Below are positions 1 through 64,000 of a stretch of DNA of 64,000 nt, piece after piece (positions within the stretch are counted from its first letter, which is position 1; each line of letters starts with the position of its first letter). Under the pieces are notes generated by a model. It was not told the origin of the DNA and made no database searches. It saw only the letters and a program-made list of their open reading frames with translations. The position numbers and the translations under genes were made by a program. Source of the DNA: Spartobacteria bacterium. Lineage in GTDB: Bacteria; Verrucomicrobiota; Verrucomicrobiia; Chthoniobacterales; UBA10450. The stretch spans positions 1 to 64,000 of the forward strand of contig PLCN01000013.1 of the NCBI GenBank assembly GCA_003134785.1. Reading direction: 5' to 3'.

Positions 1-26
1 GCGCCCGCAGCCATAAGGTCTAGGTT

Positions 27-707
27 ATGCGCGTGATTCGACACGTCTTGTTATTCGTGGCATTGCTGGGCTTTGGATGCTCACCGCACGCGACTCTCCC
101 ACGGATAAAGGTGGAGTACAGCCCTTCCGAGGATCTGGCTTGCTCCTTACCTCCCGGGAGTCCGATCAAAGAAGAATGGAAAGCAGAGATGCTCTCACGC
201 GAGCCGGAGTTCGTGAGACTTTGGCAATCTGAAGGTCTCAAACTTCTCGCAGCAGCGGAGGCGATTTCAGGAAAGGATTTTCCTTCACAGGAGATCAAGG
301 CGCGGCTTACCCTTTGCAACGCTCCGTCGGAGTCCTTTCCGGGCGAGGATCGAGTCACGATTAACATGCGGTATGCGCTGAAGAGCTTCACGCCCGAGGC
401 GGTGTCGATACGTTATAAGGTTGACACGCTCTTTCACGAGCTTCTGCACATCTTCCTATCTCGTCATCCGATCGAGAACTCAGCTCTGCTGAAAGAACAC
501 GCCACGGAGGATGAACGAGTTCGCGATCATCTGCACTTGCTGGCGCTGCAAAAGGCAGTTCTTCTAAGGCTCGATGAACCCGACGTGCTAAAGGAGGTGG
601 TTGCGGTAGACAGTACACTTCCGGGTGGCTACTACAAACGAGCCTGGGAACTCGTCAATGCGACCGATAAAGAGTACCTGAAGTATGTTGCCGAACTGTC
701 GAAATAG
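27..707 (+). CDS. putative lipoprotein with HExxH (zincin-like) motif
   Basis: Predicted exported lipoprotein of 226 residues. The N-terminus has a basic start, a hydrophobic core (about residues 6-17) and a lipobox LGFGC with Cys18, so lipidation and envelope location are expected. Residues 137-141 read HELLH, the zinc-binding signature of many metalloproteases, and an acidic/His segment about 20 residues later (ATEDERVRDHLH) could supply a third ligand. I do not recognise the family. It stands alone, followed by about 500 bp without a gene. A non-enzymatic lipoprotein with a chance HELLH is possible. Confidence 0.7.
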   Translation: MRVIRHVLLFVALLGFGCSPHATLPRIKVEYSPSEDLACSLPPGSPIKEEWKAEMLSREPEFVRLWQSEGLKLLAAAEAISGKDFPSQEIKARLTLCNAPSESFPGEDRVTINMRYALKSFTPEAVSIRYKVDTLFHELLHIFLSRHPIENSALLKEHATEDERVRDHLHLLALQKAVLLRLDEPDVLKEVVAVDSTLPGGYYKRAWELVNATDKEYLKYVAELSK

Positions 708-1206
708 GCCTAACTCTATGTAGGGAGTCAAGCGTGGATGCGGAGTTTGAGTTGATTTTAGTTCATTGGTTTTTTGTACTTAACGGTTTGACTCAATCGT
801 TCGGACGTTTCCTCTTCCTTTAGCTCGTTGGGTTTGTCGTTCCAGCGACTCTAACTCCTATCCGTGCGTGTCGCCGCGTGGCCAGCGCTCGTCGCAAGTC
901 CCGGTATTTTGATCTTGGCGCCTCGCGTCGGCGTGATATTATCGTTTTTGTGAGCGGTGCAGCCTTGGTTCAAGTTCCGGATTCGAGGTCTTTGTTCCGG
1001 GGCGTCAGAACGGCTACAGCCATAATCCTGTTCTCAGGAGCGCCCACCTCTTTAGGCGCACCGTCTCACACCTCTTAGCGGCTCGCTCAATATAGCCGGC
1101 GTGATAAAGGCTGAAGGATGAAAGAGGAAATGAAAGCCAGGCGGCCTCGCCAACGTGCCCGCTCGCGAACGCATTCGGAGTGGCTGCGCTCTTCCTCATT
1201 AGGGCT
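708..1206. other. intergenic stretch without recognisable gene
   Basis: About 500 bp between the lipoprotein gene and the HIT remnant. Short open frames exist on both strands, but none gives protein-like sequence. I see no RNA gene, no strong palindrome and no recognisable repeat here. Confidence 0.5.
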
Positions 1207-1517
1207 ATGGAGCAGGTGCAGGATGTGGGTTGTGTCTTTTGCGAGATCGTCGCGGACAGAGTGGCTGTCAGTGTGGTGTTTCAGGACACTCTCACCATGG
1301 TTTTTGTCGATCTTCGGCAATTTCACCCCGGTCACACGCTGGTTATTCCGCGCCGGCATCTTCGCGACGTGCGGGAGCTCAACGACTCTACCGGGGCTGC
1401 TCTCATGGCGACGATCTCGCGCGTCACTCGAGCAGTGGGCGCGGCGTTCCCTAACGAAGGTCTGAGCCTTTGGCACTCCTTCGGCAACACCTCGAACAGG
1501 ACGACCTTCCCTTGTGA
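1207..1517 (+). pseudogene. HIT-family hydrolase, internally deleted
   Basis: Remnant of a histidine-triad nucleotide-binding protein. From ATG 1207 the frame reads MEQVQDVGCVFCEIV, then HPGHTLVIPRRH, then GLSLWHS, all typical of the HIT fold. The part that should follow, holding the catalytic HxHxH triad, is absent. The next bases read in another frame as LRQHLEQDDLPL and a stop (1479-1517), which resembles the usual HIT C-terminus. An internal segment of unknown size, not a multiple of three, therefore seems to be missing. As it stands the product would lack the active site. The Nudix remnant begins 2 bases downstream, so the two were probably cotranscribed. Confidence 0.75.
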
Positions 1518-1519
1518 CG

Positions 1520-1962
1520 ATGGCCTCGACACCAGATAAGATTCCCTTCGTTGGCGTGGGCTGTATCGTCGTGCGCGACGGCCAGCTCTTACTTGTGCGC
1601 AACCACCGCGGCTTCTGGTCGACACCGGCGGACACCTTGACTTCGGGGAGTCACCGGAAGCTTGCGCGGCGCGGGAGACTTTCGAAGAGACAGGTGTGTC
1701 GGTGACAGCCGTGCAGTTCGTGGCCATCACGAACGACGTGCTGGCAGATGCCGGCAAACACTACGTGACGATCTGGATGCGCGGCGAGGCGCGTGATGTT
1801 CCGCCCACCATTGGCGACACGGACGAGATTGCGGAGATCGGTTGGTTTACGCCAGATGCATTGCCTGCGCCTTTGCACCTTTATTTTCAGAACCTACTCG
1901 ACGGCCATTGTTGGCCGCGATCGCCTACAAACCTGCCATTCACTATAACGCCCAAGCGCTAA
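1520..1962 (+). pseudogene. Nudix hydrolase, single-base frameshift
   Basis: Nudix (MutT-like) pyrophosphohydrolase split by one indel. From ATG 1520 the frame gives the first beta strands (FVGVGCIVVRDGQLLLVRNH) up to about 1625. Restoring one G in the CCGGCGG run near 1628 joins this to the downstream frame and recreates a complete Nudix box, GX5EX7REX2EEXG, with REtfEEtG, ending at 1962. Only one base is missing and all catalytic residues survive in the second frame, so the break is very recent or a sequencing error. The family hydrolyses nucleoside diphosphates linked to another moiety; the substrate is not predictable. Confidence 0.8.
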
Positions 1963-2095
1963 CGGCTGTATTTGCGCCGAGCGGTCCGGCAGCATCCGGC
2001 CCAATTTGCATTTTGGGCGGCGTTGTGCTCAGTAAGAGGTCGCTCTTCCGCCTTGCTTGCGACCACGCGCGAGGCTTGAACGCAAATTTCATCTT

Positions 2096-2413
2096 ATGTT
2101 CGCCATTTTTCTCGCTCAAGCGCCCGCACCCGCCCCGAGTCCGGGTTCGGGACTTATCAGCATCCTGCCATTCGTCTTAATTTTCATCATCATGTATTAC
2201 GTGATGCTTCGGCCTCAGATGCGGAAGCAAAAGGAGCAGGCCCGCCTCGTTTCCTCACTCAAGACCGGAGACAAAGTCGTGACGGCCTCGGGGATTCACG
2301 GAATGATCTCGAATGTGAAAGACACGACCGTGATCGTGAAAGTGGCGGATAATGTGAAGCTGGAGATGGAGAAGAGCGCAGTCACCAACGTGGTGAAATC
2401 AGTTGAGAGTTGA
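2096..2413 (+). CDS. yajC: preprotein translocase subunit YajC
   Basis: YajC is the small inner-membrane subunit that joins SecDF next to SecYEG. From ATG 2096 the product is 105 residues: a Pro/Ala-rich segment, one membrane helix (ILPFVLIFIIMYYVMLRPQ) ending in the family's signature LRPQ, then a basic cytosolic domain with TGDKVVTASGIHG. An in-frame start at 2057 would add 13 basic residues that do not fit the family. secDF follows 92 bp downstream, the usual order. No strong ribosome-binding site is visible. Confidence 0.92.
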   Translation: MFAIFLAQAPAPAPSPGSGLISILPFVLIFIIMYYVMLRPQMRKQKEQARLVSSLKTGDKVVTASGIHGMISNVKDTTVIVKVADNVKLEMEKSAVTNVVKSVES

Positions 2414-2469
2414 TTGTTGATCGTGAAGAGCTCTGATTTCTCGCGCGATTATTTTTCGAGCGCGCCCGC

Positions 2470-2499
2470 CATCAACCATCAGCCATCGACCATCAATCG
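2470..2499. repeat. short degenerate tandem repeat (CATCAACCAT-like)
   Basis: The yajC-secDF spacer contains four degenerate copies of a roughly 7-9 base unit (catcaac, catcagc, catcgac, catcaat). A similar low-complexity patch on the other strand sense (gttggac/gttgaac) lies at 35214-35250. Function unknown. Confidence 0.5.
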
Positions 2500-2505
2500 T
2501 TCCAA

Positions 2506-4839
2506 ATGAGTCCTGTCTATACCTTCCTTATCCTGCTGGGTCTGCTGATTCTTTTCGGCTGGTATTTCGCCACCGATCATGGAGCGCGGAAACGCATTCT
2601 CGCCCTGGCTTTGATGGCGTTGCTGGTCACCTTCAGCCTCATCACGATTTATCCGCCGGACAAACAAATCCGGCTCGGCCTGGATATCCAGGGCGGCACT
2701 TCGTTTCTGATCCGGCTGGAGCAAGGGGACAAGGAAATCACGAAAGAGATGCTCGACCAGGCGGTCGAGGTGATCCGCAAACGCGTCGATTACTTCGGCG
2801 GCGGCGAGCCGGTCATCAGCCCGGTGGGGAAGGACCGGATCATGGTGCAGATCCCCGGATTGGGCGCGGAGAAAATTGAGGAGGCGCGTCAGCAACTCTC
2901 GCGCGTGGCGAAGCTCGAATTCCGCCTCGTTTATCCCGATAACGGCCAGCGCCTGCAAGCGATCGACGCCAAAACGGATGTGATTCCGCCGGAATATAAG
3001 ATCGAGGTTTACAAAGCTCACGCGGAGGAGGGCAAGAAGCCGCGGGAAGAGCGGCTCCTCGTGAAAAAGAAATCTGACCTGGGCGGCGAGCATGTGACTT
3101 CCGCGCACGCTGGATTTGGCAACGACGGCTGGGAAGTGTCGCTCAATTTCGACAGCGAAGGCGCGAAGACATTCGGTAAGATCACCGAACAACATGTGAA
3201 CCATCGGTTCGCGGTCGTGCTCGACGGCGTGATTCAATCGGCCCCCAACATTCGGGAGCCGATTTACGGCGGCAACGCGCGCATTTCGGGAAGTTTCGGG
3301 GAGCAGGAAGCGCGCAGCCTCGCCAGCGTGCTGGAAAATCCGCTGCAAACGCCGGTGAGGATCGAGGAAGAGCGCAGCGTTTCGCCTACGCTCGGAATGG
3401 ATTCGATTCGCGCGAGCATCATCGCGGGTCTCATCGGTCTCGCGCTCACGCTCGTTTGCGTGATGATCTATTATAAATTCGCGGGTCTGATCGCGAACCT
3501 GGCGTTGCTGATCAACATCATCCTGCTCATCGGCGCGCTAACGATGTTCAACTTCGTGCTGACCCTGCCCGGCATCGCGGGCATCATTCTCACGATCGGC
3601 ATCGCGGTGGACGCCAGCGTGCTGATTTACGAACGGTTGCGCGAGGAGCTGGCGCTCGGGAAGTCGCTCAACATCGCCGTCCAATCGGCTTACGACAAAG
3701 CCTTCAGCTCGATCTTCGACGCGAACGTCACGACGCTGATCACAGCGGCGATCCTGTTCTGGAAGGCGAGTGGCCCCGTGAAGGGGTTCGCCATTTCACT
3801 TTCTCTCGGAATCCTGGCGTCGCTGTTTACGGCACTGATCGTGGGGCGGAATGCGCTCAGTTGGTTTGTCGAGACCGGACGCGTCAAGCGCATCTCGATG
3901 TTGCACTTGATCTCGTCACACAATTTCAATTTTCTCGGCAAAGGTTTCATCGCGTGCATGTGCTCGCTCGCCCTCATCATCGCGGGGGCGACGGCGTTTC
4001 ACATCCGCGGGGATCGCAACTTCGGCGTGGATTTCAGAGGGGGCGACTTGATCACTCTGAGTACCACGCAGCCGGTTTCCGTCCACGACGTGCGCCAGTC
4101 GCTGGAACCGATTCATCTCGGCGAGGCGCTCATTCAGGAATCGGCACAAGGCGGAAAGAATTACATCACCATCCGGAGCGCGATCAACACCAGCGAGGCA
4201 ATCGAAAAGCAGGTGGCCAAAGCGATGCCGCAAGCGCAGTTCAAAGTCGAGCGCGCCGAACGCGTGGGTGCGCTGGTCGGCGGCGAGCTGGCCAAGACTT
4301 CGCTCTGGGCGCTGGGTCTCGGCATTCTCGGCATTCTCATTTTTGTCACGTTCCGTTTTGAATTGTCGTTCGCGGTCGGCGCCATCGTCGCCGTGTTGCA
4401 TGACGTAATCATCACCGTCGGCGTATTTTCGCTCCTCGGGCGCGAGTTGACTCTCACCATGGTGGGCGCGGTGCTCACCATCGCCGGGTATTCCATCAAC
4501 GACACGATCGTCGTCTACGATCGAATCCGGGAAGGCCTCGCCAGCAGCAAACGTGGTTCGATCGAGCAGATTATGAACGACAGCATCAATCAGACTTTGA
4601 GCCGCACGATCCTGACCAGCACGGTGACGTTGATCCCGATTCTCTGCCTCTTTTTCTTTGGCGGCCCTGTTTTGCGGGACTTCGCGCTGGCGATCATCGT
4701 CGGTGTGGTGGTTGGAACCTATTCGTCGATCTTCATCGCCGCGCCAATTGTGCTTTGGTGGACCCGCGCGCGAGGCGGCAGCGCCTCGTTGCGCCGGGAG
4801 GTGGCTGAGAAGGCGGCTGCGACTGGACCGGCGCTGTAG
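2506..4839 (+). CDS. secDF: protein translocase subunit SecDF (fused)
   Basis: A 777-residue fusion of SecD and SecF, which use the proton-motive force to pull preproteins through SecYEG. The SecD half has N-terminal membrane helices, the motif GLDIQGGTSF near residue 60, a periplasmic P1 region and a membrane bundle with GIAVDASVLIYERLREE. The SecF half starts near residue 490 with NFGVDFRGGDL and carries SINDTIVVYDRIREGL, the matching transport motif. There appear to be two hydrophobic segments before P1 rather than one. Single-chain SecDF is known in several phyla. It follows yajC in the same direction. Confidence 0.96.
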   Translation: MSPVYTFLILLGLLILFGWYFATDHGARKRILALALMALLVTFSLITIYPPDKQIRLGLDIQGGTSFLIRLEQGDKEITKEMLDQAVEVIRKRVDYFGGGEPVISPVGKDRIMVQIPGLGAEKIEEARQQLSRVAKLEFRLVYPDNGQRLQAIDAKTDVIPPEYKIEVYKAHAEEGKKPREERLLVKKKSDLGGEHVTSAHAGFGNDGWEVSLNFDSEGAKTFGKITEQHVNHRFAVVLDGVIQSAPNIREPIYGGNARISGSFGEQEARSLASVLENPLQTPVRIEEERSVSPTLGMDSIRASIIAGLIGLALTLVCVMIYYKFAGLIANLALLINIILLIGALTMFNFVLTLPGIAGIILTIGIAVDASVLIYERLREELALGKSLNIAVQSAYDKAFSSIFDANVTTLITAAILFWKASGPVKGFAISLSLGILASLFTALIVGRNALSWFVETGRVKRISMLHLISSHNFNFLGKGFIACMCSLALIIAGATAFHIRGDRNFGVDFRGGDLITLSTTQPVSVHDVRQSLEPIHLGEALIQESAQGGKNYITIRSAINTSEAIEKQVAKAMPQAQFKVERAERVGALVGGELAKTSLWALGLGILGILIFVTFRFELSFAVGAIVAVLHDVIITVGVFSLLGRELTLTMVGAVLTIAGYSINDTIVVYDRIREGLASSKRGSIEQIMNDSINQTLSRTILTSTVTLIPILCLFFFGGPVLRDFALAIIVGVVVGTYSSIFIAAPIVLWWTRARGGSASLRREVAEKAAATGPAL

Positions 4840-4866
4840 CCGCTTCGCTGTGCGAAGCGCGGCTGT
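4838..4866. repeat. short palindrome, GCCGCTTCGC type, copy 1
   Basis: Directly after the secDF stop the DNA reads agccgcttcgc-tgt-gcgaagcgcggct, an imperfect hairpin. A close relative with a different loop lies at 8829-8856, so this looks like a dispersed REP-like unit. It could also help end secDF transcription, but no T-run follows. Confidence 0.55.
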
Positions 4867-4943
4867 CTTGACCACCTTGCGTTACAAAATCCCGCGCCGC
4901 CCATAGGGCGGCGGCCACAGGGAACGAAAGTTATTCACAATAG

Positions 4944-4972
4944 TTGACGCCCCTCCCCGGCCCGAGTAGGCT
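4944..4972 (+). promoter_or_regulatory. possible sigma-70-type promoter for rpsU
   Basis: TTGACG, a 17-base spacer and TAGGCT lie about 50 bases upstream of the rpsU start. The -35 is good and the -10 weak. This is pattern matching only. Confidence 0.35.
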
Positions 4973-5021
4973 CGGCTTCACCGGTCGAGCCGGGAACATT
5001 TTTCAAACCGAAGGAACTACC

Positions 5022-5219
5022 ATGCCAGAAGTTATCGTTCGTAAAGGTGAGCCAGTCGACCGCGCCCTGAAACGGTTGAAAAACAAGCTGGACGCCGAGG
5101 GTATTCTTGAGGAAGTCCGTCGCTTGAGAGCGTTTGAAACCCCGAACCAAAAGAGCCGGCGCAAAGCCAAGGCCAACGCGAAGCGGGGCCGGACGAAATT
5201 TCGCTTCAATCCTTCATAA
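5022..5219 (+). CDS. rpsU: 30S ribosomal protein S21
   Basis: S21 is a small basic protein of the 30S platform that helps base-pairing of mRNA leaders with 16S rRNA. The 65-residue product starts MPEVIVRKGEPVDRALKRLK and ends in an Arg/Lys-rich tail (SRRKAKANAKRG), the usual S21 length and layout. ATG 5022 is preceded by AAGGA with good spacing. An upstream in-frame start at 4944 is not supported by the family length. It appears monocistronic. Confidence 0.95.
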   Translation: MPEVIVRKGEPVDRALKRLKNKLDAEGILEEVRRLRAFETPNQKSRRKAKANAKRGRTKFRFNPS

Positions 5220-5323
5220 GCTGCTGCGCGGCAACTTATAGCAGCGGCGCTCCATTCCTGCTCGAGTGCCGGCTGAGTGGCGCGGCAAATTCAGCTCTCG
5301 GGGTGCGCTCCCGCTGAAAAGCA

Positions 5324-5481
5324 TGTCATCCCGAGCCGCGCAGACGGCGAGGGACCTCCCATTCGCTCACCCGTTTACTCGCGCCAACGGCACGTCCTTT
5401 ATGGTAACGGCGCCGTGGGGCGCAAGCTAATCCGCACTGCAACTGCGAGGTCCCTCGCAGTCTCCGCGGCTCGGGATGACA
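5324..5481. repeat. 158-bp element with 35-bp inverted terminal arms
   Basis: The left arm (5324-5358, starting TGTCATCCCGAGCCGCG) and right arm (5447-5481, ending CGGCTCGGGATGACA) are inverted repeats with only a few mismatches. They enclose about 88 bp of non-coding sequence. The structure resembles a MITE or large REP element. No transposase is nearby. Confidence 0.7.
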
Positions 5482-5498
5482 AACGAGTGGCGCCGTCT

Positions 5499-5523
5499 CG
5501 GCGGTCATAGACCGCCGCTACAG
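5499..5523. repeat. GGCGGTCATAGACCGCC palindrome, copy 1
   Basis: An inverted repeat GGCGGT-catag-ACCGCC followed by GCTACAG. The same unit recurs at 12055-12079, 19143-19167 and, in variant form, at 38931-38955 and 40345-40373. It sits between the MITE-like element and the end of the FGE-domain gene. Confidence 0.75.
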
Positions 5524-5525
5524 AA

Positions 5526-7157
5526 TTAGTCGCATTCGCACACGATCCGGAAGCCGAGATCGTTGCAGGAATAGTTTGGCATGTTCGAGCCCCGGGCCGT
5601 CGCCCGGAGGCTGTTAAAGCGCGATTTCCAACTGCCGCCTCGATAGACACGCTTCGCTCCGGCGGTTGGTCCTCGTGGATTCACTTTCGGGGTGCCGCGA
5701 TACGGTTCCAAAAAATCCAGGCACCACTCCCAGACGTTGCCCGCCATGTCTTCCATTCCGAAGGGGCTGGTGCCAAAAGGAAACGCGCCCACCGGCGAAC
5801 TTTCGGGATATCCATCGTCGATCTCCCGGTCGCTCCAGGCAAAAACGGTATTTCGATCCGCGAAGTTCCCCAGATCGCCGCGCCCATCATGATTTCCCCA
5901 GGGGTATTTGCGGCCATCCGTCCCCCGCGCCGCGTACTCCCACTCGGCCTCGGTCGGCAGGCGATATTTTTTCCGCTCACGCGTCGAAAGAGATTGGCAA
6001 AACTTGATCGCATCCAGGCTGCTGACATACACGACCGGGTGGCGGTCACTGGCGCCCGTTGCGCGTTTCCGTTCGTGCGTGTGGTCGAACTGCTCGTATT
6101 CGCCGTTCGTGATCACGTGTCGCGACATGTAAAACCGGCTCAACGTCACTCTCGTAAGCGGCCGTTCGTTCGGCCCGGCATCAATGGCCTCGCTTCCCAT
6201 CGTGAATTCGCCTGAGGGAACGAAGAGCATCTGGCCGCCAACCGAATTGACGTAGTTTCCGAAGCGCGCCCGCTCACTCACGACGTCGGTTACCACCACG
6301 ACTGGCGTCTCAGAAACAACTTCAACTATTGGCGCTGGTTTCGCGGTCGCCAGCGGCACGGCCGCGCGCGGTGGCGGCAACGCATCTGGATCGGACCTCT
6401 TATCGGCCTCGTCCAAGTAAAGATCGACGAGGTCTTCCGCCTCGGCCGGTTCGATACCGAGATTCTCCGCCATGTTGACGAAGGCATCCCGCGTGTCGTC
6501 CGCCATGCCGTCGCTATCGAGGCCGCTCAGCCGAAGCATCCGGAGAAAATCTTCCTTGGGATCCAGCGATTTCTGCCGACGCGCTCGCGCTTCTCTTCTC
6601 GCTTCGCCCGACACTGAAGGAGCCAGGGGCGGCAGTGCCGCGTTCGCTACCACGCGATGCGCCCCGCTGTCTTTCAACTCAGCTTCGATGTAGGCAACGA
6701 TTTGCTCCTCGTTCAGACTCTGCTCGGCCCCGAAACGATAAAGGCTCTTTTCTTCCTCCGCGGTCAGAAATCCATCGGCGAGGGCGAACGTCAGATATTT
6801 GTGGAACTCAATGACCGCTTGTTCGTTGGCTTGGGCGGCCAACTCGTCATCGACTTGCTGACGCCGAGCCGGATCCAAAAGCTCGACGCGAGCCTCCGTC
6901 AGGTAACGCGACGATTCGTCCAGGCCCGGCCGCAGCAATTGCGCCAGCGGGTTGCTCGGCTGGTTCTTCAACGGCAGCTTTTTCTGCCACCACCGCATCA
7001 GTTCGCGGCAACGCTCTTCGATGATTTCGTTGCTCGGATTCGCGCGTGGATCGAGGCAAAGTCGCTCGTAAAAATTGGGCGATTTGTACTTGCTCCAGCC
7101 ATCCCATTTCTGCGGATCGTCCGGCAGCGGGACAGGAAAATTCCTCTCGACTTGCAT
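5526..7157 (-). CDS. J-like / TerB-like / FGE-sulfatase domain fusion protein
   Basis: A 543-residue cytosolic protein, last gene of the Hsp70 module. Residues 20-108 look like a degenerate J domain: FYERLCLDPRANPSNEIIEE at the start and ARVELLDPARRQQVDDEL at the end, but with no HPD. Residues 115-162 (ADGFLTAEEEKSLYRFG) and 200-252 (FVNMAENLGIEPAEAEDL) resemble small TerB-like helical units. After a Pro/Ala/Val linker, residues 300-543 form an FGE/SUMF1-type domain with FVPSGEFTMGSE, RLPTEAEWEYAARG and DMAGNVWEWC. The segment YRGGSWKSRFNSLRATARGS lacks the catalytic cysteines of true formylglycine-generating enzymes, so binding rather than oxidation is likely. The AGGAGA ribosome site overlaps the hsp70 stop, indicating translational coupling. 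Confidence 0.85.
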   Translation of the reverse strand: MQVERNFPVPLPDDPQKWDGWSKYKSPNFYERLCLDPRANPSNEIIEERCRELMRWWQKKLPLKNQPSNPLAQLLRPGLDESSRYLTEARVELLDPARRQQVDDELAAQANEQAVIEFHKYLTFALADGFLTAEEEKSLYRFGAEQSLNEEQIVAYIEAELKDSGAHRVVANAALPPLAPSVSGEARREARARRQKSLDPKEDFLRMLRLSGLDSDGMADDTRDAFVNMAENLGIEPAEAEDLVDLYLDEADKRSDPDALPPPRAAVPLATAKPAPIVEVVSETPVVVVTDVVSERARFGNYVNSVGGQMLFVPSGEFTMGSEAIDAGPNERPLTRVTLSRFYMSRHVITNGEYEQFDHTHERKRATGASDRHPVVYVSSLDAIKFCQSLSTRERKKYRLPTEAEWEYAARGTDGRKYPWGNHDGRGDLGNFADRNTVFAWSDREIDDGYPESSPVGAFPFGTSPFGMEDMAGNVWEWCLDFLEPYRGTPKVNPRGPTAGAKRVYRGGSWKSRFNSLRATARGSNMPNYSCNDLGFRIVCECD

Positions 7158-7161
7158 TCTC

Positions 7162-8724
7162 CTAGGCGACCGCGATTGCGCCTAAGGCCGCTGCAGCGCG
7201 CTCGACTTCATCCGGCGCCAGGCCGGTATTCCGTTCGATCGTCACCTTCGCTTCGTTGCCGCAAGCGTTGACCGCCACCTCGAGGACCTGGTTCGCATTG
7301 TATTCGTAGGTCAGCTCGACCGGCGAACCTTTCGGCAGAAATGCGGGCAGCTCGACTTCGCACAAACCGAGCGGCGTGCATTCCGCCGGCAAAGTGCTCT
7401 CGCCTTCCACGATCCGGACGCGCGCGTGCCGCATGTTGGCGCTGGCGGTGCCGAAAGAATTCTTCGCGGTCGCAGGCATTGACGTCATTTTCGGGATCAT
7501 CGGAAAAACATATTCCTCGAGGTGTCCCTCATCCCAAAGCACGACGCCGAGCGTGTGCGAAGTAATGTTGGTCACCTGGACCAGGCCGCCATCGCGTGCG
7601 GAAAATTGTTGGCGTGTGTCTTCCGGCAGCGTTTTCACCCCGGAAATTTCTTCTTCCCGCAACTGCGACAAAATCGCCTGGATGGCCGCGCCGACTGCGA
7701 CTGCTTCATCCGGATTCACGTCATCGACTACCGGAATCGACGAAAGCTGCGTGATCATTTCACGCACCATCGGCATTCGCGTCATCCCGCCGACGAGAAG
7801 AACCTTGTTCATATCACTCCAAGTCAATTTCGCTTCCTGCAAAACTATCTCGCAAATCGTTTTGCATTTCTCCACCAGATGCCGCGTCTTCTGCTCGAAT
7901 TGTTCCCGGGTCAGCTCGACTTTCACGCTCTTGCCGTTGTGACTGTGGACGATGGCGGTGCGCGGCCGGCTCGAGAGCTGGATTTTTGCGGCCAGCGCGC
8001 GACTCTGGAGGTCCTGGTAGCTTTGCATATCAAGCAGCGGATTCTCGCCGTGCTCGCGATCGAATTCCTCCGCGACGTGATTCACAATGACATCGTCCCA
8101 GTCCTTGCCGCCCAGGCGATGGTCGCCATTGGTCGCCAACATCTCGATGCCATTTCCCTGGATGCGCATGATGGTGACATCGAACGTTCCGCCGCCGAGA
8201 TCGAAGACGAAAACCGTCTGGTCTTCATCGAGTTTGTCGAGGCCGTAGGCCACGGCCGCGGCGGTCGGTTCGTTGATAATCTGGAGGACGTTGAGCCCGG
8301 CGAGCTGACCCGCGGTGATGGTGGCCGTGCGCTCGGCGTCGTTGAAATAAGCCGGCACGGTGATCACAGCATCGGTCACGGGTTCTTTCAGGTATTTCTC
8401 CGCGTCGGCCTTGAGCTTGCGCAAGATGAGCGCCGAAAGTTCTTCCGCCGAATAAATCTTCCCGTCGAATTCGCGATGAAATTGTTCCTTCGGCTTGCCC
8501 ATTTCACGCTTCACGAAATCAACAATCCGTTCCGCCTCCGCCACCGAATTATTCTTGGCCAGGGTGCCGACGATCACGCTCGCGCCATCGAAGAGAATGA
8601 CCGAAGGCGTAATGCGTTCGCTCTCCGAATTCGGGATGATTTGCGGCTTTCCGTAGATGTCGATATGCGAGACCGCACAGAAGGTCGTGCCAAGGTCAAT
8701 GCCGATTGCTTTTCTTCGAGTCAT
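7162..8724 (-). CDS. lidless Hsp70-family chaperone (DnaK-like)
   Basis: A 520-residue Hsp70 homologue. ATG 8724 gives MTRRKAIGIDLGTTFCAVSH, the first phosphate loop. Later come VITVPAYFNDAERTAT, INEPTAAAVAYGLD, VFDLGGGTFDV and LLVGGMTRMP, so the ATPase domain is complete. A beta-sandwich substrate domain follows (from about residue 385), but the chain stops soon after it, roughly 100 residues shorter than classical DnaK, so the helical lid is absent. It sits between a GrpE-like gene and a J-like/FGE fusion, indicating a dedicated Hsp70 system distinct from the housekeeping DnaK. Starting at 8790 would add 22 residues with no Hsp70 character. Confidence 0.92.
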   Translation of the reverse strand: MTRRKAIGIDLGTTFCAVSHIDIYGKPQIIPNSESERITPSVILFDGASVIVGTLAKNNSVAEAERIVDFVKREMGKPKEQFHREFDGKIYSAEELSALILRKLKADAEKYLKEPVTDAVITVPAYFNDAERTATITAGQLAGLNVLQIINEPTAAAVAYGLDKLDEDQTVFVFDLGGGTFDVTIMRIQGNGIEMLATNGDHRLGGKDWDDVIVNHVAEEFDREHGENPLLDMQSYQDLQSRALAAKIQLSSRPRTAIVHSHNGKSVKVELTREQFEQKTRHLVEKCKTICEIVLQEAKLTWSDMNKVLLVGGMTRMPMVREMITQLSSIPVVDDVNPDEAVAVGAAIQAILSQLREEEISGVKTLPEDTRQQFSARDGGLVQVTNITSHTLGVVLWDEGHLEEYVFPMIPKMTSMPATAKNSFGTASANMRHARVRIVEGESTLPAECTPLGLCEVELPAFLPKGSPVELTYEYNANQVLEVAVNACGNEAKVTIERNTGLAPDEVERAAAALGAIAVA

Positions 8725-8828
8725 GGGTGCGAATAATTTTGGGTTGAGCGAAAACGTGATTCCGCACCACCGTACAGGTGCAATTTCCATGCCCGAGCCG
8801 AGGGGGAATGCTGCGGCTTATTCGAACC

Positions 8829-8856
8829 TAATGCCGCTTCGCAAAGGCGAAGCGCG
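8829..8856. repeat. short palindrome, GCCGCTTCGC type, copy 2
   Basis: The sequence gccgcttcgc-aaag-gcgaagcgc in the hsp70 leader is related to the unit at 4838-4866, with a different loop. It lies in the 163-bp gap between the grpE-like stop and the hsp70 start. Confidence 0.5.
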
Positions 8857-8887
8857 ACACGCCTCGTTTAAGCGAAATGACAGCGAC

Positions 8888-9595
8888 CTACTGGAAGCGT
8901 TTCGCCACCACTTCTTCCGGCCGTAAAACCTGGTCGCGCCAGAGAAAACCACGCTTAACGCGCATCACGATCCGGCCATCATCCTCCGCGAAATCCGCAG
9001 GCTCGTAGCTGACGACACGATGGAAGGCGCGATCGACCATTTCCTTCGGTTCGATTTCGTTCACTTCCATGCGGTGCAGGATCTCGGTCAGAGAATGGAT
9101 CGAGTTCTCCAGATTATCCCGCCACTGCCCCTGCTTGCCGCGCTTGGTTTCGCTCGCTTCCTCCGCCGCTTGGAGCTGGGACGAGAGCGCGCTCAAATCG
9201 TCGAACAAAATGACCAGGTCGCGAATGAACGGTTTCTGCAGCGATTCATGCAGGAAATTGTCGCGATATTTGATCAGCTCCTCGTGAAGCGAATCGAAGA
9301 GCCGCTGATTCACACTTTCCGTGTTGCGCAGCGCCGCCATGTGCTCGTCCATTTTGGAAAATTGCGCGGTGAGATCGATCGGCTCCGCGCTGGACAATTT
9401 CTCGAGCCGGCTGGCCACCGTCTCTTCAAGATTTTGCAGACGTCCGTTCAACCGGCGAAATTCCTCCAGGAGCTGCGCGTGTTGCTCGGCGCTTGTGTTG
9501 CGATCGTCCCAGGCGTTCTCCGGCCGTGTTTTTTCCGCTTCGGCGCTCAACTGCTGCATGGTCGAGGTAAATTCGTCTGTGATCTTGATTTTCAT
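8888..9595 (-). CDS. grpE: GrpE-like nucleotide exchange factor
   Basis: A 235-residue GrpE homologue, the exchange factor that releases ADP from Hsp70. ATG 9595 is preceded by AAGAAGG. Residues about 35-140 are predicted coiled coil (LLEEFRRLNGRLQNLEETVASRLEKL), longer than in many GrpE proteins. The C-terminal half has the GrpE head pattern: HRMEVNEIEPKEMVDRAFHRVV, then IVMRVKRGFLWRDQVLRPEEVVAKR. It follows cobA-hemD by 25 bp and precedes the lidless hsp70, its presumed partner. Confidence 0.85.
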   Translation of the reverse strand: MKIKITDEFTSTMQQLSAEAEKTRPENAWDDRNTSAEQHAQLLEEFRRLNGRLQNLEETVASRLEKLSSAEPIDLTAQFSKMDEHMAALRNTESVNQRLFDSLHEELIKYRDNFLHESLQKPFIRDLVILFDDLSALSSQLQAAEEASETKRGKQGQWRDNLENSIHSLTEILHRMEVNEIEPKEMVDRAFHRVVSYEPADFAEDDGRIVMRVKRGFLWRDQVLRPEEVVAKRFQ

Positions 9596-9620
9596 CGGCC
9601 TTCTTATTCGCCTTTCCCGG

Positions 9621-11135
9621 TCAGAAAAATTTTCGGATTGCCTCAACCAAACCCATGATGTCGTGGCGTCGCGCTTCGATCGCCACCTCCAGCCCACGCT
9701 CGTGCGCGGTGGCCGACGTCACCGGTCCGATGCTGGCGACTTGCATGCCAGCCGGCCAGGCGAGACCGAGGGCAAGAAAATTTTCGACCGTTGACGAGCT
9801 GGTAAATGTGATCAAATCAGCGCCTTCCTCCAATAAACGGCGCCGCGCGCCGGTAACGTCGCGCGTTTCGGGGACCGTGCGGTAGGCAAAACCTTCATCC
9901 ACAATAGCTCCCAAAGCCGAGAGCTCCTTGGGTAGCAAATCCCGCGCCTTTTCCGCGCGAGCGAGAAGAATGCGCAAATTCTCCACGCCTCCCTGCTTGC
10001 GGAATTCGCGCACGATCGATTCGGCCACGAACTCTTCCGGCTGCAGATCAACCTTCAGATGAAAATCCTTGATCCGCTGCGCAGTCGCGGGACCAATGGC
10101 GGCGATGCGAACGCCGCCGATCTCGCGCGCGTCGTTGTAAAGCTTGTAAAACAAATCGAAGAAAGCCGTCACGCCGTTCGGGCTGGTGAAGACGATCCAG
10201 TCGTACGAGTGCGCGTCCTGCACCAGCTCGGCGAACGCGCGCAGATCGCTCGGCGGTTCGATCCGAATCGTCGGCAGCTCGATCACATCGGCGCCGAGTG
10301 CGCGCAATTGTTCGCTCAGGACGCCAGCTTGCGACCGGGTCCGCGTCACCACGATTCGCTTGCCGGAAAGCGGCTGATCTTCAAACCAGCTCAGTTCATT
10401 GCGCAATGCGACCACGTCGCCGAAAACGACGACGGCTGGCGCGGTGAATCCGCTATCCGCAACACGCCGCGCAATATTTTCGAGATTTCCCACGAGCGTT
10501 TCCTGCCGGCCGGTGGTGGCCCATCGAATCAACGCCACCGGCAGATCGCTTCGCATTCCGTTCGCCAGCATTTCGCGCGCGATCGCTTCGATTCGCTCCA
10601 CGCCCATCAGCATCACTTGCGTGCCACCGAGTCTGGCGAGCGCCGCAACGTCGATTGAGGTCCCGGATTTTTCCGGATCTTCGTGGCCGGTGAAAAAGGT
10701 CACGTGCGAATTCTTTCCCCGATGTGTCACCGGAATTCCGGCATAGGCGGGCCCCGCAATCGCCGAAGTTATTCCGGGAACGACGACAAACGGCACATGC
10801 GCCGCGGCGAGCGCTTGGGCTTCTTCCGCGCCGCGTCCAAAGACAAACGGATCGCCACCCTTTAACCGAACAACCTGTTTCCCGTCTCGCGCCTTATCGA
10901 CCAGAAGCGCATTGATTTCATCCTGCGTCAGCGTGTGCGCGCCTGCTTTCTTTCCGGCGTAGATGATCTCGGCGCTTTCCGGCGCCCATTTCAGCATTTC
11001 GGGGTTGGAGAGGTAGTCGTAAACGACCACGTCCGCCTGCTCGATGCATTGCTTCGATCGGAGCGTCACCAACCCCAGATCGCCGGGCCCGGCGCCGACT
11101 AGAAAACATTTCCCATTTGGTTTCTTATCCGCCAT
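9621..11135 (-). CDS. cobA-hemD: uroporphyrinogen-III C-methyltransferase / uroporphyrinogen-III synthase fusion
   Basis: A 504-residue bifunctional enzyme. The N-terminal half is a SUMT methyltransferase making precorrin-2 for siroheme or cobalamin: VGAGPGDLGLVTLRSKQCIE, VVRLKGGDPFVFGRGAEEA and the SAM-binding GITSAIAGPAYAGIPVTHRG. From about residue 255 it is HemD-like (GKRIVVTRTRSQAGVLSEQL, FTSPNGVTAFF, LITFTSSSTVENF), which cyclises hydroxymethylbilane to uroporphyrinogen III. The start ATG 11135 overlaps the hemC end by 11 bases. This CobA-HemD fusion is known in several bacteria. Confidence 0.95.
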   Translation of the reverse strand: MADKKPNGKCFLVGAGPGDLGLVTLRSKQCIEQADVVVYDYLSNPEMLKWAPESAEIIYAGKKAGAHTLTQDEINALLVDKARDGKQVVRLKGGDPFVFGRGAEEAQALAAAHVPFVVVPGITSAIAGPAYAGIPVTHRGKNSHVTFFTGHEDPEKSGTSIDVAALARLGGTQVMLMGVERIEAIAREMLANGMRSDLPVALIRWATTGRQETLVGNLENIARRVADSGFTAPAVVVFGDVVALRNELSWFEDQPLSGKRIVVTRTRSQAGVLSEQLRALGADVIELPTIRIEPPSDLRAFAELVQDAHSYDWIVFTSPNGVTAFFDLFYKLYNDAREIGGVRIAAIGPATAQRIKDFHLKVDLQPEEFVAESIVREFRKQGGVENLRILLARAEKARDLLPKELSALGAIVDEGFAYRTVPETRDVTGARRRLLEEGADLITFTSSSTVENFLALGLAWPAGMQVASIGPVTSATAHERGLEVAIEARRHDIMGLVEAIRKFF

Positions 11136-12108
11136 TAATTCGCTCCAGTAACTCGGCCGCGAAGCGTTCGGCGCCATTAGTGATTGATCCTTCCACTTCT
11201 GCCGAACGCGGTTCCAATTTTCCCGGCTCGAAGACTTGGGCGCGCACTCTCGCTCTTTCCGCCTCGACGATTGCCAGCACGCCCACCGGCGAATCGCAAT
11301 CGCCCTGCAGCAACCGCAAGAATTCGCGTTCCGTCCGCAAACAGAAAAGCGTGTCTATGTGATTTATTCGATTCACGATCGTCTTTGCATCTTTATCATT
11401 GGTTCGAATCTGCAACGCAATCACACCCTGGCCGCCAGCGGGAAGAAATTGATCGCGTGGCAGAATCTCCGCGTGAAGTTGCGCGCCTTCAAAAGAGAAA
11501 GAACCGCCCGCCAACTCGTAACCGAGGCGTTCGATACCCGCGCGCGCCAGCACAATCGCGTCCCACTCGTTTGCCATCAGCTTGCGCAAACGCGTCGGAA
11601 CATTGCCGCGGAGATCGGCCACCTGGATCTGTGGGTATTTCCATCGCAGCTGATACTGCCGCCGGACACTTCCGGTCGCGACAATCGCGTTCGGTCGCAG
11701 CGATCCCAGACCCCCTGACACTTTGCCAATCAAGACATCATCCACTGCAGCGCGAGGCAACACGCCCCGCACGTCAAGTCCCGGGGTCGCTTCGCTCGGC
11801 AAGTCTTTCGCGCTGTGCACCGCAATGTCGATCCCGCCTCCCGCCAGAACGCGCTCGATTTCACCAGTGAAAAGTCCTTTGCGGCCCGCTCGCGGATCGA
11901 TCGGCTCGCTTGCCTCCAAGCTCCGCTCATCTCCATGAGTCTTGATGGTCTCGAGCTTGATTTCGAGTTCCGGCCACGCCCGTTGCAACTCTGTCGCCAC
12001 CATCGCCGTTTGCGCGCGGGCAAGTTCGCTGCCGCGCGAACCAAGGATGATCTTCTGTAGCGGCGGTCTATGACCGCCGACCGAGTTTGGTGAATCGTCG
12101 ACGCTCAT
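11125..12108 (-). CDS. hemC: hydroxymethylbilane synthase (porphobilinogen deaminase)
   Basis: HemC polymerises four porphobilinogens into hydroxymethylbilane. The 327-residue product has IILGSRGSELARAQTAMVA, the AVHSAKDLPSE loop, ATGSVRRQYQL, DLRGNVPTRLRKL and GDCDSPVGVLA with the dipyrromethane-anchoring Cys. The first 18 residues (MSVDDSPNSVGGHRPPLQ) are not family-like: residues about 11-18 are encoded by a copy of the dispersed palindrome at 12055-12079. The normal HemC start would lie just before IILGSRG, where no start codon exists, so the repeat seems to have been absorbed into the gene. It begins 9 bases after the hemA stop. Confidence 0.95.
   Translation of the reverse strand: MSVDDSPNSVGGHRPPLQKIILGSRGSELARAQTAMVATELQRAWPELEIKLETIKTHGDERSLEASEPIDPRAGRKGLFTGEIERVLAGGGIDIAVHSAKDLPSEATPGLDVRGVLPRAAVDDVLIGKVSGGLGSLRPNAIVATGSVRRQYQLRWKYPQIQVADLRGNVPTRLRKLMANEWDAIVLARAGIERLGYELAGGSFSFEGAQLHAEILPRDQFLPAGGQGVIALQIRTNDKDAKTIVNRINHIDTLFCLRTEREFLRLLQGDCDSPVGVLAIVEAERARVRAQVFEPGKLEPRSAEVEGSITNGAERFAAELLERINGG
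12055..12079. repeat. GGCGGTCATAGACCGCC palindrome, copy 2, inside hemC
   Basis: The unit reads ctgtagcggcggtctatgaccgccg on the plus strand and encodes part of the HemC N-terminal extension (GGHRPPLQ) on the minus strand. Other copies in this window are intergenic. Confidence 0.75.
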
Positions 12109-12117
12109 GGAGCGCCG

Positions 12118-13182
12118 CTAGAGTTCGGACGCGCGCAAGGCCGCTTCATCCAAAACGCGCGGAGTCACCGGCAACGGTTCATCGCGGGCGCGCCCGAGCC
12201 ACGTTTGAAAATCCGAAACGTGGGCTGCGATGATCTCTTCGGCCGCGGCGATCTGCTCGCGCCGGAGCGCGAGCGATTGGGCCGCGATCGATTGCAATGA
12301 ATCGATGTCGTAAAGAAAAACGCCGTCCATTTCATTCACCTCGGGAGCCACATCGCGTGGCACCGCTATATCAATGATGAAAAGCGGTCGGTCCGATCGC
12401 TCGCGAATGAGCGGCGATAAAACATCCGGGGTTAACAACGGCTCGTCGGCTGAGGTGGACGAAATCAGGATGTCGATCTCGCGACACTGAAGCGTCCACT
12501 CGTGGAAAGAGACGGGACGGCCGCGAACCAGTCCAGCCACACTCTCCGCCCGCTCGAACGATCGGTTGCTTACCCGGATGTCGGTGACGCCGCGTGAACT
12601 CAACGCGCGCGCGGTCCGCTCACTCGTTTCGCCCGCCCCGAGGATGAGCACTTTCCGCTCGCGCAGATCGCCGAAAATCTTCACCGCCAGATCGACTGCA
12701 ACCGATCCCACAGAGACGGCGCCGCGCGTAATATCGGTCCGCGTTCGCACTTGTTTCGCGACCCGGAAGGCGCGCTGAAAAAGACGATGCAGCAATGATC
12801 CGACGCAACGCGATTCGCGCGCCTTGGCGTAGGCTCTTTTCACCTGGCCCAGGATGTCCGTTTCGCCGATGACCATCGAATCCAGCCCGGCCGCCACGCG
12901 GAAAAGATGCCGCACGCATTCTTCACCCTCGTAACGGTAGAATGCGCTGGCGTTCTCGATCGCTTCCGTTCCCTCGCGCGCAAGCCAGCGCGCTATTTGT
13001 TCCGTGGCAATGGAAGCCGCGGCGGATGCATACACTTCCACGCGATTGCAGGTCGCCAGCATGAGCGCCTCGGCGCAGCCGGTTTCCACTCGGAGCGCCT
13101 CTTCCGATCGCTGCCCGGCATAACGCTCGCGCGTTTCCACCTTCGCGGTGTGATGGCTGATTCCAACGCAGAAGAGGTTCAT
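12118..13182 (-). CDS. hemA: glutamyl-tRNA reductase
   Basis: HemA reduces glutamyl-tRNA to glutamate-1-semialdehyde, the first committed step of C5 tetrapyrrole synthesis. From ATG 13182 the product is 354 residues: FCVGISHHTAKVETRERY, the catalytic-Cys motif LATCNRVEVYA, GLDSMVIGETDILGQVKRAY, and the NADPH domain with VLILGAGETSERTARAL. It is shorter than many GluTRs (about 420), mainly at the C-terminal dimerisation region. The start codon shares one base with the preceding stop (TAATG), so it is coupled to the CcsA/HemX-like gene. The open frame extends upstream but is not family-like. Confidence 0.95.
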   Translation of the reverse strand: MNLFCVGISHHTAKVETRERYAGQRSEEALRVETGCAEALMLATCNRVEVYASAAASIATEQIARWLAREGTEAIENASAFYRYEGEECVRHLFRVAAGLDSMVIGETDILGQVKRAYAKARESRCVGSLLHRLFQRAFRVAKQVRTRTDITRGAVSVGSVAVDLAVKIFGDLRERKVLILGAGETSERTARALSSRGVTDIRVSNRSFERAESVAGLVRGRPVSFHEWTLQCREIDILISSTSADEPLLTPDVLSPLIRERSDRPLFIIDIAVPRDVAPEVNEMDGVFLYDIDSLQSIAAQSLALRREQIAAAEEIIAAHVSDFQTWLGRARDEPLPVTPRVLDEAALRASEL

Positions 13183-13973
13183 TACATCGGGGGCCTCTGC
13201 GAGACGAAGTTGATCGCCCATAAGACCGAGACCGCCGCGGTGAAGGCCAGCACGCAAAGCGCGGCCACGCGTTTTGGAGCAAACCAGCGAAGATGCCGGC
13301 CCTGCAAAATCGCGCCGTAAAAAAGCCAGACGCCAAATGCGCAAATCATCTTGACCCGCGGCAACGGCCCACCGGTGAAAAAGCCGCTGATGAGGCCCGC
13401 GGTATAAAGGGCAAATCCAAGCCAGAGCAGACGCGTGAGCGCGCCGAACAGGTTCGTCAGTGGCGGCAGATAATAAAAGATCGAACGCAACTGATGCGTT
13501 TTGAGCTGCCGCTCTTGCACCAGGTACATCACGCCGGCCACGCAAGAGAGCGCGAAAACGCCGTAAGCGATCATCGAAATCGAAGCGTGAAATTCCAGCC
13601 ACGGATTCGCGAAAAGCCGCGCCGGATGCGGAATATCGATCGGCGCAAGAAGCGCGAATGTCTGCAACGCAAAAACCAGCGGAGCGGTGAACGCACCCAT
13701 GAGCGAGAGCCGGTAAGTGGGTCCGACCAGCAGGTAAATTAACGCGACCGACCAGGCGAGAAAGACGAAGACCTCGAACAAATTTGTCAGCGGACAACGG
13801 CCGAGCGCATGACCACGCACCGAAAGAAATGCGGTCTGAGAAAGAAATCCCGCGCCGATAGCGAAGAAATTGAATCGTCCATGAAGCGCAACTCGCGCGC
13901 GCACCGCGAGCAAGGTGCGCACAACTGCCGCGAGATAACAAAGCGTCGAAGCGATCAGGAGCGGGCGGTCCAT
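13182..13973 (-). CDS. CcsA/HemX-family cytochrome c assembly-type membrane protein
   Basis: An integral membrane protein of 263 residues with about eight hydrophobic segments. It carries the CcsA/CcmC-like features GHALGRCPLTNLFEVFVFLAW and NPWLEFHASISMIAYGVFAL, with a periplasm-facing His and an aromatic-rich loop that bind haem in System II synthetases. The small size and the position directly before hemA match HemX, as in the hemAX order of Bacillus. It may stabilise HemA or handle haem. It is the first gene of the minus-strand haem run; its start is just below a 190-bp spacer. Confidence 0.85.
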   Translation of the reverse strand: MDRPLLIASTLCYLAAVVRTLLAVRARVALHGRFNFFAIGAGFLSQTAFLSVRGHALGRCPLTNLFEVFVFLAWSVALIYLLVGPTYRLSLMGAFTAPLVFALQTFALLAPIDIPHPARLFANPWLEFHASISMIAYGVFALSCVAGVMYLVQERQLKTHQLRSIFYYLPPLTNLFGALTRLLWLGFALYTAGLISGFFTGGPLPRVKMICAFGVWLFYGAILQGRHLRWFAPKRVAALCVLAFTAAVSVLWAINFVSQRPPM

Positions 13974-14063
13974 CGGGAGGGCCCAGTGTAAAGACGGGGC
14001 CTCCCCTTGGCAAACCTCCGAAGCGGATCTTTCTCGCCTCGTTGCCGCGATGCCGATCTGCGT

Positions 14064-14166
14064 TTGGTAGGGACGGCGCGCTGCGCCGTCAGCTGGGAGT
14101 GTGCGAAGCTTCTGGTTGCGGTCGAACGTCCACCAGCCGGACGCCGCGGCGCGGCGTCCCTACCAA
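14064..14166. repeat. 103-bp element with TTGGTAGGGACG inverted ends
   Basis: The left end (ttggtagggacggcgcg) and right end (gcgcggcgtccctaccaa) are inverted repeats of about 27 bp around a non-coding core. The element lies between the haem run and the DUF3828 gene. It resembles the other palindromic families here but has a different sequence. Confidence 0.65.
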
Positions 14167-14170
14167 AAAC

Positions 14171-14623
14171 TCACTCCCGCCCCTGCACCTTATCAATCTT
14201 CCAAACGGTACCATCCTTGACTAAAGAAACCTTGAGCCGGCGGCGCATCTCTCCCTGGCCCGCCAGCAGCACCTCCGCGGTGGCTTTCATCCCAGTGATT
14301 TTTACATCCAAGACAGAGATGTTTTTTGCCCAAAGGTTGTCGAAATCTTGCGCGTCGAGGAAGTAATCGCCGCCGAGTCCATCCGCGCCTTTCTTCATTC
14401 GATCGATTTCCTTCAGCAATCGCTCGGTGGCGAAACGCCTCAACTCCCTGCGGTTTTCCATCGGGTTACGGTTCGCGATCAGCTCGGTCACGTACCATCG
14501 GTAAAAGCTGCGAATGGTGTCGGAAGGATTTGAACCGGCAGCCGTGGATGGCTCAGCCGCTCTCATTGCGGAACAAAATCCGAGCGCTACAACCAAGGCC
14601 AAGACGGAGAAGAGTGATTTCAT
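14171..14623 (-). CDS. exported DUF3828 protein
   Basis: A 150-residue periplasmic or secreted protein. ATG 14623 gives a Sec signal (MKSLFSVLALVVALGFCSAMRAA, given here as two parts MKSLFSVLALVV and ALGFCSAMRAA). Then DTIRSFYRWYVTELIANRNP, a central loop, and a C-terminal strand pair (LKVSLVKDGTVWKIDKVQG), matching the DUF3828 fold. Function unknown. Its 5' end diverges from apt 123 bp away. Confidence 0.75.
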   Translation of the reverse strand: MKSLFSVLALVVALGFCSAMRAAEPSTAAGSNPSDTIRSFYRWYVTELIANRNPMENRRELRRFATERLLKEIDRMKKGADGLGGDYFLDAQDFDNLWAKNISVLDVKITGMKATAEVLLAGQGEMRRRLKVSLVKDGTVWKIDKVQGRE

Positions 14624-14746
14624 GGAACCGACCCTAATGTCACTCAAACGCGGCTCAAGGCAGATGTTGTGTCGGTGCGATCGTGGAAACAAATCGGCGG
14701 TTCGGCTGCCGTTGACGTTTTCGGGTGAGCCGTTAGCGTCCCCGCC

Positions 14747-15277
14747 ATGGTTGCCGACCCCATTGATCAACTACGCGCCGCAGTGCGCGATGTGCCAGAT
14801 TTTCCGAAAGCCGGCATCGTCTTCAAGGACATCACGCCGATCTTGAGCAACGGGGAACTTTTCCGCGCTTCGATCAATGCTTTTCTCGAGCAATGCCGCG
14901 GCAAGGAAATCGACAAGATCGTCGGGATCGACGCTCGCGGGTTTCTTTTCGGCTCCGCGGTCGCCTACGAATTAGGCGTCGGATTTGTGCCGCTCCGAAA
15001 AAAAGGCCGGCTGCCCTACAAAACTGAAAGCGCCAAATACTCGCTCGAATACGGCGAAGCCGAGATGGAGCTGCACATCGACGCCATCGAGCGCGGAGAG
15101 AAAATTATTCTGATCGACGATCTTCTGGCGACGGGTGGCACATCAGCGTCGGCCGCCACACTGATCAAAAAAGTCGGCGGCGTTCTCGTGGAAGCGCAAT
15201 TCCTGATCGAGTTGGAATTTTTACACGGCCGCGAAAAGCTGGCGCCCACTCCGGTAGTTTCGTTTCTCAAGTACTGA
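14747..15277 (+). CDS. apt: adenine phosphoribosyltransferase
   Basis: Apt salvages adenine to AMP with PRPP. The 176-residue product shows DVPDFPKAGIVFKDITPIL at the N-terminus, IVGIDARGFLFGSAVAYELG, VPLRKKGRLPYKT and the PRPP-binding loop IILIDDLLATGGTSASA. Length and motifs are standard. It is followed by a 140-bp palindromic repeat. Confidence 0.96.
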   Translation: MVADPIDQLRAAVRDVPDFPKAGIVFKDITPILSNGELFRASINAFLEQCRGKEIDKIVGIDARGFLFGSAVAYELGVGFVPLRKKGRLPYKTESAKYSLEYGEAEMELHIDAIERGEKIILIDDLLATGGTSASAATLIKKVGGVLVEAQFLIELEFLHGREKLAPTPVVSFLKY

Positions 15278-15306
15278 GTTCGGCGTGAAGCGCGGAGGCG
15301 AACTCC

Positions 15307-15446
15307 GGGGAGCGCAGGCTGCCAGCCTGCAGTTGCCGGCAGCTTGCCGGCAACATCTGGTGGCAAAACATCATCCTAAGCGTGGTCAAGCCGAACAGCG
15401 TCTCGGCAAGCTGCCGAGACGGGCAGGCTGGCAGCCTGCGCTCCCC
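15307..15446. repeat. 140-bp palindromic element GCAGGCTGCCAGCCTGC, copy 1
   Basis: Ends are GGGGAGCGCAGGCTGCCAGC and its inverse. The interior holds two further palindromes, ttgccggcagcttgccggcaa (left) and gtctcggcaagctgccgagac (right). The second copy at 22241-22383 has the same blocks in reverse-complement order with a diverged central loop. Both are intergenic. Confidence 0.85.
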
Positions 15447-15463
15447 AAAAAGTCGACCGCGCG

Positions 15464-15889
15464 TCAACTCTCGTGGCACGAGCAGCCATCGCCACATCCG
15501 CGCTCAGCCACGATCACTTCCATTTTAATTTCCTGAAGCGCGATCTGATCATGAATGAGATTGAGCAACCCAAGTGCGCGTTCGTCCGGCATGTAATCGC
15601 AGCGAACTTCAATGCGCGCGGATTTGCGGTTCAATTCCGGATGCGCCGCAACCATTTCGCCATCGAGTAAAAAGGAAACGTACGCGTTGAACTTTTCCTG
15701 CAGCTCGTGCAGCCGTTCATCCGAACCATCCCACGGCCGCGATTCGTGCATCGCGAGAAGGACTTCATCGGTCTTCTGGTCGTGCGCAAAGAGATCAATC
15801 ACCGCTGGATTAGCAACTCCGGGCGTCACGACTTCCTGCTCGTGCTCGTGCTCGTGATCGTGATCGTGATCGTGATCGCAAATTGCCAT
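15464..15889 (-). CDS. DUF6572-type protein with His/Asp/Glu-rich N-terminus and Cys-rich tail
   Basis: A 141-residue protein starting MAICDHDHDHDHEHEHEQ, an alternating His-acid run, and ending CGDGCSCHES. The body (NPAVIDLFAHDQKTDEVLLA, then LHELQEKFNAYVSFLLDGEM) matches the DUF6572 pattern. The two termini look like metal-binding appendages, suggesting Zn, Ni or Cu handling, but this is inference. A longer upstream frame to 16417 opposes the exported-protein gene and is not used. Confidence 0.7.
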   Translation of the reverse strand: MAICDHDHDHDHEHEHEQEVVTPGVANPAVIDLFAHDQKTDEVLLAMHESRPWDGSDERLHELQEKFNAYVSFLLDGEMVAAHPELNRKSARIEVRCDYMPDERALGLLNLIHDQIALQEIKMEVIVAERGCGDGCSCHES

Positions 15890-15979
15890 TAAGAGCTCAA
15901 CGTTCAACGCCCGACGCCCCTGCGCAAGACGACCAACGCAGAACCTCGACACTCGGTCGTAATGGCATATTTTCGAACG

Positions 15980-16837
15980 ATGCGGCGTCTGCCCTTGCTC
16001 GTTGTCTTTTTCGTTGCCGGAAACGCGCTCGCGCAGTTCACGCCCGCCTTGCTGCAAAACAACAGCTATTGGGCCGACGGCAAGGCGGAGTTCAACATCT
16101 ACGACGCCAAGATCGCGCGTGAGGGCGTTCCGCGTCCCTGCGAAGTCCTGCACATCCTCGTACGCGAGCCGTTTGATCCGAAACAGTTCGTCAAACCGGA
16201 AGGTCCGCCGCGGCCTGATTCGATCGCCGTCCTGAAACTCAATCAGATCCTCCACGTGCCGACCGGCCTCTATGTCTACCAGCAAATGCACTCGAACTTC
16301 TGGCGCGTAGACAATGCAAAGCTCCTGAAATTTTCTCTCACTAGCAACGACAGTTGCGGAAACACCTACAAGGAAGCGCGCCGCCGCGACGGCGAGCAAC
16401 TCAACTACGAATTCCACACCTACTGGGACGGGATGGCGGAAGGAAAAGAAAACATCGCTCTGCCGGCGAATGGTTATTTTTACGACGAGTTGCCCTGGCT
16501 GGTGCGGACGCTGGATTTTTCCAAACCGCCGGCAGAATTCGAAGTGCTATTGGCCGGTTCGATCATCAACTCGAAGAAAGACGCGATCGCGTTCAAGCCG
16601 GCGAAGATTTCATTCAAGTCGACCGAGAAAACGATCGACGTCGCCGTCGTCCACGCGAATGGCACCGACCATTTCATTCTCGATCGCGACGGCCCCTATC
16701 TGCTGCGTGAATGGAACGCCGCCGACGGCAGCCATTTGAAGATGAAGCGCAATCTGAAAGTCGATTACTGGAACTACAATAAGCCCGGCGATCGCGAGCG
16801 CGCACTCGCGAACCCAACGCTACGGCAACCGGACTGA
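15980..16837 (+). CDS. exported protein of unknown function
   Basis: A protein of 285 residues with a Sec signal (MRRLPLLVVFFVAGNALAQ, cleavage after ALA). The mature part has DGKAEFNIYDAKIAREG, PTGLYVYQQMHSNFWR and EFHTYWDGMAEGKENIA. It looks like a beta-rich envelope protein with no catalytic motif I can name. ATG 15962 would add six residues. It is divergent from the DUF6572 gene (about 90 bp). Confidence 0.75.
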   Translation: MRRLPLLVVFFVAGNALAQFTPALLQNNSYWADGKAEFNIYDAKIAREGVPRPCEVLHILVREPFDPKQFVKPEGPPRPDSIAVLKLNQILHVPTGLYVYQQMHSNFWRVDNAKLLKFSLTSNDSCGNTYKEARRRDGEQLNYEFHTYWDGMAEGKENIALPANGYFYDELPWLVRTLDFSKPPAEFEVLLAGSIINSKKDAIAFKPAKISFKSTEKTIDVAVVHANGTDHFILDRDGPYLLREWNAADGSHLKMKRNLKVDYWNYNKPGDRERALANPTLRQPD

Positions 16838-16913
16838 CCGTTTTCGTAATCGTGCTCCTGCTCATGATCGAAAGCGATTGAAGCAAAGGCCACGGGCGCG
16901 TTTAATCTCCCTC

Positions 16914-17351
16914 GTGGCGAAACGAAACAAACCCGCAGGACTGACGTTGCTCGGCAAGAGCGAAGCACGATTGCCTCCCTCACCATCTGAAGCGCGGCTG
17001 GAAACATTTCCGAATCCCGCCCGCCGAAATTATCGAATCCGATTCGAGACAGCGGATTTCACTTCGCTCTGTCCGGTCACTGGGCAGGTCGATTTCGCGC
17101 AAATCACCATCGATTACGTGCCGGCTGCGCTGTGCATCGAGAGCAAGTCGCTAAAGTTTTATCTTGCATCCTATCGCAACGAGCGCGCTTTCAACGAGGC
17201 GGTCACGAATCGGATTCTCGATGATTTCGTGCGGGGATGTTCGCCCCGTGAAGCGGTCGTGACCGCGGAATTCTCCGCTCGCGGGGGGATTGCGCTGACC
17301 GTCCGGGCGGAATACCCGGACGGTGCCGGCGCCCGTCCGAAGCGGCGATGA
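16914..17351 (+). CDS. queF: preQ0 reductase (7-cyano-7-deazaguanine reductase)
   Basis: QueF reduces preQ0 to preQ1 with NADPH in queuosine synthesis. The short unimodular form is seen: [16 protein letters not shown] with the catalytic Cys, then [17 protein letters not shown], the family's ESKSLK(L/F)Y signature, and [17 protein letters not shown] 16914 gives 145 residues ([17 protein letters not shown]); TTG 16878 is also possible. Its TGA overlaps the queC start by 4 bases. No preQ1 riboswitch was recognised upstream. Confidence 0.93.
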
Positions 17352-18028
17352 ACCGTGCCGTCGTGCTGTTGAGCGGCGGGCTCGATTCGGCCACGACACT
17401 CGCGATCTGCAATCGAGAGGGATTCGAGTCCTACGCATTGTCATTGGATTACGGGCAGCGACACGAAATCGAACTGCTGGCGGCAAAGCGGGTGGCGTCG
17501 GCTCTTGGCGCGCGCGAACATAGGATCGCCCACATTGATCTGCGCATTTTCGGAGGTTCGGCGCTGACGGCTGAAATCCCAGTACCGAAAAACCGAGACG
17601 AAAAAAACACCAAGGACATTCCAATCACCTACGTTCCCGCGCGGAACACCATTTTTCTTTCATACGCGCTGGCCTGGTGCGAAGTCCTCGGAGCCGCCGA
17701 TATTTTCATCGGGGCGAACGCGATCGATTACAGTGGCTATCCCGATTGCCGGCCGGAGTTCATCCGAGCGTTTGAGGAGATGGCGAGTCTTGCGACAAAG
17801 GCGGGCGTGGAAGGCACGCGTTTTGGCATCCATGCGCCGCTTCTCGAGCTGTCGAAGGCGCAAATTATTCAGAAAGGGATCGAACTCGGAGTCGATTTTT
17901 CGCTAACCCACAGTTGCTACGATCCGACCCCCGACCTCCTCGCCTGCGGCAAATGCGATTCGTGCCGAATCAGACTGGAAGGTTTCCGAGAAGCGGGACG
18001 AACGGATCCAGTTCCTTACGCGACGTGA
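17348..18028 (+). CDS. queC: 7-cyano-7-deazaguanine synthase
   Basis: QueC converts 7-carboxy-7-deazaguanine to preQ0 with ATP and ammonia. The 226-residue product has the PP-loop [12 protein letters not shown] at residues 7-18, YGQRHEIE, the [14 protein letters not shown] motif, and a zinc-binding tail with C-x-CGKCDSC ([17 protein letters not shown]). It is cotranscribed with queF. The upstream enzymes QueD and QueE are not in this window. Confidence 0.96.
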
Positions 18029-18216
18029 TGAAGCGGCCATGGGCGATATTTGTTCTCACGCCACGCGAGCAGCGCCTCATCATTTTCGTCGTGCTCTCGC
18101 TCGTTGTCGGCGTTTCGGTCAAACATCACCGCGACATGAAGGTGAGTCGTCCGCCGCAGAGCAGCGCGGAATCATCCCCAACGCCACTCATTTCACCAAC
18201 GCCTAACGAACGATAA
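18028..18216 (+). CDS. small single-pass membrane protein
   Basis: A 62-residue protein. A short basic start ([17 protein letters not shown]) precedes one hydrophobic helix (IIFVVLSLVVGVSV), then a basic HHRDMK and a Pro/Ser/Thr-rich tail. The start shares one base with the queC stop (TGATG), so translation is coupled. The 'LTPREQR' plus helix layout recalls N-termini of membrane-anchored HhH/ComEA-like proteins, but no HhH domain follows. Function unknown. Confidence 0.6.
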   Translation: MKRPWAIFVLTPREQRLIIFVVLSLVVGVSVKHHRDMKVSRPPQSSAESSPTPLISPTPNER

Positions 18217-18250
18217 AGCGAGTGAAGCGTTCGTCGAAGGCACGGCACCA

Positions 18251-19078
18251 CTACGCCGCCTTCTTCGCGGGATGTTTTGGCGCGCTCTTTTTCTTCTTCG
18301 CGCCTTGCGATTTCGCCAGGCTCTCTCGCAGCACCGCCACCAGGTCGATCACCTTCGTTGACTCTTTCTTCGGCTTCGGTTTTTCCTCGATCTCTTTTCC
18401 GCCGGACTCGACCTTTTCCTCGATCACTTCCATGAGCGCCTCGCGATAATCATCGTGATATTTCTCGGGATCCCACTTCGAGGTCATGCTTTCCACCAAC
18501 TTCTGCGCCATCTCCTTCTCGCGTTTTCCAACTTCCAGTTTCTTCGGCACGTGCAGCTTTTCCGCATCGGCTAATTCCTCGGCGAAATGCATCAGCTCCA
18601 GCACGAGCGCGTGCTTGAGCGCCTTCACGCCCGCGAGATATTGGCGCGTCTTGATCACGACCTTGGCGATGCCGACCTTCTTGCCATCGGCGAGCGCTTC
18701 GCGCAGGAGCACGTAGGCTTTGTCGCCGCCTTTTTGCGGCTCGAGATAATACGGCTTGTAGAAATACATCGGATCGATCTCGTCGAGGTCCACGAAATCC
18801 TGGATGTCGACCGTTTGGGTCGCTTCAAGATCCACCCGCTGAAAATCTTTTTCGTTCAGCACGACGAATTTCCCTTTCTCGTACTCGTAACCTTTCACGA
18901 TCTCGCCCCAGGGGACCTCCTTGCCGTCCTTCTCTGCGACGCGCTTGTAATTGACTGGGCTGTGGTCCTTCGCCCGCAGAAGACGAAATTTTAGCTCTTC
19001 CTTCCGCGTCGCCGGATAAAGAGCGATCGGGATATTGACGAGGCCAAAACTGATACTGCCCTTCCAGATTGCACGCAT
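18251..19078 (-). CDS. ku: Ku protein (non-homologous end joining)
   Basis: Bacterial Ku homodimer subunit that threads onto DNA ends and recruits ligase D. The 275-residue product opens MRAIWKGSISFGLVNIPIAL, the hallmark Ku start, and continues with EIVKGYEYEKGKFVVL and DIQDFVDLDEIDPMYFYKPYYL. After the beta-barrel core a Lys-rich C-terminal tail (KKKKSAPKHPAKKAA) probably contacts DNA. No ligD lies in this window. Confidence 0.96.
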   Translation of the reverse strand: MRAIWKGSISFGLVNIPIALYPATRKEELKFRLLRAKDHSPVNYKRVAEKDGKEVPWGEIVKGYEYEKGKFVVLNEKDFQRVDLEATQTVDIQDFVDLDEIDPMYFYKPYYLEPQKGGDKAYVLLREALADGKKVGIAKVVIKTRQYLAGVKALKHALVLELMHFAEELADAEKLHVPKKLEVGKREKEMAQKLVESMTSKWDPEKYHDDYREALMEVIEEKVESGGKEIEEKPKPKKESTKVIDLVAVLRESLAKSQGAKKKKSAPKHPAKKAA

Positions 19079-19102
19079 ACTGAAATAATTTCGCGGCTCG
19101 CG

Positions 19103-19167
19103 GCTGTCGTGGCGGTCTATGACAGCCGGAATTGTAGCGCTTCGGCGGTCATAGACCGCCGCTACAG
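19103..19167. repeat. GGCGGTCATAGACCGCC palindrome, copy 3, with inverted degenerate partner
   Basis: A good copy (19143-19167) is preceded by a degenerate copy in inverse orientation (19103-19127). The pair fills the gap between the ku start and the ispH stop. Confidence 0.7.
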
Positions 19168-19174
19168 AAGAAAG

Positions 19175-20368
19175 CTACGCCGCTCTTTCGAGCTCTTCGC
19201 GTTTGACGCCGCGCAATTCGAAAAGACGCACGAGCGTTTCTTCGATCAGATTGTTCGGGCAGGACGCGCCGGCGGTGATGCCGACCACAATCGGGCCCGC
19301 CGGCAGCCAGTCCTTCGCAATCACTTCCTCTTTCGCGTGAAGATCGTAGTGCAAAATCTCCTCCTCGGATACCAACCGGGAAGCGTTGCGCACGAAGTAA
19401 GTCGGCAGTTTTTCCTCACCCATCTCCGCCAGGTGCGAAGTATTCGAGCTGTTATATCCGCCGACGACGAGCAGCAAGTTCATCCGCACATCGAGCAACT
19501 CGCGCAAGGCATCCTGCCGTTCTTGCGTGGCGCCGCAGATGGTGTCGAAGAAACGGAAATTCGTGGCCGCCAGTTCCGGTCCGTCTCGATCCACGATCGC
19601 CTGGCGAATGCGCCGCTGCACTTCTTCGGTCTCGCCGCGCAGCATCGTGGTCTGGTTCGCCACGCCAATCGTCTTCAAATGCAAATCAGGATCGAAGCCG
19701 GGCGAATGCGCGTTCTGGAATTTCTCCAGGAACGCCTGCTTATCGCCGCCATGCCGGATATAATCGCAGACATAATCGGTGTCCGGCAGCGTCAGGACTA
19801 CGAGATAGTGCCCTCGCCCGTCGCCGAGCGCGCGCGAACTGGTCGCCTTCGTTTCCTCGTGTTCGGCTTTGCCGTGGATGATCGACGTGGCGGATTCGTT
19901 CGCGTATTTGCGCACTCGTTTCCACACACTCATCACATCGCCGCACGTCGTGTCCACGATCTGGCAGCCGCGCTCCTTGATTTGCTGCAGGATGGAAAGC
20001 TCGGTCCCGAACGCAGGCACGATCACGACATCTTCCGGCTGCAAATCCGCGATGTCCGCCTGCTTGTTTTTCCCCATCAGATTCTTGATGCCTAACGAGG
20101 AGATTTGTTCGTTGACCTCGGGGTTGTGAATGATCTCACCGACAATAAACAGCCGGCGATCCTTGAAAACTTTCCGCGCGGCATACGCGAGATCGATCGC
20201 GCGCTCGACCCCGTAACAAAATCCGAATTGCTTCGCGAGCCGCACCGTCACCTCGCCAAAGGTCAGGATGCCGCCGGCGCGCCGCACCTTATCGACGATA
20301 TCGCTACGGTAATGCGATTCGACCTGCTCCTGCACGGCCGTCATCACTTCCGGCGTGCGCAAGTTCAC
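19175..20368 (-). CDS. ispH: 4-hydroxy-3-methylbut-2-enyl diphosphate reductase
   Basis: IspH (LytB) makes IPP and DMAPP in the last MEP-pathway step, using a 4Fe-4S cluster. Cluster cysteines lie in FGFCYGVERA, DTTCGDVMSV and TICGATQERQDA. This is the long (about 400-residue) form with an N-terminal extension (NLRTPEVMTAVQEQVESHYR). GTG 20368 is preferred since the family-like sequence begins there; ATG 20344 is the alternative. The open frame continues upstream into the neighbouring transpeptidase gene and is not used. Confidence 0.93.
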   Translation of the reverse strand: MNLRTPEVMTAVQEQVESHYRSDIVDKVRRAGGILTFGEVTVRLAKQFGFCYGVERAIDLAYAARKVFKDRRLFIVGEIIHNPEVNEQISSLGIKNLMGKNKQADIADLQPEDVVIVPAFGTELSILQQIKERGCQIVDTTCGDVMSVWKRVRKYANESATSIIHGKAEHEETKATSSRALGDGRGHYLVVLTLPDTDYVCDYIRHGGDKQAFLEKFQNAHSPGFDPDLHLKTIGVANQTTMLRGETEEVQRRIRQAIVDRDGPELAATNFRFFDTICGATQERQDALRELLDVRMNLLLVVGGYNSSNTSHLAEMGEEKLPTYFVRNASRLVSEEEILHYDLHAKEEVIAKDWLPAGPIVVGITAGASCPNNLIEETLVRLFELRGVKREELERAA

Positions 20369-20441
20369 CTTCTCGCGCGCCGTCGTGCCGCTGGAGATGA
20401 GATTTGTGCTCACTGGGATGGCGGACCGGCCCGCGACCGAG

Positions 20442-21107
20442 CTAATCGTCAAAGAGAGGTCCGCTCGGTTTTTGAAACGCGGCGGCGGAAACCGAAACGC
20501 GAGTCGGCGGGTCGGGCGTCTTGGAATCATCGACGCGCTGCACCTTTGGTCCAAACGTCGCGTCTTCCGGCTGTGTCTCCGCGATGTTGACGGGCGTGCC
20601 GATCTTCACCAGCGCGTAGAACTTCGGCGCCGCTTCGCCCTTCAAACGGACGCAGCCATGACTGCGAGGATGGAGGTGGACGAAGCCTTGGTGGAAGCCG
20701 TAGGCCGGTGCGAATTCGCACCAATAGCCCATCGGATAGCCGACATAATTGCCCGGGATATTGGCGCCGGCTTCGGCCGGAACGACCCGATCGCCTTGCA
20801 CCCGGAATCCATACGATCCCGAACGCTTGTTCTCCTGTTTCGAATAGATGGTGAAGCTTCCTTTCGGCGTGGGTTTCGCAGGAATTCCTACGGTGGTGGC
20901 CACGGCCATCAGACAGCGATCACCTTCCATGACGTAAACGTTTTGTTTCGCGAGCGAAACCTTTACGCGCACAGCCGATGGATCATGCGGGCGATGCGCC
21001 GAGACGTGGTAGTTACCGGACGAAACAGACATGGGCGTGCCGCAGCTCGTCAGGAAGAGAGCTGCCGTCGCGCCGAAGCAGAACAGAAAACGGGAGAGAG
21101 ATTGCAT
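20442..21107 (-). CDS. L,D-transpeptidase (YkuD domain) lipoprotein
   Basis: A 221-residue envelope enzyme that cross-links peptidoglycan or attaches proteins to it. The signal ends in a lipobox LTSCG, so it is probably lipidated. The YkuD domain shows VKVSLAKQNVYVMEGDR, GIPAKPTPKGSFTIYSK and the catalytic HLHPRSHGCVRLKGE, with His, Ser-His-Gly-Cys and Arg all present. The C-terminal 40 residues are low-complexity. It precedes ispH in the same direction. Confidence 0.92.
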   Translation of the reverse strand: MQSLSRFLFCFGATAALFLTSCGTPMSVSSGNYHVSAHRPHDPSAVRVKVSLAKQNVYVMEGDRCLMAVATTVGIPAKPTPKGSFTIYSKQENKRSGSYGFRVQGDRVVPAEAGANIPGNYVGYPMGYWCEFAPAYGFHQGFVHLHPRSHGCVRLKGEAAPKFYALVKIGTPVNIAETQPEDATFGPKVQRVDDSKTPDPPTRVSVSAAAFQKPSGPLFDD

Positions 21108-21160
21108 AGTTACTGACTGAAAAGCCTATTGCCGGGTCTTTGTCAATAGGCGCGCGGCTT

Positions 21161-22177
21161 TCATGGCACCGCCTCGAGGATCAAAGTGGACGACATCGGC
21201 TCGAGGTTTTTCGCGCGTTCCTCGAGCCGGCGTTCGAACTCGGGCGAGACGTTCGCGTAGAAAGGATAGGCGGCTGGGTCCGCGGCCACCGGACGATAAC
21301 GCCAGTGTTTGTACATCCAAAGCCACGGCGCAGGATTTTTGCGGACGAACGGCTCGAACTGGTCCCAGCACGCCTGGGCCATTTCCTGATAGGACGCGTC
21401 TGGAGCAAATTCGATCCGGGGATGAAAAACAATTCGGTAACGCCCGCCGGGCAGCGGCTCGCAGTGGACGTTGATGAGGGTCGCGTCCGCGCGCCGGTGC
21501 GCCCAGGCGTGAGCGAAGGTCACGCTCGTTTTCAATCCGAAACAATCGATTGCGACCGTGGGCAATTGCGCGGGAATCGTGAGGTCGGTGAGGATCGCTA
21601 CGTGTCCGCCGCGTCGAAGCGTTTTGTAGAGGCGGAGCACGCCGCCGTCGCGGGGTATGACCCGTTGTCCGCTGCTTTCCCGGAGACTCACGAAGATTCC
21701 GTCGAGTAATGGGTTCTTGAATTCCTGCGCGATCAGCGCGCTCTCGACGCCAAAAAAATTGGCCGCAATCGCAACCCATTCGAAGTTGCTGTAGTGGAAA
21801 CAGGCAAAAATAATTCCGTTCCCCGCTTTCATTGCTTCTTGAACGACCTCCAGGTTTTCAACGTCGATATGGCGTGAGTAATTTTTGCTCGTTAGGCTGG
21901 GGCTCCAGAAAAGGTCGACCACGGTCTGGGCAAAGTGCTGGTAGGATTCGCGCACCAGCTCAGCCCGTCGCGCCGGCGAAAGTGCGTCGCCGAATGCGGC
22001 CTCTAAATTACTCAGGGCCACCCGATGGTTACGCCGGTCGAACCTGGCGGCGAGAGCGCCGATGGATTGCCCCAGCCGGTAACAAGCCCTTCGGGAAAGA
22101 AGCGGTATGACCGTGGCCACCGCCTTGAGAGCGAGCCACTCAAGCCGATAACGAAATTTCTTCCAAGCAGCGCGCAC
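21161..22177 (-). CDS. LpxL/HtrB-family lysophospholipid acyltransferase
   Basis: An inner-membrane acyltransferase of 338 residues, family of lipid A secondary acylation. One N-terminal hydrophobic segment (LKAVATVIPLLSRRACYRLG) precedes the catalytic HX4E motif (FACFHYSNFEW), then QEFKNPLLD and the late motif PAPWLWMYKHWRYRP. The start is GTG 22177. It indicates an LPS-type outer membrane but could act on another lipid. Confidence 0.88.
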   Translation of the reverse strand: MRAAWKKFRYRLEWLALKAVATVIPLLSRRACYRLGQSIGALAARFDRRNHRVALSNLEAAFGDALSPARRAELVRESYQHFAQTVVDLFWSPSLTSKNYSRHIDVENLEVVQEAMKAGNGIIFACFHYSNFEWVAIAANFFGVESALIAQEFKNPLLDGIFVSLRESSGQRVIPRDGGVLRLYKTLRRGGHVAILTDLTIPAQLPTVAIDCFGLKTSVTFAHAWAHRRADATLINVHCEPLPGGRYRIVFHPRIEFAPDASYQEMAQACWDQFEPFVRKNPAPWLWMYKHWRYRPVAADPAAYPFYANVSPEFERRLEERAKNLEPMSSTLILEAVP

Positions 22178-22240
22178 CGCGCCAGTTTAAGCACACTTCG
22201 TCTGCGCCGCGAGTGTGGGTGCGCGGCCGCGCGCACGGAT

Positions 22241-22383
22241 GGGGAGCGCAGGCTGCCAGCCTGCCCGTCTCGGCAGCTTGCCGAGACGCACTGTTCGACT
22301 CGCGATGCGGAATACGAATGCGTGCGTCGCCCAGTGTTGCCGGCAAGCTGCCGGCAACTGCAGGCTGGCAGCCTGCGCTCCCC
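22241..22383. repeat. 143-bp palindromic element GCAGGCTGCCAGCCTGC, copy 2 (mirror image)
   Basis: Reverse-complement counterpart of 15307-15446. Here the gtctcggcagcttgccgagac palindrome is on the left and ttgccggcaagctgccggcaa on the right. Outer arms are conserved and the central 50 bases diverged. It fills most of the 318-bp gap between the acyltransferase and MFS starts; nothing else is recognised there. Confidence 0.85.
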
Positions 22384-22495
22384 ATCCTCCGCTCATCGTG
22401 AGGTCTTGTTCCGCCCCTCGACAATATGACTCGGTTGTCGCCCTTCGATTTCGATAAGATCATGCGACAACCGTGAAACGGATCGCTCTCTCATC

Positions 22496-23707
22496 GTGAA
22501 CCTCTGGCGCAGGACTGCGGATTTCTTCGGCCTCCAGCGCAACCTCGTCGTTCTGCTCGTCGCCATCTTTGTCATCGGTGCCGGAGAAGAACTCTGGATG
22601 CGCTTCGTCCCGAAATATCTCGAAGCGCTCGGCGCGACCGTTTTCATCATCGGCCTGTTCGACGCGCTCCGGACTTTGCTCGGCGCCGTCTACGCCTATC
22701 CCGGCGGCCTCCTGGTAGATCGCTGGGGACATCGCCGCGCCTTTCTCGCCTTCAACGTCTTCTCGATCGCCGGCTACTCGCTCGTGCTTTTGGTGCCCCA
22801 TTGGGGCGCAGTCATCGCCGGCATGTTTCTCTTTCTTGCCTGGACCTGCTTCTCATTGCCCGCCACTTTTTCGCTCATCGGCGCCACGCTCGGCGCGAAC
22901 CGCCACTCCATGGGCATTGGCGTTCAATCCGTCATCAAACGATTGCCGATCATGGTCGCGCCCATTGTTGGCGGAATCCTGATCGATAGGTTCGGCGTCA
23001 TCAACGGCGTGCGCATCGGCCTAATCGTCTCGATCGTCCTTTCCGCCGCGACAATTCTGGTGCAACGCCAACTGCGCGAAACGCCCACACTCGCCGTCGC
23101 CCGCCCCGATCGCTGGACCTTCTGGCAAAGCCTCCGCGGATTCAACGCTCCACTGCGCCGGCTCCTTCTCAGCGATATTCTCATTCGCTTTTGCGAACGC
23201 ATTCCCTACGCCTGGGTTGTCATCTACGCGATGGATGATATTGGCGTCAGCGCAAAACAGGTTGGCATCCTCACCACCGGCGAAGTGCTCGTCGCCACCC
23301 TTTGCATCATCCCGGCCTCGCATTTCGCCGACAAACATGGCCGCGAGCCATTCATCCTCATCACCTTCGCTTTCTTCACGCTTTTCCCGGTCGCGTTGTG
23401 GATCTCCGGCAGCTTTGTCATGCTCTTGCTTGCCTTCGCCATCCGCGGATTGAAGGAATTTGGAGACACTTCGCGGAAAGCGTTGATCATCGGTTATTGC
23501 GCGCCCGAGCGGCGCGGCCAGATGATCGGCGCCTACTATCTCGTCCGCGATCTCCTCGTCAGTTTCGCCGCGATCCTCGGTGCCTGGCTCTGGAAAGTCG
23601 GACCTTCCACGAACTTTCTCGGGGCCACCGCGTTCGGCGCCTGCGGTACGGTCTATTACCTCTTTACTTTGCGACGTCCTCGGAGGCAATCTTCCATTCC
23701 GGCTTAG
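22496..23707 (+). CDS. MFS transporter
   Basis: A 403-residue integral membrane carrier with about 12 hydrophobic helices. It has the MFS loop 2-3 signature in the form GGLLVDRWGHRRAFL and a second half-repeat at PASHFADKHGREPFIL. Start GTG 22496 gives MNLWRRTADFFGLQRNL. No substrate can be inferred. Confidence 0.88.
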   Translation: MNLWRRTADFFGLQRNLVVLLVAIFVIGAGEELWMRFVPKYLEALGATVFIIGLFDALRTLLGAVYAYPGGLLVDRWGHRRAFLAFNVFSIAGYSLVLLVPHWGAVIAGMFLFLAWTCFSLPATFSLIGATLGANRHSMGIGVQSVIKRLPIMVAPIVGGILIDRFGVINGVRIGLIVSIVLSAATILVQRQLRETPTLAVARPDRWTFWQSLRGFNAPLRRLLLSDILIRFCERIPYAWVVIYAMDDIGVSAKQVGILTTGEVLVATLCIIPASHFADKHGREPFILITFAFFTLFPVALWISGSFVMLLLAFAIRGLKEFGDTSRKALIIGYCAPERRGQMIGAYYLVRDLLVSFAAILGAWLWKVGPSTNFLGATAFGACGTVYYLFTLRRPRRQSSIPA

Positions 23708-23755
23708 GTGCTGGTCACGGCCGAAGCGCAGCGAAGGCGAGGACGCAAAGAACGG

Positions 23756-23784
23756 TTGACGTTCCGCCACTTATCTCTCACAAT
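23756..23784 (+). promoter_or_regulatory. possible sigma-70-type promoter for the bactofilin gene
   Basis: TTGACG, 17 bases, CACAAT, about 40 bases upstream of the bactofilin start. Pattern match only. Confidence 0.4.
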
Positions 23785-23824
23785 GGCGCCCACACCCAAG
23801 TCAGCGCAGTAAGGAGATTCAGCC

Positions 23825-24271
23825 ATGCAGATGTTTTCAGGCAGCCGAAAAGTAGAACCCGTGACGCCAATGGCCCCCACGCCACCGCCCACTCCCGCTA
23901 AACAGGAACCAGCGCCGAACGGCGTGGCCGATGTGCCGCGATCGGGCGGCACGCTCTCGAGCGGTGTCTCGATCAAAGGCTCGGTTAAATTTCAAAAAGA
24001 GCTTCTGGTCGACTGCGAAGTGGAAGGGAAGATCGATTCCGGCGGCCGGCTTACCATTGGAAAGAATGCGAACATCAAAGGTGAGATCATGACCAAATCC
24101 GTCATCGTGGACGGCACGGTCGAAGGCAACATCACCGCGGCGGAACGTTGCGAGCTGCGCGCCGGCTGCACGGTCCACGGCGACATAGAAGCTCCCCGCC
24201 TGGTCGTCGATGAAGCTGCTTCCTTTATCGGCAGCGCCAAGATCGCGACCCCGAAGGCCGCTGCGGCCTAA
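23825..24271 (+). CDS. bactofilin (polymer-forming cytoskeletal protein)
   Basis: A 148-residue bactofilin, a nucleotide-free filament protein that forms short membrane-associated scaffolds. After a Pro-rich disordered start (residues 1-40), the beta-helix core shows repeated short strands: SSGVSIKGSVKFQKELLVDC, GGRLTIGKNANIKGEI, VIVDGTVEGNITA and CELRAGCTVHGDIEAPRLVV. AAGGAG lies 10 bases before ATG 23825. Monocistronic, with the possible promoter at 23756. Confidence 0.9.
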   Translation: MQMFSGSRKVEPVTPMAPTPPPTPAKQEPAPNGVADVPRSGGTLSSGVSIKGSVKFQKELLVDCEVEGKIDSGGRLTIGKNANIKGEIMTKSVIVDGTVEGNITAAERCELRAGCTVHGDIEAPRLVVDEAASFIGSAKIATPKAAAA

Positions 24272-24662
24272 CGCATTGAACTCGCGATGCGGGCGTCGGT
24301 GCCTACTCGGGACACGATCGCTCCCCTAACGACTGGCGTGATTTGCTTCCGCGACAGGCCGCTGTGGACTGAAGCGCGTTAGCCTTCTTTGTGCGATAAC
24401 TTGTAGTACCGCTCCCGTTTTGGAAGTGTAACGCTCGGAAGTGTATTGCCCTTTACATCTCAGCTCGCGAGCAACTACTGTAAAGCTGTTTCGGTTGCTT
24501 CCTAAAGCAGGGTGTCGCCAAGGTTCACGGCTTGGCGCAAGAGAATTATTCCCGGCTTCATCACCATTCCATCGTCGATGTGTCGTTGGCCTTTTCCGGT
24601 ATTGACACGCATAGTGCGCTAAGTTGAACGGTCGGAGAACCAAGAAAAAGGAGGGCATATCA
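24272..24662. other. intergenic stretch, no gene recognised
   Basis: About 390 bp between the bactofilin and DUF427 genes. A minus-strand open frame crosses it but does not look like protein. A good TTGACA at 24602 and a strong AAAAAGGAGGG at 24645 probably serve the downstream gene. Confidence 0.5.
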
Positions 24663-24942
24663 ATGAAAGCAATATGGAACGGAGCAACGCTCGCACAGAG
24701 CGACGACACGATCGTCGTGGAAAGAAATCATTACTTTCCGGCTGAGTCACTGAATGAAGTCTGCTTTCGAAAGAGCGATACTCACACCACCTGCGGCTGG
24801 AAAGGCGAAGCGAGCTACTACGACATTCTGGTGGACGGTAAGGAAAACAAAGATGCCGCCTGGTATTATCCTGAGCCCAAGGAAGCCCGCGGCCGCGATT
24901 AAGGACCGCGTTGCGTTCTGGAAAGGTGTCGTCGTCGAGTAA
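24663..24942 (+). pseudogene. DUF427-domain protein, single-base frameshift near the C-terminus
   Basis: DUF427 proteins are small beta-barrel proteins of unknown biochemistry. The first 76 codons match the family: MKAIWNGATLAQSDDTIVVE, NHYFPAES, THTTCGWKGEASYYDI and DAAWYYPEPKEA. The frame then hits a stop at 24900, while the plus-one frame continues with the family's normal end (AIKDRVAFWKGVVVE, stop 24940-24942). Removing one C from the CCC at about 24882-24886 restores one frame. Translation is preceded by an excellent AAAAAGGAGG. Confidence 0.8.
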
Positions 24943-24996
24943 CTCGCGAATTGCCCATTAGCTTCAACGAACCGGTCCTGTTAGCCAGAACTCGAA

Positions 24997-26310
24997 ATGC
25001 ATCTCGCCCGCGTGGTCAAACTAGTTTGCATTTGCCTTTCTCTTGCTCCCCTCACTTTCGCGGCGGTTGATTCCGCGCGGCTAAGTGACGTACGCGAGGT
25101 CTCTCAGGCGAACTTCAACCAGGATGCTTCCCGCGTGGTCCTTCGCACGGGCAGCGGAGAAGTCGCGCTCTGGGACACAAAGAAAGGAATGCCGATAACC
25201 GGTGATCCGGCGCTCAAGAAACCTGCGGAGGCTTATGTCATGAGCCCCGATGGCCGAAAAGTTCTGGTCGGTTTCAAGGATGGCCACTCGCGAATCTTCG
25301 ACGCCACTTCCGGCGCCGCGGTCTCGCCGGTGCTCGATCTTTCCCTTCGAGAAACCGAAAATCCGCAAGCTGTCTTTTCCCCCGATGGCGGCACGATCGT
25401 GTTTTTTGGAGAAAAGGATACCTCGGTTCTCGAGGTTAAGACCGGCAAGCGGATTGCAACGATTCCGATCCCATTCGAGGTCGAGGAAGGATCGGGATCT
25501 GCCGCGGCGGCAATCTTTATTAGCAGTGGGGCTAAGTGCTTCATCTCAGATTCCGTTGCCAAGGTCACGGCCTACGAGACGAAGAAGTGGACTGCGCTAG
25601 GCAAACCCATGAGCCATCCGCCGGCGGAGAAGGCCTATACCTTTGGTTTCGACGCCAGCAGCGATGGGAAATGGGTCGTTACCTTTGACGACCCCGGTGA
25701 GAATGGTCCCAAAGGTCAGCTTCAAGTCTGGGACGCGCTGACGAGCAAGCCGTTAGGCGATCCGCTTTCTGGCGAAAACGGAATGTCCGGCCGGTTTTTG
25801 CGCGGCCAGGATCGGGTGTTGGTCCAGTCGGGCCGCGGCGAGGCGACAGTCCGCGATCTTCCTTCCATGAACATTGCGTATGTCATCAAGAAAGATGACG
25901 AGCTGGATCGCCCGAAGGTTGATCTTTTCCCAAATGGGAAATGGCTGCTCGGCTGGGGTTACGATAAGAAAATTGATCTCATCGATGCCGCAACCGGCAA
26001 GGTCCTGAATACCTACTCCTCTCCTGTCGCGATAACGGGAGTGACCATCCCGCCCGACTCCTCCGCCTATTATCTCGGTTTGGACAACAGCACCCCTTCC
26101 ACCGAAGATAAGTATGACAATGCTTTGCAGCGTTTCTCCGTGCCGGACTTAAAGGTTACAGGCTCCATCCCCGTCGCCGAATATCTCCTTCGACACTCCC
26201 TTTCCCCGGACGGCCGTTGGATCATGATCTTACTAGGAGCCACGGACAACGAGAGAATCGCCATCTTCGATGCAGCCACCCTGAAGCCTATCGAGTGGCC
26301 GAAGCCATAG
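24997..26310 (+). CDS. exported WD40-like beta-propeller protein
   Basis: A 437-residue protein with a Sec signal (LVCICLSLAPLTFAA). The mature part consists of repeated propeller blades: SGEVALWDTKKG, SPDGRKVLVGFKDGHSRIFD, SPDGGTIVFFGEKDTSVLEV, SDGKWVVTFDDPGENG and SPDGRWIMILLGATDNERIA. The blades carry the SPDG and (L/I)WD-type marks of WD40-like or PQQ-like propellers. A structural or binding role in the envelope is likely. Confidence 0.82.
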   Translation: MHLARVVKLVCICLSLAPLTFAAVDSARLSDVREVSQANFNQDASRVVLRTGSGEVALWDTKKGMPITGDPALKKPAEAYVMSPDGRKVLVGFKDGHSRIFDATSGAAVSPVLDLSLRETENPQAVFSPDGGTIVFFGEKDTSVLEVKTGKRIATIPIPFEVEEGSGSAAAAIFISSGAKCFISDSVAKVTAYETKKWTALGKPMSHPPAEKAYTFGFDASSDGKWVVTFDDPGENGPKGQLQVWDALTSKPLGDPLSGENGMSGRFLRGQDRVLVQSGRGEATVRDLPSMNIAYVIKKDDELDRPKVDLFPNGKWLLGWGYDKKIDLIDAATGKVLNTYSSPVAITGVTIPPDSSAYYLGLDNSTPSTEDKYDNALQRFSVPDLKVTGSIPVAEYLLRHSLSPDGRWIMILLGATDNERIAIFDAATLKPIEWPKP

Positions 26311-26380
26311 CTCGTGCGATTTGCCGATTCAGCTACGAGTAGATACTAACCTACTGGCCGCGGGTACGTAGTTTCCCCTT

Positions 26381-27535
26381 CTATTTGCTGTCGAGATTTT
26401 CATCGACTTTTCGGAATCTTCGAAGCGAAAGAAACTCGATGTCATGACTCGATCCCCCATTCAGCGCCAGTTCCGCTCCGATTTCACCCATGACCGGGGC
26501 AAACTTAAACCCGTGGCCGGAGAAGCCGCCGCACAAGATAAGGTTCGGATGCTCCGGATGGTAATCGATCACGAAGTTTTCGTCGGGAGTTAGTGTATAC
26601 ATGCATGGCTTCACTTCGCGCATAGTCTTGACCGCGCCCGGCATCCATTGCTCCAGCGCTCGGGCGATTGGCTCTACGTCGCGAGCTAGATCTACCTCGC
26701 GGTTGATGTGCTTGGCGTCAGTCAGGTCCCCGAAGCCGTGGAAGGCCGCCTTAATTCCATCGCCGAAATCCGGAAAGCCATAGAGGGGCGCGGGCAGGCC
26801 TCGCCGGTCGACCAAGAATGCCGGGTAACCCGGTGCATCGTAGGCGTGGGTAACAGGGAAAAACCAGGCCTGGATGTTGCGTTGCACGCGTATCCGAACG
26901 CCAAGTGACTCGAGCGTCTCCTGAAACCACGGCCCTAACGCCAGGACAAGCTTGCGCGTCGAAACCTGAGTGCCATCGGAAAGGCGCAGCTCGAAGCCGT
27001 TGCCGGTGGCATGCCAGCTTTCCATTGCTACGCCAAAGCGCATTTCCGCGCCGTGCGATTCGGCGCGCTTCAAATGGGCCTGAACAGCGAGTTCCGGATT
27101 CAACACACCTCCGTCGCTTTCATACAAAGCTACTTCCTTCTTCCGGAGCTCAAGCGTTGGGTAACGCGCTTTGACCTCTCGCTGACTTAACGTTTCGACC
27201 GCCAGATCATGTTCCGCGGCAGCGCGCAAAGTCCCCTTGATGATGACACTGGTTTTTTCGCCGACGGAAAGCACACCGGTCATACGCAAGATACTTTCGC
27301 CTGTCGCGCGTTCCAGTTCCCGCCATAAGTCATAGGCTCGCAATACCAGCGGCACATAAGCCGGATCTTCGAAGTAAGCCTTGCGGATCATCCGGGTTTT
27401 CCCATGCGACGAACCCAGGTCGTGGGCAGGTCCGAATTGTTCCAGGCCGATGACGGAGGCGCCGCGGACCGAGCAATGAGCCAGGATCGCGCTGCCCATT
27501 CCACCCAGACCTACTACCGCAACGTCGTGGCCCAT
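26381..27535 (-). CDS. FAD-dependent N-methyl amino acid / sarcosine oxidase family protein
   Basis: A 384-residue flavoprotein of the DadA/SolA/MSOX type. ATG 27535 starts the Rossmann fold (MGHDVAVVGLGGMGSAILAH, GxGxxG). The MSOX-like SSHGKTRMIRKAYFEDPAYVPL follows. Later FSGHGFKFAPVMGEIGAELA is the C-terminal FAD-contacting motif. Two cysteines near the C-terminus (KPCMYTLTPDENFVID) suggest covalent FAD attachment as in SolA. The substrate is probably an N-methyl amino acid. Confidence 0.88.
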   Translation of the reverse strand: MGHDVAVVGLGGMGSAILAHCSVRGASVIGLEQFGPAHDLGSSHGKTRMIRKAYFEDPAYVPLVLRAYDLWRELERATGESILRMTGVLSVGEKTSVIIKGTLRAAAEHDLAVETLSQREVKARYPTLELRKKEVALYESDGGVLNPELAVQAHLKRAESHGAEMRFGVAMESWHATGNGFELRLSDGTQVSTRKLVLALGPWFQETLESLGVRIRVQRNIQAWFFPVTHAYDAPGYPAFLVDRRGLPAPLYGFPDFGDGIKAAFHGFGDLTDAKHINREVDLARDVEPIARALEQWMPGAVKTMREVKPCMYTLTPDENFVIDYHPEHPNLILCGGFSGHGFKFAPVMGEIGAELALNGGSSHDIEFLSLRRFRKVDENLDSK

Positions 27536-27554
27536 GAGTAACCCTAGTCTGCTG

Positions 27555-28037
27555 CTACTCGATCTCGGCCGACCAAACCGTTCCGGTATACTTGCCCTGG
27601 CGATACGAGACGTTAATCCGGTCACCAACCTTCACTTTTTCCCAGTGAGCCTTATCGGTGTGGATATCGAACCGTCGCAGATCGGAGACCATTTCGACTG
27701 ATACGAGCCACTGCTCGTCGCTCATGGCCCGCGGGTCGCGGCTGGTGCCGCGCGCATCTTTTTTCATAACGTACGGGCCTACCACGATTTCGTCTTCAGC
27801 CAGAGGCCTATTGCTAACCTCTGAATCGGCACTGCTTGGACCAGGAGTAGGCTCGCTTGGATTGGGAGACTGCTCAGCGGCCGGCGATGGCGTGGCCTCC
27901 CGGGCGGCGATGCGCTCCTTCTCCAGAACCACTGCTTGTCCGCTTTTCTTCCAGCATCCAGTCAGGCTCAGGATCAACATTATGCCGGCGAAAGCCGGTC
28001 CGAGTTGAAGAGGCAGCTTAGAAAAACTCTGACGCAT
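27555..28037 (-). CDS. putative lipoprotein of unknown function
   Basis: A 160-residue lipoprotein. Signal with lipobox LSLTGC, then a Pro/Ser/Glu-rich linker (residues about 45-75) and a compact C-terminal domain (VSVEMVSDLRRFDIHTDK, then VGDRINVSYRQGKYTGTVWS) that resembles a small beta barrel. It lies just upstream of the amine oxidase in the same direction (19 bp gap), so cotranscription is likely. Confidence 0.75.
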   Translation of the reverse strand: MRQSFSKLPLQLGPAFAGIMLILSLTGCWKKSGQAVVLEKERIAAREATPSPAAEQSPNPSEPTPGPSSADSEVSNRPLAEDEIVVGPYVMKKDARGTSRDPRAMSDEQWLVSVEMVSDLRRFDIHTDKAHWEKVKVGDRINVSYRQGKYTGTVWSAEIE

Positions 28038-28252
28038 CTGGAAGAAGAGACGATGGAAAACTTTCTCGTCAAGGCGAAGCGTTTTCTCTTCGATGGAGAG
28101 AACGTTGGAATGACGACGAGCGTGGAGTGACGGGCCGGGGGTCCGGATGGAATTTTCCGTAAGACGCGCATTTCCGAACTCGCAGCCCCAACAACTTTCT
28201 GCTGAAAGGGCTTGTCGCCACTGCGGCGACTAGATAGGAGAACCACCTTTCG

Positions 28253-29677
28253 ATGCTCTTCAACTCTCTCACCTTCGTTGTTTTTTTCCTCGTCGTGCTG
28301 GCGGCGTATTGGACCATGCGGTCGTGGGAAGCGCGCAAGAACCTGCTTCTCGTTGCGAGCTACATCTTCTACGGCGCGTGGAATCCGCCCTTCGCCGCGC
28401 TTCTCTTCGCGACGACCGCGCTCGATTTCTATCTCGGAAGGAAAATGGGCAAGCTGCACGAACCGCGCCAGCGCCGGCTCTGGTTAATCATCAGCGTGGC
28501 GGTGAATCTGAGCATGCTCGGGTTTTTTAAGTACGGGAACTTTCTCCTGGAAAATTTCCAATGGGTGCTGGCGCGGGGAGGCATTCAATACAAGCCGCCG
28601 CATCTCGATGTCTTTCTGCCGATCGGCATCTCGTTCTACACCTTTCACTCTCTCTCCTATACGCTCGATATTTACCGCGGCGTGATGCGGCCCACCCGCT
28701 CGCTCCGCGATTTCACGCTCGCGGTTTCTTTCTTCCCGCAGCTCGTCGCGGGACCGATCGTTCGCGCCGGAGATTTCCTCCCGCAGCTCGACGCGCCGCC
28801 AAAACCGCTGAAGGGCCGCTTTCTCTGGGGCCTTGCGCTCATGACACTTGGCCTTTTCGAAAAGGTGGTCCTGGCCGACACAATTCTGGCCGGCTCTGCC
28901 GATCGCGTCTTCGGCTATGAAGGTCCTCTCATCGCGCTCGATTCATGGATGGGCGTCATGGCGTTCGCCGGTCAAATCTTCTTTGACTTCGCCGGCTACT
29001 CGACCTGTGCCATCGGCGCCGCCCTCTGCCTCGGTTTTCATCTCAAGGATAATTTCCGATTCCCTTATGCCGCTATCGGTTTCTCGGATTTCTGGCGGCG
29101 CTGGCACATCTCGCTCTCCACGTTCCTGCGCGATTACCTTTACATCCCGCTGGGGGGCAATCGCCTCGGCGCGGCGCGCGCGATGATCAACCTGATTATC
29201 GTGATGTTCATCGGCGGGCTCTGGCACGGGGCCGCATGGACGTTCGTGGTTTGGGGTTTATTGCACGGCTCGTATCTGGCGCTGGAGCGCCTGGTGAAAG
29301 CGTTCGTTAAAAAAGATGCCGCATGGGCGAACAACCTTGGCGTCAAACTACTCGCCGGCCTGGGAACCTACGTCGCGGTCCTGATCGCCTGGGTTTATTT
29401 CCGCGCGTCGGATTTCGGCGTCGCGAGTCGTCTGATCGGCGGAATGTTCGGCCGGCATCCGACCGGCGACGCCCTTCTGAGCACGCGGGAGATGTTGCAA
29501 GTCGGGATAGTTACCTTCTTCCTTCTGGCCGCTCACTGGTCGCTGCGCGATATCTCGATCGAAACCGCCGTCGAACGTCTTCCGCGGTGGGTGGTCACGA
29601 CCGCCTGGTTCCTCATGGCTTGCGCCATTATTCTCACTCAAGGCAGCAGCAATGCATTCATCTACTTCCAATTTTGA
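28253..29677 (+). CDS. MBOAT-family O-acyltransferase (AlgI-like)
   Basis: A 474-residue polytopic membrane enzyme that moves acyl groups across the membrane for polysaccharide O-acetylation. It shows the AlgI pattern: MLFNSLTFVVFFLVVLAAYW, PIGISFYTFHSLSYTLDIYRG, FPQLVAGPIVRAGDFLPQL, FWRRWHISLSTFLRDYLYIP, and GGLWHGAAWTFVVWG with the catalytic His. Start ATG 28253. It overlaps the next gene by 26 bases. Confidence 0.93.
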   Translation: MLFNSLTFVVFFLVVLAAYWTMRSWEARKNLLLVASYIFYGAWNPPFAALLFATTALDFYLGRKMGKLHEPRQRRLWLIISVAVNLSMLGFFKYGNFLLENFQWVLARGGIQYKPPHLDVFLPIGISFYTFHSLSYTLDIYRGVMRPTRSLRDFTLAVSFFPQLVAGPIVRAGDFLPQLDAPPKPLKGRFLWGLALMTLGLFEKVVLADTILAGSADRVFGYEGPLIALDSWMGVMAFAGQIFFDFAGYSTCAIGAALCLGFHLKDNFRFPYAAIGFSDFWRRWHISLSTFLRDYLYIPLGGNRLGAARAMINLIIVMFIGGLWHGAAWTFVVWGLLHGSYLALERLVKAFVKKDAAWANNLGVKLLAGLGTYVAVLIAWVYFRASDFGVASRLIGGMFGRHPTGDALLSTREMLQVGIVTFFLLAAHWSLRDISIETAVERLPRWVVTTAWFLMACAIILTQGSSNAFIYFQF

Positions 29678-30722
29678 ACGGGTAATTCCTGCGTTGCCGT
29701 GGCGCGGCATCACGGTGGCGGTTTGCGTCTTCGCGCTCATTGCCGTGGCCGCGTGGGAAATTCATTGCCGCGCGGTCGGGTACGAGCCCACCCTGAACGA
29801 CACGGAGGATCTTTGGGCCGAAGCCCGGCGCCGGGTGGAGCCGGAATCGATCGTCATTATCGGTGATTCGCGGGCCTGGTTCGACTCGGATTTGGACGAA
29901 CTGGAGCGCGGGCTTGGTCAGCGCCCGGTGCAACTCGCGCTCCCCGGCAGTTGCGCATACCCGGTCCTGGCAGACCTCGCGGATGACCCTCATTTCCATG
30001 GCACAATCATCTGCAGTGTCGTGCCGAGGATTTTTTTCGCGCCGGGCGGTCCGCCGGTCGAGCATTCGGAGAAAGCGGTCCGGCGCTATCACGGCCAGAC
30101 TTGGGCGCAACGCGCGAGCCATTACCTTTCGGTGCCCTTGGAACAGAGCTTCGCCTTTTTGAAACAGGACGATCTCGCTCTCGAGGAGCTGCTCAAGGAC
30201 CTTCCCATTCCCGATCGGCCCTACGCGCAAGTGCCGCCGCGCGCGCCGCCCTACTTTTGCTCCATCGATCGCGAGCGGCGCGCGCGGATGGTCGAGCAAT
30301 GCGCCCGGCCGGGCCCGCTCCAGGAAAAAGTGAAAAGCCGCTGGACGCGGCTTTTCACTCCGCCGCGGCCCCCGAAATTCGTGCCGAAAGAAATCTTCGA
30401 AGCAAAAATCGCTGAAGCAATCGAAGCCCGCTATCGCAATACGAAGATTGCGGTCGACAAGCTTCGCGCGCGAGGCGGCAAAATCGTATTTGTTCGTTTC
30501 CCCCTCAGCGGCGACCTGAAGGTCTATGAAGACCGCGCTACCCCGCGCGCGAAAACGTGGGACCCGTTACTCCGGCAAACTGGCGCACCCGGGGTTTATT
30601 TCGAAGATTATCCCGAGCTATCGGGCTTCAACTGCCCCGAGTGGTCTCATCTCTCCGCCGGCGACTCCGTCGAATTCAGCAAGCGCCTCGTCCCTCACCT
30701 CCGCGCGGCGCTTCAACTCTAA
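29652..30722 (+). CDS. membrane-anchored SGNH-like protein, MBOAT partner
   Basis: A 356-residue protein with one N-terminal membrane helix (GITVAVCVFALIAVAAW) and an extracytoplasmic SGNH-type domain. Block I is visible as SIVIIGDSRAWFDSD; near the C-terminus CPEWSHLSAGDSVEFSKRL provides a candidate Asp/Ser-x-His pair. Such proteins pair with MBOAT enzymes as the terminal acetyltransferase (compare AlgX/AlgJ, DltD). The 26-base overlap supports a two-component O-acetylation unit. Confidence 0.8.
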   Translation: MHSSTSNFERVIPALPWRGITVAVCVFALIAVAAWEIHCRAVGYEPTLNDTEDLWAEARRRVEPESIVIIGDSRAWFDSDLDELERGLGQRPVQLALPGSCAYPVLADLADDPHFHGTIICSVVPRIFFAPGGPPVEHSEKAVRRYHGQTWAQRASHYLSVPLEQSFAFLKQDDLALEELLKDLPIPDRPYAQVPPRAPPYFCSIDRERRARMVEQCARPGPLQEKVKSRWTRLFTPPRPPKFVPKEIFEAKIAEAIEARYRNTKIAVDKLRARGGKIVFVRFPLSGDLKVYEDRATPRAKTWDPLLRQTGAPGVYFEDYPELSGFNCPEWSHLSAGDSVEFSKRLVPHLRAALQL

Positions 30723-30723
30723 C

Positions 30724-30754
30724 TGGTAGGGCGAGACTCCGTCGAGCCGCTCCC
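30724..30754. repeat. TGGTAGGGCGAGACTCCGTC repeat, copy 1
   Basis: Half-element just after the SGNH-like gene. A related inverse copy lies at 37589-37614. It is probably another REP-like family. Confidence 0.5.
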
Positions 30755-30806
30755 TAAAGTGGGAGGGACCTCGGCATCCCGACCCTTTCTTCTAACTGGG
30801 CACCCA

Positions 30807-31304
30807 CTAACAATCCTCCCGCCACACCTGCGCTGCCTCTTCATCGCGCGCTGAGTTCAAAAAACGCTCCCACACTTGTTTCTCGTACCAGACCGCTGCC
30901 AGCTCCCAAACACAGAACGTTGGCTTGTGGCTCCTCTCCCGAGGAAACAACCCGAAGTTACCCCTGGCATCGCCATCCTTGTAGAAAACAGTTTCCCATA
31001 TTTCGTTGGAACCGCGCCAAGTGGAGACAATCAGGAAATAGAACTCCTTCCCGCAGCGATGAAGGATAACAAAGCCGAGGCCTCGCGCCTCGAGCGGATT
31101 CGCCATCAAATAAGAACGGGCCAGTTGGGTTATCTCATCCGGAACAGGCCGGTTATCTTGGAAAACCGCATACCATTTCAGCACTGCTCCTGGCGGCTCG
31201 ATCGCTTCCCCTGGGGTTACGCACTTGGAGACGTGCTGGTATCCCGGCGAAACCCCCAAGTCGTCATTCAGGATTTTCGTTAGCTGTGTGTATCGATCAG
31301 TCAT
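30807..31304 (-). CDS. cytosolic protein of unknown function
   Basis: A 165-residue soluble protein with no signal peptide. ATG 31304 gives MTDRYTQLTKILNDDLGVSP. It is rich in aromatic residues: KWYAVFQDNRPVPDEITQLA, GLGFVILHRCGKEFYFLIV, STWRGSNEIWETVFYKDG. The sequence looks like a real globular domain, but I cannot name the family. It is divergent from the exported protein at 31442. Confidence 0.65.
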   Translation of the reverse strand: MTDRYTQLTKILNDDLGVSPGYQHVSKCVTPGEAIEPPGAVLKWYAVFQDNRPVPDEITQLARSYLMANPLEARGLGFVILHRCGKEFYFLIVSTWRGSNEIWETVFYKDGDARGNFGLFPRERSHKPTFCVWELAAVWYEKQVWERFLNSARDEEAAQVWREDC

Positions 31305-31441
31305 GGTCAGTTTTTTCACGATGCCATGAATTATTCTTCCCGTCGAGAACGCTAGTATCACCTCAGGTTTTCGTGGAGCAGGCAGATCTCCTTCCTTACT
31401 GTCCTCTTTACAAAGCGTGGTCTGCCCGGGTAGCGTTTGCC

Positions 31442-31933
31442 ATGAACAGCCTTTTACCGATTCGTCAAATCGCGCTCGCCTTTTCGCTGAGTGTAATCCT
31501 ACTGCTATCTCTTATTAGCCCTGCGATTGCAGCCGCTGAAAACGATCTCCCATCGGGCGCAGCTCGTGGATCGCTCACCTTTGAAGGCCACACGGCGGAG
31601 TTCAAGTTTGCGGCCGCCTTTGTCGATCAAAAGGATAGCGACAAACCTGTGGTCCTCCTTTTGACAGACACAAAGCTCCCCACTGAGAAATGGACAAGCG
31701 AGTTCGACATGATGCGAGATAAGACCAAGTGGAACGGGATCGTCTTTTTCCTCAAGGATGGCGTCGCGATTCGATCTGACATCGAAATGAACGGCAGGCA
31801 CACCAGCATCTCAGGCATCTTCGAACTCAAGCTCGATAACTCTGCTAGCAAAGATCTGACTGGCAAGGCCACCACTGACGACGGCGCAAAAGACGCCACG
31901 CTCAAAGTCACGTTTCACGCCACCTTGAAATAG
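31442..31933 (+). CDS. exported protein of unknown function
   Basis: A 163-residue protein with a clear Sec signal (IALAFSLSVILLLSLISPAI, cleavage near AIAAA). The mature part has alternating strands (GSLTFEGHTAEFKFAAAFVD, KPVVLLLTDTKLPTEKW, DATLKVTFHATLK), suggesting a beta-sandwich periplasmic domain. No family recognised. An upstream in-frame start at 31286 adds 52 residues that lack protein character and overlap the opposing gene. Confidence 0.7.
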   Translation: MNSLLPIRQIALAFSLSVILLLSLISPAIAAAENDLPSGAARGSLTFEGHTAEFKFAAAFVDQKDSDKPVVLLLTDTKLPTEKWTSEFDMMRDKTKWNGIVFFLKDGVAIRSDIEMNGRHTSISGIFELKLDNSASKDLTGKATTDDGAKDATLKVTFHATLK

Positions 31934-31998
31934 CACAACCGCTGCAACCAGGCATGACGTTCCGTTATCACCGGCTTGCTCCGGCTCTCACCGGCACA

Positions 31999-32460
31999 CT
32001 AAGGCGTCAGGAAGGTTTTGCCGGAGTAAGGATCCTTCACCTCAGTTCCGCTCGGAAAACCGCGGACATCCACATAACCTGATTTCGGTGAGTAAGGACT
32101 CGTGACAAACCCCGGTTTGCCGGGAACGGGAATTCCATAGGGCAGATCGCGACGCGATTTGGTCGGAGGGGCCGTGGCGGCTACGCGAGCCATCATCGGC
32201 GTTGGCGTGGGCAAAGGCGTGGTTGGCGGTGGAGTGGGAGGCGCCTCTGGTGACGGGGTCTGCCCGTTCGCATTCTGTTGGGTCTGGGAGGTTTTCTTCC
32301 GAGTGCTGGGGCGCGGCGTTGGAGTGTGTTGAGGATGTGCTATCGAGTTGCCCAGCCTCTTGAAAAAATCACCGACCGGATTGCCTGCGATCGAATCCCC
32401 GCCGGCAAAAAAACATGCGACCGACAAAAGCAAAATTATCTTTCTGGGAAAACGATCCAT
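31999..32460 (-). CDS. exported Pro-rich protein with small C-terminal module
   Basis: A 153-residue protein: signal peptide (IILLLSVACFFAGGDSIAG), a short NPVGDFFKRLGNSI segment, a long Pro/Thr-rich linker, and a C-terminal module (GYVDVRGFPSGTEVKDPYSG, then KTFLTP). The last module, with 'VDVxGxxxGxxxxDPYxGKxF', looks like a conserved short envelope motif. Function unknown. Confidence 0.65.
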   Translation of the reverse strand: MDRFPRKIILLLSVACFFAGGDSIAGNPVGDFFKRLGNSIAHPQHTPTPRPSTRKKTSQTQQNANGQTPSPEAPPTPPPTTPLPTPTPMMARVAATAPPTKSRRDLPYGIPVPGKPGFVTSPYSPKSGYVDVRGFPSGTEVKDPYSGKTFLTP

Positions 32461-32652
32461 ACCGAGTGGGCACTGTGCACCACGTTGCGCACTGTTCAAA
32501 TCTCCAGCCACTTTGTTTTATGGCTCGCTAGACAATTCCAGAAACGCCCCGTGAGATTTTGCCGGCGGCTCGACGTGCGGGCGATAGCTTGATCCGGACC
32601 AAAAGCAAGGAATGACAACAGCGCTTCGCCGCGCGAGGCTGGATTTCCATTT

Positions 32653-33909
32653 ATGATTCAGACCGTAGCTCCACGCCCGACCACGCTCGTTTCGATCGAG
32701 CAAATCAGACAAGGCTTCCCCGCTCTCGAGCGCAGACATAATAGCCATCCTGTCGCTTACTTCGATGGTCCGGGCGGAACACAAGTCCCGCGCGCTGTGG
32801 TCGAGGCCATGACCAGTTACCTCTACCATCATAACGCTAATACCCACTGGGCCTACCCGACCAGCGCGGAGACCGACGCGATCATTGAAGATGCCCGGCG
32901 TGCGCTCGCCGATTTTCTCCGCGCGGCGCCAAATGAAATCGCATTTGGCGCGAACATGACCACGCTCACTTTCCACCTCGGGCGTGCCCTGGGCCGGGCT
33001 TACAATCCCGGCGACGAGATCGTCGTCACGGAGCTGGATCATCACGCCAACGTCGCGCCCTGGCGAGCGCTGGAGAAAGAGCGCGGGGTTATCGTGCGGC
33101 TCGCCCGCATGATTCCCGAAACCGGGCAGCTCGATTGGGATCACTTCGCTCGGCAGGTGAATGCGAGGACAAAGCTGGTGGCAATCGGCGCCGCCTCGAA
33201 TGCGCTGGGGACAATCAACGATGTCCGCCGGGCCGCGGAGATGGCCCACGCGGTTGACGCGCAAATTTTCGTTGATGCGGTGCATTACGCCCCGCACGCA
33301 CTGATCGATGTGCGCGAGATGGATTGCGATTTTCTGAGCTGCTCCGCCTACAAGTTCTACGGGCCGCATATCGGAATCTTGTATGGCAAAGGAGATCTAC
33401 TGGGTGCCTTGGATTTCCCGAAGCTGATCCCCGCGCCTGATGCGGCGCCGGAACGAGCTGAGACCGGCACGCAGAACCACGAAGGAATCGCAGGCGCCGG
33501 GGCGGCCGTGGATTTCCTTGCTTCGCTCGCGCCGGAAGGAGCGACGCGACGCGGGCAATTGCGTGTGGCCTTTGCAGAACTTCACCAGCAGGGCCGCGGA
33601 CTAGTCACCCAACTTTGGGAAGGCCTGGAGCGAATTGAAGGCGTCTCTCTTTACGGACCGCCGCCGGATGGACCACGCACGCCAACTGTCGCCTTCACCG
33701 TCGAAGGTGTATCGTCCACCGAAGTCTCAACGAAGCTAGCCGACCTCGGCGTCTTTACCTCGAACGGCGACTTCTATGCCACGACCGTGATCGAACGCCT
33801 GGGTCATGCGACGGATGGGGTAGTACGCGCCGGCTGCGCCTGTTATACCACCAGCGAGGAAGTAGAGCGATTGGTTGATGGAGTAAGAGCTATTGCCCGT
33901 GCGAAGTAA
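32653..33909 (+). CDS. class V aminotransferase / cysteine desulfurase-like protein
   Basis: A 418-residue PLP enzyme of the cysteine-desulfurase-like group (VC1184-type subfamily). It shows YFDGPGGTQVPRAVVEAM, NTHWAYPTSAETD, ELDHHANVAPWRALE, VDAVHYAPHALIDV and SAYKFYGPHIGILYG, where the Lys forms the PLP Schiff base. The catalytic-Cys loop of true IscS/SufS is not obvious, so the reaction may be another beta-elimination or transamination. No Suf or Isc genes are nearby. Confidence 0.88.
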   Translation: MIQTVAPRPTTLVSIEQIRQGFPALERRHNSHPVAYFDGPGGTQVPRAVVEAMTSYLYHHNANTHWAYPTSAETDAIIEDARRALADFLRAAPNEIAFGANMTTLTFHLGRALGRAYNPGDEIVVTELDHHANVAPWRALEKERGVIVRLARMIPETGQLDWDHFARQVNARTKLVAIGAASNALGTINDVRRAAEMAHAVDAQIFVDAVHYAPHALIDVREMDCDFLSCSAYKFYGPHIGILYGKGDLLGALDFPKLIPAPDAAPERAETGTQNHEGIAGAGAAVDFLASLAPEGATRRGQLRVAFAELHQQGRGLVTQLWEGLERIEGVSLYGPPPDGPRTPTVAFTVEGVSSTEVSTKLADLGVFTSNGDFYATTVIERLGHATDGVVRAGCACYTTSEEVERLVDGVRAIARAK

Positions 33910-33980
33910 GGGCGATGCACTCCGCCAACCACGCGATTGCGGTCAATCGCCACTTTGAAACTGCCCGATCAACGCTCTCG

Positions 33981-35012
33981 CTAGCTCTTGGGATCTTCAG
34001 CCACTCTCAGCACCATCTTGCCTCTCGTGTGATGCGTCGCAGCTTGTTGCAGTGCCTTTACCGCCTCGGTCAGCGGCAGCACCTGAGTCACAACCGCTTT
34101 GATCTTCTTTGCTTCGATCAACTTTGTTATTTCCGCCAGCTCCTCCGCATTTGGTTTTACCGCGATCGATGCGCCACGAATTCCATGCGCTTCCATTTTT
34201 TCCTGATCAAGCCGGGAGACCAGGGTCGCAATGAAGCCGCCTTTCTTTACCACCGCGTACGAACGCTCCAGCGTATCATGTCCCACCGGGTCGAGCACGA
34301 CATCGACATCTTTCGCCATCTCTTCGAATTTCGTTTTGGTGTAATCGATCGCCAGATCCGCACCAAGCTCCTTGAGCAGATCCTGGTTTGGGGTCGAAGC
34401 TGTTGCGATCACCTTTGCGCCGCGCGCCTTTGCGATCTGGATGGCCATGCTCCCCACCCCTCCTGAACCACCGTGAATGAGCACCGTCTGACCCGCTCCT
34501 AGATGGGCCACGTCGATCAGGGCTTGCCACGCGGTCAAGGCTGCCAGCGGCACCGATGCCGCATCAGTGAAGGTGAGTGACTTGGGCTTGAGCGCAACTT
34601 CTCCTTCTGTCGCTATCGTAAACTCCGCCCAGCCACCACCCCAAAGAACGTAGCCATAAACAGAGTCACCGACCTTCAGCTTCGTGATCTTACTCCCTGT
34701 TTTTTCCACCACGCCGGCAATATCGTAGCCTGGGATGAGAGGCAGGTGTGTTCCAAATTCCTTCGCGTACTTCCCCGACACAATGAGCGGATCGGCCGGG
34801 TTCACTCCGGCCGCAATCACCCGGACCAAGACCTCATTCTCTTTCGGCTCCGGCCGCGGAATCTCTTCGAGTCTTAGGACCTCCGGCCCGCCATAAGCGT
34901 GAATGACCATCGCCTTCATCGTCGGCTTCTCCGATTGAGGAGCGGCCTGACCAGGTAGAATCGCTAATATTGTTAAGCCGCAAAGGACTGTTAGCTGTCT
35001 TAAGATTCGCAT
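33981..35012 (-). CDS. exported NADP-dependent quinone oxidoreductase (MDR family)
   Basis: A 343-residue zinc-free medium-chain dehydrogenase of the quinone-reductase type: MKAMVIHAYGGPEVLRLEEI, GYDIAGVVEKTGSKITKLKV and the NADPH motif TVLIHGGSGGVGSMAIQIAK. Unusually, it is preceded by a signal peptide (RQLTVLCGLTILAILPGQAA) from ATG 35012. Export of such an enzyme is odd, as NADPH is scarce in the periplasm. A close paralogue lies at 36079-37116. Confidence 0.88.
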   Translation of the reverse strand: MRILRQLTVLCGLTILAILPGQAAPQSEKPTMKAMVIHAYGGPEVLRLEEIPRPEPKENEVLVRVIAAGVNPADPLIVSGKYAKEFGTHLPLIPGYDIAGVVEKTGSKITKLKVGDSVYGYVLWGGGWAEFTIATEGEVALKPKSLTFTDAASVPLAALTAWQALIDVAHLGAGQTVLIHGGSGGVGSMAIQIAKARGAKVIATASTPNQDLLKELGADLAIDYTKTKFEEMAKDVDVVLDPVGHDTLERSYAVVKKGGFIATLVSRLDQEKMEAHGIRGASIAVKPNAEELAEITKLIEAKKIKAVVTQVLPLTEAVKALQQAATHHTRGKMVLRVAEDPKS

Positions 35013-35213
35013 CGGCCCAACGTCTCCTTGAACGGCAATCCAAGCGAGCGAAAAATGCATACCTGACCCATCGGGGTTCTAACCGCGGATGACTCGGATT
35101 GCCCGGGATATGATCCTGAAAGTGACATGTCGATATCATTTCCTTGTGGCTCCCTGGCTCGTTCGTTTGGCGGCCTCCCCGCGACCATTGTTCACGCTTT
35201 TGTCTCCTCTTCC

Positions 35214-35250
35214 ATTGGACGTTGAGCGTTGGACGTTGGACGTTGAACGT
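35214..35250. repeat. tandem GTTGGAC/GTTGAGC/GTTGAAC repeat
   Basis: Five near-identical units of about 7 bases (ttggacg, ttgagcg, ttggacg, ttggacg, ttgaacg) followed by the palindrome cgcgggcgtagcccgcg, 25 bp before the GYF/PH gene. Confidence 0.6.
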
Positions 35251-35276
35251 TCGCGGGCGTAGCCCGCGCTCTTCCT

Positions 35277-36002
35277 ATGGAGTTCCTGATCCACCACCAC
35301 GGCCGCGAAATCGGCCCTTACACCGAATCCGAAGTGCGCAGCCGACTCATCTCCGGCGCGATCACTTCAGCCGAGTTGTGCTGGCATGAAGGCGCCACCG
35401 ATTGGAAACCGGTATCCTCCTTCGATCAGTTCAACACGAGCTACCCGCCAAGGCCACCGCCTCTTCCTCCCAGGGCTGTGTCGCTAACACCGCCTTCACC
35501 ATCACCTGCCTTGGATCCCAAAACCCTTGGCTCCTATACGCGCATAACCCTTCAGCCTAACGAACGGGCGCTGCACAAAACAACCATCCATTGGATGGTT
35601 CTCGTGCTCCCCTTCTTTGCCGCGTTATTCGCCCTCATCCTCATCGTTCCGATCGCCATGATCGCTTCCTGGAAAGGATACCTAGTCGCCTGGCTGTTGT
35701 TGATTATTCCCTTAGCTATCGTCGCCTCCGCGGCGGTTACCGTGAAAACAAGTGAGCTGGTCATTACCGACCGTCGCGTCCTGATCAAGGTCGGATTCAT
35801 TCAACGCCAGACCTTCGAGATGTTCATCTCAAAAATCGAAGCAGTTGCCGTCGCTCAAGGCATGTTTGGCAAAATGCTGGATTACGGCACCGTCGAAATT
35901 CGCGGCACCGGCGGCTCCTCCGAATCCTTTACCACCATCGTCGCTCCCTTACAGTTTCGCGACGCCATCCAGCTAGTCCAAAGCGATTCGGAACGACGTT
36001 AG
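35277..36002 (+). CDS. GYF_2 / bacterial PH domain membrane protein
   Basis: A 241-residue protein. Residues 1-50 form a GYF_2-type domain (EFLIHHHGREIGPYTESEVR, SRLISGAITSAELCWHEGAT). A Pro-rich linker precedes two membrane helices (about residues 108-150) and a bPH_2 domain (SELVITDRRVLIKVGFIQRQ, FEMFISKIEAVAV). GYF_2 domains bind proline-rich peptides; bPH_2 domains occur in membrane stress proteins. It lies between the two quinone-oxidoreductase paralogues on the other strand. Confidence 0.82.
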   Translation: MEFLIHHHGREIGPYTESEVRSRLISGAITSAELCWHEGATDWKPVSSFDQFNTSYPPRPPPLPPRAVSLTPPSPSPALDPKTLGSYTRITLQPNERALHKTTIHWMVLVLPFFAALFALILIVPIAMIASWKGYLVAWLLLIIPLAIVASAAVTVKTSELVITDRRVLIKVGFIQRQTFEMFISKIEAVAVAQGMFGKMLDYGTVEIRGTGGSSESFTTIVAPLQFRDAIQLVQSDSERR

Positions 36003-36078
36003 CGCCAGCGGCGCCGCGTCGGTCCTGTCATTCGCTTGGCGCGTACCCTTTCGGAGTTCGAACTTCTCCGCGTCCGCT

Positions 36079-37116
36079 CTAATTCTTCGGTTCGTCGGCA
36101 ACCTGTAACACGATCTTACCTCGCGTGTGACGCGTCGCGATCTGTTCGTGTGCTTTCGCCACTTCCGATAACGGCAGGACTTGCGACACGACTGGCGTGA
36201 CCTTTTTTGCTTCGATTAGCCGCGTCAGCTCCTCGAGCACGTTTGCCTTTGGACTGGAACGAATCGCCGCGCCGCGGATCCCGTGCGCATTCAGTGCCGC
36301 TCGATCCGGCTCGTCCGCGATTGACACAATGATGCCGCCTTTCCTCACCACGCCGTACGATCGTTTCAGCGTCTCTTCGCCCACCGTGTCCAGGACCACA
36401 TCGACATCTTTGGCGACATCTTCGAACTTTGTCTTCCTGTAATCGATTGCCTGATCGGCGCCTTGCTGCTTGAGGAAATCTTGATTCGCGGTTGAAGCCG
36501 TCGCGATCACTTTTGCACCCCGCGCCTTCGCGATTTGGATCGCGAAATGTCCGACTCCGCCCGACCCGCCGTGGATGAGCACCGTCTGTCCCGACCTCAA
36601 CTTCGCGGTCTCGATCAATGCCTGCCACGCCGTCGAAGCCGCTGCCGGAACCGCGGCCGCTTCGGCATAACTCAACACTTTTGGTTTGGGCGAGGCCTCA
36701 CTCTCCTTCGCCACCGCGAATTGTGCGTATCCACCTTCGCTCGCCAGCGTAAAAAAAGCATAAACCGCATCGCCCACCTTGAACTTGCCAATCTTCGCTC
36801 CCGTTTTCTCCACCACACCAGCGGCGTCCATTCCCAGAATCAGCGGCAGCTTGTCCCCGATCAGTTGCGCCAGATAACCCTAACGAATCGCCGCGTCCAC
36901 CGGATTAACCGACGCCGCGATGACGCGAATAAGGATTTCATCCTCTTTCGGCTCGGGCCTCGGCACAGCCTCAAGCTTCAACACATCCATCCCGCCATAC
37001 GCGTGAATAACCACCGCCTTCATTGTTGCCTTCTCCGCTTGAGTAGCAGCCTGACAAGGCAGGATCGCCAATGTCGTTAGACCACAAAGCACTGTTAGCC
37101 GGCTTGAAATTCGCAT
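36079..37116 (-). pseudogene. exported quinone oxidoreductase paralogue with in-frame stop
   Basis: Second copy of the exported MDR protein at 33981, with the same signal-peptide layout (SRLTVLCGLTTLAILPCQAA). The frame is intact throughout except for one TAG at 36880-36882, between ASVNPVDAAIR and GYLAQLIGDKLPLILGMDAAG. The paralogue has a Ser at the aligned place, so a one-base change (TCG to TAG) explains it. Downstream motifs are unharmed (TVLIHGGSGGVGHFAIQIAK). This is a young nonsense mutation or a base-call error. The downstream part has its own ATG (36831), but a product from there would lack the N-terminal strands. Confidence 0.85.
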
Positions 37117-37260
37117 CTTCCCAGCGTCTCCTTTAACCACAACCGGAAGCGAGCCCAAAATATGCGCTATCGTTGGTCAAGGGGGGAATGTTTCGCCTTC
37201 AGAGAAACGCTGCTGATCTTGCGGCAGCGTCAGTGGACTTGGCAGGATGATTCCATGCAT

Positions 37261-37437
37261 CTAACTAAGCAACGATCTCTTTTTGTCGATCTTTCGCGCA
37301 CCCATCGGCTGCATCGTCTTCAGATTCACGCGCGTAATAATGTTACCACCGTTATCGAAAACATGCACGTGCCGTGGCGAGTGATCGCCGATCCACCAGA
37401 TAAAGATGTACCCACCACGACGGATTCCTCCATTAGG
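37261..37437 (-). pseudogene. DUF4160-like small protein relic
   Basis: A 58-codon open frame without a start codon, closed upstream by two stops (TGATGA). It reads GGIRRGGYIFIWWIGDHSPR, then HVHVFDNGGNIITRVNLKTM and KIDKKRSLLS. The (G)DHxPxHVHV core is characteristic of DUF4160-type small proteins, often paired with DUF2442 or found in toxin-antitoxin-like loci. The N-terminal Met segment and the usual last dozen residues are missing. No DUF2442 partner is seen. It is probably decayed. Confidence 0.5.
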
Positions 37438-37553
37438 TCATCACTCTGTGAATGCGCGACTTTTCGGCGGACACCGAGCCAACTGAAAAGAGAATCGTTG
37501 CGATGAGGGGAATCAAACTCACGACCTATCTTACTATTCTTCGACTTTTGGGT

Positions 37554-37614
37554 GCGAGCCCTTTTTCCACAAGCGGCGCAGCTCTCCCGGGCTCGACAGA
37601 GTCTCCTCCTACCA
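37554..37614. repeat. TGGTAGGGCGAGACTCCGTC repeat, degenerate copy 2 (inverse)
   Basis: The right part (gggctcgacagagtctcctcc) is the inverse of the 30724 unit with mismatches. A nearby gcgagccc at the left gives an inverted pair. Intergenic. Confidence 0.45.
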
Positions 37615-37745
37615 ATTCGCGCACCGAGTGCGTCGGTGATTCACATCTCTTCAGAACTCGTGCTCGAAGCAGACGGATTGGCGCCGACTGCGGCCGCGCT
37701 TTCCCGCTTCCTAATTTTCCTGCATGCTGATAAAGCCGGACGGCG

Positions 37746-38843
37746 ATGAAGCGAATGCTCTGGCTCGATATAGCGAAGGGATTGGCGATTCTTTGGGTCG
37801 TTTACTTTCACTTTTTCACGACCTACTTCGAGCATGGGTCGCTTCCGCCGGCAGATTGGAGCGGATTTGCGGCCGGCGCGTTGACCATCCTCAGGCTTGT
37901 CTGGCTCAAGGTGACGGGGCTCGGCTTCCATGCTGTGGGCGTGTTTATTATTCTGAGCGGCTGGGCGCTCATGCAATCGACGATGCGCCGCGCGGAGTCG
38001 GGCGCGATGGCGTGGGGAGCATGGTATCGCTCGCGGCTCTTCCGTCTTTATCCAATGTACTGGGTCGCGCATTTGGTTTACCTCCTCTCGCCGTTCGTCG
38101 CCCGCTTCGAACAGATCGACAGCCGCATCGTGCTGAGTCTGCTTGGTCTGCGGTTCGTGAACATCGGGATGAACTTCTACTACCTGAACGCGGCCTGGTG
38201 GTATTTCTCCATGCTCATTCAGTTCTATCTGATCTTTCCGCTGCTTTTTTGGTCGGCAAGGAAACTAGGACCGTGGACTTTCTTGCTCGCAGCATGCGTC
38301 GTCGGATTCTTGGCGCGCTATGTGTTGCTCATTGGCTATCCGCAGGATGGCTTGTGGCTCCAAGGAGGTTTCGCGATCTCCCGGCTGCCCGAATTCGCTT
38401 TGGGCATGGCGCTGGGAATGTGGCACAGCCAATCACCCGCGCGAGCAGAACGCTTTTTCCTCGGCGGCGCGGGATTGCTGACCGGCTTGCTGCTCTATCC
38501 CGCGGCGCTCCAGCTCTATCATAACGGCTACACTTACATTTTCGTCGATTTCGCCACGGGCGCCTGCTGCTTTCTCGAAGTGGTTGGCGTTGCTGGAATC
38601 ATTGCGCGATTCGCGAGACCCGCCAAGGTGTTCGGCCTTGTCGGAGCGTTTTCTTACGGCATTTATCTCGTGCACCATCCCTACGTTATCTGGTTGGGAC
38701 TGCGCATCCGGGAGCAACCGATCTGGATGTTTCTGCTTATCGCTGTCGTAACGCTAACCGTCCTCAGCGCGTGGGGAATCGTTTTGGAAAAAACGACCAA
38801 CGCGCTCGTGAACAAACTTATTCCCACGAGGAAGAAGGCGTGA
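37746..38843 (+). CDS. acyltransferase-3 family membrane protein (OafA-like)
   Basis: A 365-residue integral membrane acyltransferase with about ten helices. It begins MKRMLWLDIAKGLAILWVVY with the conserved D and a downstream His (YFHFF). It continues with GFHAVGVFIILSGWALMQS, RSRLFRLYPMYWVAHL and near the end SYGIYLVHHPYVIWLGL. Family members O-acetylate sugars of LPS, exopolysaccharide or peptidoglycan. No clear operon partner. Confidence 0.9.
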   Translation: MKRMLWLDIAKGLAILWVVYFHFFTTYFEHGSLPPADWSGFAAGALTILRLVWLKVTGLGFHAVGVFIILSGWALMQSTMRRAESGAMAWGAWYRSRLFRLYPMYWVAHLVYLLSPFVARFEQIDSRIVLSLLGLRFVNIGMNFYYLNAAWWYFSMLIQFYLIFPLLFWSARKLGPWTFLLAACVVGFLARYVLLIGYPQDGLWLQGGFAISRLPEFALGMALGMWHSQSPARAERFFLGGAGLLTGLLLYPAALQLYHNGYTYIFVDFATGACCFLEVVGVAGIIARFARPAKVFGLVGAFSYGIYLVHHPYVIWLGLRIREQPIWMFLLIAVVTLTVLSAWGIVLEKTTNALVNKLIPTRKKA

Positions 38844-38930
38844 CTAACGAGTAACGCACGCCGTATCGCTCGTTCCACCTCTCACCTTTCACTTCTCACT
38901 CGTCGTTACGCCGTGCCACCGCAACCAACG

Positions 38931-38955
38931 CGCCGGCATAGCGCCGCGGCTACAG
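38931..38955. repeat. variant of the GGCGGTCATAGACCGCC palindrome
   Basis: Reads cgccggcatagcgccgcggctacag, keeping the 'catag' centre and the 'gctacag' tail but with altered arms. Confidence 0.4.
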
Positions 38956-38996
38956 AGCCTTCGGAATCAGCGTCGATTTAGGGGCGCGGCGCGGCG

Positions 38997-39482
38997 TTAC
39001 TTAGCGGCTGCGACGCTGTTCGTTATGGCGCTGATTTCTTCCTGATGCTTCTCCTGGCCTTCAGGCGTGCCGCGAAGGATAACGAGGACACCTGCCTCTT
39101 TGGTTACTTCAATGCCCGTCAGAGTTAGCTTCACGACGTTTCCCTTTTCGTCTTTGGCGTCCAGGGTGTGCTCGACGACGTTCATGCCGTTCACCGTGCT
39201 CTTGGTATCCTTCCAGGTGTCGACGTCCGGCTTTACATGGAGCAAGGCAAACGCCTTATCGATGGAAGCGCCGAGGACCGCTGGATTGGTAGTAATGACA
39301 TCGATGAAGACCAGGCCATCTTCGGAACTGGCCGAGATCCCCTCGCCCGTAACGGCTGCTTTCCAACCCTCTGGGAACTTGATTGTCGCAACGGGTTTGT
39401 CCTCGGGAATCTTCAGCGTGTCGGACAGAGCTGGAGCCGTGAAGGCAAGAGCCATCAGAAAGCAGACGAGCGAATGTTTCAT
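38997..39482 (-). CDS. small exported protein of unknown function
   Basis: A 161-residue protein with a signal peptide (MKHSLVCFLMALAFTAPALS). The mature part has KFPEGWKAAVTGEGISASSE, FIDVITTNPAVLGASIDKAF and GNVVKLTLTGIEVTKEAGVL. The pattern (export, a 'FPEGW' start, a small alpha/beta domain) resembles periplasmic PsbP-like or DUF1795-like folds, but I cannot assign it firmly. Confidence 0.7.
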   Translation of the reverse strand: MKHSLVCFLMALAFTAPALSDTLKIPEDKPVATIKFPEGWKAAVTGEGISASSEDGLVFIDVITTNPAVLGASIDKAFALLHVKPDVDTWKDTKSTVNGMNVVEHTLDAKDEKGNVVKLTLTGIEVTKEAGVLVILRGTPEGQEKHQEEISAITNSVAAAK

Positions 39483-39652
39483 GGATCTCAATATAGAGCG
39501 ACTGGCGCGAGAGAAAAACAGAAAAGACATTTCGGACAGGATCAACGGTCTTAAATCGATGCCGGTCGTCTTGTAAATCCTGCCGGCACCCTTAATTTTG
39601 CATCCAGATGCCGTTGTTTTATCGGATCACTTATCACATCAAATTATTTCAT

Positions 39653-40195
39653 ATGAAGATCGAAACACTTAGATTGCTCGCCATCCTCGCGCTCGTGGCC
39701 ATGGGCGTTTTGTATTTTGCCCGACAACCCCGCGCGCAGGAGAATCGCGCGGTGGAAAATCATACGGCGGTAACGCCGACGGCGGCTGACCTCGCCTCGG
39801 CGCCGAAAGTCACGAAGCCCGACGCGGCCTGGAAAGCGCAACTAACCCCCGCGCAATACGCGGTGGCCCGCGGTAAGGGGACGGAGCCACCCGGTTCCAG
39901 CGGATTGTTGCGCGAGCATCGGCACGGTGTCTTTCGCTGCGTCGCCTGCGACGCTCCGCTGTTCGCGAGCGACGCAAAATTCGAGTCGGGCACCGGCTGG
40001 CCAAGTTTCACGAAGCCATTCGTTCCCGCCAATGTCACGGTCGCCAAGGACGGTAGCCTCGGCATGGAGCGTGATGAAGTTCTCTGCGCGCGTTGCGGCG
40101 CACACCTCGGCCATGTTTTCGACGATGGCCCGGCACCGACAGGTTTGCGCTATTGCCTGAACGGCGTGGTGTTGAAATTCGAAGAGCGTCCGTAA
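39653..40195 (+). CDS. msrB: peptide-methionine (R)-S-oxide reductase, membrane-anchored
   Basis: MsrB repairs methionine-R-sulfoxide. The 180-residue product has an N-terminal hydrophobic anchor (LLAILALVAMGVLYFA), a linker, then the SelR domain: LTPAQYAVARGKGTEPPGSS, zinc pairs CVAC and CARC, GTGWPSFTKPF, and HLGHVFDDGPAPTGLRYCLN with the catalytic Cys in RYCxN. The anchor places it in the periplasm. ATG 39653 is preferred; 39608 would add 15 residues ahead of the signal. Confidence 0.95.
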   Translation: MKIETLRLLAILALVAMGVLYFARQPRAQENRAVENHTAVTPTAADLASAPKVTKPDAAWKAQLTPAQYAVARGKGTEPPGSSGLLREHRHGVFRCVACDAPLFASDAKFESGTGWPSFTKPFVPANVTVAKDGSLGMERDEVLCARCGAHLGHVFDDGPAPTGLRYCLNGVVLKFEERP

Positions 40196-40344
40196 TCGCA
40201 ACGCGCGCTCCAGATCCGCTGGTCCAGCGGAGTTATCACGACTAGCAATATGCCGCCGGCGGGAGAAGGGCACGATTATCAACTGTGGGCCGTCGCACAG
40301 TCGTGATGATCGGACATTCCTAACGACTAACGAATTCCCAGCAG

Positions 40345-40373
40345 CGGCCGACGGTCATAGACGGCCGCTACAG
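40345..40373. repeat. GGCGGTCATAGACCGCC palindrome, copy 4 (variant)
   Basis: Reads cggccgacggtcatagacggccgctacag: the same centre and tail as copies 1-3 with slightly different arms. It lies just after the stop of the small gene at 40368 and overlaps its last codons. Confidence 0.6.
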
Positions 40374-40619
40374 CGGCTTCAATAAATCTGCGATGTAAGC
40401 TTCGATTTCGGCGCGTTGCTCAGGAGGAAACTCATCCGCAATGACTTTCCGGATTTGAGGCCAGCCCTCCGTTGGGACTTGCGTTGCGTAATCCACCAGA
40501 TCGTACCGTGTCGTAAAGTTTTTCTGCCTGGCATCGTCGGCCAAGTAAAGAGTTATTCCCTCCTTCGAAACAACGACATCCGTTCGGCCGGATTCCGGCG
40601 CGACCGTCCATTCCTTCAT
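40368..40619 (-). CDS. small protein of unknown function
   Basis: An 83-residue soluble protein, MKEWTVAPESGRTDVVVSKE through ADDARQKNFTTRYDLVDYAT. The start overlaps the stop of the upstream propeller gene by 4 bases (ATGA), so the two are translationally coupled. No family recognised. Its final codons run into a dispersed palindrome. Confidence 0.6.
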   Translation of the reverse strand: MKEWTVAPESGRTDVVVSKEGITLYLADDARQKNFTTRYDLVDYATQVPTEGWPQIRKVIADEFPPEQRAEIEAYIADLLKPL

Positions 40620-41293
40620 GGCTTTCCCTCTCCCGGCTTCGCAAACGAGATGATCTCGTGGGCTTCACGATGATTCGTCCAGAAAGATTCGCCGTCGAAA
40701 GCCAGGGAGCGGCACTGGAACGGCACTCGTGCGAGATCTTCTATCCGTGGCGTCTCTTCCCTCGGATCAAGGCGAGCTATCCGCCAATCGCCTTCACCTT
40801 GTTCGGTTCCGCGGAGGACGTAGATCAGGCCATCGACAAAGACATGGCCGCATATTTCAGCGCCAATCGCGATTTCGCGGAGGATGTCTCCCGTCGGGCC
40901 GAGCTTGAGTATCCTATGCTTATACCACTGGCTTAGGTAGAGATTGTTGCCATCGTAACTAACGTAGGAACCCGTTAGTTCCGGACAAGCGATCCGTTCA
41001 GTCTTCGAAAATCCCTTTCCCGGAAGGTATTGATGGAGGTAGCGATCATCTTCGGGACCCTCACCAATAGTAAACCAGATATCTTTTCCAGTAGAGACCG
41101 CTGCCCATGGAATTCCGGGAGCTTCAACTTCTTCCAGAACTTTCCATCTCTCCACCTCGATCTCATAGATGCGTCGCTGGTCGCGTGATCCCATCCAGAG
41201 CGCATTACCATGCCACGTGAGCGCCTGAGGTGTTATTGCTGGAGAGCGAAGCCGCCGTTGCTCAGCGATTGTTGGGAGTGTTTGTGTGTCCAT
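40616..41293 (-). CDS. SMP-30/NHL-like beta-propeller protein
   Basis: A 225-residue protein with no signal peptide. Repeated propeller strands occur: ALTWHGNALWMGSRDQRRIY, VSTGKDIWFTIGEGPED, YDGNNLYLSQWYKHRILKLG and SLAFDGESFWTNHREAHEII. This resembles glutamine-cyclotransferase or NHL-type sensors of about six blades. It is coupled to the small downstream gene at 40368. Confidence 0.7.
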   Translation of the reverse strand: MDTQTLPTIAEQRRLRSPAITPQALTWHGNALWMGSRDQRRIYEIEVERWKVLEEVEAPGIPWAAVSTGKDIWFTIGEGPEDDRYLHQYLPGKGFSKTERIACPELTGSYVSYDGNNLYLSQWYKHRILKLGPTGDILREIAIGAEICGHVFVDGLIYVLRGTEQGEGDWRIARLDPREETPRIEDLARVPFQCRSLAFDGESFWTNHREAHEIISFAKPGEGKP

Positions 41294-41368
41294 GTGTGGT
41301 TAGAAGGCAGGAGAGTAGCTTACGCAATTCGCGCCTATAGCTCTCGACGATCCGGCCGACCGTCACCT

Positions 41369-42028
41369 TTAGCTCTTCGGGTAATTCGGATCGGCTTTCA
41401 CTTCGAGAATTTGCGCGGTGTGGCGTTTGCAGTGCGCGCCATTGAAAATGAGCCATTGATAGGCATCCAGCGTCTTCAAGGCGGGGTGCTCCTCGAAGTG
41501 ATTCCGGAGATCATCCTTCGTCTCGGTCAGGTACGCGATTTCCTGGGCGCGTTTACTTTCGAAGTCTTTCACCAGCGCCGCTCGGGTCGCCCACCTTCCC
41601 GTCGGCTTCAACTGCTCCGGCGCCTGGGCCTTCCGGGAACGATCGGGAACCCTCGTCAAAATGATCTCGTCCTTGCCTTTTGCTTCCGCTGCTTTCTCGG
41701 GAGTGGCCGGAGATTTCATGATCTTACCGCTCACCAATTCCCAAATCGTTTGTTCCGCGATTGCAATATGCTCGGATACCTCCGCGATCGACCAGCGATC
41801 AGGCGCAGCTTTGAACTTCCACTGCGCATCCGAGAGACCCTCAGTGGCAGCGACGAAATCCTTCTGAGTTTGTTTGAGGTATTCGACCGCGCGATCGCGT
41901 TCCTCCTTCGTCAGCGTGCTGGATGCCGCGGCGGAGGTTTTAGGTGGGACCGGCGACGGCGAGCTTTGGCCGCAAACCGGGGACGCCGACACGGCGACGG
42001 CGAACAAGGCAAAGAATAGTAGTTTCAT
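41369..42028 (-). CDS. exported DinB-superfamily protein
   Basis: A 219-residue protein with a Sec signal (LLFFALFAVAVSASPVCG) followed by a DinB_2-like four-helix bundle: ALSxxQ-type LSDAQWKFKAAPDRWSIAEV, SEHIAIAEQTIWELV and GAHCKRHTAQILEVK. Candidate metal ligands are the His in SEHIA and the two His of HCKRH. DinB/YfiT proteins are usually cytosolic metal-dependent transferases, so the exported form is notable. Confidence 0.82.
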   Translation of the reverse strand: MKLLFFALFAVAVSASPVCGQSSPSPVPPKTSAAASSTLTKEERDRAVEYLKQTQKDFVAATEGLSDAQWKFKAAPDRWSIAEVSEHIAIAEQTIWELVSGKIMKSPATPEKAAEAKGKDEIILTRVPDRSRKAQAPEQLKPTGRWATRAALVKDFESKRAQEIAYLTETKDDLRNHFEEHPALKTLDAYQWLIFNGAHCKRHTAQILEVKADPNYPKS

Positions 42029-42317
42029 AATTCGATCTTAACCTTCGCTTTCGGCATGGGGAAGAGATTCTGCGCGAACAATTTTGCCCTCCCTCCCTGT
42101 GTAAATTCCGAGATCCGAGATCTTCGCCGCCCTTCCCCGACTCCTTTTCGGTAACGTCGACATCGATTTGCACCAGAAACTTGTCGGACGACAAACGGGG
42201 CTCCAACCATGCAGCTAAGGGCTCGAGCCGCAACCATTCTCGATCAAGGCGGATCATTACTTTTCCACTTCGAATTTACAACTTGCCTCGAAGCAGCAGA
42301 CCTGCTGGAAATCAGCC

Positions 42318-43478
42318 ATGGCTAACGTAATCACGGAAGTAACCAGCGACTCTGTCTTTGGCAGAATCGGCAAGTCTTTTGTCGGAATGCTTGTCGGCCT
42401 GGTCCTCATCGTCGGCTCGATCGTGCTCCTTTTCTGGAATGAAGGACGCGCCGTCGCCACTGCGAAAAGCCTGCGCGAAGGCGCCGCGACTGTCATCGAT
42501 GTGCCGAGCGACACGATTAACTCAGCCAATGATTCCAAGCTCATTCACGTGACGGGCGGCACTGCCGCCTCGGACCCGCTGGAAGACCCACTTTTCAATA
42601 TCTCCGAACCGGCCATCCGGCTGCGGCGTAACATCCAGGTCTACGAATGGAAGGAGAAGAAGGAAGAAAAGAAGCGCGACAAACTCGGCGGCGGCAAGGA
42701 AACCACCACGACCTACAGCTATGAAAAGACCTGGGCGCCCGATCTCATCAAGTCATCCTCGTTCAAAAGCCCCGAGGACCATCGCAACCCGGAAAGGCTG
42801 AAGGTTCCGAAGAAGGAATTCGTCGCCAAAGACGCCACGCTTGGGAAGTTCAAACTCACACCGTCGATCATCGATAAAATTCCCGGCGACGAAGCGATGG
42901 CGGTAACCGAGGAACAGCTGGCCAATGTCTCCGAGGACCTTCAATCGAAGCTTAAGTTCGAGAGCGACAAGTTTTACTTGGGGGCTGATCCCGATAGTCC
43001 AGCGATCGGGGACGAAAAGATTTCTTTCACCGTCCTACGTCCCGGCACGGTGAGTATAGTAGCGGCGCAAGCGAAGGAGAGCTTCGCGCCTTACCTGACG
43101 ACGAACGAGCGCGAGATCGAGTTAGTGGAGACGGGTAACGTGCCGGCGCCGCAGATGTTCGCGCACGCCCAGGCCGCTAATCGCACCCTGACCTGGATTC
43201 TGCGAGGCGTGGGTTTCGCCGCGATGTTCATCGGCGGGCTGCTTCTGCTCGGGCCACTTTCGGCTTTTGCCCATGTGCTCCCCTTTCTTGGCTCATTGGT
43301 GGATATTGGTTTCGCCATCGTGGCGTTTTTCGTCTCCGCCACCGTCTCGATACTGGTGATCGCGGCGGCATGGATCGTCTACCGGCCCATTCTGGGGATA
43401 GCTCTCATTGTAGCGGCCATCGCTTGCATCGTGCTTCTCAAATGTCTGCACACAAAGCGCGCGCCGGCTGTCGCCTAA
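42318..43478 (+). CDS. TMEM43-family membrane protein
   Basis: A 386-residue protein of the TMEM43/LUMA family. One N-terminal helix (GKSFVGMLVGLVLIVGSIVL) precedes FWNEGRAVATAKSLREGA, a family hallmark. A large extracytoplasmic part follows, then GPLSAFAHVLPFLGSLVDIG and further C-terminal helices. The role in bacteria is not known; in animals it is a membrane-organising protein. Confidence 0.9.
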   Translation: MANVITEVTSDSVFGRIGKSFVGMLVGLVLIVGSIVLLFWNEGRAVATAKSLREGAATVIDVPSDTINSANDSKLIHVTGGTAASDPLEDPLFNISEPAIRLRRNIQVYEWKEKKEEKKRDKLGGGKETTTTYSYEKTWAPDLIKSSSFKSPEDHRNPERLKVPKKEFVAKDATLGKFKLTPSIIDKIPGDEAMAVTEEQLANVSEDLQSKLKFESDKFYLGADPDSPAIGDEKISFTVLRPGTVSIVAAQAKESFAPYLTTNEREIELVETGNVPAPQMFAHAQAANRTLTWILRGVGFAAMFIGGLLLLGPLSAFAHVLPFLGSLVDIGFAIVAFFVSATVSILVIAAAWIVYRPILGIALIVAAIACIVLLKCLHTKRAPAVA

Positions 43479-43491
43479 GACCTTTCACCTC

Positions 43492-44022
43492 TTACCGCGA
43501 ACGCGCATTATCCGCGATCTCTCTCGACTCCTTCTCTTCGTTCGCGCCTTCCGCGTAACCGATCACAGCCGACCGCTCCTTATCCAGTTTGATTACGACC
43601 AGGCGCGTATGGATTCGGCGCGTCTCGTCGTTCCCGGCAGCGAGCCGGTAAATGATTGCATAGGGAGTAAAGCGCCCGTCCTTCTCAACCCCGCGCCATT
43701 CGACAACATCGTCGGCCTTGTGAGGAAAGGTTCCGCCACCCGCGTGCATCGTGGCCGAATACAAATCGACCGTCTGCTTCCCGAACCGGATGTTAATCCA
43801 GCTCCGCTCGTCGCCCGAAAGATGCAGGAGCTGATACCCTCCCAGACCTGGGAACAACGCCTCAAATCCTCCCTCCGGCACATCGCTTTCGTCTTTGAAC
43901 GAGATGCTATCCTTGCGCGCGGTGCTGGTATACTTCGATGTGACCTGCTCGCCGGCTGACATTGTGCCCGAGAATGCCAGCAGGCCAATCATGATTAACA
44001 AGCAGAAGGTAAGACGTTTCAT
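43492..44022 (-). CDS. small exported protein of unknown function
   Basis: A 176-residue protein with a signal peptide (LTFCLLIMIGLLAFSGTMSA). The mature domain reads GGFEALFPGLGGYQLLHLSG, DERSWINIRFGKQTVDLYSA, TPYAIIYRLAAGNDETRRIH and TRLVVIKLDKERSAVIGYAE. It looks like a single alpha/beta domain; family not recognised. Convergent with the TMEM43-like gene. Confidence 0.7.
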   Translation of the reverse strand: MKRLTFCLLIMIGLLAFSGTMSAGEQVTSKYTSTARKDSISFKDESDVPEGGFEALFPGLGGYQLLHLSGDERSWINIRFGKQTVDLYSATMHAGGGTFPHKADDVVEWRGVEKDGRFTPYAIIYRLAAGNDETRRIHTRLVVIKLDKERSAVIGYAEGANEEKESREIADNARSR

Positions 44023-44129
44023 TGAGTTAAGGGCGATCGTGGTGGACAGAAGGCCTTGCGCATTTCTTGGAACATCGCCTTGTTATACAAATCGGCCACG
44101 ATTAAGATTAATCGCGAACCCTCGAGATT

Positions 44130-44600
44130 ATGGATTACGTGATTCGGCCACTCACCGCCGCGGATGAACCGGTTCTGTGGGAGATGTTGTATCAGGCCTT
44201 AAAGACGTCGGAGGACGCACCGTCTCGAGACATTATTCAGCAGCCCGAATACGCCCGCCATGTCGAGGGGTGGGGTCGCGCGGGCGACACCGGCGTCGTC
44301 GCCTACGATTCAGAGCAAACGGATGAGCTGCTCGGCGCAGTTTGGTTACGTTTCCCCACCGGCGCGCAGCGGGAAGGCGAAGGAGCGACGCCGGAACTTG
44401 CCTTCGCGGTCAAGCCAGGGCATCGCAAGCGTGGCATTGGGGCCGCACTGCTGACGCAATTGGTCAAAGCGAATCCGCAACACTCCGCCGTCTCGATCAG
44501 CGCGTCGGGGAGCAATCCGGCGGTGCGTCTCTACGAGCGCTTCGGATTCAAAATCATGCACGAAAGTCCGAGCGCAGTCCTGATGCGACGAGAGGTCTAA
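44130..44600 (+). CDS. GNAT-family N-acetyltransferase
   Basis: A 156-residue acetyltransferase. It opens with the family pattern MDYVIRPLTAADEPVLWEML, motif A is AVKPGHRKRGIGAALLTQLV (Q/RxxGxG/A for acetyl-CoA), and motif B is NPAVRLYERFGFKIMH. The substrate is unknown. Confidence 0.9.
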   Translation: MDYVIRPLTAADEPVLWEMLYQALKTSEDAPSRDIIQQPEYARHVEGWGRAGDTGVVAYDSEQTDELLGAVWLRFPTGAQREGEGATPELAFAVKPGHRKRGIGAALLTQLVKANPQHSAVSISASGSNPAVRLYERFGFKIMHESPSAVLMRREV

Positions 44601-44660
44601 GGAGATGACCTCGACCTCCGACCTATGAATGTGATCAGACCAACAGATATGACCTCCACC

Positions 44661-45137
44661 ATGAAATGTTTTCTTCTATCTCTTCTACTATCCGGACTCT
44701 TGGTTTCCGCGACTGCGGCCCAATCAACGATTTTTATTGTCCGGCATGCCGAAAAGGCCGAGAGCGGCGGCAACGATCCTGATTTGTCGGAAGCTGGCCG
44801 CGCTCGCGCGGAAGCGCTCGCGAAAATGTTGAAGGACGCTGGCATATCTGCGATCTACGCGACGGAGTTGAAGCGCACCCAACAAACGGCGGCGCCGCTG
44901 GCGAAGATGCTTCATCTCGATCCGACGATGGTCCCAGCGAAAGACTCCGCCGCGCTCATCGCGAAGGTGCGTGGATCAACGAGCAACGTCCTGGTCGTTG
45001 GCCACGGCAATACCATTCCCGACCTGATCAAGGGATTCGGTATCGCCACGCCGATTAATATCGCAGAGAACGATTACGATAATTTGTTCGTCCTCGTGCT
45101 CGAAGAAAAACCTCGCCTGATCCGCCTGCACTACTGA
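44661..45137 (+). CDS. exported histidine phosphatase
   Basis: A 158-residue enzyme of the histidine phosphatase (phosphoglycerate mutase-like) family with a Sec signal (CFLLSLLLSGLLVSATAA). The mature protein starts with STIFIVRHAEKAESGG, where the RHAEK His is phosphorylated. Other marks are LSEAGRARAEALAKML, YATELKRTQQTA and VVGHGNTIPDL with the second His. A start at 44649 adds four residues. Confidence 0.88.
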   Translation: MKCFLLSLLLSGLLVSATAAQSTIFIVRHAEKAESGGNDPDLSEAGRARAEALAKMLKDAGISAIYATELKRTQQTAAPLAKMLHLDPTMVPAKDSAALIAKVRGSTSNVLVVGHGNTIPDLIKGFGIATPINIAENDYDNLFVLVLEEKPRLIRLHY

Positions 45138-45177
45138 TGAGTCGGCTGGGGTCGCATCACGGCCCACCCCTAACCTT

Positions 45178-46314
45178 CTAGCCGCACCGACGCAGCGATA
45201 CATGAGCTGCCATCACCTTCCGATTGGCAATGGGACCCTGCGCCCAGGCTGCGATGGTTTTGGTGAAGACTTCGAGGCGCATTGTTCGCGTGGCTAGGTC
45301 TGACTTTAGCTGCCGTTCAACTTGAAGCCGCAACTCCGCATTCGGTCCGCTCTGCGCGAAATTCCACGCATCTTCGCCTTCCGCTTCCAACAAGCTCTTC
45401 TCCAGCGCTCGCAAAGCTCGCTCCAATTCTGTCAGGACCTCACGCATCTGGCCAAGGCTTGTCTGAGCACCCATGTGATTCGATTCGATGTCACTCAGGG
45501 CAAGCAGAATTTCCAAGCGCGCGACATCAATGGCCGCGTAAGCTTCCTGCACCTCGTGCCAAAGCGCGGAAAGGGCAGCATTCGCATCGGCGCGCAGATC
45601 AGGGTGCAATCGCCTAACGAGCTTGCGGTAAAGCTCCTTCACCCTCGCATCCACCCTCGCCTCTCCCTCTCCCTCTCCCTCTTCCTCTGACTCCACCTTG
45701 ATTCGCTTCTTCGCCCTCGGTCGATTGAGATTTCGCGGTTGCGCCTCTTCCAGTGGGCTTCGGAACATGTGCGACTTGAAGGCCTCGAACGTGGTCGAGT
45801 AGGCTTCGTCATCCATCTTATCCGGGTTAGTTCCGAGCGACCTTTGCACCCATTCCTGGAAGAGCGCTTCCTTTTCGAAGTCGCTCAGTTTCCTTGATGC
45901 TTCATCTCCTCCTCGAGAAGGATCGATTTCTTCTTCTTCGACCGCCGCGGAAGGATTGGCGCGGCGAAACATCACTCGCTGATAGGCGCTATGCGCGTCC
46001 TGAAAGGAGCGGCGCATTTCCATTTCGACTTCATGCACGAGCGTCTGGCAGTCACGGAGGTTCTCTTCCACTTCGCGCGCTCTGCTGAGCAGCGCACCAA
46101 ATTCGCGCGCCCGCCAGCGGACAAAAGCCGGCTTATCCTTGCGCTCAAAACGATGCCATCCGACGCGCGCATCTTCCAACCGCGCCATCGCGCGCGTGCA
46201 ATGAGCCACAGCCGTCTCTCGCAATGGCCCCTGATCGACCAGGACGATACAGCAGACGTTCAGATCATCTTTCGCTCCCGGTTTCGGTCTTGGCGCTGTG
46301 CGTTCTCGCGACAT
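45178..46314 (-). CDS. J-domain protein with coiled coils
   Basis: A 378-residue protein with a J-like domain in its middle third: VKELYRKLVRRLHPDLRADA carries the HPD motif at residues 237-239, needed to stimulate Hsp70 ATPase. Flanking regions are helical: residues 75-115 before (LRDCQTLVHEVEMEM) and 280-345 after (LTELERALRALEKSLLEAEG), with an acidic EEEGEGEGE stretch just before the J domain. This is not classic DnaJ (no G/F or zinc region); it may serve a dedicated Hsp70 such as the one at 7162. Confidence 0.8.
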   Translation of the reverse strand: MSRERTAPRPKPGAKDDLNVCCIVLVDQGPLRETAVAHCTRAMARLEDARVGWHRFERKDKPAFVRWRAREFGALLSRAREVEENLRDCQTLVHEVEMEMRRSFQDAHSAYQRVMFRRANPSAAVEEEEIDPSRGGDEASRKLSDFEKEALFQEWVQRSLGTNPDKMDDEAYSTTFEAFKSHMFRSPLEEAQPRNLNRPRAKKRIKVESEEEGEGEGEARVDARVKELYRKLVRRLHPDLRADANAALSALWHEVQEAYAAIDVARLEILLALSDIESNHMGAQTSLGQMREVLTELERALRALEKSLLEAEGEDAWNFAQSGPNAELRLQVERQLKSDLATRTMRLEVFTKTIAAWAQGPIANRKVMAAHVSLRRCG

Positions 46315-46427
46315 CGGGAGAATTTACGCAGGAGCAGCGATCGGGAAAGCATCTGGCTTGGAAAATACTCTGCAACCCGGCTCAATTTTGCTCTTCAGCT
46401 GTGGCTGTTGTCGTGCATGCTCGGCGA

Positions 46428-46933
46428 ATGCCACGCTGTCCTTGGGCTACGACTGAACCTGCCATCGCCTATCACGATGAGGAATGGGGCGTTCCTGTGC
46501 ACGATGATCGGACCCTCTTTGAATTTCTGATTCTCGAGGGCGCGCAGGCTGGGCTAAGCTGGATAACTATTCTAAAGAAGCGGGAGAATTATCGAAAAGC
46601 CTTCGACCAATTCCGCGCAGCGAAAATCGCGCGTTACGGCGCGCGCGATGTGAAACGGCTGCTGGCCGACGCCGGGATCGTGCGGAATCGCTTGAAGATC
46701 GCAGCCACAATCCAGAACGCGAAGGCGTTTCTCGCAGTGCAGGAAGAACGGGGGAGCTTTGCTGTTTACCTGTGGAGTTTTGTCGGCGGCAAGCCAAAAC
46801 AGAATCGGTGGCGGCGCATGGCCCAAGTGCCCGCGCGCACGGCAGAATCAGACGCGATGAGCCGTGAGCTGTTGCGGCGGGCATGGTCAACGATCACTTG
46901 GTGACCTGTCCACGACATTCGGAACTAAGCTGA
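46428..46933 (+). pseudogene. tag: DNA-3-methyladenine glycosylase I, internally deleted
   Basis: Tag excises 3-methyladenine. From ATG 46428 the frame begins MPRCPWATTEPAIAYHDEEW (zinc ligands Cys4, His16) and continues through FEFLILEGAQAGLSWITILK up to DAMSRELLRRA. It then should enter the 'GFKFVGxTxCYAFMQA' segment, but jumps to bases that read in another frame as GMVNDHLVTCPRHSEL (46880-46933), the proper Tag C-terminus with the remaining His and Cys ligands. About 20 codons plus a frame-changing remainder are missing. The product from the first frame would end at 46904 and lack half of its zinc site. Confidence 0.85.
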
Positions 46934-46997
46934 ACTTCGCACAAATCTCCGGTTCTCGCAGGAAGCCCTCTTCGCTCCGTCTCGATCACTCCTACGA

Positions 46998-47270
46998 GTG
47001 CCGCCGGAGGAACGAACGCAACCGGCCTTTGCGCCAGGGGCAAACATTACGTTTGACTGGCGTGATGTCAGCAGCGCGGCCAGTTATACCATTCAGGTCT
47101 CTGACCAGAGCACCTTTACAACCTCGATCGCCAATCAAACGGTCACCGCATCTTAATTCGGCAGCAGCACGCCGCCGACGAAAAGCATATGGTGGCGCGT
47201 CCGAGCTAACAGCGCCTCCGGCCTGACGGGCGCTTGGTCTGCCGCTCGGCGGTTCGAAGTGAAAAACTAA
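46998..47270 (+). pseudogene. fibronectin type III-like fragment with in-frame stop
   Basis: One frame reads AFAPGANITFDWRDVSSAAS, YTIQVSDQSTFTTSIANQTV, TAS, stop (47154), then FGSSTPPTKSIWWRVRANSA, SGLTGAWSAARRFEVKN, stop (47268). This is a complete FnIII-like domain with the usual W and Y core residues, broken by one nonsense codon (CAA to TAA would fit a Gln). There is no start codon or signal, so it is the tail end of a lost, larger secreted protein. Confidence 0.7.
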
Positions 47271-47385
47271 TAAGGCATCTCCCAGCTGTAAAAGCGAAGG
47301 GCGTCGCGCGCTGGGCAATCTTGCCGAGCTGGGCAGCGCCTTTTGTCGTAAGTGACGAAACGCAGACCACTGCTAAGTTGCGCTC

Positions 47386-47847
47386 ATGAACACCAGCTCC
47401 GATCACGCGCCAAACCTCACGCAACGTCCGCCCCGCAGTCCGCGAGTGCGTCTCGGCGGCTACATCATGTTAGCCCGCATTCTCGATAAAGGCCGAGCCG
47501 AACTCGTCGGCACGGCAGGCGAATACAAATACAACAATCCAATGGACCATCATTGGTTTCGTTTCACCGGAATCATATCCGACGCATTGAAGGCCGAGAT
47601 CGCGACCGGCAAAGGCGACGGCGAGATGCTGGCATGGATCGAGGAAAACGCTCAGCACAAACGAACGCCATGGGAGATCCAGCAATGGAGCGCCTTCCAA
47701 AACGAACGCGGACCGGATGGCGACGTAGAAACGCTGGAATTTTTCACCAAGCGCGTCGGCGACATCAGCAAGACCCGCGAAGATGTGAAAACCTGGTTCG
47801 ATTATCTCGATCTCGATGACCACATCACCTTCGGCGGCAAGGCATGA
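47386..47847 (+). CDS. DUF5069 protein
   Basis: A 153-residue soluble protein. The start region shows the DUF5069 signature LTQRPPRSPRVRLGGYIMLA, RILDKGRAELVGTAGEY and NPMDHHWFRFTGI. Later KTWFDYLDLDDHITFGGKA ends the domain. The family is common in planctomycetes and Verrucomicrobia; biochemistry unknown. Confidence 0.88.
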   Translation: MNTSSDHAPNLTQRPPRSPRVRLGGYIMLARILDKGRAELVGTAGEYKYNNPMDHHWFRFTGIISDALKAEIATGKGDGEMLAWIEENAQHKRTPWEIQQWSAFQNERGPDGDVETLEFFTKRVGDISKTREDVKTWFDYLDLDDHITFGGKA

Positions 47848-47880
47848 TTTCGGAGCGGGATCATTCCATTCGTTTCCGCC

Positions 47881-48795
47881 TCATTTTCCATGTCCGGAGG
47901 CGGAACGTCCTTTGGAACGCGATTCACAGGTGACGATGATGTAGTCGCGCAGCTCGCAAGCGGCGCGGGAAAGATGGCGATTTTTCTTCCAGAGAAGCGC
48001 GATCGTGCGCGCTGGTTTGGGTTTGCCTAACGAGCGATAGCTGACCTCAGAAGAATGCCGGCGCGCCATCGCGGGAACCAGCGAAATGCCCGCGCCGGCG
48101 GCGACAAGCGATTGAACCGTTTCCATCTGCGCGCTGCGGCAACTAATCTGCGGCGAGAATCCGCGCGCGTAACAAAACTGAAGCGTTTGCGCACCGAGGC
48201 AATGCGTGTCGGCCATGAAGATGAACTTCTCGGGCTCGAGATCGGCGTCCGAGAGGAGGCGCTTGCGCAAGAGCGGATGGCGCCGCGGCAAAACGAGCAG
48301 CAGTTCTTCGCTGAAGAGAGCGCGCACCTCCAGGCGCGGATCGGTGATGGGCAGACTAACGAGTGCAAGATCCAGCTCGTTATCCTCCAGCAGCCGCAGC
48401 GCCCGGTCCGTGGTCTCTTCGTGCATGACGGTTTCCACCGCGGGGCATCGGCGGCTGAAGCCACGAATGATCTTCGGAAGGAGATAAGGCGCGATGGTCG
48501 GCAGTGCGACGAGGTTGACCTTGCCGCGCGGCGTGCCCCGGGCATCGCCGATTTCGCGACGTGCTTCACCGATCTCATGCAGAATGCGCTCGGCGCGCAG
48601 ACGAAGAAGTTCGCCAGCGGAGGTGAGAAGGATCTGGCGCGATTTCCGTTCGAAAAGTTTTTCGCCAAGCTCGCTCTCCAGTTTTAGGATTTGCTGGCTC
48701 AATGAAGGCTGCGCCACATGACAGCTCTCGGCTGCGCGGCTAAAATTTCCGCTTTTCACGACGGCGAGAAAATAGCGGAGTTGATGGAGTTCCAT
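47881..48795 (-). CDS. oxyR: hydrogen peroxide-sensing regulator OxyR
   Basis: LysR-type regulator of 304 residues. Residues 1-60 form the winged HTH (MELHQLRYFLAVVKSGNFSR, QPSLSQQILKLESELGEKLF). The sensor domain has Cys199 and Cys208 (DTHCLGAQTLQFC), the same numbering and spacing as the redox pair of E. coli OxyR, so disulfide sensing of peroxide is likely. It is divergent from katE with an OxyR-type operator between and over its own start, implying autoregulation and katE control. Confidence 0.95.
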   Translation of the reverse strand: MELHQLRYFLAVVKSGNFSRAAESCHVAQPSLSQQILKLESELGEKLFERKSRQILLTSAGELLRLRAERILHEIGEARREIGDARGTPRGKVNLVALPTIAPYLLPKIIRGFSRRCPAVETVMHEETTDRALRLLEDNELDLALVSLPITDPRLEVRALFSEELLLVLPRRHPLLRKRLLSDADLEPEKFIFMADTHCLGAQTLQFCYARGFSPQISCRSAQMETVQSLVAAGAGISLVPAMARRHSSEVSYRSLGKPKPARTIALLWKKNRHLSRAACELRDYIIVTCESRSKGRSASGHGK

Positions 48796-48841
48796 AGCCG
48801 GTGCCTATCGTCTTGATAGGCAAACAGTCTTTCCTGCCTAT
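48794..48841. promoter_or_regulatory. OxyR operator between oxyR and katE
   Basis: Half-sites in exact 11-bp register: ATAG at 48794, CTAT at 48805, ATAG at 48816, a degenerate GTCT at 48827 and CTAT at 48838. The first four match the published OxyR consensus of four ATAG/CTAT half-sites with N7 spacing. The centre is the perfect palindrome GCCTATC-N5-GATAGGC (48803-48821). The site overlaps the oxyR start codon and ends 52 bp before katE. Confidence 0.8.
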
Positions 48842-48893
48842 TGCGGAATTCGATACTTTGCGAGCACTTATTCGATCAACCCGAGGAAAGCAT

Positions 48894-51086
48894 ATGAAGA
48901 AAAGCCACCCGAAGAAAACCGGCAAGAGCACTCAGAACATCAAAGTCGAGGCCCTCGCGGAAGTGACGCCGAATCCAGATGGAACGCGCCTTACGACCAA
49001 TCAGGGCCTCGTGATTAACGACGACACCAACTCGCTCAAGGGCGGTGAGCGCGGGCCGTCCCTTCTGGAAGATTTTCATCTGCGCGAGAAGATCACGCAC
49101 TTCGATCACGAGCGGATTCCCGAGCGCGTGGTCCATGCCCGCGGCGCCGCTGCTCACGGTTTTTTCCAATGTTACAAAGGCAATTCCGAGCTGACGAAAG
49201 CCGGCTTTCTGACTGATCCATCGCGCAAGACGCCGGTTTTTGTTCGCTTCTCGACGGTCGCCGGTTCGCGCGGCTCGTCGGACCTGGCGCGCGACGTGCG
49301 CGGGTTCGCGGTCAAGTTCTACACCGATGAAGGCATCTTCGACCTCGTCGGCAATAATATTCCGGTCTTCTTCATTCAAGATGCGATCAAATTCCCCGAT
49401 TTCATCCATGCGGTGAAGCCGGAGCCGAACAACGAAATTCCGCAGGCTGCTTCCGCGCACGACACGTTTTACGACTTCATCTCGCTGTCGCCGGAAACCC
49501 TGCACATGCTGATGTGGGTCATGTCGGATCGCGCGATCCCGCGCAGCTTCCGCATGATCGAAGGCTTCGGCATTCACACTTTTCGTTTCATCAACGCGGC
49601 CGGCAAATCGCGATTCGTGAAGTTTCATTGGAAGCCGCTACTCGGCATGCATTCCGTTCTTTGGGATGAAGCGCAGAAGATTTCCGGGACCGATCCCGAT
49701 TTCCACCGGCGCGATCTGTGGGACACGATCGCGAATGGCGGCGTGGCGGAATGGGAATTCGGCGTCCAGGTCGTGGAAGAAAAGGATGAGCACAAATTCG
49801 ATTTTGATTTGCTCGATCCAACCAAGATCATTCCCGAAGAAATGGTGCCGGTGCAGCGCATCGGAAAGCTGACCCTCAATCGCAATCCCGATAATTTTTT
49901 TGCGGAAACCGAGCAGGTAGCGTTTCACCCGGGCCATCTGGTGCCGGGCATCGATTTCACAGACGATCCGCTGCTCCAGGGCCGCCTGTTCTCGTACACC
50001 GATACGCAACTCACCCGGCTCGGCGGTCCGAATTTCGCGCAGATCCCAATCAATCGACCGACCTGTCCGATGCACAATAATCAGCGCGACGGCCACATGC
50101 AGCAGATCATCAATCCCGGTGACGCGAGCTATCATCCAAACACGGTGGGCGGCGGTTGCCCGATGCAAGCCCGCGAAAACATGGGCGCCTTCGTCAGTTA
50201 CGCCGAGAAGATGAACGGGGCGAAAGTGCGCGGAAAAACGGCGAAGTTCTTCGATCACTTCAGTCAGGCCGCGCTCTTCTTCAACAGCCAGAGCGAACCG
50301 GAACAAAACCACATTACCGATGCGCTCACGTTCGAATTGGGGATGGTCAAACGGGCGGCGATTGTCGACCGGATGCTCTTTCTTCTCGCGAAAATCGACG
50401 CGGAAATGGCCAATAAGATCGCTCAAGGCCTCGGCCGGGTCGTTCCGAAATCGATCGAAGGCCGGCTCAACATGAACGTCGGCGCCGATGCCGGAAAAGA
50501 GACCGAGACGAAGCCGGTCAAGAAATCGAGTTTCACCTCGCCCGCCCTCAGCATGGCGAACACCGTCAAGGACACGATCAAGACCCGCAAAATCGCATTC
50601 CTCGCCGGCGATGGCGTGGATGAGGAATCGCTCGCCGCGATGAAAAAGGCCCTAACGAGTGAAGGAGCTATTGTCGCTGTCATCGCCCCGCACGGCGGTA
50701 CGATCAAAGGCTCGAAGGGCGGTCAGATCCCGGTGGACTTCAGCCTGCTGAATGCGGCGTCCGTCCTATTCGACGCGGTTTATGTTCCGGGCGGGGCCGA
50801 TAGCGTTGCGGCCGTGCGAGCGGACGCAAAGTCGATCCATTTCATGAACGAAATGTATAAGCATTGCAAAGCCATCGCCGCGACCGGCGAAGGCGTGGAG
50901 CTGATCCGAGCGTCGTCCATCAAAATGAATGACAAGGCGAAAGGGAAAAACGACAAAACCGATCCCGCGCTCATCGTAGAAGAAAATGGCGACGCGAAGA
51001 AAATCTCCGCGAAATTCATCAAAGCGATCGCCCAGCATCGAAACTGGGACCGGGAGAAAATCGCAAAGGCGACCATTCCGGCGTGA
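48894..51086 (+). CDS. katE: large-subunit haem catalase, HPII type
   Basis: Monofunctional catalase of 730 residues with a C-terminal flavodoxin/GATase-like domain. Catalytic His81 (RVVHARGAAAHG), Asn154 (LVGNNIPVFF) and haem-ligand Tyr368 (RLFSYTDTQ) have the same spacing as His128, Asn201 and Tyr415 of E. coli HPII. His345 lies where HPII His392 forms its covalent bond to the Tyr. Residues about 585-730 form the DJ-1/GATase-like domain (KIAFLAGDGVDEESLAAMKK). ATG 48894 follows GAGGAAAG. Divergent from oxyR. Confidence 0.97.
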   Translation: MKKSHPKKTGKSTQNIKVEALAEVTPNPDGTRLTTNQGLVINDDTNSLKGGERGPSLLEDFHLREKITHFDHERIPERVVHARGAAAHGFFQCYKGNSELTKAGFLTDPSRKTPVFVRFSTVAGSRGSSDLARDVRGFAVKFYTDEGIFDLVGNNIPVFFIQDAIKFPDFIHAVKPEPNNEIPQAASAHDTFYDFISLSPETLHMLMWVMSDRAIPRSFRMIEGFGIHTFRFINAAGKSRFVKFHWKPLLGMHSVLWDEAQKISGTDPDFHRRDLWDTIANGGVAEWEFGVQVVEEKDEHKFDFDLLDPTKIIPEEMVPVQRIGKLTLNRNPDNFFAETEQVAFHPGHLVPGIDFTDDPLLQGRLFSYTDTQLTRLGGPNFAQIPINRPTCPMHNNQRDGHMQQIINPGDASYHPNTVGGGCPMQARENMGAFVSYAEKMNGAKVRGKTAKFFDHFSQAALFFNSQSEPEQNHITDALTFELGMVKRAAIVDRMLFLLAKIDAEMANKIAQGLGRVVPKSIEGRLNMNVGADAGKETETKPVKKSSFTSPALSMANTVKDTIKTRKIAFLAGDGVDEESLAAMKKALTSEGAIVAVIAPHGGTIKGSKGGQIPVDFSLLNAASVLFDAVYVPGGADSVAAVRADAKSIHFMNEMYKHCKAIAATGEGVELIRASSIKMNDKAKGKNDKTDPALIVEENGDAKKISAKFIKAIAQHRNWDREKIAKATIPA

Positions 51087-51175
51087 CCGCGCGGAGCGGG
51101 CTGAATACAGTGCGCAAAAGGCTCTCGCTCTGCGCGCGTTGATTTAGCTAAAGTTCCGTGGGGGAGAAAATATTG

Positions 51176-51643
51176 ATGAATTACGTCTTAGCCTTCGCGG
51201 TGGGAATCGGAATCGTGGCTGGCTTGCGTTCACTGACGGCGCCGGCCGCGGTGAGCTGGGCCGCGCACGTCGGATGGTTGAACCTGCACGGCTCTCCCCT
51301 CGCATTCATGGGATCGACGTGGGCCGTTGCGATATTTTCGCTTCTGGCGGTTGGCGAATTAGTCGCGGACCTGCTGCCAAAGACTCCGAGCCGCACTGCG
51401 CCGGTGCCTTTGCTCGCGCGCCTTCTCATGGGCGGTCTCTGCGGGGCTTGCCTTTGCGCCTCGGCCCATCAGTCGTTACTCCTTGGTGCTTTGTTAGGTG
51501 GATTAGGCGGAGTGATAGGAGCCTTTGGCGGTTATAAAATCCGGCAGAGCTTAGTGACTACGCTGAACATCAAAGATATCTTCGTCGCTCTCGTCGAAGA
51601 CTTGATTGCGATCGGCGTGGCCTTCTTTCTCGTCTCGCGCTAA
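51176..51643 (+). CDS. DUF4126 membrane protein
   Basis: A 155-residue membrane protein with about four hydrophobic helices. It starts MNYVLAFAVGIGIVAGLRSL, TAPAAVSWA, and has LLAVGELVADLLPKTPSRTA and GGVIGAFGGYKIRQSLV, which match DUF4126. Function unknown. ATG 51176 is preferred over a start at 51158. Confidence 0.85.
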   Translation: MNYVLAFAVGIGIVAGLRSLTAPAAVSWAAHVGWLNLHGSPLAFMGSTWAVAIFSLLAVGELVADLLPKTPSRTAPVPLLARLLMGGLCGACLCASAHQSLLLGALLGGLGGVIGAFGGYKIRQSLVTTLNIKDIFVALVEDLIAIGVAFFLVSR

Positions 51644-51674
51644 GCGAAGGCTTCTGCCTTTTCTTGGTTCATCT

Positions 51675-53849
51675 CTATTTTGGAGTGGCTGTAGCGCTGG
51701 GTTTGTGTGGCTCATCATTCGTTAGGCCCAACGCCGCCAGGCCAAAGGTGTATTCGAAGGCAACTTCACGAAGCCGGTCGAACCGGCCCGAGGCGCCGCC
51801 GTGTCCCGCGTCGAGGTTGATTTTGAAGAGCAACGGATTCTTGTCTGTCTTCATCGCCCGCAATTTGGCGGCGAACTTTGCCGGTTCCCAATACGGCACC
51901 TGGCTGTCATTAAGCGAGGTAAACAGCAGCATCGTCGGGTAATTTTTCGCGGCAACGTTATCGTAGGGGCTATAGGTCTTTATGTAATCGTATTCTGCCT
52001 TCTTGTTCGGATTGCCCCATTCGATGTATTCGCCGGTCGTTAGGGGAAGCGTCGCGTCAGACATCGTGTTGAGCACATCCACAAACGGCGCGTCGAGAAT
52101 GGCTACGCGAGCAACATCGGGCCGCAGATTGATGGTCGCTCCAATGAGCAATCCGCCCGCACTGCCGCCGTGAATCACCATCCGCTCATGCGTGGTATAT
52201 TTCTTTTCTACGAGGAAATCGGCGCAGGCGACGAAATCGGTGAAGGTATTTTTCTTCGTCATCATCCGGCCGTCGTCGTGCCACGCCTCGCCCAATTCAC
52301 CGCCGCCGCGAATATGGGCGATCGCGTAAAAGAAGCCGCGATCGAGGAGCGAAATCCGGTTCGACGAAAATGAGGGATCGATCGAGATGCCGTACGATCC
52401 GTAACCGTAAAGCCAGCAGGGCGCCTTGCCATCTACCGGCACGTCCTTTCTGCGCACGATATCGAGCGGCACTTTCTTTCCATCGCTGGCCGTCGCGCGG
52501 ACACGCTCCACCACGTAACGCGTGGGATCATAACCGCCGAGGATCTCAGTTTGCTTGAGCAGTTTCTTGCTCCGGCTCGCGATGTCGTATTCGAAGATGC
52601 TCGGTGGCGTCACCGGAGACTCGTATTTGAATCGAAATGTGCCGGTGGCGAACTCGGCGTTGAATTCCGACGCGGCGAGGTAAGCGGGTTCCGGGAGTTC
52701 GATCCGCGCTGAACTCCGGTTCTCGTAGTCGATGATGCGGAATCCGACCAGCCCTTCCGCGCGCTCGACCACGACCGCGTGATCCGCGAACGGCTCGAAC
52801 TCTTCAATCGTTAGGCCGGACTTGCCCGGGATGAGTTCTTTCCAGTGATCCACACCCGGACTCGCCACCGGCGCAGTAACCACTCGAAATTCCTTCGCGC
52901 CGTCATTCGTGCGAAGGTAGAAAAGATCGTCCCGATGTTCGGGGAAATACTTCACCTCGTCGCGACGCGGCGCGAGCACCTGCCATTCGCTGGCCGGCTT
53001 GTCCGCGGGCAGGAAACGAAACTCCGTCGTTCGGCTGCTGGCTATACCGAGAAAGAGGATCTTGCGATCTCGCGAGCGCGACACTTCGACCTCGAAAAGC
53101 TCATCCTTCTCTTCGTAGAGCAGCGTCGGCTTCGCCTCCCCAAGAGTGTAGCGCCAGAAGCGATTCGATCGTTTCGCTTCGTCTTCGGTCACGAAGAAAA
53201 TAGTTTTGTTGTCCGCTGCCCACTCGAGGTCCGCCACCTTGCCAATGGGCGTTTTTATTTCCTCTTTGGTCGCGAGATCCTTCAGATGAAAATCGTAATC
53301 GCGGTGCCCGTTAACGTCCGTCGAGTAAGCGAGCAGCGCATTGTCGTCGCTGTAGACGAACGAATTCACCGCCATGAATTTCTGTCCCTGCGCCAGCTCA
53401 TTGACATTGAGGACCACTTCCTCCGGCGCTTCGAGAGAACCCTTCTTGCGGCAGAAGATCGCGTACTGTTTTCCTTCCTCCGTGCGCTGGTAAAGCCAGT
53501 AACCACGTTGGCGATAAGGAGCCGAAACGTCCGTCTGTTTGATTCGGCCAAGCATCTCGCGGTAGAGCGAATCTTCAAAGCCTTGGAGCGGCGACATGAC
53601 CGCTGCCGTGTAGGTGTTCTCCGCTTTCAGATGCGCGAGCACCTCCGGGTTTTGTTTCTCGCGCAGCCAAAAGTAAGGATCTTCAATCTTGTCGCCGTGG
53701 AGCCCGACCGTTTTGGAGTGACGCGGCGCCACCGGCGGTTTTGCGACGTTCGGGTCGAGTTTGAGCGGTGCCACCTTATCGGCGGCCTGCGAAGGAAGAG
53801 CGATGGTGAGCAAGACGAGGGAAGAAAGCAGGAAAAGTTTCGAATTCAT
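51675..53849 (-). CDS. exported oligopeptidase B (S9A prolyl oligopeptidase family)
   Basis: A 724-residue serine peptidase with a Sec signal (LFLLSSLVLLTIALPSQAA). A seven-bladed propeller covers about residues 90-430, then the alpha/beta hydrolase domain has the Ser in MVIHGGSAGGLLIGA, Asp in LNDSQVPYWEP and His in DAGHGGASGR. The sequence is closest to oligopeptidase B, which cleaves after Arg/Lys in peptides under about 30 residues. Export to the periplasm is suggested by the signal. Earlier in-frame starts add non-family sequence. Confidence 0.95.
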   Translation of the reverse strand: MNSKLFLLSSLVLLTIALPSQAADKVAPLKLDPNVAKPPVAPRHSKTVGLHGDKIEDPYFWLREKQNPEVLAHLKAENTYTAAVMSPLQGFEDSLYREMLGRIKQTDVSAPYRQRGYWLYQRTEEGKQYAIFCRKKGSLEAPEEVVLNVNELAQGQKFMAVNSFVYSDDNALLAYSTDVNGHRDYDFHLKDLATKEEIKTPIGKVADLEWAADNKTIFFVTEDEAKRSNRFWRYTLGEAKPTLLYEEKDELFEVEVSRSRDRKILFLGIASSRTTEFRFLPADKPASEWQVLAPRRDEVKYFPEHRDDLFYLRTNDGAKEFRVVTAPVASPGVDHWKELIPGKSGLTIEEFEPFADHAVVVERAEGLVGFRIIDYENRSSARIELPEPAYLAASEFNAEFATGTFRFKYESPVTPPSIFEYDIASRSKKLLKQTEILGGYDPTRYVVERVRATASDGKKVPLDIVRRKDVPVDGKAPCWLYGYGSYGISIDPSFSSNRISLLDRGFFYAIAHIRGGGELGEAWHDDGRMMTKKNTFTDFVACADFLVEKKYTTHERMVIHGGSAGGLLIGATINLRPDVARVAILDAPFVDVLNTMSDATLPLTTGEYIEWGNPNKKAEYDYIKTYSPYDNVAAKNYPTMLLFTSLNDSQVPYWEPAKFAAKLRAMKTDKNPLLFKINLDAGHGGASGRFDRLREVAFEYTFGLAALGLTNDEPHKPSATATPK

Positions 53850-54073
53850 GTGGGAAATGCCAGGAGTTGCACGCATGCGGATGAGTATTGCCCCGCGGCC
53901 TAAACTTCCGAGCGTTTTCTGCCGATCTGCGATCTTGATACCGGCCCGGCTCCGACTCAAAGAAACTTGACGAGCGCGTCGGTCGTAGTGAACCGATCTT
54001 CGACCTCTCACGCTAAACAACCAAATTTACACGACACTCAAACTCTACGATTCTAGGCTCAACATCACTTGTT

Positions 54074-54511
54074 ATGAACGATGACAAAGACAACATCCAG
54101 CTCAGCGCGGTGGAAGATCACGATGGGATATTGACCATTCGTGGCGGCGGCGCCCGGAGAGATTGGAACGGCATTCACTATAAGCAGGGGATGTCCGCCA
54201 AAAATGTAGGCACGACCAAGCTTTCGGCCAACATCGCCACGATACCTCCGGGTGGCGTTGCCTATGCCCATATTCATGTCGGCTTCGAGCTGATTCTTTA
54301 CATCCTCGAAGGAAAAGTGCGCCACGAGTTTGGGCCCGGACTCAAGCAGGTCTTGGAGAGTGAAGCGGGCGATTTCATCTACATCAAGCCCGGCGTTCCT
54401 CACGAAGTCTTCAACATGAGTGACACGGAACCTGTCGTCGCCTTTGTTGCCCGCTCGTCAGCAGAAGAGTGGGATAAGATCATCCCATACGACCGCAACG
54501 AGCGGGGTTGA
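54074..54511 (+). CDS. cupin-domain protein
   Basis: A 145-residue single-cupin protein. The metal site is visible in AYAHIHVGFELILYILEGKV (cupin motif 1, with H-x-H and E) and DFIYIKPGVPHEVFNMSDTE (motif 2, with H). No signal peptide. Function unknown; small cupins act as isomerases, dioxygenases or sensors. Confidence 0.9.
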   Translation: MNDDKDNIQLSAVEDHDGILTIRGGGARRDWNGIHYKQGMSAKNVGTTKLSANIATIPPGGVAYAHIHVGFELILYILEGKVRHEFGPGLKQVLESEAGDFIYIKPGVPHEVFNMSDTEPVVAFVARSSAEEWDKIIPYDRNERG

Positions 54512-54567
54512 ACCGCCTTAATCTCCCAAGCCTCTCGCCGATCCGCCTATTTCAAGAAGCCACGGCT

Positions 54568-54843
54568 TTAGCGGCGATCCCAGTTGCGGTGATGGCGAAA
54601 ATGCTCACGGGCGTGTTCGCGATGCCACCCGCCGCGTCGCTCGTAACGTCCATGAGACCAGCGACCGTGAGAACGATAACCGGGAATCCATACCCATTGG
54701 TACCCATCGTTCCAGTAATTCGGACCATAGTAAAATGGCCGGTCGTCAAAGCCGATCGAGAAGTCGATCGCGTTGGCCCTTGGCGCGAGCGGAGTGCTCG
54801 CCGCCAGCACAACGGCTAACAGCAGGATAATTTTCTTTGTCAT
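54568..54843 (-). CDS. small exported Arg/His/Tyr-rich protein
   Basis: A 91-residue protein with a signal peptide (IILLLAVVLAASTPLAPRANA). The mature part, FYYGPNYWNDGYQWVWIPGY then SHGRWSHGRYERRGGWHREH and AREHFRHHRN, is rich in aromatic, Arg and His residues. This composition recurs in small periplasmic proteins of unknown function with a 'YYWVPG' core. Convergent with the cupin gene. Confidence 0.65.
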   Translation of the reverse strand: MTKKIILLLAVVLAASTPLAPRANAIDFSIGFDDRPFYYGPNYWNDGYQWVWIPGYRSHGRWSHGRYERRGGWHREHAREHFRHHRNWDRR

Positions 54844-54950
54844 GTTTTGTTTCTCCTAATTTGCACGCGGCGATCATTCGATAGCCGCAATATTTTTTCG
54901 ACGCATTGAGGCAGCGATTATTCAATCCAACCGAAGGGATCGATTCGCGC

Positions 54951-56123
54951 TTACCCGCCGGGCGGTCGGCGCTGGCCGGGCGGTGGGATGAGATTGGCTG
55001 GAACGCCGGCCGCTTGAAGGATGGCGTTGCCGTTCGTTGGATCGCGCCACATGACTTCGCGGCTCACTCGCTGCAACGCGTTGTTGCGCGCGGTTTCATC
55101 GGCGATGTTTTGCGCCCAGTTAACGGCACTCTGCGGGTCGGTCGACGCCATGGAAGAGGCCATCGCGGCGACGGCAGCGTCATGAGTGCCACCCGCTGGC
55201 AGCGCGCTGATCCAGTTCGCCGCCGCGGTCGCGTCTTCCCGAGTCCATTGCCGCATGACCTGCGAAATAGAGCGCGCTTGCGATGTTGGATCGGACAATG
55301 AGAGCGCCCAATTCGCCGCCGCAGTCGGGTCTTGGCCTGCCCATGTCCGCACCACTTGATTGACCGGCGAACGCCAGCCGCCTGCCGCATTATCCTGTGA
55401 CGCTTGCAGCGCGGCCGCTTGCGGATCGTTCGCGGCCCATTGGCGATAAATCACGCCGCTGAGAGGTTCGTTACCGGGGAATTCACCGACGGTCTGAGCG
55501 AGCCGCAGCGCGCCGGCCGGATCGGTGTCAGCCATAAAGCTGAGTACACCGCGCAAAGCCATGTAGCGAAGGTCGGCGTTCGGCAGCGACATCGCGCGGT
55601 TGAGCGCCGACTGCAGATCCGTCGCCGCCTCTTGTTGGAAAACATCGTCGGCTACATATTCATATCCGCGGTTCGAGGCGGCGAATTGCAACGCCCCATC
55701 GGGATCGCTTTGCGCCCAGCGCGAAACGAGCAGGCGCGAGGCGAGTTCGCGATCGTTGTTGCCGGGCATCCGCCGAATCCGCTTCAGCGCGTCGGCATAC
55801 TCCGAGGGTTGCAGACCGTTGATGAACGTTTCGAGATCGCCCATGCGCTGCCGCGAATCGTGTTCCCCGAGAATCGCATCCAGGGACTTCTTCGAATCCA
55901 TTTGGGACGTCGACGACCATACCTTCTGAGCGGTCGCGACAATATCCCGAGGCGCCTCGACCATGAGCGAATCCGAAACCGACGGACGAGCATCAACAAT
56001 ATCCGGCTGTTTCGCCGATGACTCAGTCTGCTTGGCAAAAAAGCCGCGACCAACTATCGCCCCGCTTATGAACGCCGCCGCGATGATCAGCATGTGCGTC
56101 CAAGTGGTGCGCGGTGTCATCAT
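54951..56123 (-). CDS. membrane-anchored helical-repeat protein
   Basis: A 390-residue protein with an N-terminal membrane anchor (MLIIAAAFISGAIVGRGFF) followed by about seven helical repeats of 30-36 residues. Each carries WAxxDPxAAxxWAxSL-like text: RWAQSDPDGALQFAAS, FMADTDPAGALRLAQT, QWAANDPQAAALQASQ, TWAGQDPTAAANWALS, QWTREDATAAANWISA, SMASTDPQSAVNWAQN. The array resembles HEAT- or TPR-like scaffolds. Pro/Gly-rich C-terminus. Function unknown. Confidence 0.82.
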   Translation of the reverse strand: MMTPRTTWTHMLIIAAAFISGAIVGRGFFAKQTESSAKQPDIVDARPSVSDSLMVEAPRDIVATAQKVWSSTSQMDSKKSLDAILGEHDSRQRMGDLETFINGLQPSEYADALKRIRRMPGNNDRELASRLLVSRWAQSDPDGALQFAASNRGYEYVADDVFQQEAATDLQSALNRAMSLPNADLRYMALRGVLSFMADTDPAGALRLAQTVGEFPGNEPLSGVIYRQWAANDPQAAALQASQDNAAGGWRSPVNQVVRTWAGQDPTAAANWALSLSDPTSQARSISQVMRQWTREDATAAANWISALPAGGTHDAAVAAMASSMASTDPQSAVNWAQNIADETARNNALQRVSREVMWRDPTNGNAILQAAGVPANLIPPPGQRRPPGG

Positions 56124-56228
56124 CGGAATCTTGTGCTAAGAGAGCAAACTACGCGATCCAAAAAAAGTAGCGAACATTTCCGCACACAAGCAGGTTGGTT
56201 TTCCTCTTATCGGGAACCGATTGCACCT

Positions 56229-56567
56229 TCAACCCTCGTGACCGTCTTCCCCATCGATGCGATAAAAATAAGAACGATCCTCGACGAGGATGCAGCCCGA
56301 CCGCTTCGCAAACTCCACGTTCTCCTTCGCTTCCGGATCGGCCACGAGCTTCTTTCGGTATTCCTCATAAGCCGCGAGGCTTTCGAATCCAATCAGCGTC
56401 ATCGCGATATTATCCGCGCCCCCATAACCTTTCTTCGGGAGAAAATAGCCTAACGGCTCGCCCCCACATCGCCGAATGATTCCACCTTCCATCCAGCGAC
56501 GAGCGTAGGTTTCGAAATCAGCGACCTTCTGCGGATCGATCGTGTAGCGGATGCAGTGGTAAATCAT
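56229..56567 (-). CDS. NIPSNAP-family protein
   Basis: A 112-residue soluble protein. It shows the ferredoxin-like NIPSNAP pattern MIYHCIRYTIDPQKVADFET, YARRWMEGGIIRRCGGEPLG, NIAMTLIGFESLAAYEEYRK and KLVADPEAKE. The family is widely distributed with unknown biochemistry, some members being stress-induced. Confidence 0.88.
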   Translation of the reverse strand: MIYHCIRYTIDPQKVADFETYARRWMEGGIIRRCGGEPLGYFLPKKGYGGADNIAMTLIGFESLAAYEEYRKKLVADPEAKENVEFAKRSGCILVEDRSYFYRIDGEDGHEG

Positions 56568-56621
56568 AAATAGCCTGTCGGCCTTTACCTGATAACCGAT
56601 AACCGCGCAAAAGCGCGCCGG

Positions 56622-56732
56622 CTATTTCTTCGCCTTCTTCGCAGTTCCCGCTTTCGCGGCTGCGAGCCGCTCGGTCTTTTTCCGGCGTGAAGCGCGTTTT
56701 TTTACGTTGTCTCTGCCTTGGCTGTTTCCCAT
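56622..56732 (-). CDS. very small basic protein
   Basis: A 36-residue open frame, MGNSQGRDNVKKRASRRKKT then ERLAAAKAGTAKKAKK. It is strongly basic and resembles a group of tiny conserved bacterial proteins starting MxNxQGRDNxKKR. Although short, the composition is not random. Function unknown; nucleic-acid binding is a guess. Confidence 0.55.
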   Translation of the reverse strand: MGNSQGRDNVKKRASRRKKTERLAAAKAGTAKKAKK

Positions 56733-56862
56733 AAGACCTTCACTCTCCCCTTTTAACGGCCGGTTCCAAGTGATTTCGCTGAATCAAGAGACGCAAGTCG
56801 GTAGCAAAAGGCGCCCGTGTAACGAGTCAACCTGTGTAAGCGCTGGCCTAGGCCGAAGTGGA

Positions 56863-57567
56863 TTATGCCCAACCCGCATTTAACAATTCCCGCGTCTCCT
56901 CCACACCTACGCGCCAGATTTTCATCATCTCCTTATCATCGCGCTGACAATATCGCCCGCCGAAGTTTCCGTCCTTCAAATAGGCGCGTAGCGACTTGGG
57001 ATCGAGCTGGCGGATCACCTCTAGATCGCTCATCGGCTTTTGTTCGGAAGGGACGTCGATGTTCGCGAGCCGGGTCCAGGGAAAATTTTCCATCCACGAC
57101 GCATGCGATGCGACCGGATCGATCGCCTGCACCTGCGCCCAAACTTTTGGCGCATTCCACCAATTGTGGAACTTGATCCGCACATCCGGATGACCAGCCG
57201 TCCATTCGCCGATCAACCCTTGCGCGGGCGCGTTACCGCCATGGCCATTGACGATCAGAACGCGCTTGAAGCCCTGCTCAGCCATGCTGTCGAGAATGTC
57301 GCGCAAGATCGATAGGTAGGTTTGCATCCGCAACGTGATCGTTCCCGGAAACGCGCGAAAGTACGGCGTGATGCCGTAAGCCAGCGCTGGAAAAACCGGC
57401 ACGCCGAGCGGCTCCGCTGCTTCGGTGGCGAGCCGTTCCGCCAAAATACTATCCACGCTCAAGCTGAGATACGCATGCTGCTCCGTGCTTCCAATTGGCA
57501 GGACACAGCGATTGTCCCGCGCGAGATATTCCTCCACCATCATCCAATTCATTTCTGCGATGCGCAT
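56863..57567 (-). CDS. creatininase-family amidohydrolase
   Basis: A 234-residue metal-dependent amidohydrolase. The start MRIAEMNWMMVEEYLARDNR leads to the metal motif VLPIGSTEQHAYLSLSVDSI (E, H, D ligands), followed by LGVPVFPALAYGITPYFRAF and RVLIVNGHGGNAPAQ. The family includes creatininase, FAPy deformylase and mycofactocin MftE; the substrate is not predictable. Two truncated, diverged copies of the gene's 5' end lie at 58300-58480 and 58925-59130. Confidence 0.9.
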   Translation of the reverse strand: MRIAEMNWMMVEEYLARDNRCVLPIGSTEQHAYLSLSVDSILAERLATEAAEPLGVPVFPALAYGITPYFRAFPGTITLRMQTYLSILRDILDSMAEQGFKRVLIVNGHGGNAPAQGLIGEWTAGHPDVRIKFHNWWNAPKVWAQVQAIDPVASHASWMENFPWTRLANIDVPSEQKPMSDLEVIRQLDPKSLRAYLKDGNFGGRYCQRDDKEMMKIWRVGVEETRELLNAGWA

Positions 57568-57834
57568 CGCTGAAATCTATGTCCAAAACCGTGAACAAAC
57601 CAATTCCGTATGACCGATTGCTAGCGTAACAAGCCGCGATTGGGGTCACCGGAATGCTGGGACTGGGCGGCCTCACTTTTCTCGAGGCTGGGAATCTGCC
57701 GACGGAGCCGACCTTTCCGCAAATTCAAAAGATTTTCGGGGGCCGCTTTGACGGAATCGTTACGCAAACGCCCTGTCTCCAGGGTCAATATGCACTTGAG
57801 CCGATGTTTCGCGTTACTTGTGGAGCATGGAGAA
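57568..57834. other. intergenic stretch before the palindrome cluster
   Basis: About 270 bp with open frames on both strands but no recognisable protein. It ends at the first copy of the palindrome. Together with the HTH gene's flanks it forms a gene-poor zone from 57.57 to 59.23 kb. Confidence 0.5.
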
Positions 57835-57859
57835 TGACATACGTGAATCACGTATATCA
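57835..57859. repeat. ATACGTGAGTCACGTAT palindrome, copy 1
   Basis: Odd palindrome tgacatacgtga-a-tcacgtatatca, one mismatched pair, centre 57847. It lies 41 bp past the stop of the small HTH gene. Confidence 0.8.
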
Positions 57860-57899
57860 GCAGTTCACCCGCCCCGGCGCAATCGGTGATCCACAAAAC

Positions 57900-58118
57900 T
57901 CATGCACGAGTTAGCTGACAAATGGTCCGCAGTGCCAAACCGTGTGGACGCGCCCTCCCCTGTTCCCATTCTTGTAAGGTGCGAACTGAAACCTGCAATT
58001 TCAACGCTGCCTCACTTTGGGAAAAATCCTTCCTCTTCCGCCAGGCGTAGAGCTGCTCTCCCAATTCCACGCGGCCAGACTTATTACGTTTGCTCCCCCT
58101 ACGCAGGCGACAAGTCAT
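57900..58118 (-). CDS. small HTH (XRE-like) DNA-binding protein
   Basis: A 72-residue protein. After a basic N-terminus (MTCRLRRGSKRNKSGRVELG) it carries one helix-turn-helix: ELGEQLYAWRKRKDFSQSEA, ALKLQVSVRTLQEWEQGRAR. The 'SQSEAA..L.V..RTLQEWEQGRARP' pattern is that of single-HTH antitoxin-like regulators. A 29-bp perfect palindrome lies 21 bp upstream of its start and another copy beyond its stop, so it is a candidate binder of that sequence. No toxin partner is visible. Confidence 0.7.
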   Translation of the reverse strand: MTCRLRRGSKRNKSGRVELGEQLYAWRKRKDFSQSEAALKLQVSVRTLQEWEQGRARPHGLALRTICQLTRA

Positions 58119-58139
58119 TTTACTCTTTTGGACTTCGAA

Positions 58140-58168
58140 GATGATATACGTGAGTCACGTATATCATC
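58140..58168. repeat. ATACGTGAGTCACGTAT palindrome, copy 2 (29 bp perfect)
   Basis: Perfect odd palindrome, arms of 14 bp around G58154, directly upstream of the HTH gene. The position fits an autoregulatory operator. Confidence 0.85.
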
Positions 58169-58203
58169 AAGGCCGAAAACCGGATAGCACTGCGCCACTC
58201 CGC

Positions 58204-58228
58204 GAACATACGTGAGTCACGTATATCA
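58204..58228. repeat. ATACGTGAGTCACGTAT palindrome, copy 3
   Basis: Perfect 17-bp core centred at 58216, with diverged outer positions on the left. Confidence 0.8.
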
Positions 58229-58299
58229 TTAAATGCACTTCGGCATTCTTGTCGACCTTGGAGAGGGTGGCGTCCGAGTACTTGTCGCTTCCGCCAAGG

Positions 58300-58480
58300 C
58301 CTTGAGCAGCCTCTCCGGCAAAGCCGTTCCACTGGGGCTACGGTCAACTCAAATACGCACGCTGCGCCGTGTTTCCGAGCCGCAAAACACACAACGATCG
58401 TCGTGCGTGAGATATTTCTTCACCATCATCCGATTCAACTCCGCGAGGTGCATCGCTCAGATCCGTGCCGGAGATCGTGG
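58300..58480 (-). pseudogene. truncated creatininase 5' fragment, diverged
   Basis: Homologous to the first 45 or so codons of the intact creatininase gene. The plus-strand stretch 'caccatcatccgattcaact' (58428 on) aligns with 'caccatcatccaattcattt' of the intact gene. Frames are broken, so the text reads as DLSDAPRGVESDDGEEISHA in a shifted frame. It lies between palindrome copies 3 and 4. Confidence 0.6.
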
Positions 58481-58616
58481 ATGAACAAGAACCGCGTCGG
58501 TCTTCTGCCGGCGCGCAACAAGCCGAACCTTTCATAGAAGCGTTGCCCGCCAGGCCCGTTCACAATCAGGCGGCGCTTCAGCCTCCTTCGAGTCACCTCC
58601 GGTGCACCTTTCCGGC

Positions 58617-58641
58617 TGATATACGTGAGTCACGTATATCA
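58617..58641. repeat. ATACGTGAGTCACGTAT palindrome, copy 4 (25 bp perfect)
   Basis: Perfect palindrome TGATATACGTGA-G-TCACGTATATCA (12+1+12), centre 58629. It opens the first unit of a 101-bp tandem repeat. Confidence 0.85.
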
Positions 58642-58717
58642 TCTAAACCTAGCGTCTCTTTGGTGAGGCGATGCTTTGCGCACGTCTGCACTCAGTCGTC
58701 CCGCAACCTTAGAAGAA

Positions 58718-58742
58718 ACATATACGTGAGTCGCGTATATCA
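58718..58742. repeat. ATACGTGAGTCACGTAT palindrome, copy 5
   Basis: Centre 58730; the left arm is perfect and the right arm has one change (tcgcgtatat). Confidence 0.8.
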
Positions 58743-58924
58743 CCTAAACCTAGCGTCTCTGTTTTTGGTGGCGCGATGCTTGCGCTTCCCTGCACTCAGC
58801 CGCCCCGCGACCTTGAACATGCATGCGTGAGGACTTATGGCGCTCAGACCCCGAGGTCTTTTCGTTTCTTGGCGCCGGCCCGGTCGGAGAAGGGGTTGCA
58901 TCCTGGGCGATCGTTCCCGACGCG

Positions 58925-59130
58925 TTAGGGAAATTCCCGGAAACGCGCGAAAGTACGGCGTAATGCCGTAGCCAGCGCTGGAAACACCGGCACGCCGAGC
59001 GGCTCCGCCAAAATGCTATCCACGCTCAAACTCAGATACGCATCCAGCTCCGTGCTTCCAAGCGGCGAGACACATCGGTCGTCGCGCGTGAGGTATTCCT
59101 CCACCATCATCCAATTCATTTCCGCGATGC
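58925..59130 (-). pseudogene. truncated creatininase 5' fragment, close copy
   Basis: About 200 bp closely similar to the 5' third of the intact creatininase gene at 56863-57567. The frame MNWMMVEEYLTRDDRCVSPL, GSTELDAYLSLSVDSILA then jumps to EPLGVPVFPALA, skipping the ERLATEAA codons through a 19-20 bp deletion that changes frame soon after. The segment ends near 58935, where similarity stops. Confidence 0.8.
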
Positions 59131-59234
59131 GCGTCGTTCGAATCTATCCCGAAATTTTCCTCGAATCGAGCCGGCTGCGCGATGTCGCACACCAACAATA
59201 TTCTTGACCTTCCGTCTGACGCGCGCAGTTCGTA

Positions 59235-61040
59235 ATGGTGGAAAAACAGGAACCAGTCGAATCACGCCGCTTGCGAATCAGGTTTCTTTGGCGGCTGAAA
59301 TTTTGGGTCTGGTTGCGCGAACGAGCCCATCCCACCGATCTTCAGGTCACTCTTTTTTGGGCGGGCGTCGTCGGTTTTTGCGGCGCAGTGTGTTCCATCG
59401 CGTTCCGCTATGTCACCAGCGCGGTCCATAAATCGATGACCGGAAGCTCGGCTCCCGGCTTGTCCGAAAGTTTCACCCATCTTCCTCCGCTGCTCCGATT
59501 GGTTATCCCCGGAATTGGCGGCCTGATCGCAGGCGCCATCCTCTACTTCGGCATGCGCTGGCATGGTGAAGTCATCACCACCGATTACATGGAAGCGGTC
59601 GTGCTTGGGGACGGAAAGATCTCCGCGCGCCGCAGCTTGGTGAAATGCTTTTCGGCCTTGTTCACGATCGCTTCCGGCGGATCAATCGGGCGTGAGGGTC
59701 CGCTCGTTCAACTCTCGTCCCTCAGCGCATCGCTCGCCGGCCGTCTGCAAAATTGGTCCGCGCCGCGGCTGCGCTTGCTCGTCGGTTGTGGCGCGGCTGC
59801 GGGCATAGCATCCGCCTATAACGCGCCCATTGCCGGTGCGCTTTTTGTTGCGGAAATCGTCCTCGGATCGGTCGCGATGGAAATCTTTGGGCCGCTCATT
59901 TTCTCGTCCGTCATCGCCACTCTGACCGTGCGCGCTTTTCTCAGCGGCAGCCCGCTCTATGAGATTCCATCGTTTCGGTTAAATGGAAATTGGGAGATCG
60001 TTCCCTACCTCTTGCTCGGTCTCTGGGTCGGCTTGATCGCGCCCTGGTTCATCCGTTTTTTGCGCGCATGCGAAAACCTGGCCGCCCGCATCACGGCGCC
60101 AGTTTACGTTAAGATGGCTGTCGGCGGTCTGATCGTGGGCGCGCTCGCGCTCGTGCATCCGGAAGTTTGCGGCAACGGCTACAGCGCCGTGAACGCGATC
60201 CTGCGCGGCCAATGGCTTTGGCAAGTCCTTGCCGTCATCCTCATTTTTAAGGTCATCGCGACCGGCGCCACCTTTGGCTCGGGCGCGGTTGGCGGAGTCT
60301 TCACGCCTACGCTTTTCGTCGGGGCCAGCCTCGGCTTCCTCTTCGGTGACGTCGCCCAGTTTTTGCCCGGCCATCTCGCCGTCAATCCAAGCGCATTTGC
60401 TCTCGTGGGGATGGGCGCCTTCCTCGCTGCCACCACGCACGCGCCGATCATGGCCATCATCATGATCTTCGAGGTCACGCTCGATTATGAAATCATTCTC
60501 CCCCTCATGCTCGCGTGCGTTGTCGGGTATTACACCTCGGTCAGCATCGAGCGGCGCTCCATTTACGCGGAGCCGCTCAAACGCAAGGGCGCCGGCGATT
60601 ATCGGCATCAACTGGCTGAGCTCCACGTGCGCGACCTTGTGAAAAAAGACCCACTCACTGTTCCCGGAACCGCCCGGTTTGCAGAGATCGCGCAAAAATT
60701 TATCGCCAGCCGCGTCAATCACCTCTACGTGACCGACGCGGGCCGTTTCGTAGGAGCGATCTCACTTCACGACATTAAAAATTACCTGAACGCGCCGGAG
60801 CTGGCTGAGTTAGTTATCGCCGACGACATCGTCCACCACGGTTTCCCGGTCGTGCGGCCGGAAGCGACGCTCGCAGAGGCGATGGAAAGTTTCGTCCATC
60901 ATGATGGCGAACGTCTTCCCGTGGTGAGTAGGTCCGCCGATCACCGCCTCATCGGAAGCATCTCGAAAACCGATGTTATCCTCGCGCTCGCCGGCAGCAG
61001 TAGATCGCCGGCGACAGTCCAATCGTCCGACGCTCAGTAA
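59235..61040 (+). CDS. ClC-family chloride channel/antiporter with CBS domains
   Basis: A 601-residue membrane protein. The ClC core shows SGGSIGREGPLVQLSSLSAS with the GREGP gating-Glu motif, NAPIAGALFVAEIVLG, and GSGAVGGVFTPTLFVGASLG (GxFxP). Two CBS domains follow from about residue 465 (VRDLVKKDPLTVPGTARFAE, HHGFPVVRPEATLAEAMESF), probably nucleotide-sensing. The start ATG 59235 is 40 bp past a repeat zone. Its last 7 bases overlap the convergent gene at 61034. Confidence 0.95.
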   Translation: MVEKQEPVESRRLRIRFLWRLKFWVWLRERAHPTDLQVTLFWAGVVGFCGAVCSIAFRYVTSAVHKSMTGSSAPGLSESFTHLPPLLRLVIPGIGGLIAGAILYFGMRWHGEVITTDYMEAVVLGDGKISARRSLVKCFSALFTIASGGSIGREGPLVQLSSLSASLAGRLQNWSAPRLRLLVGCGAAAGIASAYNAPIAGALFVAEIVLGSVAMEIFGPLIFSSVIATLTVRAFLSGSPLYEIPSFRLNGNWEIVPYLLLGLWVGLIAPWFIRFLRACENLAARITAPVYVKMAVGGLIVGALALVHPEVCGNGYSAVNAILRGQWLWQVLAVILIFKVIATGATFGSGAVGGVFTPTLFVGASLGFLFGDVAQFLPGHLAVNPSAFALVGMGAFLAATTHAPIMAIIMIFEVTLDYEIILPLMLACVVGYYTSVSIERRSIYAEPLKRKGAGDYRHQLAELHVRDLVKKDPLTVPGTARFAEIAQKFIASRVNHLYVTDAGRFVGAISLHDIKNYLNAPELAELVIADDIVHHGFPVVRPEATLAEAMESFVHHDGERLPVVSRSADHRLIGSISKTDVILALAGSSRSPATVQSSDAQ

Positions 61041-61474
61041 AGCCCGTTCTTCTTATCCACAAAGATCTCGATCAACCGATCACTCTGATCGAAGGCCCAC
61101 TGCGCGCTGACTTCCTTCTGCATCATCAGCGGCGCCGAAAGGAAAACCACTTCCGGATGATCGTAATACTGACCCAGATAGACCTGGATCCGTTTCACGC
61201 CGCGCTTCTTTGATTGCTCCGCGGCCGGTCCGGTCGCCGATTCATTCTCGATTGTGATCGGCGCGTCGCTCGCGTGGCCCAGTTGCGCGGAAATAAATTC
61301 GAGCACCTTCGCGGCGCTGGAGCCAAGCGGAGTGTAGCGCAGCAACACCGCGCGAATCTCCGCCCGGTGCGCCCGCAGATCGACCACCACCGGCGGCTCT
61401 TTCGTGTCACACACGGCCGATCCCGCGCTCGCCATGATTAGGAGGAGCACTAATCCGAAACGACGCGCCCTCAT
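61034..61474 (-). CDS. small exported protein of unknown function
   Basis: A 146-residue protein with a signal peptide (FGLVLLLIMASAGSAVCD). The mature part includes VVVDLRAHRAEIRAVLLRYT, PLGSSAAKVLEFISAQLG and VYLGQYYDHPEVVFLSAPLM. An alpha/beta layout is likely; no family recognised. It converges with the ClC gene with a 7-base stop overlap and is followed upstream by the anti-sigma gene in the same direction. Confidence 0.7.
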   Translation of the reverse strand: MRARRFGLVLLLIMASAGSAVCDTKEPPVVVDLRAHRAEIRAVLLRYTPLGSSAAKVLEFISAQLGHASDAPITIENESATGPAAEQSKKRGVKRIQVYLGQYYDHPEVVFLSAPLMMQKEVSAQWAFDQSDRLIEIFVDKKNGLY

Positions 61475-61532
61475 AATTATAAGCTTCAGCGAGAAACCCA
61501 CAGCGTGCAATCCGAGCCGGCGTGCGAGCCGG

Positions 61533-62267
61533 TTATGGGGCAAAGTGCGCGGCGAATTGGTGAAGCTCTTCGGCGTTCAAATCGGAGACAGCCCAATAAT
61601 CCATCTCACCGCGGGTCCAATGAATGAGATGGTAACCGCGCCGCGTTAGCGCGGAAGGCGCGGCGGCACGATTCGTCGACGCCGGGACGATAAACAAATT
61701 AATCGGATGTTTGTTCCGTTCGTAAACGAGCGCGACCACAGTCTTGCCCTGGAGATAATCCAATCGTCCTCCGACCAGGGGGAACCCATCTGCCGCGAGA
61801 TCGCGAACTTCCGGCGCAAAATCGACCTTGCCGTCGAACCACGGTTTCACCGTGTGCTGGTTTGACGAGGCAACATCGACCAGGTGCGTAGCGAGCAGCG
61901 ATCGGACGTGGTTCGCCACCACATCATCGGCTATCGCCTCACGCGGCGCGCGCGTTGTCTGGGAAAGGGCAAAGACAAGGAGTAACAGCGCGCAAGCGGC
62001 GCCGGCTGCAAAAACCCACCACCCGATCTGGCGCGCGGGTTTCGCTTCTTTGCGGAGCGCGGCGCGCACGTTTTTCCGCAATGCTGCGGGAGCATGATAC
62101 GCTGGAGCGCTAGCTGTCAGCACGCTGCTCAAGGCGCGAATGCGCTGCTCGAGTGCGCGGCATTCTTCGCAAGCGCTCAAATGTAACTCGACCTCGCGCG
62201 CGTTAGCGACATCCAGCTCACCGTCCACATACGGATGGATGCGCTCCTGGATTTCTTGATGATTCAT
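61533..62267 (-). CDS. zinc-finger anti-sigma factor, membrane-bound
   Basis: A 244-residue anti-sigma factor. The N-terminal zinc-binding ASD domain has HxxxCxxC in VELHLSACEECRALEQRIRA, preceded by IQERIHPYVDGELDVANARE. A single membrane helix (WWVFAAGAACALLLLVFALS) separates it from a periplasmic domain. It overlaps the sigma gene by 4 bases, so the pair is coupled, and it should hold the sigma factor inactive until a signal releases it. Confidence 0.9.
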   Translation of the reverse strand: MNHQEIQERIHPYVDGELDVANAREVELHLSACEECRALEQRIRALSSVLTASAPAYHAPAALRKNVRAALRKEAKPARQIGWWVFAAGAACALLLLVFALSQTTRAPREAIADDVVANHVRSLLATHLVDVASSNQHTVKPWFDGKVDFAPEVRDLAADGFPLVGGRLDYLQGKTVVALVYERNKHPINLFIVPASTNRAAAPSALTRRGYHLIHWTRGEMDYWAVSDLNAEELHQFAAHFAP

Positions 62268-62803
62268 TTCGTTGCGTCCGGAAAATTCTTGGAAAGGATC
62301 AGGTAAAGCTGCCGCCGCGCACGCGCCAGGCGCGACATGACTGTCCCGACTGGAATGTTCGCGATATCGGCGATCTCCTTGTAAGAGCAATCTTCGAGTT
62401 CGCGCAGCGTGATGACCTCCCGAAATTCGGCGGGTAACTCCTCGATGGCCGCTCGCACGGTCTGCCGATCCAAATCACGGTCGAGCTGCCCACCCACGTC
62501 GAGTTGGGCGCTTTCCGGGCTATGGAGTTCCTCATCAAAAACCACCTCGTCTTCATTTTTGCGCGCTCGTTGGAGCACGGTGAAAGAGGTGTTGCGCACG
62601 ATCTTCAGAAACCAGGCGCGGCTGTTTTCGCCCCGAAAGCTTTCGTAAAAACGGAAGGCGCGCAGACACGCCTCCTGCACCGCGTCTTGCGCGTCCTGTT
62701 CGTTGCGCACGAGAAAACGCGCCAGGCTGTAAGCCGCGTCCAGGTGCGGCAGGATGATGCGCTCGAAATCCCGCACCTGGGAAGTCTCCCTGAACCGAAT
62801 CAT
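62264..62803 (-). CDS. ECF-type sigma-70 family RNA polymerase sigma factor
   Basis: A 179-residue ECF sigma. Region 2 shows HLDAAYSLARFLVRNEQDAQ, DAVQEACLRAFRFYESFRGE; region 4 shows AAIEELPAEFREVITLRELE, DCSYKEIADIANIPVGTVMS with its HTH. Starts ATG 62803. Partner anti-sigma follows; the divergent Tat-phosphoesterase gene starts 133 bp away and may be a target. Confidence 0.95.
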   Translation of the reverse strand: MIRFRETSQVRDFERIILPHLDAAYSLARFLVRNEQDAQDAVQEACLRAFRFYESFRGENSRAWFLKIVRNTSFTVLQRARKNEDEVVFDEELHSPESAQLDVGGQLDRDLDRQTVRAAIEELPAEFREVITLRELEDCSYKEIADIANIPVGTVMSRLARARRQLYLILSKNFPDATK

Positions 62804-62936
62804 GCGCCGTTGCTTTCAATCATAAAGAACAAGACTCCGCCCACCTCGATTTTATTCCCGCACGCGAAAAATCGCCGCGGCCGGGAATAAGTGCGCCTGC
62901 CATCAAGTCGAGATGAGCAGAAGGACAATATCATCT

Positions 62937-63881
62937 ATGAACGATCACATTTTGCACAATCACAATCCCGACGGCATCGATCGCCGGGGCTTTCTCAAAT
63001 GCATGGCTTGGGCCGGCACGGGAGTACTTTGGACTGTAAGCGGAGGCATCCTCACGTCGAAAATACTCGGCGCCACGGCGGACCTTGGCGGCGGGGACTT
63101 CACCTTCGCGCAAATTAGCGACAGCCATATCGGGTTCAACAAGGACGCTAACAAAGACGTGATCGCCACGCTGCAAAAAGCGATCGCCAAGCTCAACGCT
63201 TTGCCCAAGCCGCCGGATTTTATTCTGCACACTGGCGATCTTAGTCATCTTTCCGAGGCGGCAGAGTTCGATGCGCTCGAACAAAACCTCAAGCAAATCA
63301 AGACCGGTGAAATTTTCTACGTACCGGGTGAACATGACGTGATCAGCGATAACGGTGCGCTCTATCGAGAGCGCTTCGGCGGGAAATCGCTCGGAGCCGG
63401 CTGGTACAGTTTCGACAAGCGCGGCGTGCATTTCGTTGCGCTGGTTAACGTCGTCAACATCCGTGAAGGCGGCCTGGGAGTCCTGGGCCAGGAACAAATC
63501 GATTGGCTGAAGAAAGATCTCGCGCCACTTTCGGCCAGCACTCCCATCGTGGTCTTCGCGCACATTCCGCTTTGGGCGGTCTATCCGCAATGGGGCTGGG
63601 GCACGGACGACGCCGAGCAAGCCCTGGGATTTCTCCGGCGGTTCGGTTCGGTCACGGTCTTGAACGGTCACATTCATCAAACCGTAAAAAAAGTCGAAGG
63701 TAACATCACCTTTCACACCGCAATGTCGACGGCCTTCCCGCAGCCGGCGCCCGGTTCCGCTCCGAAACCCGGGCCGATGAAAGTAGAAGCGGAACGTCTC
63801 AGCTCAGTGCTCGGGATCACGGATATCAATTACGTGGAAGGCAACCACACCCTGGCAGTCGTGGATAGCACTTTGGCCTAA
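62937..63881 (+). CDS. Tat-exported metallophosphoesterase
   Basis: A 314-residue calcineurin-like phosphoesterase. The N-terminus has a Tat-type motif (DRRGFLKCMAWAGTGVLWTV). The metal site is complete: FAQISDSHIG, ILHTGDLSHL, YVPGEHDVIS, VVFAHIPLW and LNGHIHQTVK. It probably acts on phosphodiesters or nucleotides outside the cytosol. ATG 62937 follows AGAAGGA; 62913 would add eight residues before the Tat motif. Confidence 0.92.
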   Translation: MNDHILHNHNPDGIDRRGFLKCMAWAGTGVLWTVSGGILTSKILGATADLGGGDFTFAQISDSHIGFNKDANKDVIATLQKAIAKLNALPKPPDFILHTGDLSHLSEAAEFDALEQNLKQIKTGEIFYVPGEHDVISDNGALYRERFGGKSLGAGWYSFDKRGVHFVALVNVVNIREGGLGVLGQEQIDWLKKDLAPLSASTPIVVFAHIPLWAVYPQWGWGTDDAEQALGFLRRFGSVTVLNGHIHQTVKKVEGNITFHTAMSTAFPQPAPGSAPKPGPMKVEAERLSSVLGITDINYVEGNHTLAVVDSTLA

Positions 63882-63902
63882 CGACCGCGAGTCAATACTA
63901 CA

Positions 63903-64000
63903 ATGCTTATGACTTCACTCTTCTGGTCGCGGTTGCATGGCGGTGCGACCCATTTCCCCATCGCCTTCATGTTTGCCTCCGCGTTTTTTGACGCGCTCGG
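63903..64000 (+). CDS. DUF2231-like membrane protein, 5' end only
   Basis: Runs off the window. The visible 32 codons read MLMTSLFWSRLHGGATHFPI then AFMFASAFFDAL, matching the DUF2231 pattern of an HG..HFPIA helix. ATG 63903 (or 63909) is 19 bp after the phosphoesterase stop, so the two are probably cotranscribed. Confidence 0.6.
   Translation, partial: MLMTSLFWSRLHGGATHFPIAFMFASAFFDAL

Follow-up and report, generated by a model that had tools for sequence, protein, structure and literature searches.

A lidless Hsp70 encoded with a probable J-like, FGE-fold protein in one order of Verrucomicrobiota lacks the residues by which DnaK contacts the HPD motif

In the DnaK-DnaJ system the aspartate of the J-domain HPD motif pairs with R167 of DnaK and the histidine touches L391 in the linker, R167 being otherwise paired with D393; DnaJ stimulation becomes ineffective when R167 or its partners are changed, and mutants in R167 and in the HPD motif suppress each other (PMC7289447, PMC13012618, PMC8215388). 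Some specialised Hsp70s have a J-protein of their own and act apart from DnaK-DnaJ, as is the case of HscC-DjlC and HscA-HscB of Escherichia coli, and both HscA and HscC are thought to work without GrpE (PMC8215388). GAP1-N2 conflict systems include a theme composed of Hsp70, GrpE and an FNIII-DnaJ protein, and effectors with FGS domains occur in related systems (PMC7159879). In Planctomycetota and Bacteroidota, genes of the dnaK, dnaJ and grpE type carry sigma54 promoters with the -24/-12 consensus that is also found at the locus described here (PMC12316311).

The window analysed, a stretch of 64,000 nt, contains on its minus strand a triad of genes encoding a GrpE-like nucleotide exchange factor, a lidless Hsp70 and a protein, referred to as JTF, in which a J-like segment, a helical middle region and an FGE-fold domain succeed one another. 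The triad resembles HscC-DjlC and HscA-HscB in the association of a specialised Hsp70 with a probable J-type partner of its own, but HscA and HscC keep the helical domain and R167 and their partners are ordinary J-proteins. In the eukaryotic RAC complex the atypical Hsp70 Ssz1 forms a stable pair with the J-protein Zuo1, which keeps its HPD motif and serves a second Hsp70. The combination of an atypical Hsp70 with a J-protein is a feature that Ssz1-Zuo1 would share with the triad (cf. PMC10191838). A literature search for a fusion of the Hsp70-DnaJ-FGE kind found no paper.

The three genes occupy the place and strand assigned to them by a previous sequence-only reading of this DNA. The GrpE-like protein (235 aa, 8888..9595) matches PF01025 with E=7.6e-13 and 48.9 bits (cut-off 25.8), and its gene follows cobA-hemD after 25 nt. 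The Hsp70 (520 aa, 7162..8724) consists of an NBD, an altered linker and a beta substrate domain, as deduced from PF00012 (E=3.9e-125) and an alignment with DnaK; the start conserved among relatives is the ATG at 8724, the start of the longest open reading frame (8790) falling within a sigma54-type element. The ATG of JTF (543 aa, 5526..7157) is separated by 4 nt from the stop codon of the Hsp70 gene. The Hsp70-JTF spacing is 4 nt throughout the genus; it varies from -1 to 4 nt across the family that contains it (f1) and from 23 to 32 nt in loci of other families, while GrpE and Hsp70 are 163 nt apart in the window, with the conserved sigma54-type element in between, and 114-202 nt apart in family f1. 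Translational coupling, previously proposed for the whole run, is thus limited to the last two genes and does not extend to GrpE. Upstream of the triad lie hemA, hemC, cobA-hemD and a ccsA-like gene; yajC, secDF and rpsU converge on it from the opposite side, and an apt-like gene is also among the neighbours. As far as contigs reach, this arrangement recurs in the loci examined of the genus and family, and three further families of the order retain a portion of it. An Rfam search of the window gave no match.

The source genome (4.39 Mb, 25 contigs, 97% complete) also encodes two lid-bearing DnaKs, further J-proteins and a second GrpE, the canonical one, which adjoins the canonical DnaJ on contig 24. 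Since this genome holds its own DnaKs, GrpE and DnaJ, the triad is an additional chaperone system, and the normal DnaK-DnaJ systems provide an internal control.

A survey of 197 genomes of the order detected the N-terminal part of JTF in 70 (44 of the 112 good genomes) and the lidless Hsp70 likewise in 70, with 69 genomes having both. Each of the two exceptions can be explained: one genome (G443) has JTF without the Hsp70, the JTF gene being located 129 bases from a contig end, and the other (G330) has a lidless Hsp70 of a different type (42-47% identity) and no JTF. Wherever the contig was long enough, GrpE was found upstream of the Hsp70 (13 of 13 other triad loci). Hsp70 and JTF therefore form one genetic unit. 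Rare adjacency of the genes in wide genome data would have spoken against the module, and the opposite was observed, with 69 of the 197 genomes sharing both proteins; this linkage and the missing lid bear out the earlier proposal of a dedicated lidless Hsp70 module. Among 288 genomes sampled across the phylum, JTF appeared in four, all belonging to this order, and in none outside it; within the same family, genus g5 has neither the Hsp70 nor JTF. We infer that the triad has been inherited vertically within a single order of Verrucomicrobiota, presumably Chthoniobacterales. Relatives obtained by a scan of genome contigs comprised the FGE part only, save one (L031), which is a fragment of a JTF orthologue at a contig end, and none of the 80 loci had a matching Hsp70 or GrpE. 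The JTF profile A1 found no relative in IMG/VR.

The Hsp70 is a member of the Hsp70 superfamily with an NBD and a beta substrate domain. It covers positions 1-510 of the 599 of PF00012, and the chain ends about 20 residues past the beta-sandwich, with TIERNTGLAPDEVERAAAALGAIAVA occupying the point where the DnaK lid begins, so that the helical lid is absent. The linker reads VQVTN in the window protein (VLLLD in DnaK). Identification as a canonical DnaK was discarded on account of the missing lid and of the linker not being kept, and identification as HscA or HscC because both fall outside its clade in an NBD tree.

The residues that DnaK uses in its contact with DnaJ were compared in 42 triad Hsp70 rows from 30 genomes, a set of related sequences that represents few independent events. 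R167, the partner of the HPD aspartate, is replaced by glutamine in 42 of 42 rows (Q148 in the window, codon 8281..8283 on the minus strand) and is arginine in all 29 DnaK rows. Most of the remaining changes are equally uniform, with K155 replaced by I or L, D326 by E, and the linker residues L391 and L392 by V/I and T/R/S/I, respectively, in 42/42; D393 is N in 33 and still D in 9. The 29 DnaK rows, which include the two DnaKs of the genome itself, keep K155, R167, D326, L391, L392 and D393 without exception. E206 has become R or Q in every triad row; the DnaKs compared have E or D at this position.

On the side of the partner, the segment of JTF comprising residues 27-107 (6837..7079, minus strand) is probably J-like, as indicated by hhalign and Smith-Waterman comparisons. 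Against a canonical J profile built from 32 J domains, of which 31 came from the order and one from E. coli DnaJ, hhalign gave a score of 18.5 and an in-register alignment of 67 columns that starts at the first helix and extends to the DP..R...D end. None of 100 column-shuffled decoys reached this score (mean 10.2, maximum 16.1) and neither did any of 40 slices of other real alignments (maximum 16.6, from a 12-column match); the statistics are modest, with E=0.013 for one comparison and z about 4 relative to the decoys. By Smith-Waterman, the scores of the window JTF and of two further JTFs (L112, L117) were reached by none of 500 shuffles, and that of a JTF lacking an adjacent Hsp70, hereafter an orphan (L121), was reached by 39 of 500 and does not stand out. 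Where HPD is expected, residues 61-63 (6969..6977) are LPL, in the context KLPLK, in all 38 distinct Hsp70-linked JTFs.

Pfam gave no match to the N-terminus of JTF. Structure prediction, previously suggested as a check on residues 20-108, was run on single sequences: the AlphaFold models of residues 1-170 and 22-112 had their helices in a J-like order but were of very low confidence (pLDDT 47 and 53), and Foldseek and VIA-align searches with these models yielded no meaningful match, J domains being absent from the few rows returned. Profile A1 produced only chance hits among PDB sequences, with no J or TerB match, and an approximate consensus of Planctomycetota J-like sequences retrieved nothing from plasmids or from one further genome (G477). 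The silence of Pfam and the lack of a J match for the models would be expected if JTF had no J domain at all and were a helical, FGE-fold client or regulator produced together with a specialised Hsp70. We regard this as quite improbable, because the profile match is full-length and in register, the pairwise scores exceed all shuffles for three of the four proteins, and the corresponding gene of related modules also encodes a J-like start. The sequence statistics are hence in agreement with the view, already expressed for this locus, that a J-like segment devoid of HPD and fused to an FGE-fold domain occupies the position of the J-protein.

The C-terminal part of JTF (5541..6233, minus strand) has the PF03781 fold (E=2e-50) common to FGE/SUMF1 and other FGS domains of the C-type-lectin fold, and its closest solved structures are those of human FGE (E about 3e-30). 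JTF differs from FGE/SUMF1 in the fusion to a J-like domain and in the absence of both catalytic cysteines: the two-cysteine segment is replaced in 46 of 46 sequences by RGGSW(K/R)SR, with R for K in one of them, a segment that is three residues shorter in the alignment. Consequently, JTF is not a formylglycine-generating enzyme by that mechanism. The domain probably serves in ligand binding, a role suggested for other C-type-lectin-fold FGS domains, and the loss of the cysteine pair fits the earlier suggestion of a receptor rather than an enzyme. In this way the triad gives a context to FGE-fold domains other than FGE enzymes. The middle region between the two (residues 110-255, 6393..6830) is described as helical on the basis of conserved helical segments and of the helices in the low-confidence model of residues 1-170. 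Pfam recognised in it no family common to most of 19 orthologues, and no TerB match was obtained in any of the 19 at E<=10, so the TerB-like assignment once given to it lacks Pfam support, bearing in mind that profiles miss distant relatives.

The two partners also differ from DnaK-DnaJ in the charges that may hold them together. E47 of JTF, aligned with position 22 in the basic helix II of DnaJ, and R51, aligned with K26, are present in 38/38 Hsp70-linked JTFs, and position 48 (position 23 of DnaJ) is E or D in 32 of the 38. Positions that are basic in DnaJ are thus mostly acidic in JTF, and E206 of the NBD becomes R. In four orphan JTFs R51 is never found and E47 only once, a loss that fits a contact of these residues with the Hsp70. 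The simplest reading of the alignments is that helix II, its charges altered, keeps touching the Hsp70, and that the trigger formed by HPD and R167 no longer exists. The persistence of orphan JTFs devoid of E47/R51 suggests that part of the role of JTF may be independent of this Hsp70.

Based on these observations it can be hypothesized that the triad is a private Hsp70 machine insulated from the housekeeping DnaK-DnaJ, with HPD-independent docking of JTF and presentation of clients by the FGE-fold domain, a reading that we consider somewhat probable. The J-like domain of JTF would dock on the lidless Hsp70 via helix II; the joint loss of the HPD trigger and of its counterparts in the Hsp70 (R167, K155, the linker leucines and, usually, D393) would make this docking HPD-independent, and it would either hold the Hsp70 on JTF or stimulate it in a rewired manner. 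The FGE-fold domain, having lost its catalytic cysteines, would bind a ligand and so present clients, the lidless beta substrate domain would bind them weakly and release them fast, and the dedicated GrpE would reset the nucleotide of the Hsp70. DnaJ should not drive this Hsp70 because R167 is gone, and JTF should not drive DnaK because HPD is gone, from which the insulation of the pair from the housekeeping DnaJ is inferred. A more specific proposal, which we put forward tentatively, is that the HPD-R167 switch was replaced by another docking or triggering chemistry, in which the LPL loop and an acidic helix II facing the arginine at 206 would render the Hsp70 orthogonal to DnaJ and the FGE-fold domain would act as client receptor.

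Other roles of the J-like domain are conceivable. The HPD-less Pam16, which restrains Pam18, is a model for JTF as a lock or inhibitor, whose J-like domain would fill the J site without triggering hydrolysis and block the Hsp70 for as long as the FGE domain has no ligand bound. The loss of both HPD and R167 would suit such a role, as would the near one-to-one gene order and the 4 nt spacing, which suggest similar amounts of the two proteins; yet a pure inhibitor needs no loss of R167 in the Hsp70 and the existence of a GrpE for this module points to a functioning cycle, so that this explanation appears doubtful. JTF might also only bring clients, the Hsp70 being driven by an ordinary HPD protein encoded elsewhere, such as the canonical DnaJ or the HPD protein at 45178. 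The genome does contain several J-proteins with HPD, but with R167 changed to Q the HPD aspartate loses its partner, which would make any of them a poor trigger for the triad Hsp70, and this alternative is considered very improbable. The protein at 45178, formerly suggested as the true J partner, is encoded 36 kb from the triad and its presence does not track it, a similar ORF occurring in a genome without the triad (G018) and none being detected in two genomes with it (G014, G015); it is thus an unlikely partner.

The HPD motif is regarded as a trigger common to all Hsp70s, with R167 on the receiving side. In the conserved triad pair both are replaced, and this dismantled contact is of more interest than the FGE fusion alone. 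Whether an HPD-less J-like protein drives an Hsp70 becomes directly testable with natural proteins, and the triad could offer an orthogonal Hsp70-J pair.

Regarding the origin of the module, the triad Hsp70s group in the NBD tree, apart from DnaK, HscA and HscC, with lidless Hsp70s from two genomes (UFBoot 98): two proteins of G330 and two of a genome judged from its features to be Akkermansia-like. In both genomes the module consists of GrpE, two lidless Hsp70s and then a protein with a J-like, HPD-less start, which in G330 is cut by the contig end and in the Akkermansia-type module has 900 residues, with a zinc ribbon and with repeats that resemble FNIII on visual inspection, and is followed by a zinc-ribbon P-loop protein. 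The lidless Hsp70s of G330 retain R167 and D393 beside the HPD-less J-like start, which indicates that the losses of HPD and R167 were not one inseparable step. The Akkermansia-type relatives occupy a locus of the GAP1-N2 Hsp70/GrpE/FNIII-DnaJ kind (PMC7159879), and the triad itself resembles this theme in combining GrpE, Hsp70 and a probable J-type protein with a large C-terminal domain (Kaur et al., 2020, PMC7159879). It differs in having a single Hsp70, with R167 changed to Q, an FGE-fold domain instead of FNIII and neither GTPase nor GAP1, and in being a vertically inherited part of the core genome.

This kinship raises the question of whether the triad serves in defence or conflict, as a domesticated form of GAP1-N2 "theme 2" in which the FGE domain would sense or attack an invader. 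The clade shared with the Akkermansia-type modules points in that direction, as does the description of such modules, and of FGS-domain effectors in related systems, in PMC7159879. Nevertheless, the triad is conserved vertically at a fixed place of the core genome flanked by hem genes and secDF, its neighbours include no GTPase, GAP1 or effector gene and its PADLOC matches are weak, and a defence function is accordingly rated as quite unlikely. The triad thus appears to belong to a known type of module, as a branch that was domesticated, is inherited vertically and has a new J-protein architecture.

With respect to expression, a sigma54-type -24/-12 element, GGCATGGAAATTGCAC (8778..8793, minus strand), lies some 55 nt upstream of the start codon of the Hsp70, with GG-N10-GC spacing and boxes similar to TGGCAC and TTGC. 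Its core columns are invariant across 11 aligned loci, and the element was found in 28 of 28 loci of family f1 and in none of four loci of other families. By chance, 0.05 sites with <=2 mismatches are expected in the window and about 0.004 sites per 36 nt with a score >=0.85. RpoN (PF04552) is encoded in the source genome and in all 20 genomes searched. Altogether, it is probable that sigma54 switches on the Hsp70-JTF pair in family f1. Compared with the sigma54-dependent chaperone genes of Planctomycetota and Bacteroidota (PMC12316311), here it is the specialised Hsp70-JTF pair that bears the element, and the stretches carrying dnaK1 or grpE-dnaJ of this genome yielded no high-scoring site.

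The orphan JTFs of four genomes (G004, G005, G006 and G009) are all preceded by a site scoring 0.85-0.96 at 30-48 nt from their starts. Their neighbourhoods are unrelated and show no conservation, and common descent could explain part of the sharing of the element. The element and the orphan copies, together with the matching changes in the Hsp70 and the kinship with the Akkermansia-type lidless tandem, did not figure in the sequence-only reading. A strict pattern identified nine sites in three genomes, a number not above that of a backward control pattern; these include the triad in the three genomes and orphan JTFs in two of them. Also among the nine is a site, conserved in all three genomes, that precedes the gene for a DUF4410 lipoprotein.

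Lidless Hsp70s of the same clade as that of the window are encoded in the module that we label Akkermansia-type (loci L255:3399-11001 and L262:2238-10472), which comprises GrpE, two lidless Hsp70s with A or E at the R167 position (DnaK numbering), a 900-residue J-like/zinc-ribbon protein and a zinc-ribbon P-loop protein, and is adjoined in L262 by a type IV coupling protein gene. In genome G330 (L254:1-4217), GrpE and two lidless Hsp70s, which retain both R167 and D393, precede a J-like protein of which only the beginning, with no HPD, is encoded before the contig ends; this module is possibly an intermediate.

Orphan copies of JTF, the J-like/helical/FGE-fold protein, were detected at four loci (L119:2634-4256, L120:6318-7934, L121:6826-8415 and L122:7341-8978) with 50-58% identity to the window JTF and no Hsp70 or GrpE nearby. 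Across these copies E47/R51 of helix II are mostly lost, and a sigma54-type element is located 30-48 nt upstream of each. A sigma54-type site, GGCACGGGAGTTGC, also precedes a DUF4410 lipoprotein gene (L277:5273-5286, which is G000:C20:80272-80285) and is conserved across three genomes of the genus (L277/G000:C20, G005:C1 and G006:C34).

Within the window, an HPD is present in a 378-residue protein (45178-46314) carrying a partial J domain in its C-terminal half; similar ORFs occur in several relatives, whether or not the triad is present. A fused tetrapyrrole methylase and uroporphyrinogen-III synthase gene (cobA-hemD, 9624-11177) lies immediately upstream of grpE, and SecD-SecF is likewise fused (2506-4839). 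Between the JTF stop and rpsU there is an imperfect inverted repeat (5310-5500), and minus-strand RNA spanning 5400-5540 is predicted to fold more stably than shuffled sequences (z -2.8).
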